Assembly: GCA_937944105.1 (NCBI GenBank)
Contig: CALDZP010000023.1
Location: 1-32,878 of the forward strand
Direction: 5' to 3'
DNA: 32,878 bases
DNA from: an uncultured Ignavibacteria bacterium
Lineage (GTDB): Bacteria > Bacteroidota > Ignavibacteria > Ch128b
The position numbers were made by a program, and so were the translations under genes. Below are positions 1 through 32,878 of the stretch, piece by piece. Below the pieces are notes generated by a model that saw nothing but the letters and a program-made list of their open reading frames with translations, was not told the origin of the DNA and did no database searches. Position 1 is the stretch's first letter. Each line of letters begins with the position of its first letter.

Positions 1-111
1 TAAGTTTTTGGAATTAAAAGATAACTCTAAATAGCCAAAGACAATTATAAATAGAACTGAGACTAAATAACAAAAAAAATAAAATTCTTTAGAATATTAA
101 ATTTTAATGCC

Positions 112-330
112 TTGAAAAGAGAATTGAGTCAAATAGAGAGATTTTTCAGATCAAAATATGCATTTCTTGGATTGATTTTACTTCTTGCAAATGAGATGAT
201 AATTATTGTTGATGCTATATTGGAATTTGAATTGACTCAAAATTTAAATGAATTCAATTTTATTAAAATGATTTTAAATGCGATTTTGTTAATTGCTTAT
301 TATGTATTTTATCTAAGATATAAAACATAA
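112..330 (+). CDS. Small putative membrane protein (doubtful)
   Basis: A 72-residue reading frame starting at TTG; no in-frame ATG or GTG lies between this codon and the upstream stop at 64-66. It shows two hydrophobic stretches, about residues 15-38 and 50-68, separated by a short polar loop, so it could be a two-helix inner-membrane protein. No family is recognised and no clear ribosome binding site is seen. It is convergent with the GTPase gene and ends 12 bases before that gene's stop codon. The hydrophobic pattern favours a real gene; the TTG start, short length and strong AT bias argue against it. Confidence 0.35.
   Translation: MKRELSQIERFFRSKYAFLGLILLLANEMIIIVDAILEFELTQNLNEFNFIKMILNAILLIAYYVFYLRYKT
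301..329. other. Imperfect palindrome between convergent genes
   Basis: The segment folds on itself as TATGT(A)TTTTATCT against AGATA(T)AAAACATA, about 12 pairs with two single-base bulges. It overlaps the end of the small ORF and lies just past the stop of the minus-strand GTPase gene. It could act as a weak bidirectional terminator, but neither side has a good U-tract, and AT-rich DNA gives such matches by chance. Confidence 0.2.
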
Positions 331-342
331 AAAATGAGTTTG

Positions 343-1293
343 TTAATTGTTGTTTCTGAAACTATTAACTAATTGATTGACAACGGTAGATAATTTTAAT
401 TTTTTCTCAAAAATCAAATTGATATTTTCATCTAATAAATTATTCCTTTCGAGAGTCCACAATTCTTTTTTCAATTGATTTGAAATTAACTCTTTAATTC
501 TGGTTTTAAATCTTTGTTTTCTTTTGAGTTCTAATAAGTTATTTTTTAATAAGAAATTTTTATGTTCTAAAATTTTATTATACAAATCATCTATACCTTT
601 ATATTCTGAGGCAATTGTTTTAATAATCGGTGGAAGCCAGCTATTTTCATTATGTTCTCTGAAAGATAAAATAAATTGCAGAGAAGCCACTGCTTGATCA
701 GCTCCAGCACGGTCAGCTTTATTCATTACAAAAATATCTCCAATTTCCATCAAACCTGCTTTCATAGCTTGAATAGAATCACCTGATTCAGGAACAAGTA
801 CAACAACCGTTGTATCAACATTATTAGCGATATCAAGTTCAGACTGACCAACACCAACAGTTTCATAAATAGTGAAATCAAAACCAGCATAGTCAAAAAC
901 ATCACCAGCCTCTGATGCAAATTTTGTAAGTCCACCAAGACTACCCCTAGAAGCCATACTTCTAATAAAAACATTTGGATGAGTTCCAATTTCTGACATT
1001 CTAATTCTATCACCTAGAAGAGCACCACCAGTAAAAGGTGATGTAGGATCAACAGCGATTACACCGACATAATAATTCATCTCAACTAATTTTTTCAGAA
1101 GTGCATTTGTCAAAGTACTTTTACCTGCACCGGGTGGACCAGTGATTCCAATTCGATAAGATTTGCCAAAGCTCGATGAGATTTCGTCAATAATTTTTTC
1201 TGATAATTTTGAATTATTTTCAATTTCAGTGAGAGCTCTGGCTATTGATCTTTTATCCTTTTCTGCAATTTTCGTAAATAAGTTATTAATCAT
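343..1293 (-). CDS. meaB: MeaB/ArgK-type P-loop GTPase (methylmalonyl-CoA mutase chaperone family)
   Basis: A 316-residue G3E-family GTPase. Family members load, protect and reactivate the cobalamin-dependent methylmalonyl-CoA mutase in the cytoplasm. Visible motifs are the P-loop GPPGAGKS (residues 52-59), the segment starting VDPTSPFTGGALLGDR (81-96), ETVGVGQSE (144-152) and the guanine-specificity motif NKAD (191-194). The length is normal for MeaB. It is the last gene of the minus-strand operon, and its ATG overlaps the upstream epimerase stop by 4 bases (ATGA), suggesting coupled translation. No mutase gene is in the window, so the partner is inferred from the family only; the older name 'LAO/AO transport ATPase' (ArgK) refers to the same family. 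Family assignment is secure; the client enzyme is not shown here. Confidence 0.92.
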   Translation of the reverse strand: MINNLFTKIAEKDKRSIARALTEIENNSKLSEKIIDEISSSFGKSYRIGITGPPGAGKSTLTNALLKKLVEMNYYVGVIAVDPTSPFTGGALLGDRIRMSEIGTHPNVFIRSMASRGSLGGLTKFASEAGDVFDYAGFDFTIYETVGVGQSELDIANNVDTTVVVLVPESGDSIQAMKAGLMEIGDIFVMNKADRAGADQAVASLQFILSFREHNENSWLPPIIKTIASEYKGIDDLYNKILEHKNFLLKNNLLELKRKQRFKTRIKELISNQLKKELWTLERNNLLDENINLIFEKKLKLSTVVNQLVNSFRNNN

Positions 1294-2216
1294 TTATGGA
1301 TAGATATTGATTTGTAATAGTTGATTGTCTCTTTTAAGCCATCTTTGAGTAATGTTGATGGTTTCCAGCCAAATTTTTTAAATAGTTTATCTGAAGTTAT
1401 AACGCTTCTCATTTGTTCGCCGGGTTTAGCGGGACCGTGAACTTCTTTTATCTTGTTTTCAAAATTTTCGTTAATTAATTCAAATAATTTATTTACACTG
1501 GTTTCAATTCCAGTTCCTACATTATAAATTTCTGATTCTTCATCATTTAAAGTTAAAAGATTGGCTTTTACAACATCTTTTACATAAACATAATCTCTTG
1601 TTTGTTCACCACTTCCATTGATAATAGGTTGATCACCAGCTAAAATTTTATCGAGGAAAATACAAACAACACCTGCTTCGCCAAGTGGATTTTGTCGTGG
1701 TCCGTAGATATTAGCATACCTTAAAATTGTGTACTTCAACCCATGCACTTCTTTATAAAAGTAAATATATTTTTCCACTGCTAATTTTGAAATTCCATAA
1801 GGGGATAGAGGTTGTTGTTTATGATTTTCATCAGCCGGGAAATAGTCTTGCTCGCCATAAACAGCCCCTCCAGTTGAAGCAAACATAAATTTTTTAACAT
1901 TATATTTAACACAGTTTTGTAAAAGATTAAGTGTTCCTATGATATTAACATTTGCATCATAAATAGGATCGTTAACTGATCTTCGTACATCAATTTGTGC
2001 GGCATGATGATTAACAACATCAAATTTATGTTTCTCAAAAATTGAAGATAAATCATCTCGAATATCAATTTTATAGAAAATAGCTTTTGGATTGATGTTT
2101 ATTTCACGACCAGTTGTTAAGTTATCAATTATAACAACTTCATGTCCTTCGTCGATGAGTGCATCTACTATGTGTGATGCAATAAAACCAGCACCACCAG
2201 TTACAAGAATTTTCAT
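1290..2216 (-). CDS. NAD-dependent epimerase/dehydratase, UDP-glucose 4-epimerase-like
   Basis: A 308-residue extended short-chain dehydrogenase/reductase. The N-terminal Rossmann motif GGAGFIASH (residues 7-15) binds NAD(H); the catalytic pair is Y140-x3-K144 in YGISK, with S114/T115 in the STGG segment as the likely third catalytic residue. N-x-YGPRQNP near residue 170 and the segment GSGEQTRDYVYV near 205 are typical of UDP-hexose 4-epimerases of the short GalE type. It probably acts in the cytoplasm on UDP-glucose/galactose or the N-acetyl or uronate forms, feeding surface polysaccharide synthesis. A GGAGG ribosome site lies 5 bases before the ATG. It follows nadD by 10 bases and overlaps meaB by 4. 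The substrate cannot be read from the sequence, so no symbol is given. Confidence 0.9.
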   Translation of the reverse strand: MKILVTGGAGFIASHIVDALIDEGHEVVIIDNLTTGREININPKAIFYKIDIRDDLSSIFEKHKFDVVNHHAAQIDVRRSVNDPIYDANVNIIGTLNLLQNCVKYNVKKFMFASTGGAVYGEQDYFPADENHKQQPLSPYGISKLAVEKYIYFYKEVHGLKYTILRYANIYGPRQNPLGEAGVVCIFLDKILAGDQPIINGSGEQTRDYVYVKDVVKANLLTLNDEESEIYNVGTGIETSVNKLFELINENFENKIKEVHGPAKPGEQMRSVITSDKLFKKFGWKPSTLLKDGLKETINYYKSISIHK

Positions 2217-2226
2217 TGAACCTCCA

Positions 2227-2802
2227 TTATTTATACAGATTTTTTTGAATTATATAATTTTCCACAGTTTCAGGAACCAGATATTTTATACTTTGTCCTT
2301 TTTTTATTTTTTCACGAATCATTGTGCTTGAAACCTCAATCTGCGGGATTGAGCATGTAATAATTTTTTTTCCACGAATTTTTTTTGGTATTCGGATATT
2401 AATACCACCACGATTTGTAACAATTAAGTTTGCAATTTTCAGAATTGTATCAGGTTCTTTCCACCTGTGAAATTCTTTAATGTTATCTGCACCAATCACA
2501 AAATACAAATTATCATATTTTCTTTTGAAATATCTTAAAGTATCTACAGTATAAGATTTCCCTTTTCGTTTGATTTCTATATCAGAAAAAGTAAATTTTA
2601 AGTTATTTTGAATTGCAATTTTAATCATCTCAAGTCTATGATCTGCTGATGCAAAATCAATATTAGACTTCAAAGGTTGAATATAACAGGGGACAAAAAT
2701 AATCTCATCAAGAGATAATTCTTCAAGTACAGTATTAGCTAAAATTAGGTGTCCGATGTGTATAGGATTAAATGAACCGCCAAGAATACAAACTTTTTTC
2801 AA
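2227..2802 (-). CDS. nadD: Nicotinate-nucleotide adenylyltransferase
   Basis: A 191-residue nucleotidyltransferase that joins nicotinate mononucleotide and ATP to make deamido-NAD in NAD biosynthesis. The N-terminal motif GGSFNPIHIGH (residues 8-18) contains the H-x-G-H signature (H15-I-G-H18), and SSTMIR near residue 160 is the second nucleotide-binding motif of the family. The length is normal. The start is TTG at 2800-2802: no ATG, GTG or other TTG precedes the GGSFNP motif in frame before an upstream stop, and an AAGG lies a short distance upstream. It lies 45 bases after the PrsW-like gene and 10 bases before the epimerase, so it is probably co-transcribed with both. The assignment is firm. 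Confidence 0.95.
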   Translation of the reverse strand: MKKVCILGGSFNPIHIGHLILANTVLEELSLDEIIFVPCYIQPLKSNIDFASADHRLEMIKIAIQNNLKFTFSDIEIKRKGKSYTVDTLRYFKRKYDNLYFVIGADNIKEFHRWKEPDTILKIANLIVTNRGGINIRIPKKIRGKKIITCSIPQIEVSSTMIREKIKKGQSIKYLVPETVENYIIQKNLYK

Positions 2803-2847
2803 TTATACTTACCTTTTTATCAAAAATATTTATAAGTAATAAATTTT

Positions 2848-3834
2848 TTACTTTGAATTTGAAATTATTTTTGATTCATGTTCGAGCTGCATTAGTTTAT
2901 TTCTTAAGCTAATAATTTCATTTTCGTATGTTTCTTTTAATTCTTTCTTCTGAATATATTTTAATTGGTTTTTTCTAAATGCTAATGTAGTTGCGATTTT
3001 TATATAATCTTTTCTAAAATGTTCATCTATCCATCCAGGTAAATTTCTGAGCTTATAATTTGGAATTATGGATGCAAATTTATCGCTTAAATAACCATTT
3101 TGTATTTCGTCATTCATTTCATATAGTAGAATATTTCTTTCAAAATAGAGTGATAATTGAAGTAAGGCAAACATTACAATTAAAGAAATGATAATAAAAA
3201 AGATTCCGACTAAAAACGTAAAGCTATATGAAACTGTAAAATTCCAAATTGCATGAATACCAACACTAACTATATAACCTGACAAAATATAAGTAATCTT
3301 TGACTTGATAGGTCTAAATTTACTAATTGCTATAAAAGCTCCAAATGTTGCTGATGCTAAAAAATGTGTCGAAACTGAGAAAAGATTTCTTAAAATCGCG
3401 AGGTAAATTAAATCAGAAAAGGAATTAGTTCCAAAGAAAAAATAAAGAAAGTTTTCAGTCATTCCAAAGCCAAGTCCTATTGAACCACCATAAACAATTC
3501 CATCCGTAAGATTATCAAAATTTATTTTCCTAAAAGTGAAGATTAAAATAATTCCTTTGAATGCTTCCTCAATTAAAGGTGCTGAGATAATGGTTGCAAA
3601 CAATTCACTTAATTCTGGATCTAAAAGTTTTAACAAAATGAATCTATAGAATATTGTACTGAATAATCCACTTAAAAAAATTGCTCCAATCATTCCCCAT
3701 AAGAAATGTATGAGGACAAGTTTAATTGGTTCTCTTTCATATTTATCAAGCCACCAGAGAATATAGAGATAAAATAATATTGGAATAACCGAAAAAAATA
3801 AAGAAAACCAAAACATCCCTAACTCTTTAACCAT
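2848..3834 (-). CDS. PrsW-family intramembrane metalloprotease
   Basis: A 328-residue polytopic membrane protein with about eight hydrophobic segments between residues 7 and 230 and a charged C-terminal tail that looks coiled-coil. It carries the PrsW-family marks: DKYEREP after the first helix (residues 30-36), E89-E90-x-x-K93, E127-N in the next helix, H157 and H194 in HAIWNF. In Bacillus, PrsW makes the first cut in the anti-sigma factor RsiW; in other phyla the family's substrates are mostly unknown. It overlaps the upstream ABC permease by 16 bases, so the two are probably translated together. No anti-sigma/sigma pair is nearby, so the target is open. The family call is good; the catalytic role is inferred from conserved residues. 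Confidence 0.85.
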   Translation of the reverse strand: MVKELGMFWFSLFFSVIPILFYLYILWWLDKYEREPIKLVLIHFLWGMIGAIFLSGLFSTIFYRFILLKLLDPELSELFATIISAPLIEEAFKGIILIFTFRKINFDNLTDGIVYGGSIGLGFGMTENFLYFFFGTNSFSDLIYLAILRNLFSVSTHFLASATFGAFIAISKFRPIKSKITYILSGYIVSVGIHAIWNFTVSYSFTFLVGIFFIIISLIVMFALLQLSLYFERNILLYEMNDEIQNGYLSDKFASIIPNYKLRNLPGWIDEHFRKDYIKIATTLAFRKNQLKYIQKKELKETYENEIISLRNKLMQLEHESKIISNSK

Positions 3835-5057
3835 TTTAATATATCAGCGATGTTGGGAATTTTACCATAACTCAAAATCGCAACTCGAAATATTTTACCC
3901 GAAAACCAGATAGAACCAAATATTGATAATATTAGAATTAAAAGAGTTATGAGCTTTTCAATAGATGAAACTTCAATTAAATTTATTCTCATTGTCATCA
4001 TTGGAGCTGTAGTAAGAGGAAAATATGATAAATAAGTTCCAATTGTAGATTCTGGATTTTCAAAAATAAGTGAAGATAAAAATATGGGCATCATAATCAG
4101 CACGGATAGCAAGCTCATTATGGTTTGTGATTCTTGTTCGTTATTAGCAATTGAACCAATTCCAATGAACAAAGAAGCGTAGAATAAATAACCGAGAATA
4201 AAATAAATAAGCGATAATCCAAAATCCTGTACCTGTATATAGTTAAGAATAACAGGTCCCCCAGCAGAAATTGCAATGACTATCCAGACTAAAATTTGAG
4301 TAAGACCGAGAGCACTTAATCCTAAAATCTTCCCAGCCATCAATTCATTTGTTGTACAGGAGGAAAGTAAAATTTCAATTATTCTGTTTGATTTTTCTTC
4401 AACAACACTTCTTACAAGTAATCCTGCTGACATAATAAGTGAAAACATTAAAAACAATATGAAGAAAAAAGTACCAAGAAATACTTTCTCTGTTTCAAAT
4501 TTTTCTTTGCCTTTTTCCGAGAGCTTGACAAGTTTCAGAGAAACTGACCTGGTTAGCCCTTTTATTTTATCAGGTTCTAAATCTATTAATTTAAGTTTTT
4601 CATTTATTAAAACTTGATTAATAACTTTTTCAAATCTCGCAATATCTTTAATAGAGGCAAATTTTTCAGTGTAAAATTCAACCAAGAAAGAATCAGATGA
4701 AACTTTTTCAATGTATAAATAACCTTCAATTGCTTTTTCTTTAATGAGTTTGGTTCCAGTCTCTAAAATTTTATTGGGATCATCAATTCCAGAATTAATA
4801 TTTCTTAGAATGTAAGTAGGTTGACCATCTTTAGTTTTATAATCAAGTAAAGATTTTTCAAGGTCATCATAAATATCGATGTTTTTTAATACGACACCAA
4901 TAACTTTTGTGGATAAATCTTCTTCTCTTTCAAGTAAAGCTGGTAGGAGAGCCAATCCAAAAATAATAAGGGGAAAAAAGAAAGTCATGAAAATGTAACT
5001 TTTATTTTTAATTCTTTCAAGATACTCCCACTTTGCTACAGTAAAAAGCTTATTCAT
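3819..5057 (-). CDS. ABC-2 type transporter permease (NatB-like)
   Basis: A 412-residue membrane subunit of an ABC exporter. One helix follows the short N-terminal motif KWEYLERIKNKSYI (about residues 21-41), a large outward-facing domain spans about residues 45-190, and five or six helices follow up to about residue 395. This layout and the SNRIIEILLSS segment near residue 225 are typical of NatB/YhaP-type permeases. It overlaps the ATPase gene by 4 bases and the PrsW-like gene by 16, so the three form a translationally coupled set. NatAB in Bacillus exports sodium, but related pairs export other solutes or give stress tolerance; the substrate cannot be inferred here. Confidence 0.88.
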   Translation of the reverse strand: MNKLFTVAKWEYLERIKNKSYIFMTFFFPLIIFGLALLPALLEREEDLSTKVIGVVLKNIDIYDDLEKSLLDYKTKDGQPTYILRNINSGIDDPNKILETGTKLIKEKAIEGYLYIEKVSSDSFLVEFYTEKFASIKDIARFEKVINQVLINEKLKLIDLEPDKIKGLTRSVSLKLVKLSEKGKEKFETEKVFLGTFFFILFLMFSLIMSAGLLVRSVVEEKSNRIIEILLSSCTTNELMAGKILGLSALGLTQILVWIVIAISAGGPVILNYIQVQDFGLSLIYFILGYLFYASLFIGIGSIANNEQESQTIMSLLSVLIMMPIFLSSLIFENPESTIGTYLSYFPLTTAPMMTMRINLIEVSSIEKLITLLILILSIFGSIWFSGKIFRVAILSYGKIPNIADILKWLKS

Positions 5058-5953
5058 AATTTTTCACCTGATTGTTTAACTGCAGAAAGAAAAATTGAAT
5101 GCAATGACGGTTCTTTTAAATCAAAAGAAGTTATATCATAGTGCATTAAAAGTTTTTGTATTATTTCTTTGACATCAAAATGATCTTTCAAATATATTTC
5201 AGCATAATTTTCATATAAATCAATTGATTCAAATTCACTAAAATTTTTGAGATTTTCGTCGAGATTTGTTCCTTTTATATGAAGATTAAGTCTACCAAAT
5301 TTTTGTTTAATTTCATGTAAGGTTCCATAGAGTATTTGTTTTCCTTTATTAATTAGAATTATTTTATTACACAATTTTTCCGCCATTTCCATTTGATGCG
5401 TTGAAAGAATTACAATTTTACCTTCATTCAAAAAACCCTTAATCAGATCTTTGATAAGTTCTTGATTGATCGGATCAAGACCAGCAAAAGGTTCATCGAG
5501 AATTAAAATTTTAGGATCGGCAACTAACGCTCCAATAAATTGTATTTTCTGTTGATTACCTTTTGATAATTCATTTATCTTTCGATTTTGTACATCTTCC
5601 ATATCAAGTTTCTTCAGATAATAAAAAATATTTTTTCTTAGAAAACTTTTTGGTTTGCCTTTTAATTCTCCCAGATAAAAAAGAACATCTATCACTCTAC
5701 TTTTAGTATAAAGTCCTCTTTCTTCAGGCAGATAACCAACAATATCCTTAATGTTATAATTTTTACTTCCATTAAAAATAATATTACCTCTATCAGGTTG
5801 AATAATGTTCAATAAACATCGAATTGTGGTTGTTTTCCCTGCCCCATTTGGTCCAAGTAAACCGAAAATTTCTCCTTCATTTATTTCGAACGAAAGATTA
5901 TCAATTGCTACTACATTCACGAATTCTTTATGGAGATTTTGAACCTTTAACAT
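5054..5953 (-). CDS. ABC transporter ATP-binding protein (NatA-like)
   Basis: A 299-residue ATPase that drives the adjacent ABC-2 permease. Walker A is GPNGAGKT (residues 34-41), the signature is LSKGNQQ (129-135), Walker B is ILILDEP (149-155), and the H-loop follows in LSTHQ near 184. The signature has SKGNQQ rather than SGGQ, which is common in the NatA/YhaQ group. About 80 extra C-terminal residues follow the ATPase core, again as in that group. It is the first gene of the six-gene minus-strand operon; the promoter must lie in 5954-6151, shared with the divergent pcm gene. The function is secure at family level; the substrate is unknown. Confidence 0.92.
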   Translation of the reverse strand: MLKVQNLHKEFVNVVAIDNLSFEINEGEIFGLLGPNGAGKTTTIRCLLNIIQPDRGNIIFNGSKNYNIKDIVGYLPEERGLYTKSRVIDVLFYLGELKGKPKSFLRKNIFYYLKKLDMEDVQNRKINELSKGNQQKIQFIGALVADPKILILDEPFAGLDPINQELIKDLIKGFLNEGKIVILSTHQMEMAEKLCNKIILINKGKQILYGTLHEIKQKFGRLNLHIKGTNLDENLKNFSEFESIDLYENYAEIYLKDHFDVKEIIQKLLMHYDITSFDLKEPSLHSIFLSAVKQSGEKL

Positions 5954-6119
5954 TTCAGTATAATCCTAATTAATTTAATTTGTATCCAAATTAATATTAA
6001 AATTAATAAATTTCATTTATCAGTTACGAAATGAAAATACTTCAGGTTACAAAAAATTTTTGAATTCAAGTTTAATTTTTATCATTTAATGAAAGCAAAT
6101 TTTATATCCCTATTTTCTT

Positions 6120-6127
6120 TAAATTTG
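6120..6127 (+). promoter_or_regulatory. Bacteroidota-type -7 element before pcm
   Basis: TAAATTTG matches the Bacteroidota primary sigma factor -7 consensus TAnnTTTG exactly and ends 24 bases before the pcm ATG. No convincing TTTG-type -33 element is seen about 20 bases upstream. The same octamer occurs before prfB. The rest of the 198-base divergent spacer holds the unidentified promoter of the minus-strand operon and a weak inverted repeat, TTTCATTT (6011-6018) with AAATGAAA (6029-6036). Confidence 0.5.
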
Positions 6128-6151
6128 AATTAGAAAAAATTTGGTGATTTT

Positions 6152-6793
6152 ATGTACGAAGAAGAGCGTGAAAAATTAATAAAAGAATTAAGGCAGCAAG
6201 GAATTCGTGATGAAAAAGTATTAGAAGCAATAAGAAATGTGCCAAGAGAACTATTTGTTCCAGAAGTATTAAGGCATCAGGCTTACAAAAACATAGCTCT
6301 TCCAATTGGAAAAGGTCAAACCATTTCTCAACCTTTAACTGTGGCTATAATGACAGAAGCCCTTAAGGTTACTAAAAATATGAAAGTTCTTGAAATTGGA
6401 ACAGGGTCAGGATATCAAGCTGCAATTCTCGATTATCTTGGTGCTAAAGTCTATACGATTGAGAGAGATTTTGATTTGTTCAAAGAAGCTCGCCAGCGAT
6501 TTCAAGATCTTGGATTAAAGATAGCAACATTATGTGGAGATGGGACAATTGGTTGGAAAGAATTTGCTCCTTATGAAGGTATAATAGTTACCGCTGCAGC
6601 ACCAGATATTCCTAAACCTTTAAAAGATCAACTTGCAGTAGGCGGAAGACTTGTGATTCCAGTTGGTTCAAAAACATCACAAATTATGTATATATTAACC
6701 AAAATCGATCAAAATGAATTTGAAGTTGAAAAAATTCCTGCGTTTCAATTTGTTCCATTGATTGGAATTGAGGGATGGAAAAACGAGTTTTAG
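6152..6793 (+). CDS. pcm: Protein-L-isoaspartate O-methyltransferase
   Basis: A 213-residue SAM-dependent methyltransferase that methylates L-isoaspartyl residues in aged proteins and so starts their repair. GQTISQP (residues 55-61) is the family's substrate-side motif; VLEIGTGSGYQ (79-89) is the SAM-binding motif I. The length matches bacterial Pcm (about 210). The start ATG at 6152 lies 24 bases after a TAnnTTTG promoter element, so it is probably the first gene of the pcm-miaA-atuA-like transcript. Its end overlaps miaA by 19 bases. The assignment is firm. Confidence 0.95.
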   Translation: MYEEEREKLIKELRQQGIRDEKVLEAIRNVPRELFVPEVLRHQAYKNIALPIGKGQTISQPLTVAIMTEALKVTKNMKVLEIGTGSGYQAAILDYLGAKVYTIERDFDLFKEARQRFQDLGLKIATLCGDGTIGWKEFAPYEGIIVTAAAPDIPKPLKDQLAVGGRLVIPVGSKTSQIMYILTKIDQNEFEVEKIPAFQFVPLIGIEGWKNEF

Positions 6794-7707
6794 CAATTGT
6801 GGGTCCTACCGCTTCTGGAAAAACTAAACTCGGAGTTATTGTAGCTGAAAAATTAAATACAGAAATTATATCTGCAGATTCAAGACAAATTTTTAAAGAA
6901 CTAAATATTGGAACTGCCAAACCAGATAAAAATGATTTAAAAAAAGTAAAGCATCATTTTATTAATCACATCTCAATTAATGAAAAATATGATGCGGGGA
7001 AATTTTTTCAAGAAGCTTCTAGGGTTATTAAATCTTTGCATCAACAAAATAAGATTCCTGTTGTAGTGGGTGGAAGTGGTCTTTATGTTAATGCCTTATT
7101 GTATGGAATTTTTGAAGGACCTTCGGCTGATGATCAGATAAGAAAAAGTCTTGAAAATGAATTAGAAAATTCAGGAATAGAATTTCTTATAGAAAAATTA
7201 AAAATTGTAGATCCAGAAACCTATGAGAAAATAGATAGAAAAAATCCGAGAAGAATAATCCGTGCACTTGAGGTTTTTTATCTTACTGGCAAACCTATTT
7301 CTTCTTTGCAAAAAGAAAGGGATCGAAAAAATGATTATGATATTTTTCTTTTTGGATTAAGCTGGAATAGAAAAATTCTATATGAAAGAATAAATAACCG
7401 TGTCGATAAGATGATAGAATCCGGTCTTGTTGATGAAGTAAAAATGATTTTAGATAAATATGGAGAAAATGTAAATACCATTCTTCAAACAGTAGGATAC
7501 AAAGAGGTAATTCAGTATTTAAAGAACGAAATAAGTTTTGAAAGAATGGTTGAATTAATAAAACAAAATACTCGAAGGTATGCAAAGAGACAACTAACCT
7601 GGTTTCGCAAATATCAAAATATAATCTGGTTCAATCTTGATTCAGAAAATGAATTACTAAATATATCAAATAAAATTTTAGAAATAATCGATGGAGGTAA
7701 AAGTTGA
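6775..7707 (+). CDS. miaA: tRNA dimethylallyltransferase
   Basis: A 310-residue enzyme that moves a dimethylallyl group from DMAPP to N6 of A37 in tRNAs reading UNN codons. The P-loop-like GPTASGKT (residues 10-17), SADSRQIFKELNIGTAKP just after residue 35, the VVGGSGLYVNALLYG segment near 100 and the C-terminal TRRYAKRQLTWFRK segment are all characteristic. The length is normal. The ATG lies inside the last 19 bases of pcm, with AGGG directly before it; the stop TGA overlaps the TTG start of the next gene. Translation coupling with both neighbours is likely. The assignment is firm. Confidence 0.96.
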   Translation: MEKRVLAIVGPTASGKTKLGVIVAEKLNTEIISADSRQIFKELNIGTAKPDKNDLKKVKHHFINHISINEKYDAGKFFQEASRVIKSLHQQNKIPVVVGGSGLYVNALLYGIFEGPSADDQIRKSLENELENSGIEFLIEKLKIVDPETYEKIDRKNPRRIIRALEVFYLTGKPISSLQKERDRKNDYDIFLFGLSWNRKILYERINNRVDKMIESGLVDEVKMILDKYGENVNTILQTVGYKEVIQYLKNEISFERMVELIKQNTRRYAKRQLTWFRKYQNIIWFNLDSENELLNISNKILEIIDGGKS

Positions 7708-9071
7708 AAGAAAAAATTCGCATTGCCTCAGGTCAGGGATTCTGGGGGGATTTACTCGAAGCACCATATCAGCAGGTAACAAAAGGTCACATTGATTATC
7801 TTGTCATGGATTACCTTGCTGAAGTTACAATGTCAATTCTTCAAAAACAAAAAAAGAAAGATTCGAATCTTGGTTATGCTCGGGATATTCCTGATTTAAT
7901 GAAAAGAATTTTGCCAATATGTGTTGAGAAAAATATTAAAATTATAACAAATGGCGGAGGTGTTAATCCATTATCCTGTGCTAATGAAGTAAAAAAAGTT
8001 GCTGAGTCTCTTGGAATTAAGAATTTGAAAATAGGTGTTGTTTTAGGTGATGATATTCTTGATAAAATTGATGAATTTTTAAGTAAAGAAATTGATTTAA
8101 AAAATATGGAAACAGGGGAAAGTGTTTCTAAAATAAAGGATAAACTCCTTTCTGCTAATGTTTATTTTGGATCTGAACCAATTGTTGATGCATTAAAACA
8201 GGGTGCTCAAATTGTTATCACTGGAAGAACAACAGATACTGGTCTAACTCTTGCTCCAATGATTTTTGAATTCGGTTGGGATTATAAAAATTACGACTTA
8301 ATGGCAGCCGGAACCGTTGCCGGTCACATTCTTGAATGTGGAGCACAATCTACAGGCGGAAATTTCCTTGGTGATTGGGAATCGATCCCAAACATGGCTG
8401 AAATAGGATTCCCTATAGCAGAAGCTTATCCAGATGGTGAAATAATTATTACGAAACATGAAAATACTGGTGGACTTGTTTCTATTGAAACTGTTTCTGA
8501 ACAACTTGTTTATGAAATAGGTGACCCAACAAATTACATAACACCAGAATGCATTGCCGATTTTACTTCAATTAAGTTAGAACAGGTCGGTAAAGATAGA
8601 GTTAAAGTTTATAATGTAAAGGGCAAACCAGAAACAAAATTTTATAAAGTATCTGCTTCATATTTTGATGGTTATTCAGCTGTTGGTACATTAACATATT
8701 CATGGCCGAAAGCATTAACAAAGGCAAAAGCGGCAGATAAAATTTTAAGACAAAGACTCGAATTGTTGGGATTAAAATTTGACGAAATTAGAACCGAATT
8801 TTTAGGTTATAATGCCTGTCATGGACCTCTTGCAAAAGAGATCGATGAAGATTTAATTAATGAAGTTGTATTACGAGTAGCAGTTCGTGGTAAAGATTAT
8901 AAATCTATTGAAAGATTTGGTAGGGAAATCGCACCTTTAATTTTAACGGGACCACCAGGTGTTACCGGATTTTCTGGTGGTAGACCAAAACCAAGCGAAG
9001 TTGTTGCTTACTGGCCAGCATTGATACCAAAAAGTATGGTTAAACCACAAATTCAAATAGTGGAGGTGTAG
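7704..9071 (+). CDS. AtuA-like protein (DUF1446), main domain
   Basis: A 455-residue protein of the acyclic terpene utilization AtuA family (DUF1446). Family marks include an N-terminal IASGQGFWGD segment, MDYLAEVTMSILQKQ, the glycine-rich TNGGGVNPLSCA (about residues 82-93), TGRTTDTGLTLAPM (about 173-186) and GYNACHGPL near 370. The start is TTG at 7704 with GGAGG 6 bases upstream, overlapping the miaA stop. The biochemical activity of AtuA is not settled; in Pseudomonas it belongs to the citronellol/geraniol catabolic cluster. No other atu-like gene (acyl-CoA carboxylase, hydratase, lyase) is present here, so a terpene role is not supported by context. A separate small AtuA-related gene follows after one base. 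Confidence 0.85.
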   Translation: MKEKIRIASGQGFWGDLLEAPYQQVTKGHIDYLVMDYLAEVTMSILQKQKKKDSNLGYARDIPDLMKRILPICVEKNIKIITNGGGVNPLSCANEVKKVAESLGIKNLKIGVVLGDDILDKIDEFLSKEIDLKNMETGESVSKIKDKLLSANVYFGSEPIVDALKQGAQIVITGRTTDTGLTLAPMIFEFGWDYKNYDLMAAGTVAGHILECGAQSTGGNFLGDWESIPNMAEIGFPIAEAYPDGEIIITKHENTGGLVSIETVSEQLVYEIGDPTNYITPECIADFTSIKLEQVGKDRVKVYNVKGKPETKFYKVSASYFDGYSAVGTLTYSWPKALTKAKAADKILRQRLELLGLKFDEIRTEFLGYNACHGPLAKEIDEDLINEVVLRVAVRGKDYKSIERFGREIAPLILTGPPGVTGFSGGRPKPSEVVAYWPALIPKSMVKPQIQIVEV

Positions 9072-9072
9072 A

Positions 9073-9396
9073 ATGAAAATTAGATTAATTGATATTGCAC
9101 ATGGTAGAAGCGGTGACAAAGGCGATTCAGCAAATATTGGAATTATAGCATATGATGATAAAGGATATGAACTATTAAAAAAATATTTAACCGTTGATGT
9201 AGTAAAAAAATATTTTCAGGGAATTTGTTTTGGCGAAGTTGAAAGATATGAAATGCCAAATATTCGAGCCCTTAATTTCATTCTTCATAATGCTCTTGGT
9301 GGAGGTGGAACAGTTTCTCTAAAGCACGATGCGCAGGGTAAAACTTTAGCGTCAGCTTTGTTGAGAATGGAAATAGAAATCGAAACCGAAAAATAA
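9073..9396 (+). CDS. AtuA-related small protein (AtuA C-terminal domain)
   Basis: A 107-residue protein matching the C-terminal domain that, in proteins such as Pseudomonas AtuA, is fused behind the DUF1446 region. Typical segments are the N-terminal DIAHGRSGDKGDSANIGI (about residues 7-24), then NIRALNFILHNALGGGGTVS and the ending KTLASALLRMEI. It follows the main AtuA-like gene after one base, with GGAGG just upstream of its ATG, so the two products are probably made together and may form one complex. The reaction is unknown. Family recognition is good. Confidence 0.82.
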   Translation: MKIRLIDIAHGRSGDKGDSANIGIIAYDDKGYELLKKYLTVDVVKKYFQGICFGEVERYEMPNIRALNFILHNALGGGGTVSLKHDAQGKTLASALLRMEIEIETEK

Positions 9397-9641
9397 TTTA
9401 ATTTGATATCACTAAATTTGAATAGCGTTTTAATTATATAACATCGAATAAAATATTTAAAATTGGATTTTACTCATAAAAATGAATATGCATCTCCAAA
9501 GTAAAATATTTATTAGAATTAGCTTTCAAGTTTAGGTAAAAATAATTACAATCACACTTATAATTCTTATTTCTTCGTTCAATTTTAGATTTATAAATTG
9601 TATTAATAATGATTATTCTGCTCCTTAATTAATTTTATTCG

Positions 9642-9649
9642 TAAATTTG
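9642..9649 (+). promoter_or_regulatory. Bacteroidota-type -7 element before prfB
   Basis: TAAATTTG is an exact TAnnTTTG match 21 bases before the prfB ATG, in the 274-base gap 9397-9670. A second copy of the same octamer lies at 9413-9420, close after the AtuA-related stop. No clear -33 element accompanies either. No RNA gene, terminator hairpin or further ORF was recognised in the gap. Confidence 0.5.
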
Positions 9650-9670
9650 TATTTAAAAATCGGGAGATTT

Positions 9671-10778
9671 ATGTACGAAGAACAAAGAAGACAATTAGAT
9701 GAATTAAATCGAAGACTAGTAGATTTACGAGGTTATCTTTGACATTGATAAAAGAATTAATTTAATAAAGGAATTAGAAAATAAAACCCAGGAACCATCT
9801 TTTTGGGAAGACCAAAAATCCGCTCAAAAAATTTTGCAAGAAATCAAAACTAATAAAGAGATTATAGAAAAATTTCAGAAAGTTGAAAAAACAGGAAAAG
9901 ATTTAACTGAATTAATCGAACTTGCAGATTTAGAAGAAGATGAAAATTTCCTTCCAGAAATTGAAAAAGAAATTACTTTATACGAAAAACAAATTGAAGA
10001 ACTTGAATTTCAAAATATGCTGGGCGGAAAAGATGATCCTAAAAATGCAATTTTAACAATTCATTCAGGTGCTGGTGGGACAGAAGCTCAGGATTGGGCT
10101 GAAATGCTTTTGAGAATGTATCTTAGATGGGGTGAACGGAATGGTTTTCAAATGAACATAATGGATATTCTTGAGGGTGAAGGTGCAGGAATTAAAAGCG
10201 CAACTGTTGAGGTAGTTGGTCCATATGCATATGGTTATCTAAAAGCTGAAAGTGGTGTTCATCGCTTGGTTAGAATTTCTCCATTTGATGCAAATAAAAG
10301 AAGACACACTTCTTTTGCTGCAGTTTTTGTTATTCCTGAAGTCGACGATGAAATTGAAATCGAAATTAATCCTGCTGACCTAAAAATTGATACATATCGT
10401 TCAGGTGGTAAAGGCGGTCAAAATGTAAATAAAGTTGAAACCGCTGTGAGAATTACACATATTCCTACAGGAATTGTTGTTGCCTGTCAAAGTGAACGAT
10501 CACAATTTCAGAATAGAAACAATGCAATGAAATTACTAAAAGCGAAACTGTATCAACTTGAACTTGAAAAATTAAATCAACAAAAAAATGAAATTGAAAA
10601 ATCTAAAATGAAAATTGAATGGGGTAGTCAGATAAGATCTTATGTTTTTCATCCATACAATCTTGTAAAAGATCATAGAACTAATTATGAAACTTCTGAC
10701 ATTCAATCCGTAATGGATGGTGAAATTAATGAGTTCATTAAAGCTTATCTAATGCAATTTAGCAAAGAATCTAAGTAG
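9671..10778 (+). CDS. prfB: Peptide chain release factor 2, with programmed +1 frameshift
   Basis: RF2 ends translation at UGA and UAA. The coding region is joined from two frames: ATG at 9671 opens 23 codons ending LRGYL, then in-frame TGA at 9740-9742; slipping +1 on CTT (9737-9739) reads GAC at 9741 and continues DIDKRIN to the stop at 10776-10778, giving 368 residues, the usual RF2 length. A Shine-Dalgarno-like GAGGT (9729-9733) sits 3 bases before the slippery CTT, as in Escherichia coli. The codon-recognition tripeptide SPF is at residues 203-205 and the catalytic GGQ at 248-250. GGGAG at 9662-9666 is the ribosome binding site. Low RF2 lets the ribosome pause at TGA and shift, so the gene is autoregulated. 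YjbQ-family gene follows after 9 bases. Confidence 0.96.
9729..9743 (+). promoter_or_regulatory. RF2 programmed frameshift signal
   Basis: GAGGT, a 3-base spacer TAT, and the slippery stop CTT TGA C. This is the canonical bacterial RF2 recoding site, except that the SD-like part is GAGGT rather than the AGGGGG of Escherichia coli. Translation shifts +1 from the frame of 9671 to the frame of 9741. Confidence 0.95.
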
Positions 10779-10787
10779 AGGTTAAAA

Positions 10788-11201
10788 ATGAAATTTCATA
10801 CTGAATATCTCTGGTTTAACACAAAAAAAAGAAGAGAATATATTAACATCACACGAGAGGTTGAAGAAGCCGTTTCAAAGAGTGGAGTAAAAGAAGGGAT
10901 GGTTTTGGTTAGTGCAATGCATATTACGGCTGGTGTTTATGTAAATGATGCCGAAAGCGGTTTAATTCAAGACATTGACGAATGGCTTGAAAAACTGGCT
11001 CCTTATAAACCTGATTATAGACATCATCGAACCGGTGAAGATAATGGAGATGCTCATCTGAAAAGTTTATTAATCCATCATGAGGTTATCGTGCCAATTA
11101 CAGATGGTCATCTCGATTTAGGTCCATGGCAGCAGATTTATTATGCTGAATTTGATGGACAGAGAAGAAAGAGAGTTATTATTAAAGTTATGGGTGAATA
11201 A
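10788..11201 (+). CDS. YjbQ-family protein (UPF0047, secondary thiamine-phosphate synthase family)
   Basis: A 137-residue small protein of the YjbQ/UPF0047 family. The family hallmarks are [12 protein letters not shown] (residues 45-56), the [15 protein letters not shown] segment (76-90), LLIHHEV and [20 protein letters not shown] (105-124). Conserved histidines and acidic residues form a metal-binding site in known structures. Some members show weak thiamine-phosphate synthase activity, but the true role is not established. It follows prfB by 9 bases with AGAGG ahead of the ATG, so it is probably co-transcribed with prfB. No thiamine gene is nearby. Confidence 0.88.
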
Positions 11202-11312
11202 AAATTTTTATGATTAAATATCAAAAATCTTATAGATAACTAATATTAGGAAAAATTCTTGTTTTATTTACAAAGGCTGTTAGTTTTTAATTTCATTAAA
11301 TATATCAGTTGG

Positions 11313-11344
11313 TTTGAAAAACCTTTCAGGTATATTTATATTGA
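11313..11344 (+). promoter_or_regulatory. Possible promoter of the secretion operon
   Basis: TTTG (11313-11316) is followed after 20 bases by TATATTGA (11337-11344), one base short of the Bacteroidota -7 form TAnnTTTG. Spacing matches the TTTG/TAnnTTTG promoter class, and the element ends 21 bases before the first ATG of the seven-gene operon. The match is imperfect, so this is tentative. Confidence 0.35.
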
Positions 11345-11365
11345 ATAACAAAATTAAGTGAAAAG

Positions 11366-13339
11366 ATGATGAAAAAAGCAATATTATCTTTAATTATAAG
11401 TTATATATCTTGTTTTTCACTCATTGCACAGGACCATCAAAAACTTTCTAAAGTATTAAAAGATGATAATTCAAAATATACTAATGTTGGCAATATTGGC
11501 TTGACGATCACGAATTTTGGAATGTATGGTCATGGATTTACTCTCTGGCCCAGACAACCAAATTGTGAATATCCAAGAGGTAGCGGTATTGAACATATTT
11601 TTGATGGAAGTCTATGGGTTGGTGGAATTGTTGATGGTCAAATTCGAGTTACAACTGGTTCAGTTGATGCAGCATCAGTCGGTACAAGAGGTGGAGGATT
11701 TGAATTTACCAATTCTCCTGAATCCAAAATCATTGAAAGATCTTCGTTATTAACAAGTAAATTCTATGATCCCAAAGCTATCAGCCATCAAGATTTTATA
11801 GCCGAGTATTCTGATACTTCCACAAGATTACTCAGTGGTGAAATAATACCTGACCACAATCCACTTGGGATTTCAGTTAGGCAGGAAACTTATGCCTGGA
11901 ATTTCCCTTTTGCTGATTTTTTTGTAATAATGAATTATTGGATAAAAAATGTTTCAAATAAAACAATTGAAAACATTTATGTTGGATTATGGACTGATGC
12001 TGTGGTAAGAAATACTAACATCACTTCACCGAGAGTAGGTTCTCCGTTTTATACACATGGTGGCAATGGATATATTGATTCTTTAAGACTTGGCTATGAA
12101 TTTGATTATGATGGAGATCCAGGATTTACAGATTCTTATTTTGCAGTAAAATATCTTGGTTCGGTCCCACAAGTAAATACAGCTTATTTTCAATCATGGC
12201 AATTTAGAAATACAACTGATCCCGTATATTTTTCACCACAAGATGACAATCAGAGATATGAAAAACTCTCTCAGTCGCTAAGACGCGATAGAATTGATCC
12301 TTTAAGATTAACTCCCAGCAATAGATCTTTTCTTGTTTCCACAGGTCCATTTGTTCGATTAGAACCTGGTGATTCTATTAATGTAACTTTTGCCATAATT
12401 TGTGCGAAAAAATATGGAACCGAACCTGCTATGTTTGATACAGAAATTCAACGTAAAATTCTTTATTCAAATGCACATTGGGCACAATTAGTATATGACA
12501 CAAAGTACAGATTTCCTGAACCTCCCGTTTCGCCAAGAATTAAAGTGGTTCCTGAAAATAAAAAAGTTACACTTTACTGGGATAAATCAGCAGAAGAATC
12601 CATTGATCCTCTTTCAGGTAAAAAAGATTTTGAAGGATATCGGATTTATAGATCTCAAGCAGGAGCAGATTTAACACAGGCTCAGGACTTAAATCAATTA
12701 TTAATTAAAGTTGCAGAATTTGATAGTGCAGGAAACGAGTTTGGTTATAACACAGGTTTTAATTATATAAAATTACCAACTCCTAAATTCTTTGATGGTG
12801 ATTCAATTGCATATTACTATAAATTTGAATTCGATAATTTATTAAATGGTTGGCAATATATCTTTTCAATTACAGCATTTGATAAAGGTGATATTGAGAA
12901 TAATATTGAAAGTCTTGAAAGTAGTCCAATAGCAACATCGGTTAGGGTATTTCCGGGAACAAGTCCAAAATCTATTGATGAAGCTGAAATTGGTGTTTAC
13001 CCTAATCCTTATTATGCAGGTGCAATCTGGGATGGACCGCAGGAAAGACAAAGAAAAATATATTTTTACAATTTACCCGAGGAATGTGAAATTACAATAT
13101 ACACTTTAGCGGGGGATATTGTAGATGTCCTGGAGCATAATAAAAATTATAACGGAAGTAATATTAGATGGTTTGAAACCTATTCAAAAGAAGGAAATCA
13201 AATTTTATCTGGCGGTGAACATGCATGGGATTTAATTACGAAGTATGATCAGGCAATTGCATCGGGACTTTACCTTTTTACAGTAAAAGATAAAAAGACC
13301 GGAAAAATTAAAACAGGAAAGTTTTTAGTAATTAAATAA
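11366..13339 (+). CDS. Exported protein with FN3-like domain and T9SS-type C-terminal sorting domain
   Basis: A 657-residue protein with a signal peptide (about residues 1-21, ending CFSLIAQ), a long beta-rich region with many aromatic and Asn/Gly residues, an FN3-like domain at about 390-535 (segments KVTLYWDKSAEES and FEGYRIYRS), and a C-terminal domain from about 540 that starts GVYPNPYYAG and ends SGLYLFTVKDKKTGK...FLVIK, the pattern of T9SS type A sorting domains. It is expected to be exported and attached to the cell surface or released. No catalytic motif is recognised. A second ATG directly follows the first and could serve as the start. It is the first of seven same-strand genes; 12 bases separate it from the next. 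Exact function unknown. Confidence 0.85.
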   Translation: MMKKAILSLIISYISCFSLIAQDHQKLSKVLKDDNSKYTNVGNIGLTITNFGMYGHGFTLWPRQPNCEYPRGSGIEHIFDGSLWVGGIVDGQIRVTTGSVDAASVGTRGGGFEFTNSPESKIIERSSLLTSKFYDPKAISHQDFIAEYSDTSTRLLSGEIIPDHNPLGISVRQETYAWNFPFADFFVIMNYWIKNVSNKTIENIYVGLWTDAVVRNTNITSPRVGSPFYTHGGNGYIDSLRLGYEFDYDGDPGFTDSYFAVKYLGSVPQVNTAYFQSWQFRNTTDPVYFSPQDDNQRYEKLSQSLRRDRIDPLRLTPSNRSFLVSTGPFVRLEPGDSINVTFAIICAKKYGTEPAMFDTEIQRKILYSNAHWAQLVYDTKYRFPEPPVSPRIKVVPENKKVTLYWDKSAEESIDPLSGKKDFEGYRIYRSQAGADLTQAQDLNQLLIKVAEFDSAGNEFGYNTGFNYIKLPTPKFFDGDSIAYYYKFEFDNLLNGWQYIFSITAFDKGDIENNIESLESSPIATSVRVFPGTSPKSIDEAEIGVYPNPYYAGAIWDGPQERQRKIYFYNLPEECEITIYTLAGDIVDVLEHNKNYNGSNIRWFETYSKEGNQILSGGEHAWDLITKYDQAIASGLYLFTVKDKKTGKIKTGKFLVIK

Positions 13340-13351
13340 AGGAGTAAAGTA

Positions 13352-15478
13352 ATGAAAAAGATTTTTGTTTTATCATTTTTGATCATAACAATTCAATTAT
13401 TTGGTCAATCAAATTATCCAATTGTATCCATAAGAGATATTCAATTTCAACCTCAAGATTCTTTAGCAGCAGGTAAAGATAACTCACCAAAATTAGGGGA
13501 TACTGTTACTGTCATTGGAGTTGTGATGGTTTCTCCACTCGATAATCCAAATACTACCAGAAGACCAATTATGTGGGCAGGTGCTCGATGGCAAACATAT
13601 ATTGCTGATACAAACTATAGCTTAAATGAATGGGCTGGTTTAAATGTTATTCAACACGATACAAGTGTAGCTGGACAATCAACTTATTTTGATTTACTTG
13701 ATACCTGTATGATCGTTGCTATTACAGGAAGAATCGAAGAATTTGGTACAACCTACCGTCAAACACAACTTGCGGTTTTACTGACCTCATCGGTGCAAAT
13801 CCTTGGTCAGAAAGATTCTAGACCTTCACCTGTGCTTGTAAATATTTCTGATTTTGTTAGTGGAACTACACCAAATTTAGTTACTGGTGAAAAATATGAA
13901 GGAATGTATGTTGAATTTAGAAATGTAATTACTTCCGATGCCAATGCTTCAAATGGAACTTTTGCAATAAATGATCCCAGTGGAAACAAATTATTTATTC
14001 ATGATCAATCGGGGTATTTTACAAGGAGGACCCATCAACTTAGAACATGGGATCCACCTGTAAATGGAACGGTGTTAGAATATATTCGAGGAGTTATTGG
14101 AACTGGAAGTCAAGGTTATGTTTTGAGACCTGTTTATCCAAATGATTATAAAGTAGGACAAATTATTCCACCAGCAATTTCTGCCATTAGAAGAGATTTA
14201 AGCACTGTTGGTCCTAATCAACCAGTTAATATTACTGCAACAATCACTGATATGGATGGAACTGTTGCTGGTGCAAAAATTAAATATAGAGTGAATGGTG
14301 GTCAATTAAATGAAATAAATATGTCACCAGTATCGGGGACTACATGGAGTGGTACAATTCCAGGTGTTCAGGACTCTGCATTAGTCGATTATTTTATTTG
14401 GGCTGTAGATAATGCAGGGAATACTTCTATTAATCCAGTTGATACTTCAAGATCAAGATATTTTTATCTTGTATTAAATCGGGATCTTACAATTCAAGAT
14501 GTCCAATATGCTCCATTTGGTAATGGTTTAGGTGGCTATTTAAATTATAGAGTTACAGTCAGAGGAATTGTAACTGCTGATACTTCTGATCTAAGAGGTG
14601 ATGGTGGTTCAGTTTCAAGAAGAGCATATATTCAGAACGGTACAGGCCCATGGAGTGGAATCTGGGTAGCAGGACTTTATGGGGATGAACTAAGGAAAGG
14701 ACAGGATGTAACAATCTCAGGTCTTATTAGAGAAATAAATTCTCATACTGCAATCGACTCTGTTACTTCTTTAGTTGTGAATTCTAGTAATAATCCTGAA
14801 CCTCAAGCTCAATTAGTCACAACTGGTGAAATAGGTGGTAAAACAAAAGGAACTCTAAGTGCTGAAATGTGGGAAGGAGTTTTAATAAAATTTAATAATG
14901 TAACTGTGACCAATACTAATGCTGATGGAAATCCTGGTCCTTCTGGTGGTGGGAATAGTAATTTCGGTGAAGTTTTAATTAATGATGGATCGGGTAACCT
15001 GAGAATGGAAACTCAAGAAGGACCACACAGATTTCACAATAATTGGACTTTAAATCTTCCACCAAATAAAACAATACCGCTTAATGTAGGTGATAGGTTT
15101 AATACAATCAAAGGCATTTTATTTTATTCATTTGGAAATTATAAAATTGTTCCAAGAAAAGATGATGATTTTGAGGGTTATCAAACAGGCATTGAAGATG
15201 AATTATTACCTGATAAATTTATTCTGAAGCAAAATTATCCCAATCCTTTTAATCCTTCTACTATTATTGAATACAATCTTCCTGAAGCTTCTATTGTAAC
15301 ACTTAAAATTTATGATATGTTGGGAAGAGAAGTTAAAACGCTTGTTAATTCTGAATACCAATCGAAAGGATTATATAAATATTTCTTGAATGCTCATGAT
15401 TTGTCAAGTGGTGTTTATATTTATAAAATCAAAACAGAAAAATTTTCATCCACAAAAAAGATGATTTTAGTCAGATAA
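13352..15478 (+). CDS. Exported protein with two OB-like regions and T9SS type A sorting domain
   Basis: A 708-residue protein with a signal peptide (about residues 1-19, ending QLFGQ). Two regions, about 20-270 and 376-600, show the DTVTVIGVV / VTVRGIVTA openings and the YIQNGTGPWSGIWV and ITGRIEEF / ISGLIREI steps of the OB-fold (DUF5689-like) domains often joined to secreted nucleases. Between them, at about 275-375, is an Ig-like domain of the type that precedes DNAGN. The C-terminal sorting domain (about 620-708) has QNYPNPFNPSTI and ends SSGVYIYKI...KKMILVR. No nuclease active site is visible, so it may be a binding partner rather than an enzyme. AAAGGAG lies 7 bases before the ATG. A hairpin follows the stop codon. 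Confidence 0.85.
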   Translation: MKKIFVLSFLIITIQLFGQSNYPIVSIRDIQFQPQDSLAAGKDNSPKLGDTVTVIGVVMVSPLDNPNTTRRPIMWAGARWQTYIADTNYSLNEWAGLNVIQHDTSVAGQSTYFDLLDTCMIVAITGRIEEFGTTYRQTQLAVLLTSSVQILGQKDSRPSPVLVNISDFVSGTTPNLVTGEKYEGMYVEFRNVITSDANASNGTFAINDPSGNKLFIHDQSGYFTRRTHQLRTWDPPVNGTVLEYIRGVIGTGSQGYVLRPVYPNDYKVGQIIPPAISAIRRDLSTVGPNQPVNITATITDMDGTVAGAKIKYRVNGGQLNEINMSPVSGTTWSGTIPGVQDSALVDYFIWAVDNAGNTSINPVDTSRSRYFYLVLNRDLTIQDVQYAPFGNGLGGYLNYRVTVRGIVTADTSDLRGDGGSVSRRAYIQNGTGPWSGIWVAGLYGDELRKGQDVTISGLIREINSHTAIDSVTSLVVNSSNNPEPQAQLVTTGEIGGKTKGTLSAEMWEGVLIKFNNVTVTNTNADGNPGPSGGGNSNFGEVLINDGSGNLRMETQEGPHRFHNNWTLNLPPNKTIPLNVGDRFNTIKGILFYSFGNYKIVPRKDDDFEGYQTGIEDELLPDKFILKQNYPNPFNPSTIIEYNLPEASIVTLKIYDMLGREVKTLVNSEYQSKGLYKYFLNAHDLSSGVYIYKIKTEKFSSTKKMILVR

Positions 15479-15488
15479 TTTTTATTTG

Positions 15489-15519
15489 GGAGATGCAGAA
15501 AAATTCATGCTGCATCTCC
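15489..15519 (+). terminator. Intercistronic hairpin inside the secretion operon
   Basis: A perfect 10-bp stem, GGAGATGCAG (15489-15498) with CTGCATCTCC (15510-15519), and an 11-base loop, placed 11 bases after a stop codon. An extra G-T pair (15488/15520) can be added. No U-tract follows, so it may attenuate transcription or protect the 3' end of the upstream message rather than terminate fully. It is the only sizeable spacer between the first five genes of the operon. Confidence 0.5.
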
Positions 15520-15547
15520 TGATTTATGAATTAAATTAGAAAAGATT

Positions 15548-17113
15548 ATGAAGAGCAAATTAATTTTTTTATTTGTCCTTTTAGGAAGTTTATTTTATAT
15601 CTCTTGTTCAGAATCAATAACCGGTACAAAATTGGAAAATCTTCCTCCAGAGACTAAAATTTTTCTATTCCCTGATTCAACTGATGCAATAAGTAAGCAA
15701 AAGAGCAAACTACGCATTTTCTGGTGGGGTGACGATCCCGATGGTTTTGTTATTGGTTATTATATTAAGTGGGAAAATCAACCATGGGCATTTACAACGA
15801 AAACAGATTCTACTTTTACTTTGTCAATTACCGGAATGGATACGAATTACACTTTTTATGTTGCAGCAGTAGATAATAATGGAAATAGTAAGTATGATAA
15901 TCAAATAATAAGAAATAATATAAATTTTGGACCAGAACCTTTTGTAGATAAAAACGCCAACGGTATTTACGACGATGGTGAATTATTTATTGATATTGGA
16001 AATGTCGATCCTACTCCTGCTCAATTTAGATTTCCTATTAAAAATTCACCTCCTGAAATTTCATTTCAGAAAAATTCAGAGGTTCCAGAGACTACTTTTA
16101 CTGCCGCAAGTTTTGCATGGACAGTATCGGATATAGATGGTGATGAAACTGTGGATAAAATTTATATTGCTCTAAATGATACTTCGAATTTTGTAGAACT
16201 CCCAGGTCATATTTCCTTTATTACTATTATTGCTAATCCTCCTTTTAATTCTGATGTGGTAGAAGCTAATATATACTTTGGCTCTTCAATAAATCAACCG
16301 TATTCATTAAAACTTCCTAACCTAAAGCTTAATTCACTCAATAGGTTTTATGTTAAAGCAAAAGATATTGCTGGTGCTTTTAGTAAAACTATTTCTATGC
16401 CTGATTCTTCAAGAATTTGGTATGTTAAAAAACCAAAAGGTGAAATTTTATTAATTGATGATTATACCATTGCAGATAATGCCGAACAATTCTACCTTAA
16501 AATGTTAGATAGTATTTCACTGGGGGGAAAATACGATTATCTTGATATTAAATTTGGTAAAACATCCACAACGCCAGGAATCTTTTTACCTAAATTTATT
16601 AATCCAACTTTCACCGCCACTATGAGATTATTTAAGGTTGTATTTTGGTTTACTGACAATAATCCAACACTTGAAGTTGCTCAACTTTCAATTAGAAATT
16701 ATACCGAAAGTGGTGGCAAGATTTTACTTTCAATGATTTTTCCACAAACTTTTGATACTAGAAGCTTGGGAGATTTTTTACCAATAGATAGTGTTTCACA
16801 GACTCCCATCAGTTTTATTCCATTTAATACACCTGTTAATGTCACATCTGAGGGACAGGCTATTGGATATCCAGACCTTCAAAGGGATAATCAGGGAACA
16901 GTAGCCAGAATTAGGACTTTTTATCCAAGTTCAGCAGCTGCTACAAAACTTTATACTTTAGGTGTTTCTGGTAATCCAATTATTGGTTTTAAAGATAATG
17001 ATTCAAGAAGGATATTTATTGGTTTACCATTGCATAGACTTAACGGTGGTCAATCTAATGTAAAAGAATTTTTCAGAAAGGTATTTATTGATGAATTTGG
17101 AGTTAGACCATGA
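15548..17113 (+). CDS. Lipoprotein with FN3-like domain and possible GATase-like C-terminal domain
   Basis: A 521-residue lipoprotein: the signal peptide ends in LFYIS-C20, followed by SESITG, so Cys20 is the likely lipidated residue. Residues about 50-125 resemble an FN3 domain (FWWGDDPDGFVIGYYIKW ... YTFYVAAVDNNGN). An Asp-rich loop, DKNANGIYDDGE near residue 136, resembles calcium-binding loops of the dockerin/EF-hand type. From about residue 298 (GEILLIDDYTIAD) the pattern of alternating strands, with FWFTDNN and ESGGKILLS (about 386-394), suggests an alpha/beta domain of the class-I glutamine amidotransferase/ThuA sort, without a visible catalytic triad. It overlaps the TonB-dependent receptor gene by 4 bases (ATGA). 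Exact function unknown. Confidence 0.8.
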   Translation: MKSKLIFLFVLLGSLFYISCSESITGTKLENLPPETKIFLFPDSTDAISKQKSKLRIFWWGDDPDGFVIGYYIKWENQPWAFTTKTDSTFTLSITGMDTNYTFYVAAVDNNGNSKYDNQIIRNNINFGPEPFVDKNANGIYDDGELFIDIGNVDPTPAQFRFPIKNSPPEISFQKNSEVPETTFTAASFAWTVSDIDGDETVDKIYIALNDTSNFVELPGHISFITIIANPPFNSDVVEANIYFGSSINQPYSLKLPNLKLNSLNRFYVKAKDIAGAFSKTISMPDSSRIWYVKKPKGEILLIDDYTIADNAEQFYLKMLDSISLGGKYDYLDIKFGKTSTTPGIFLPKFINPTFTATMRLFKVVFWFTDNNPTLEVAQLSIRNYTESGGKILLSMIFPQTFDTRSLGDFLPIDSVSQTPISFIPFNTPVNVTSEGQAIGYPDLQRDNQGTVARIRTFYPSSAAATKLYTLGVSGNPIIGFKDNDSRRIFIGLPLHRLNGGQSNVKEFFRKVFIDEFGVRP

Positions 17114-19914
17114 AAAAAATTTTCTTATTATTCTTCTTTTTGATTGCAACACTCTTCAGTCAGGAAAAAGCTATATTAACCGGAAAAGTCGTCGATTCAA
17201 AAACAGGTGAACCATTACCGGGTGTTAATGTTGTAATTAAAGGAACTTATTATGGCGCAGCAACTGATATTAATGGGAATTTTATTATCAAAGATTTAAA
17301 CCCCGGAATTTATAACATTGATGTTTCCCTAATTGGTTATAAACTTGTACAATTTACAGGTATAAAAATAAATCCAGGAGAAAGGAAAATTTTAAATGTT
17401 AAAATGGAAGAAACGGTTTTGACTCTTGGTAAGGAAGTAGTAGTTATAGGTGAGAAACCCTTAATTGATGTCGAAGAAACTTCGAGTAGAAAAACTATCT
17501 CAAAGGAAGACATTGAGGTTGCTCTTGTTGAAAATGTTAAAGATGTAGTAACTCAACAAGCGGGGGTTGTTTATTCAGATAATGCTGTTCACATTCGTGG
17601 TGGCAGGTCTTATGAAAATGCATTTCTATTGGATGGTGTCTCCATACAGGATCCTTTAGCAGGGACAGGTTTTGGTTTGCAATTAAGCGCTTCTTCTGTT
17701 GAAGAAATTGAAGTTATAACTGGAGGATTTAATGCTGAATTTGGGCAGGCTACATCAGGAGTTGTTAATGTTAGAACTAGAGAAGGTGGTAAAGATTTTA
17801 GAGGTACTCTATCATGGAAACAAGATCATTTTGGATTTAATAAAAATTCACCTTATTCATTTAATTCAGATATCATCGAGGCGAGTTTAAGTGGACCCGA
17901 ACCTTTTACAAATTTTGTTTTACCTGCAATTGGTTTAAGAATACCAGGTGAAGTTACATTTTATGGAAATTTTTATATGGGAATTTCAGATGGTATCACT
18001 CAAGGGTGGGTAAAAACAAAAGCTACTAAATTATACTCTTCAATATTTTATGGTTCAAGATTTGCACTTCGTCAGGAAAATTCATATTTCTGGTTGGGAA
18101 AGTTAACCTGGAAAATAAATCCATTAATTAAATTATCTTACTCCTTTAATCAGTCAGTCAGTATAAATCAAAACTCTCAATCACTCCAGACAAATCTTGA
18201 ATACGTCGAACCAAGTCCAGGTTATCAATACGAATTTCAATATAATCTCGATAATGCAAATGTTTATACTCATAATAACTTATTCCATATCTTTAGTTTT
18301 ACACATACTTTAAGTGCAAAAACTTTTTATGAAGTTAAGCTTTCAAGATTTTTCACTCATTTGAGAGCTGATGCAAACGGACTTGATTGGAAAGACTATC
18401 GAGAGCCAAAGGACATTACAAATCCACCACTTGAATATTTTAACACAAATAGAGATACAATTGGTGTAATTCCTGGAGATGGATTCTGGGACTTTGGTAA
18501 TCCCTTCACCTGGCATGATCATCATGTAGAAGAATATAATTTTAAGTTTGATCTTACAACTTTATTTACTGAAAAGAGTAAATTCAAAACAGGATTTGAT
18601 TTAAGTGTTAGAGAAATGCAACTGATTGATATTTATAAACCATGGATTGGAGAACTTGGTTTAAATAATGATATTTATAAAGTTTATCCTGCACAAGGTG
18701 CAATCTATGCTCAGAATAATATAAATTTCAGTGGAATGATTTTAAATTTTGGCTTAAGATTCGACTTTTGGTTACCGGGGAAATTTGTCGATGATGCAGT
18801 AAAAAATCCAGAAGTTGTTACAATCCCTGATGAAATTCGTAAACGATATATGCAAAAAACATATAATTTATTCGGTCGTAGGATGAAAGCCCGATTGAGT
18901 CCTAGACTTGGTATTTCTCATCCGATTTCTGACAATCAAACTTTATTTTTCAGTTATGGACATTTCAGTAAATGGCCAAGACCACAATTTGTCTATGCAA
19001 AAATGACACCTGCTGCAGCAAAATCATCATTTCAAAAATTTGGTAATCCAGATTTAAATCCTGAAACAACTGTTGCATATGAATTAGGAATTCGGAATCA
19101 ATTTACTTTAGATGATGTTTTCACATTGACTGCTTACTACAAAGATATTTTTGATTATGTATCAACAAGAACCGCACGAATTCAAGATCCAAGACTTGGT
19201 TCGAGAAGTTTTATAACTTATGTTAATCAAGATTATGCAAGATCACGAGGTATTGAAGTAGAATATAAAAAGAGAATTGGAAGATGGTTTAATGGTTCAT
19301 TTTCTGCATCGTACTCGATTGCAACCGGAAAAAGTTCAAGTGCTGATGAAGGAGTTCTTGTGTTGAGAGGTGATATTGATGAATCAATTAAAGAATATTA
19401 TATGATATGGGATCGGCCATTCCAGGCTTCGGTGAATTTAAACTTTTATGTTGAAAAAAATAAACCTTTATTTAACTTTGGTTCGGGAATTCTTGACGAT
19501 TATAATGTTTATCTTAGAATCTTTTATCAGTCAGGTAAAAGATATACGCCGTACATTTTCACTGGTCAATATCTTGAAGATGGTAGACCTGTTTATTCCA
19601 TCAACAGGAAAAATAGAAATGGCGCAGTTGGAAAAGATTGGTTCTGGGTTGATTTAAATTTTGAAAAATTCTTTACTTTAAGTGGATTAAAATGGTCAAT
19701 TAGAGTCGAAGTAAATAATGTATTTGATTTCAAAAATTCTGCTATTATAAATCCGGTAACTGGAAAAGCTTATGAATATGGTGATCCAACTCCATTAACC
19801 TGGAATGATCCATTGTACCCAAGCTATCAAGCTCCACTTGATCCATATCCATTTAATCCAGCAAGATATTTAACACGGAGAAATATAAAAGCTGGAATTA
19901 CAGTGAGGTTCTAA
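17110..19914 (+). CDS. TonB-dependent receptor with carboxypeptidase-regulatory-like domain
   Basis: A 934-residue outer-membrane receptor. After a signal peptide (about residues 1-18, ending TLFSQ) come a carboxypeptidase-regulatory-like domain (about 20-105: ILTGKVVDSKTGEPLPGVNV, then AATDINGNF), a plug domain (about 120-225, with VHIRGGRSYENAFLLDGVSI and EVITGGFNAEFGQATSGVVN) and a 22-strand-type beta barrel ending in an aromatic residue (AGITVRF). Such receptors import ligands with energy from TonB-ExbBD. It is translationally coupled to the preceding lipoprotein, as in SusC/SusD-like pairs, but that lipoprotein does not look like SusD. The ligand is unknown; no TonB, ExbB or ExbD gene is in the window. 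Confidence 0.93.
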   Translation: MKKIFLLFFFLIATLFSQEKAILTGKVVDSKTGEPLPGVNVVIKGTYYGAATDINGNFIIKDLNPGIYNIDVSLIGYKLVQFTGIKINPGERKILNVKMEETVLTLGKEVVVIGEKPLIDVEETSSRKTISKEDIEVALVENVKDVVTQQAGVVYSDNAVHIRGGRSYENAFLLDGVSIQDPLAGTGFGLQLSASSVEEIEVITGGFNAEFGQATSGVVNVRTREGGKDFRGTLSWKQDHFGFNKNSPYSFNSDIIEASLSGPEPFTNFVLPAIGLRIPGEVTFYGNFYMGISDGITQGWVKTKATKLYSSIFYGSRFALRQENSYFWLGKLTWKINPLIKLSYSFNQSVSINQNSQSLQTNLEYVEPSPGYQYEFQYNLDNANVYTHNNLFHIFSFTHTLSAKTFYEVKLSRFFTHLRADANGLDWKDYREPKDITNPPLEYFNTNRDTIGVIPGDGFWDFGNPFTWHDHHVEEYNFKFDLTTLFTEKSKFKTGFDLSVREMQLIDIYKPWIGELGLNNDIYKVYPAQGAIYAQNNINFSGMILNFGLRFDFWLPGKFVDDAVKNPEVVTIPDEIRKRYMQKTYNLFGRRMKARLSPRLGISHPISDNQTLFFSYGHFSKWPRPQFVYAKMTPAAAKSSFQKFGNPDLNPETTVAYELGIRNQFTLDDVFTLTAYYKDIFDYVSTRTARIQDPRLGSRSFITYVNQDYARSRGIEVEYKKRIGRWFNGSFSASYSIATGKSSSADEGVLVLRGDIDESIKEYYMIWDRPFQASVNLNFYVEKNKPLFNFGSGILDDYNVYLRIFYQSGKRYTPYIFTGQYLEDGRPVYSINRKNRNGAVGKDWFWVDLNFEKFFTLSGLKWSIRVEVNNVFDFKNSAIINPVTGKAYEYGDPTPLTWNDPLYPSYQAPLDPYPFNPARYLTRRNIKAGITVRF

Positions 19915-19915
19915 T

Positions 19916-20911
19916 ATGAATTTAAAACTTAAGAATTTTTGTTTATACATAATTTTGATTGTCTTCATAATGTTCCATCAAATGAAAGGGCAATTATTAC
20001 CTGTATTGGGTGGACAAAGAGCTGGTATTTCAACAATGCAATTTCTTAAAATTGGTGTAGGTGGTAGAGCTGTAGGTATGGGAGAATCTTTTATTGCTAT
20101 AGCTAATGATGCATCAACTTTGTATTGGAACCCTTCAGGAATTGTTAATTTTTCTGAACATCAAGCAATCTTCTCTCATACTCAATGGATTGCGGACATT
20201 AAACATGAATTTGTAGGTTATGTCCATCACATTAGTGATGTCGATGCTGTTGGAATATCTTTTATTTCACTCCACATGGATGATATGCAGGTTACCACTG
20301 AACTTATGCCGTTCGGAACTGGTGAATATTTCTCTTTTGGTGATTTTGCAATTGGACTCTCTTACGCTCATAAGTTTACTGAACAATTTAGCTTTGGATT
20401 TACAATCAAATATGCACGTGAAACTTTAGACAAACTTCACATGGATGGTTTCCTTTTTGACTTAGGAACTTATTACTGGACAGGTTTAGGTACATCAAGA
20501 TTTTCCGTTGTTGTTTCTAATTTTGGTAGTAATATGGCACCTAAGGGTGAGGTTATTCTATTAAATGGTAAAAAGATTTCTGATTTTCAATCATTTTCTC
20601 CACCGACTATGTTCAGGATTGGTTTTGCCTTAGAACCTATATATACAGAAAATCATAAGTTAACTACATCCATACAGATTAATCATCCTAATGATAATTC
20701 AGAAAATTTAGCACTTGGACTCGAATATAACTGGCAAAACATTTTTTCATTAAGAGGTGGTTACAAATTAAATGTTGACGAACAAAAATTCTCATTCGGT
20801 GCAGGTATTAAAGCACCTATTTCATTTGCAAGTCTCTCTTTCGACTATGCTTACAATAGTTTTTCTCGATTGGGGAATACACATAGATTTTCAATAATTC
20901 TGGGAATATAA
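19916..20911 (+). CDS. PorV/PorQ-family outer-membrane protein
   Basis: A 331-residue protein with a signal peptide (about residues 1-26, ending HQMKGQ) and a FadL-like beta-barrel pattern. The family opening is clear: the FLKIGVGGRAVGMGESFIA segment (about 40-58), then ANDASTLYWNPSGIV (about 60-74) and QWIADIKHEFVGYVHH. PorV and PorQ belong to the T9SS: PorV carries cargo from the translocon to the attachment complex, while PorQ is linked to PorZ. Which subtype this is cannot be told here. It starts 1 base after the receptor gene and 2 bases before the next lipoprotein gene, so it is firmly inside the operon. Its place among three T9SS-type cargoes suggests a local shuttle role. Confidence 0.87.
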   Translation: MNLKLKNFCLYIILIVFIMFHQMKGQLLPVLGGQRAGISTMQFLKIGVGGRAVGMGESFIAIANDASTLYWNPSGIVNFSEHQAIFSHTQWIADIKHEFVGYVHHISDVDAVGISFISLHMDDMQVTTELMPFGTGEYFSFGDFAIGLSYAHKFTEQFSFGFTIKYARETLDKLHMDGFLFDLGTYYWTGLGTSRFSVVVSNFGSNMAPKGEVILLNGKKISDFQSFSPPTMFRIGFALEPIYTENHKLTTSIQINHPNDNSENLALGLEYNWQNIFSLRGGYKLNVDEQKFSFGAGIKAPISFASLSFDYAYNSFSRLGNTHRFSIILGI

Positions 20912-20913
20912 TT

Positions 20914-21993
20914 ATGAATAAATTTTCGTTATTCATTCTTTTTGCAATGTTTTTAGTTGGTTGTGGAGAAAAATTAGATTTAACAGAATTTACATCAAGA
21001 GCAAGACAAGGAACTTCTTCTACAGATACAGCTTATGTTTTGATCAATCCACCATGGACTGGTTTTAATAATCCAAACGATATTATGGTAGGGCGTGAAC
21101 CTTTTATTTATATTGCAGATACTGATAATAATCGAGTTGTTGTTTTGAATCTTGCCGGTCAATTCATTGGCTCAATTAACGTTAAACATCCTATCGCTCT
21201 CGCTCAGGATTATAGATTGAATTTATTTATCTGCGCTGAATTTGATACAACTATAAATGGAGTAACAAAAACTTTCGGTGCTCTTTATAAAGCCGATTTA
21301 TTTAGTGTTCAACATAATTTTAATCAAGTCAAATTACAGAGATTGCTACCAAAAACTTCAATTGATTTTTCAAAAGAGCACCGTAGATATACAGGCGTGG
21401 CTATTTTTTATGATAACTCTTACCTTGTTACCAGAACTGGTCCTGATAACTCAAGTTTCATAGATCCGGATAATGCAATTCTTGAGTTTGTTCAAATAAA
21501 AAATTCTGATGGAACAATTCGTGATTCATTAATAGGTAGGTTACCAAATTTCGAAGCAACAGGAAGTGGTTTGATGTCGATTAATGAGCTTTCTGGAATT
21601 ACTTCTTTCAATCGTAAAAATTATGATATAGTTACAACTCAAACTGGAAATACAAACTTTAAAGTCCAATGGCTCAAATTTATTGTGACTAATGAATACG
21701 CAGGATATGTCAGTAAATTTGAACCAGGTGATCCAAGAGTTGATATGTTGAAAATTGATAAATTTGGAAAACCCGAAGATGTTACTGTGGATAATAATAA
21801 CAATGTTTATGTGATTGATAGCGAAAAAGATAGTCTATTTAAATTCAATCAATATGGCACTGAAATGCATTCATTTGGTGGAAGTAAACTTTTTAAGAAT
21901 CCAAAAGGTGTTGCATTTTTTGATAAAACATTATACATATGTGATTCCGGTAATAATCGCATATTAAGATTTATTCTCTCCACCGATTTATAG
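20914..21993 (+). CDS. NHL-repeat lipoprotein
   Basis: A 359-residue lipoprotein: the signal peptide ends in FLVG-C17, followed by GEKLD. The body has NHL-type beta-propeller repeats, clearest at about residues 45-90 (NPNDIMVGREPFIYIADTDN, then NRVVVLNLAG) and again at about 280-355 (KPEDVTVDNNNNVYVIDSEK, KGVAFFDKTLYICDSGNNRI). NHL propellers usually bind protein, RNA or glycan partners, and some have hydrolase activity; nothing here identifies an enzyme. It lies 2 bases after the PorV/PorQ-like gene and 28 bases before the PLD-like gene. A periplasmic or surface scaffold or substrate-binding role fits best, but this is inference. Confidence 0.85.
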   Translation: MNKFSLFILFAMFLVGCGEKLDLTEFTSRARQGTSSTDTAYVLINPPWTGFNNPNDIMVGREPFIYIADTDNNRVVVLNLAGQFIGSINVKHPIALAQDYRLNLFICAEFDTTINGVTKTFGALYKADLFSVQHNFNQVKLQRLLPKTSIDFSKEHRRYTGVAIFYDNSYLVTRTGPDNSSFIDPDNAILEFVQIKNSDGTIRDSLIGRLPNFEATGSGLMSINELSGITSFNRKNYDIVTTQTGNTNFKVQWLKFIVTNEYAGYVSKFEPGDPRVDMLKIDKFGKPEDVTVDNNNNVYVIDSEKDSLFKFNQYGTEMHSFGGSKLFKNPKGVAFFDKTLYICDSGNNRILRFILSTDL

Positions 21994-22021
21994 AATATTA
22001 CATAAAATAAAGGTATGTTCA

Positions 22022-24322
22022 ATGAAAAAAATTTTAGTCTCCTTTGTCCTTTTTTTAAATTTTGTTGGATTTGCGCAAGTAACTTACACACCTATTTCTC
22101 AACTAAGATTTAATAATTCTAGTGGTGTTCCAATTGATTCAGGAAACATTTATACTATTACTGGTATTGTTACTGTTGGAAATGAGTTTAATAGCCCATC
22201 ATACATTCAAGATAATACAGCCGGAATTGCTATATATGCAAGAGGAAGTGGACAATTCTCTGCTTCTGTAAAAATAGGGGATTCGGTTGCAGTGACAGGT
22301 AAATTAACTCATTTTCGTGGATTAACTCAATTTGATCCAGTTTATTCGTTTCAAAAATTTGATTCAAATAAGGTTGTTAATCCTCTTATTTTGACCATAA
22401 ATGATATTAAGTCTCAAGATTGGAATGGATATGAAGCGTACGAAGGTATGTTAGTTCGAATCAATAATGTAACAGTATCTGCTTCGGGCAACTGGAACGG
22501 AAATACAAATTATACAATAACAGATTCAACAGGTTCAATGACTTTAAGAATTGTGAATGGAACTAATCTTGTTGGTCAGGCAATACCTTCAGGAAAATTT
22601 GATGTAATTGGCGCTCTTGGGGCATTTAAAACTAATCCACCTTATGATGCAAGCTCTTATCAAATTCTTCCAAGAAGTGTTTATGACATTGTTACTGATT
22701 TAAAACCATTTATTCTAAAACCAATTGTTGTTTCTCAAATAACCCAAAATTCCTTCAAAGTTTATTTTGAGACAATGCATGAAGGTAATACAGAAGTAAG
22801 ATATGGTCTTACACAAGATTTAGAGATAGGTTCTTTTATTGATCAAACAATGACCAAATATCATCAAATTATTGTATCAGGCCTTCAACCAGCTACAAGG
22901 TATTATTATAGAGTCTATTCAACTAATCAATACGGAACAAGTGAAGGTCCACTTGAGACAGTTACTACTTCTTCCAATGGAACATCCACTGGAAAAATTA
23001 ATGTTTATTTTAATTCGACTGTTGATAATACAGTTGCAATACCAGGAAATGAAGCGATGGGAAATGTCAATTTAACTGAAAAACTTTTAGAAAGAATTAA
23101 TTCTGCTGAGTATTCAATTGACATGTGCGTTTATAGTTTTTATAATCAACCAACAATAGTTAATGCGCTTATCGCTGCTAGAAATCGTGGAGTTAAAGTT
23201 AGAATTGTTTATGATAAACGTACAACACAGAATTCAATGCAACAATTAATAAATCAAGGATTTTTGATAAGCAAAAGGCCCGCTGGTGATGGAATTATGC
23301 ATAACAAATTTTTTATCTTTGATGGTCGTGATTCTAATCCCGCAAATGATTGGGTATGGACTGGAAGCTGGAATCTTTCTGCTGATGAAAGTGCATGGTT
23401 AAATAACGTAATAGAAATAAATGATTTTCAACTTGCTCAGGCATATACGAAAGAGTTTGAAGAAATGTGGGGAAGTAACACAGATATTCCCAATTCCACT
23501 CAAGCTAAATTTGGACCTGCTAAGTCCGATAACACTCCACACTATTTCACAATTTCCAATAAAGAAATTCAATTATATTTCAGTCCTACAGATCAAACAA
23601 CAACAAAAATTAAAAACACTTTAAATACAGCGGATTCATCTATTTATTTTGCTTTATTAACATTCACACGATCAGACATTGCCAGTACAATCGCTTCGAG
23701 AGTTAATTCTGGTGCCCAGTTGAGAGGAATTATAGATAATGTTAATGATTCTGGTTCTCAATATCTTTTCTTAAAAAACTATGGAGAAGTTTTTGATTAC
23801 AATTTATCTGGTACATTACATCATAAATATGGAATAGTTGATGCTTCATGGCAAAATCTGGATCCCTATGTCATTACTGGTTCACATAATTGGTCTAATG
23901 CTGCTGAACAAGTTAATGATGAGAATACATTGATCATAAAAGATATTTTCATTGCAAATCAATATATGCAAGAATTTAAAAGACGATACAATGATTTGGG
24001 TGGAACAGGGATTTTTACTATTCCAGTTATTCAAGAAGTAAAAGAAAAATATATTCCTTATAAAGTTGAACTACATCAAAATTTTCCAAATCCATTTAAT
24101 CCTGTTACAACAATTTCATTTACACTGCTTGAAAAAACAAAAGTCAAAATTGTTTTATATGATTTATTAGGCAATGAAATAAAAACTATTTACGATGGGA
24201 TAGCAGATGCAGGGAAAACAGTTATCGATTTCAGAGCAGATGGATTATCATCAGGTGTTTACTTGTATACTCTATATGCAAATAATGTTTCGATTTCGAG
24301 AAAAATGATTTTATTGAAGTAA
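22022..24322 (+). CDS. Exported phospholipase D/Nuc-like protein with OB-like, FN3 and T9SS sorting domains
   Basis: A 766-residue exported protein. After a signal peptide (about residues 1-20, ending GFAQ) come OB-like (DUF5689-like) regions at about 22-225 (YTITGIVTVGNEF, VAVTGKLTHF, then VRINNVTV), an FN3-like domain at about 235-325, and a PLD core with two HKD motifs: H427-x-K429-x4-D434 followed by TGSWN, and H600/H601-K602 with D607 (HxKx4D) followed by TGSHNWS. The C-terminal sorting domain (about 680-766) contains QNFPNPFNPVTT and ends SSGVYLYTL...KMILLK. PLD-superfamily enzymes with this arrangement cleave phosphodiester bonds in phospholipids or DNA; the OB-like domains favour nucleic acid. 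It is the last gene of the seven-gene block. Confidence 0.9.
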   Translation: MKKILVSFVLFLNFVGFAQVTYTPISQLRFNNSSGVPIDSGNIYTITGIVTVGNEFNSPSYIQDNTAGIAIYARGSGQFSASVKIGDSVAVTGKLTHFRGLTQFDPVYSFQKFDSNKVVNPLILTINDIKSQDWNGYEAYEGMLVRINNVTVSASGNWNGNTNYTITDSTGSMTLRIVNGTNLVGQAIPSGKFDVIGALGAFKTNPPYDASSYQILPRSVYDIVTDLKPFILKPIVVSQITQNSFKVYFETMHEGNTEVRYGLTQDLEIGSFIDQTMTKYHQIIVSGLQPATRYYYRVYSTNQYGTSEGPLETVTTSSNGTSTGKINVYFNSTVDNTVAIPGNEAMGNVNLTEKLLERINSAEYSIDMCVYSFYNQPTIVNALIAARNRGVKVRIVYDKRTTQNSMQQLINQGFLISKRPAGDGIMHNKFFIFDGRDSNPANDWVWTGSWNLSADESAWLNNVIEINDFQLAQAYTKEFEEMWGSNTDIPNSTQAKFGPAKSDNTPHYFTISNKEIQLYFSPTDQTTTKIKNTLNTADSSIYFALLTFTRSDIASTIASRVNSGAQLRGIIDNVNDSGSQYLFLKNYGEVFDYNLSGTLHHKYGIVDASWQNLDPYVITGSHNWSNAAEQVNDENTLIIKDIFIANQYMQEFKRRYNDLGGTGIFTIPVIQEVKEKYIPYKVELHQNFPNPFNPVTTISFTLLEKTKVKIVLYDLLGNEIKTIYDGIADAGKTVIDFRADGLSSGVYLYTLYANNVSISRKMILLK

Positions 24323-24339
24323 AAATTTAGACTGGTTAA

Positions 24340-24371
24340 TTTGAATCACTATTTATTATTTTTTAACTTTG
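24340..24371 (+). promoter_or_regulatory. Promoter of atpD-atpC, Bacteroidota type
   Basis: TTTG (24340-24343) and TAACTTTG (24364-24371) are separated by 20 bases, an exact TTTG-N20-TAnnTTTG arrangement, and end 41 bases before the atpD ATG. This is the clearest promoter in the window and implies that atpDC is transcribed on its own rather than from the upstream secretion operon. Confidence 0.6.
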
Positions 24372-24412
24372 AAATTAATTTTGGTTAAAACAAAAACATA
24401 TTGAGGAAGTAA

Positions 24413-26228
<1,816 letters not shown>

Positions 26229-26250
26229 TAATGTAAATAAATTTCAATTT

Positions 26251-26290
26251 ATCCCTGAATGATTTAATAAAAATTATTCAGGGATTTTTT
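26251..26290 (+). terminator. Intrinsic terminator after atpDC
   Basis: ATCCCTGAAT (26251-26260) pairs perfectly with ATTCAGGGAT (26276-26285); the stem can extend inward through a G-T pair and four more pairs to a 5-base AATAA loop. A run of six T follows (26285-26290). It lies 22 bases after the atpC stop and ends at the convergent trkA stop; on the minus strand the downstream sequence is less U-rich, so it is mainly a plus-strand terminator. Confidence 0.9.
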
Positions 26291-26978
26291 ATTCAATTAA
26301 TTTTGCTATGTCCTTTTCCCTACCGAATATAATCAAAATATCATCCGCCTCAATTACTGTACCTGGTCCAGGTACCCCAAGAATTTTTTCTTTTATTTCT
26401 TCCTGCTTCGTAGCTTTATTAATAACCTTAGTAATTTTTTTAATTGTAATTAAATTAACATTGTATTTAGTTCGAATGTCAAGTTCTTGAAGTGTTTTTC
26501 CTACAAAGATTTCAGGAGTTGGTATATAAGCAATTGTGTACTCATTGCCCAATTTAATCCACTCAAGCACGTCTTCGTACATTAATGAACTCGCTAATTT
26601 ATCAGCTACTTCTTCTTCTGGTGAAATTATATTATGGACACCAACCTTCTCAAGAATAATTTTGTGAATTGGTGTTGTAGCACGGGCAATTATTCTTTTA
26701 ACTCCAATATTTAAGAGATTCATCACTGTGAGTATGGTACTTTCAAATTCCTGTCCAATTGATATTACGACTGCATCCATTTCTTGTACTCCCTGAGCCT
26801 TCAAAGCTTTTTCATCAGTCGCATCAAGTCTTACTGCAACAGCTACTGAATCTTTAATTTCTTCCACTTTGTCAAAATCGCTATCAATTGCAAGTACTTC
26901 TGCACCTTTTTCAGTAAGATGTTTTGCTAAATTCATTCCGAAATCACCAAGACCAATTATTGCAATTTTTTTTGCCAC
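26289..26978 (-). CDS. trkA: TrkA/KtrA-type potassium uptake regulatory subunit
   Basis: A 229-residue cytoplasmic RCK protein that gates the adjacent potassium channel in response to nucleotides. The N-terminal Rossmann fold has GLGDFG (residues 9-14) and an acidic nucleotide-binding end LAIDSD; the RCK_C domain occupies about 145-229. The single RCK unit and length fit KtrA-like proteins rather than the double-length TrkA of enterobacteria. The start is GTG at 26976-26978 with AAGGAG upstream, which overlaps the stop of the membrane subunit gene; the genes are 12 bases apart. Its stop falls at the end of the atpDC terminator. The assignment is firm at family level. Confidence 0.92.
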   Translation of the reverse strand: MAKKIAIIGLGDFGMNLAKHLTEKGAEVLAIDSDFDKVEEIKDSVAVAVRLDATDEKALKAQGVQEMDAVVISIGQEFESTILTVMNLLNIGVKRIIARATTPIHKIILEKVGVHNIISPEEEVADKLASSLMYEDVLEWIKLGNEYTIAYIPTPEIFVGKTLQELDIRTKYNVNLITIKKITKVINKATKQEEIKEKILGVPGPGTVIEADDILIIFGREKDIAKLIE

Positions 26979-26990
26979 TTTATTTTCTCC

Positions 26991-28742
26991 TTAAACTGTT
27001 GATATATATTCTGATGGATAATCGTATTTTGGTGGGGTTATTTCTTTTGAAAAAGAAGTAAGGAATGTAATTGGTCCAACTCTACCAATATACATTAATA
27101 AGACTATAATTAATTTACCTGCGTTACTTAAATAAGGAGTAATTCCTCGGGAAAGTCCCACAGTACCGAAGGCTGAAAATTGTTCGAATAAGATATCAAT
27201 TAAATTAAATGGTTCTGTAAGTGTAAGAAAGATGGTTGTAATAAAAAGAAAAACGAGAGAGAAAGCAATTTTGATAAATACTCTGTGTATAATTTCGTCT
27301 GGAATTTGACGTTTAAATATTTCTATTTTTTTCTTTCCTCTTATGAAATCATATATAGCAAGAGAACTGATAAAAGCCGTTGTAGTTTTTATTCCACCTC
27401 CAGTACCACCAGGAGAAGCACCAATGAACATTAATAAAATATAGATTAGTGAGGTTGGAATTAGAATATTATTGATCGGAATTGTATTAAAGCCAGCTGT
27501 TCTGGTTGTTATTGACTGGAAAATTGATGCTAATATTTGTTGATCAGTAGTTAGATTTTTAAGAGTATTGTCTTTTTCAAGATAGTAAGTTAAAATTGAA
27601 CCTATCACTATCAAAAAGATTGTTGTAATTAAAACAATTTTAGTTTGAGAAGAGAATAGTCTGATTTTTTTTGATTTTTTTCTAAAAGGTATAAATAAAA
27701 TTTCTCCAATATTCGATAAAGTATGAAATCCTATTCCACCTAAAATTATTAGTGTACCAATTGTGCCAACTGAAAGATAATTGTACCTTAAACCGTCGTA
27801 CATCAAATTTTCACTAAAAGTTGAAAAACCCGCATTACAAAAAGCAGAAACTGAGTGGAAAATTGAATGAAAAACTTTTTCGCCAAAAGACATAGAAATA
27901 TTTTTCATACTGTAGAAAAACAATAAAGCACCAATAGACTCAAGAATAAAAGTCGTTAAAATAATTTGTATTAAAGTAAATTTTATTTTACCCAATTTTT
28001 CTTCTTCAACTAAATCACCGATTAAGACTCTCTCCTTAATCCCTAAACCACCAGCAAAGAATAAAGCAAAGAAAGTTGTAAGTGTCATCACTCCAAGACC
28101 ACCAATTTGAATCAAACCAAGAATAACAAGCTGACCAAATCTTGTGAAATATGTTGCTGTATCAACTACGGTTAATCCAGTTACGCAAACTGCACTTGTC
28201 GAAGTAAAAAGAGCATCAATTAAAGTTATATCTCCGTTTACAGTTGATTTGGGAAGTAATAATAATCCAGTTCCAAAAAAAATAATCAATAAGAAGCTAA
28301 TTAAGAAAATTTTTGCTGGTTGAATTTTATATTCAGCGATTATGTGACTAAGCCTTACCGATTTAATTACTAAACTGATTAGTATATAAATCTGAATAAC
28401 AATAATGTAAAAAAGATTAAGATCAAGAACCTGGAAGAATTTTGCCATTCTTGTAAAAAATTTTGGAAAAAGTAGAAAGAAAATTGTGTGAACTATTATC
28501 AAAATTAATATTAGGATATCGAACCACCTCGTTTTCAAATAACTTTTTCTATCCTCGGCATAAATTATCCTACCAATTTGATAAAATATAAACAGGAAAA
28601 ATACCACAAAATTTACGGCATTAAGAAAATTATTTAATTCATCGGAAATATAAAATCCATATTGAATAATAAATATTGAAAATGCAAGCAACGCAATAAA
28701 AGCTAAAAATCTTCCAGAATATTTTTCAAAGAATGTTTGCAT
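26991..28742 (-). CDS. trkH: TrkH/KtrB-type potassium uptake membrane subunit
   Basis: A 583-residue ion-translocating subunit. Four pore-loop (P) motifs are visible with their filter glycines: AVCVTGLT (about residue 185), AFCNAGFST (about 302), TRTAGFNT (about 414) and FGTVGLSRG (about 527). About 120 extra N-terminal residues carry four or five additional hydrophobic segments, so the protein is longer than Bacillus KtrB (about 450). With TrkA it should form a K+ (or Na+-coupled K+) uptake system in the inner membrane. It starts 9 bases after the SPFH gene's stop and is followed by trkA. A PGGTGGG segment near residue 443 is also typical. Confidence 0.93.
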   Translation of the reverse strand: MQTFFEKYSGRFLAFIALLAFSIFIIQYGFYISDELNNFLNAVNFVVFFLFIFYQIGRIIYAEDRKSYLKTRWFDILILILIIVHTIFFLLFPKFFTRMAKFFQVLDLNLFYIIVIQIYILISLVIKSVRLSHIIAEYKIQPAKIFLISFLLIIFFGTGLLLLPKSTVNGDITLIDALFTSTSAVCVTGLTVVDTATYFTRFGQLVILGLIQIGGLGVMTLTTFFALFFAGGLGIKERVLIGDLVEEEKLGKIKFTLIQIILTTFILESIGALLFFYSMKNISMSFGEKVFHSIFHSVSAFCNAGFSTFSENLMYDGLRYNYLSVGTIGTLIILGGIGFHTLSNIGEILFIPFRKKSKKIRLFSSQTKIVLITTIFLIVIGSILTYYLEKDNTLKNLTTDQQILASIFQSITTRTAGFNTIPINNILIPTSLIYILLMFIGASPGGTGGGIKTTTAFISSLAIYDFIRGKKKIEIFKRQIPDEIIHRVFIKIAFSLVFLFITTIFLTLTEPFNLIDILFEQFSAFGTVGLSRGITPYLSNAGKLIIVLLMYIGRVGPITFLTSFSKEITPPKYDYPSEYISTV

Positions 28743-28751
28743 ATTAATTAA

Positions 28752-29621
28752 TTATTTTGTGTCTAAAATAATTGGTAAACCATCTTTACCAGCACCAATA
28801 ATAACAATTTTAGAATTTGGGGATGCGGCTAATTTTTCAGTTGCTTCAATTCCTTTCCATCTCAATAGTGGTTCACTTATTCCTCTTGTGACAATATCTT
28901 GAAAGTCTGCAATCCCTTTAGCCTCAATTCTTTTCCTTTGGGCTTCTTGCTCTTCTTTCTGAAGAATAAATTGCATTCTTTGACTTTCTTGCTCGGCTTG
29001 TAATTTTGCTTCAATTGCTCTTGATAAACCCTCTGGAAGTACAACTTTTCTTAAAGGTGTTGCTTCAATTGTTATTCCTCGTGGACCAACATTTTTTTGT
29101 AATTCATCTTTAATAATTTGTGCAAGTTGCTCTCTTTCAGAAGTATAAAGTGCTTTGGCTTCGTAGCTTGCAGTAACTCCACGACAAACTGATCTGAAAT
29201 TAGGAATTAAAATTATTTGAGCGTAATTTTCACCAAGTGTTTTATAAACGAGAGAAGCTTTCTCAGGATTTAGGTGAAATAATACAGAGATTTCTAAACC
29301 TACAGTCAGTCCTTCTTTAGACGGTACATCCATATCTTCTTTTATTTCCTGAGTTTTAATTGAAAATTTTATAACTCGTGCAAATGGATTAACAAAATTA
29401 ATTCCTGATTTCAATGTATTATCTGAAACTACTCCAAAAAAATCTACTACTCCAACATGTCCTGCGGGTATCACCGTTAAACATTGACCAAATGCAAGTA
29501 AACCAAAAAAAATAATTCCTACAATGGAATATTTTGAAAATGGATTGTGGACCATTCCTCTTGTCCTAATAAAAATCAATATAGAAAAGACAAACAGTAA
29601 AAATAGAATTACAAATAACAT
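28752..29621 (-). CDS. Prohibitin/SPFH-family membrane protein
   Basis: A 289-residue protein with two hydrophobic segments at the N-terminus (about residues 1-17 and 27-50), an SPFH/Band 7 domain (about 52-215, opening VIPAGHVGVVDFFG and including FVNPFARVIKF) and a charged helical region (about 205-250) suited to coiled-coil assembly, ending SKIVIIGAGKDGLPIIL. Members form rings or scaffolds in the membrane and often associate with FtsH-type proteases. The strong ribosome site AGAGGAGG precedes the ATG. It is the first gene of a three-gene unit with trkH and trkA, which suggests it may organise or stabilise the K+ uptake system; that link is inferred only from position. Confidence 0.9.
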   Translation of the reverse strand: MLFVILFLLFVFSILIFIRTRGMVHNPFSKYSIVGIIFFGLLAFGQCLTVIPAGHVGVVDFFGVVSDNTLKSGINFVNPFARVIKFSIKTQEIKEDMDVPSKEGLTVGLEISVLFHLNPEKASLVYKTLGENYAQIILIPNFRSVCRGVTASYEAKALYTSEREQLAQIIKDELQKNVGPRGITIEATPLRKVVLPEGLSRAIEAKLQAEQESQRMQFILQKEEQEAQRKRIEAKGIADFQDIVTRGISEPLLRWKGIEATEKLAASPNSKIVIIGAGKDGLPIILDTK

Positions 29622-29717
29622 ATAACCTCCTCTTTTGAACTATAATTTATTCACATTATTGTATAACATTATGATACATCACAAAATTAAATAAAAATTA
29701 TCAATGTAAATCAACAC

Positions 29718-30578
29718 TTAAATTAATGATTGAATTTTCTGAATTGTCAAAGGCGCAGATCCTTCGTAGTGATTGTTTACATTAACATAAGTTTCAACTC
29801 TACGTTTTTCTAAATCTTTTATTATTTCAACGACCTCTTTCAACTCATTATCTTTTGGGAATAAAATTCTGTTCCATTCACCTTTACTCATTTCCTCAAT
29901 TTTATCTCTATCGGGACCAAGTAATCTAATAACTACTTTTCCTTTAATTTTTTCTCTAAATTTAGAATATAAATTCCAAATTGGTGGCATGTAATATCCC
30001 TGTATAAAAACATGATAAATCCCCATATCGTTTATGAAATCGAAGTATGATTCAGTGAGATAATTTGGATTTCTAATTTCTATAGCTCGGGGCAAAGAAG
30101 GAGAGCTTTGTTTTAAGAAATTTTTCAACCGACTTAAAAATTCAATTTGAGAACTCATTTTTTGTTTATTAAGATATTCAAATTGAAACATAATTAACCC
30201 AATTTTAGGATGAAGTTCTTTAATTGAGCTTAGAAATTCTTCATATAATTCTGTTGATAAGAAAAATAAATTTGGTTTAAATTCATCTTTGCTTGTTTTT
30301 CTATAATGATGTGTTAAAGTAATACTATTTGGGGCTTTAATTGTGAATTTAAAATTTTGAGGGACTGATCTGCTGTACTCAACTACATCTTTAAGAAGAG
30401 GCAATTTAATTTTATTACCAAAAAGTGACCAGAACCATTGATCAATTTCTACTGTAGAATAATATTTAGAGTATTCTTTAAGGTAATTGAAATTATTAGA
30501 CTCAGGGTAAATCAATCCTTTCCACGAATCATACTTCCAGCTACAAGTTCCAAAGTAAATATATTTTAATTTTTTCAT
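29718..30578 (-). CDS. DUF72 domain-containing protein
   Basis: A 286-residue soluble protein of the DUF72 family (YecE-like), which adopts a TIM-barrel-type fold and is of unknown activity. Recognised segments are the N-terminal FGTCSWKYDSWKGLIYPE (about residues 10-27), the YYSTVEIDQWFW stretch, FKFTIKAPNSIT, the EIRNPNY motif near residue 167 and the C-terminal YVNVNNHYEGSAPLTIQKI. The length is slightly above the typical 240-270. It stands alone between two oppositely oriented genes: the SPFH gene lies downstream on the same strand after 96 bases, and DUF1573 diverges 58 bases upstream. No operon partner suggests its job. Confidence 0.9.
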   Translation of the reverse strand: MKKLKYIYFGTCSWKYDSWKGLIYPESNNFNYLKEYSKYYSTVEIDQWFWSLFGNKIKLPLLKDVVEYSRSVPQNFKFTIKAPNSITLTHHYRKTSKDEFKPNLFFLSTELYEEFLSSIKELHPKIGLIMFQFEYLNKQKMSSQIEFLSRLKNFLKQSSPSLPRAIEIRNPNYLTESYFDFINDMGIYHVFIQGYYMPPIWNLYSKFREKIKGKVVIRLLGPDRDKIEEMSKGEWNRILFPKDNELKEVVEIIKDLEKRRVETYVNVNNHYEGSAPLTIQKIQSLI

Positions 30579-30636
30579 TCGAATACTATAAATTTTATGA
30601 CTAAGATAAGTATATTTAAGAAAAAAGGAATGAAAA

Positions 30637-31311
30637 ATGAGGACATATATTTTAATACTATTCCTATTTACAATTACTTTACCAGCTCAGAAAAAGTTAC
30701 AACCAATTGGAACTGATGTTCATAATTTTGGAATAATTACAAAGGGTGAAATTGTTAAGCACACATTTGAACTAAAAAATGTTACAAAAAAGACTCTCAA
30801 CATTGAAAAAGTAGAAAGTTCGTGTGGTTGTACTGCTACTTTGTTATCTAAAAAGACTTTAAAACCAAATGATAAAGTGAAAATAACAGCCGAATTTAAC
30901 TCAGAGGGATTTATTGGCTTCCAGGAGAAAAATATTTATGTATATGAAAAAGATAATCCTTCACCAATCTATACATTAAAAATTCAAGCAACCGTTCAAG
31001 TTGAAGTGGAGGTTACTCCATTATACATGGTGTTTGATAATGCAATTGTAGGTGTAGATAAAAAAAGTTTAATTCAATTAATTAATAGAACAAATAAAAA
31101 AATTAAAATTTTGAAAATTGAAAATCCTTATGATAATCTTCATCTAACAATAGATAAGTATGAATTAAATCCAGGTGAATTCACGACGATAGAAGGAATT
31201 TTTACACCAAAAGTTTCTGGTTTGATTAGAGGCTCATTTAAAGTTTATACAGACTCTAAACAGAAGGTTATTGAGATTAGATTCTATAGTAATGTTAAGG
31301 ACAAACTTTGA
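30637..31311 (+). CDS. Exported DUF1573 protein
   Basis: A 224-residue protein with a signal peptide (about residues 1-18, ending TLPAQ) and two Ig-like domains of the DUF1573/ASH-MSP type. The first has the typical VESSCGCTA near residue 64, then NDKVKITAEFNSEGFIGFQE; the second begins near 125. The family is common in Bacteroidota, is usually periplasmic or surface exposed, and its function is unknown. AAGGAA lies 6 bases before the ATG. It precedes the yceI-marR pair by 136 bases, which contain that pair's own promoter, so it is probably a separate unit. Confidence 0.9.
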   Translation: MRTYILILFLFTITLPAQKKLQPIGTDVHNFGIITKGEIVKHTFELKNVTKKTLNIEKVESSCGCTATLLSKKTLKPNDKVKITAEFNSEGFIGFQEKNIYVYEKDNPSPIYTLKIQATVQVEVEVTPLYMVFDNAIVGVDKKSLIQLINRTNKKIKILKIENPYDNLHLTIDKYELNPGEFTTIEGIFTPKVSGLIRGSFKVYTDSKQKVIEIRFYSNVKDKL

Positions 31312-31370
31312 TAGCTATCTCTTTAATTCAATATTATAGATTAAACTCTGTTTATAGGTAAAAAAATATG

Positions 31371-31407
31371 TGTTGCAACATTTAATGTTATAACATATTA
31401 TGCAACA
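31371..31407 (+). promoter_or_regulatory. Palindromic operator and promoter of yceI-marR
   Basis: Two perfect 10-bp palindromes with the same arms, TGTTGCAACA (31371-31380) and TGTTATAACA (31386-31395, extendable to 12 bp), lie 15 bp apart centre to centre; a degenerate third copy, TTATGCAACA, is at 31398-31407. A sigma-70-like promoter overlaps them: TTGCAA (31373-31378), 17 bases, TATTAT (31396-31401). A protein bound at these sites would block it. The MarR-type product of the downstream gene is the obvious candidate. Confidence 0.6.
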
Positions 31408-31447
31408 AAAGAATATAACTATTAATCAAAAAAAAGGAGAACTTAAA

Positions 31448-32041
31448 ATGAAGTCAATAAAAATTCTTTTGTTGCTTTTTGTAACATTTTCATTTCTGAC
31501 AGCTCAGAATCAAGAATCAGTCTGGGTAGTTGATAAAGCTCATACAAAGATTGGTTTTGCGGTCACTCATCTTCTAATATCTGAGGTAGAAGGTTACTTC
31601 AAGGATTTTGATATAAAAGTCATCACTAATAGAGATGATTTTGAAAATGCTAAAATAGATTTCACGGCAAAAGTTGAGAGTATTTTTACTGATAATGAAA
31701 AAAGAGATGATCATTTACGTTCTGATGATTTTTTTAATGTTGAAAAATTTCCTGAGATGAAATTTGTTAGCAAATCATTCAAAAAAGTTGGTAAGAATAA
31801 ATATAAACTTATTGGTGATTTAACTATTCGAGACGTTACAAAGCAAGTAACTCTTGATGTTGTTTACAATGGAACAGTTAAAGATCCTTGGGGAAATTTA
31901 AAAGCTGGTTTCAATGTAACAGGTCAATTAAATCGATTTGACTATGGATTGAAGTGGAACGCATTAACTGAATTAGGTGGTGCTGTTGTGGACAAAATCG
32001 TGAAACTCAGGATTCATGTTGAACTAACAAAACAATCATAA
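31448..32041 (+). CDS. YceI-family periplasmic protein
   Basis: A 197-residue lipocalin-like protein of the YceI family, which binds polyisoprenoid or other lipid chains in a beta-barrel pocket. The signal peptide ends FLTAQ; the mature part starts near WVVDKAHTKIGFAVTHL, followed by DFENAKIDFTAKVESIFTDN, RDDHLRSDDFFNVEKFPEM and LKAGFNVTGQLNR, all typical. I chose ATG 31448 because AAGGAG (31434-31439) stands 8 bases upstream and the signal peptide begins there; an in-frame ATG at 31400 lies inside the operator. The stop TAA overlaps the marR start by one base (TAATG), so translation is coupled and expression probably responds to that regulator. Confidence 0.93.
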   Translation: MKSIKILLLLFVTFSFLTAQNQESVWVVDKAHTKIGFAVTHLLISEVEGYFKDFDIKVITNRDDFENAKIDFTAKVESIFTDNEKRDDHLRSDDFFNVEKFPEMKFVSKSFKKVGKNKYKLIGDLTIRDVTKQVTLDVVYNGTVKDPWGNLKAGFNVTGQLNRFDYGLKWNALTELGGAVVDKIVKLRIHVELTKQS

Positions 32042-32490
32042 TGCGACTTGAAGAGGAAATAAAGCAAGAGTCGTTTAGAAATGAATATCATAAGCTAGCT
32101 GTGAATTTAATATTTACTCACAGCTGGCTTATAAGTAAAATAGAATCTATTTTAACAGAGTTTGATATTACACCTCAACAATTTAATATTCTTAGAATTT
32201 TAAGAGGACAATATCCTTCCCCAGCTAGTATAACATTACTTAAAGAGAGAATGCTGGATAAAATGTCAGATGTTTCTCGTTTGGTGGATAGATTAATTCA
32301 AAAAAGTTTAGTAGAAAGAAAAGCTTGTGTTCGTGATAGAAGGAAAGTTGATGTATTAATTACAAAAAAAGGATTGAAGCTTCTAGCAAAAATAGATCAG
32401 ATGGATGAGGAAATGGATTCTTATTTAATGAACATAAGCAAAGGTGAAGCAAAAAGAATAAACGAATTATTAGATAAGCTTCGTGGATAA
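32041..32490 (+). CDS. MarR-family transcriptional regulator
   Basis: A 149-residue winged-helix regulator. The DNA-binding part runs from about residue 40 (LTEFDITPQQFNILRILRG) through the recognition region MSDVSRLVDRLIQKSLVERK (about 78-97) to the wing with DRRKVDVLITKKG (about 100-112); helices on both ends would form the dimer. MarR proteins usually repress their own operon and are released by small ligands, oxidants or lipophilic compounds. The gene shares one base with the yceI stop, and the palindromes at 31371-31407 fit its expected dimeric binding. The ligand is unknown. Confidence 0.92.
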   Translation: MRLEEEIKQESFRNEYHKLAVNLIFTHSWLISKIESILTEFDITPQQFNILRILRGQYPSPASITLLKERMLDKMSDVSRLVDRLIQKSLVERKACVRDRRKVDVLITKKGLKLLAKIDQMDEEMDSYLMNISKGEAKRINELLDKLRG

Positions 32491-32578
32491 ATAATTTTGT
32501 AATAGAAAATCAAATTTTTATTTTTGCAATATCTTTTTAATTCTTCGTTCATTAAAGATTGTTTAGTTCATAATTTGT

Positions 32579-32878
<300 letters not shown>

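What the first reader, a model, noticed from the sequence alone, without database searches (positions are those of the whole stretch)
22022..24322. Surface-exported PLD/Nuc enzyme fused to OB-like and FN3 domains
The two intact HKD motifs (H427/K429/D434 and H600/K602/D607) with TGSWN and TGSHNWS predict an active phosphodiesterase, and the N-terminal OB-like regions favour nucleic acid as substrate. A T9SS-exported PLD nuclease would give the cell a way to use or clear extracellular DNA, for example in biofilms. I know of no well-studied enzyme with this domain order.
Basis: partly seen in the sequence, partly recalled or inferred. Interest (0 to 1): 0.5.

Follow-up and report, generated by a model that had tools for sequence, protein, structure and literature searches.

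The report
Surface PLD-type nuclease in an operon
A bacterium of the Ignavibacteria encodes a cell-surface enzyme that probably cuts DNA or RNA outside the cell, as the last gene of a conserved cluster of outer-membrane genes, which hints at a way to capture and use nucleic acid from outside.

Summary
ORF 22022-24322 (766 aa) has a signal peptide, tandem OB folds, an FN3-like domain, two intact HKD halves and a T9SS sorting tail. The twelve HKD/GSxN residues are invariant in 34 of 34 aligned homologues (33 distinct).

Nucleic acid as substrate is favoured, not proven. By sequence profile the core is nearest Zucchini/MitoPLD, Nuc and NucT and far below the cardiolipin-synthase cut-off. By fold, the exonucleases PLD3/PLD4 and one phospholipase D lead together. 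The OB region resembles nucleic-acid-binding OB folds.

In six families of the class, 45 of 48 readable loci have this PLD, an exported EEP-family enzyme or both just downstream; one also has an Endonuclease I. In nine other families 0 of 44 do.

Best reading: a surface nuclease, a module-swapped relative of ExeM and EndA, perhaps serving nucleic-acid scavenging. A lipid substrate, or a cluster with another purpose, stays possible. New variant of a known kind.

The parts
22022..24322 (+). PLD gene, 766 aa
22022..22075 (+). signal peptide, predicted cleavage before Q19 (read by eye)
   Evidence: hydrophobic stretch 4-15 and A18-Q19; Q in the column of residue 19 in 28 of 34 rows
22082..22705 (+). 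tandem OB-fold region, residues 21-228
   Evidence: AlphaFold pLDDT 95; fold matches; ExeM/NucH OB match 65-160
22706..22975 (+). FN3-like domain, residues 229-318
   Evidence: Pur_ac_phosph_N and fn3 below cut-off; profile to titin FN3
22985..23476 (+). first HKD half, residues 322-485
   Evidence: PLDc_2 355-483; structure
23300..23323 (+). HKD motif 1, H427-D434
   Evidence: 34 of 34 invariant
23534..24007 (+). second HKD half, residues 505-662
   Evidence: PLDc_2 second stretch
23819..23842 (+). HKD motif 2, H600-D607
   Evidence: 34 of 34 invariant
24083..24319 (+). T9SS type A sorting domain, residues 688-766
   Evidence: Pfam and TIGR04183 over cut-off
11366..13339 (+). cluster gene 1: 657-aa exported protein (T9a), T9SS tail only hinted
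   Evidence: conserved position; TIGR04183 15 bits, below cut-off 23
13352..15478 (+). cluster gene 2: OB-containing protein with T9SS tail, no enzyme domain found
   Evidence: OB homologous to the PLD's OB, hhalign probability 95.3, E 2.1e-8
15548..17113 (+). cluster gene 3: FN3 lipoprotein (lipobox read by eye)
   Evidence: fn3 28.7 bits, cut-off 25
17110..19914 (+). cluster gene 4: TonB-dependent receptor
   Evidence: Plug, OMP_b-brl_3, CarbopepD_reg_2
19916..20911 (+). cluster gene 5: PorV/PorQ-family paralogue
   Evidence: NF033709 231 bits, cut-off 90; below the PorV and PorQ equivalog cut-offs
20914..21993 (+). cluster gene 6: NHL-repeat lipoprotein
   Evidence: NHL 55.7 bits
24413..25822 (+). 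atpD, next gene; flank, not part of the system
   Evidence: ATP synthase F1 beta, read from the sequence; the usual neighbour in f1, f10 and f22 loci

Best explanation
A T9SS-exported cell-surface nuclease. Shown: two HKD motifs in one chain, in a modelled fold where both halves form one PLD-type core. Inferred from family knowledge: one histidine forms a phospho-enzyme intermediate and the other acts as general acid, so one chain makes one metal-independent active site; the tandem OB folds hold the strand, FN3 is a spacer, and PorU removes the tail and fixes the protein on the surface. It would cut extracellular DNA or RNA. Being the last gene of a cluster with a TonB-dependent receptor, a PorV paralogue and an OB-bearing surface protein, it most likely feeds a nucleic-acid or organic-phosphorus scavenging route. 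I give about 0.68 to surface nuclease and about 0.35 to the scavenging role.
For: Invariant catalytic residues, 34 of 34. Profile of 34 homologues against solved structures: Zucchini 75 bits, Nuc 69, NucT 39, PLD3 23, against 20 for the best phospholipase (7e0m); no cardiolipin synthase, Streptomyces PLD or PssA at E <= 0.01. NucT model 61 bits against 18.8 for cardiolipin synthase. PLD3 Z 34.1 over 311 residues at 2.5 A. OB region like RPA, SSB, HIN and AspRS OB folds. Long homologues put LTD and DUF5689 in front of the same core, the accessory set of ExeM, whose OB-like region is needed for activity (PMC6085458, passages). Downstream slot: 40 PLD and 5 EEP in 48 readable loci of six families, one EEP locus having both; the EEP locus L060 also has an Endonuclease_1-LTD-DUF5689-CTD gene (153 bits, cut-off 25). 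The window's genome has no EEP and no Endonuclease_1 match, so no rival nuclease of those two families. PorU 1004 bits and SprA 980.6 bits in the genome.
Against: No activity or export was shown. Foldseek ranks a phospholipase D (7e0m, E 7e-16) just above PLD3 (9.7e-16), and on Z it is only 1.5 behind, so the fold does not decide. PLD nucleases usually carry one HKD and dimerise, while lipid enzymes usually have both in one chain, PLD3/PLD4 being exceptions (PMC10783504, passages). The OB region is not basic: net charge -1 here, mean -7.6 over 34 rows, though an Endonuclease_1 domain and its OB region in L060 are more acidic (-16, -20). The slot EEP has no nuclease-specific match. The OB region alone also occurs in proteins without a nuclease domain, among them cluster gene 2.
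Confidence: 0.68

Rival explanations
1. The enzyme acts on lipids: an exported phospholipase D or transphosphatidylase, with the EEP slot enzyme as a sphingomyelinase-like partner.
For: Foldseek's first match is a phospholipase D, with Z 32.6; two HKD in one chain is the usual lipid arrangement; in E. coli an EEP gene, ybhP, lies next to the PLD-family clsB, so PLD plus EEP adjacency is not specific to nucleases.
Against: Sequence profiles put Zucchini, Nuc and NucT well ahead of any phospholipase; cardiolipin synthase 18.8 bits vs 290; OB, LTD and DUF5689 partners are those of ExeM-type nucleases; Endonuclease_1 in one slot.
Confidence: 0.2
2. The six-gene cluster is a class-wide envelope or T9SS module with its own job, and the nuclease is only a neighbour added in some families.
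For: The receptor is found, in one copy in nearly all cases (two places in G109), in 121 of 197 genomes; in nine families 0 of 44 readable loci have PLD or EEP downstream, although the PLD is elsewhere in many of those genomes; in 17 f6 loci a membrane protein unrelated to nucleases sits between.
Against: Spacing of 30 bp or less, overlaps included, between NHL gene and PLD in 18 of 23 direct cases; PLD replaced by EEP in the same place in five loci; cluster gene 2 shares the PLD's OB domain; PLD and receptor co-occur (99 both, 14 PLD only, 22 receptor only, 62 neither, not corrected for kinship).
Confidence: 0.4
3. A surface enzyme for another phosphodiester polymer, or a weapon against competitors or phage.
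For: The HKD fold also serves other phosphodiesters; fold matches include polyphosphate kinase.
Against: No immunity-like partner or defence family was noticed in the cluster, though the defence library was not searched; the closest sequences are nucleases.
Confidence: 0.08

Closest known systems
ExeM/NucH extracellular nucleases (Shewanella)
   Same: exported; OB-like region before the catalytic domain; LTD in the long PLD homologues as in ExeM
   Different: catalytic domain is EEP in ExeM and double PLD here; export by T9SS tail
EndA-type exonucleases with FN3 and LTD (Flavobacterium johnsoniae EndA1/EndA2, PMC8115612 passages)
   Same: Bacteroidota exported nuclease with FN3 as accessory; listed there with TonB-dependent transporters in a phosphate-depletion study
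   Different: Endonuclease_1 catalytic domain; listed as orphan genes
Nuc / NucT / Zucchini (PLD6)
   Same: closest by sequence profile
   Different: one HKD per chain and homodimer; no OB, FN3 or T9SS tail
PLD3/PLD4 5' exonucleases
   Same: two motifs in one chain, best Z, extracytoplasmic
   Different: second motif HKE there, HKD here; 20% identity; membrane-anchored lysosomal proteins
Phospholipase D 7e0m
   Same: similar fold (Foldseek rank 1, Z 32.6)
   Different: weak sequence match (20 bits); accessory domains were not compared

Membership tests
PLD (HKD) superfamily | HxKxxxxD with downstream GSxN, twice | tested here: met
Nuc/NucT/Zucchini nuclease group | sequence closest to this group | tested here: met
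   profile search; tree weak
Nuc/NucT/Zucchini nuclease group | one HKD per chain | tested here: not met
   two per chain
Nuc/NucT/Zucchini nuclease group | nuclease activity | not testable with these tools
   needs assay
Bacterial cardiolipin synthase (TIGR04265) | score over 290 bits | tested here: not met
   18.8 bits
PLD3/PLD4 | HKE second motif | tested here: not met
   D607 in 34 of 34
ExeM/NucH (NF033681) | score over 300 bits, with EEP domain | tested here: not met
   38.6 bits over the OB part only; no EEP match
T9SS type A cargo | C-terminal sorting domain over cut-off | tested here: met
T9SS type A cargo | PorU and SprA in the genome | tested here: met
T9SS type A cargo | actual export | not testable with these tools
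   needs fractionation
DUF5689 / YhcR-like OB | Pfam DUF5689 over cut-off | tested here: inconclusive
   no match in this protein; met in long homologue L080 (49.3 vs 28.6); OB fold supported
FN3 | Pfam fn3 over cut-off | tested here: inconclusive
   18.6 vs 25 here; 26 in L080; titin FN3 by profile

The most novel reading that the evidence does not exclude
A dedicated surface machine for extracellular nucleic acid in Ignavibacteria: an OB-bearing T9SS protein binds the polymer, an interchangeable exported nuclease (PLD, EEP, or EEP with Endonuclease I) cuts it, and a conserved TonB-dependent receptor with its own lipoproteins and PorV paralogue imports the products, a nucleic-acid counterpart of polysaccharide utilisation loci.
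Probability: 0.25. Interest if true: 0.72.

Novelty: new variant of a known kind. Interest (0 to 1): 0.43.

Why it matters
If true, it names a gene set by which widespread, hardly cultivated bacteria of sediments, groundwater and sludge would take nucleic acid from outside as food or phosphorus, and gives a marker for eDNA users that nuclease screens restricted to other domains overlook. A screen of sludge MAGs that reported secreted nucleases lists its nuclease domains, and PLD is not among those named in the passage I saw (PMC11495043, passages).

Tried and rejected
Cardiolipin synthase: rejected, 18.8 vs 290 bits; in 61 genomes of the class no TIGR04265 match passes the cut-off, 21 have weaker ones. 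Fold search as a judge between nuclease and lipase: not decisive, PLD3 and 7e0m nearly tie. Viral structure library: best matches poxvirus envelope lipase and giant-virus PLD proteins, not informative. Charge as a test of nucleic-acid binding: not discriminating, since an Endonuclease_1 domain of the same class is more acidic. Promoter and terminator scans: 66 promoter-like sites against 74.1 expected and 4 terminator-like against 6.5, so no evidence either way. The slot EEP: no solved relative by sequence at E <= 0.1 and no NCBIfam nuclease model, so its activity is open. Plasmid search: 3615 records with partial matches, the 20 listed being PLD-only proteins, 0 covering 80% of the query.

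Rows dropped before counts: from the 119 genomes I left out six (G004, G067, G147, G148, with matches before the PLD core, and G029, G112, with short core fragments) to reach 113; the genome lists were copied by hand into. Of 121 receptor genomes, 107 were read around the receptor (108 loci, G109 twice); 14 were not fetched (G004, G015, G043, G094, G104, G108, G114, G122, G161, G165, G167, G174, G181, G196). Of the 108 loci, 16 could not be read at the slot (13 without an NHL gene found, 3 at a contig end), leaving 92, 48 in six families and 44 in nine. The three exceptions among the 48: L063 (atpD follows directly), L128 (contig ends), and L161, where the script did not count the PLD because my region cut it; one search shows it there (G102:C57:41338-43329). 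L162 (G131) has its PLD about 18.6 kb from the receptor and was not readable. PssA was fetched but the motif script found no motif in it, so it is not in the tree; only one motif of ClsB and of the Vibrio protein was used.

Literature: searches. (phospholipase D, extracellular nuclease, type IX secretion) and one search returned none; one search returned one paper, whose passage concerns an unrelated protein. So no paper on a T9SS-exported PLD nuclease was found in this library by these searches; subscription papers are mostly absent.

Full report
What is there. The ORF at 22022-24322 encodes 766 residues: signal peptide, an OB region (21-228), an FN3-like domain (229-318), two PLD halves (322-485, 505-662) and a T9SS type A tail (688-766). 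All six residues H, K, D, G, S, N of each motif are invariant in 34 of 34 aligned homologues, 33 distinct. The window belongs to a 2.74 Mb MAG, 99.4% complete; named relatives are nearly all labelled Ignavibacteria, Ignavibacteriales or Melioribacter(aceae), so the class is inferred as Ignavibacteria. The genome has a PorU sortase (1004 bits, cut-off 420) and SprA (980.6 bits with neighbouring pieces, cut-off 200), and the whole-protein search met 84 places, nearly all by the tail alone.

Structure. The AlphaFold model made with 34 homologues has mean pLDDT 85.9 and pTM 0.63. Foldseek puts a phospholipase D (7e0m) first at E 7e-16 and PLD3 third at 9.7e-16. The second look orders them the other way: PLD3 Z 34.1 over 311 residues at 2.5 A, PLD4 33.7, 7e0m 32.6, vaccinia F13 30.9, E. 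coli phosphatidylserine synthase 28.0, Streptomyces PLD 25-26. The fold therefore shows a bilobal HKD enzyme but not its substrate. The OB region alone models at pLDDT 95.2. Foldseek's first 34 matches are HIN domains, tandem-OB DNA-binding domains, at modest TM; the first OB aligns with AspRS, AsnRS, RPA and SSB at Z 10-11. A shared fold shows no function.

Sequence relations. A profile of the 34 homologues against solved structures gives Zucchini 75 bits, Nuc 69, NucT 39, PLD3 23 and 7e0m 20. NCBIfam gives NucT 61 bits and cardiolipin synthase 18.8, both far below their equivalog cut-offs. In a FastTree of HKD halves, both halves of this protein fall with Nuc and Zucchini, separated from ClsA, ClsB and six other Ignavibacteria PLD proteins by a split of support 0.83; the segments are about 150 residues and several nodes are weak. 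Some of those six score nearly as well as Zucchini in BLAST against the first half, and they are not proven cardiolipin synthases.

Gene neighbourhood. Seven genes run on the + strand from 11366 to 24322 with spacings of 12, 69, -4, 1, 2 and 28 bp; atpD follows after 90 bp. The set is: T9a (657 aa), an OB protein with T9SS tail, an FN3 lipoprotein, a TonB-dependent receptor, a PorV/PorQ-family paralogue, an NHL lipoprotein, and the PLD. In 18 of the 26 named loci the NHL gene lies directly upstream of the PLD; L023 has 10 kb upstream and no cluster, L030, L031, L032 and L034 (outside the class by title) have none, and others end too soon. Cluster gene 2 shares the OB domain of the PLD (hhalign probability 95.3).

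Survey. In 197 genomes of the class, 113 have a PLD-core match and 121 the receptor, 99 both, 14 and 22 one only, 62 neither. Fisher's p of 7e-19 ignores kinship. PLD and receptor lie within 12 kb in 42 of 99, all in families f1, f6, f10, f13, f22 and f26. I read 108 receptor loci from 107 genomes: 67 have all five other core genes within reach, 22 four, 14 three, 2 two, and 3 (family f7) none, so the f7 receptors are not this cluster. The slot after the NHL gene could be read in 92. In the six families, 45 of 48 have PLD and/or EEP within three genes: 23 PLD directly, 17 PLD after one ~600-aa membrane protein (all f6), 5 EEP (one followed by PLD). In the nine others it is 0 of 44, though many of those genomes have the PLD elsewhere, often as a ~1,100-aa form.

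The replacement. In four complete EEP loci the protein is signal peptide-EEP-T9SS tail, with Exo_endo_phos at 30-46 bits over a cut-off of 24.5 (L060, L061, L062, L098); the fifth, L064, is cut by a contig end, and marks a stop in it. The EEP genomes G058, G105, G112 and G124 have no full PLD core. In L060 the EEP is followed by an LTD-OB protein and by an Endonuclease_1-LTD-DUF5689-T9SS protein (153 bits, cut-off 25). All five are in f10 and f22, so one or two events may explain them. The family of this EEP is found in 55 of 197 genomes, and five copies sit in the slot. The window's own genome has no EEP and no Endonuclease_1 match. This is the best evidence for a nucleic-acid role, but the EEP is not shown to be a nuclease, and E. 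coli keeps an EEP gene, ybhP, next to clsB, so the pairing alone does not exclude lipids.

Precedent from print (passages only). ExeM of Shewanella has LTD, an OB-like region and EEP, and deleting the OB-like region nearly abolishes activity (PMC6085458). F. johnsoniae EndA1 and EndA2, with FN3, LTD and Endonuclease_1, appear in a table of phosphate-depletion expression together with a TonB-dependent transporter of Pfam make-up PF07715, PF13715, PF14905 (PMC8115612); the window's receptor carries these three, a common set. The PLD3 paper says PLD nucleases are typically one-HKD homodimers and lipid enzymes carry both motifs in one chain, PLD3/PLD4 being exceptions (PMC10783504); this counts against me.

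Mechanism, step by step. Shown: intact double HKD, tail, T9SS genes, cluster. Inferred: export and anchoring; one composite active site per chain with a histidine phospho-intermediate; strand held by the OB folds; products taken up by the receptor or broken down further. The charge of the OB region (net -1 here, mean -7.6 over 34) does not favour nucleic-acid binding, but bona fide nuclease-family domains of the class are as acidic.

Verdict. Surface nuclease 0.68; lipid enzyme 0.2; the scavenging role 0.35; the cluster having another main job 0.4. The enzyme is a new variant of a known kind, a module swap among exported nucleases. The conserved cluster with an exchangeable exported phosphodiesterase is the more interesting part.

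Noticed in passing
window 9736-9742: CTTTGAC preceded by an AGG, upstream of a release-factor gene (PCRF and RF-1 domains, ORF from 9834): the well-known prfB programmed frameshift site (motif recalled).
   Followed up: partly
window 11366-21993: Six-gene outer-membrane cluster with a TonB-dependent receptor that is nearly always single-copy, in 121 of 197 genomes of the class; function unknown, worth study by itself.
   Followed up: partly
L147 6089-7867 and the same place in 16 other f6 loci: A 592-614-aa polytopic membrane protein (by eye) between the NHL gene and the PLD; for L147, no Pfam match at E <= 1 and no NCBIfam match.
   Followed up: partly
L080 8671-11961: Long form of the PLD protein with an N-terminal lamin-tail domain and DUF5689, not linked to the cluster.
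   Followed up: partly
L029 3-1953: In one MAG the PLD gene is read as two overlapping frames (256 and 417 aa): a frameshift or assembly error.
   Followed up: no
A1, column of residue 19: Q follows the predicted signal-peptide cleavage in 28 of 34 rows, in line with the high Q-value reported for Ignavibacterium album (PMC5837995 passage).
   Followed up: no
window 26251-26285: Strong terminator-like hairpin after atpC; the scan as a whole does not exceed chance.
   Followed up: no
G000:C48:7239, C3:5610, C18:3572: Three other ORFs of the genome with PLDc_2 matches (open frames 1163, 1125 and 718 aa); not identified.
   Followed up: no
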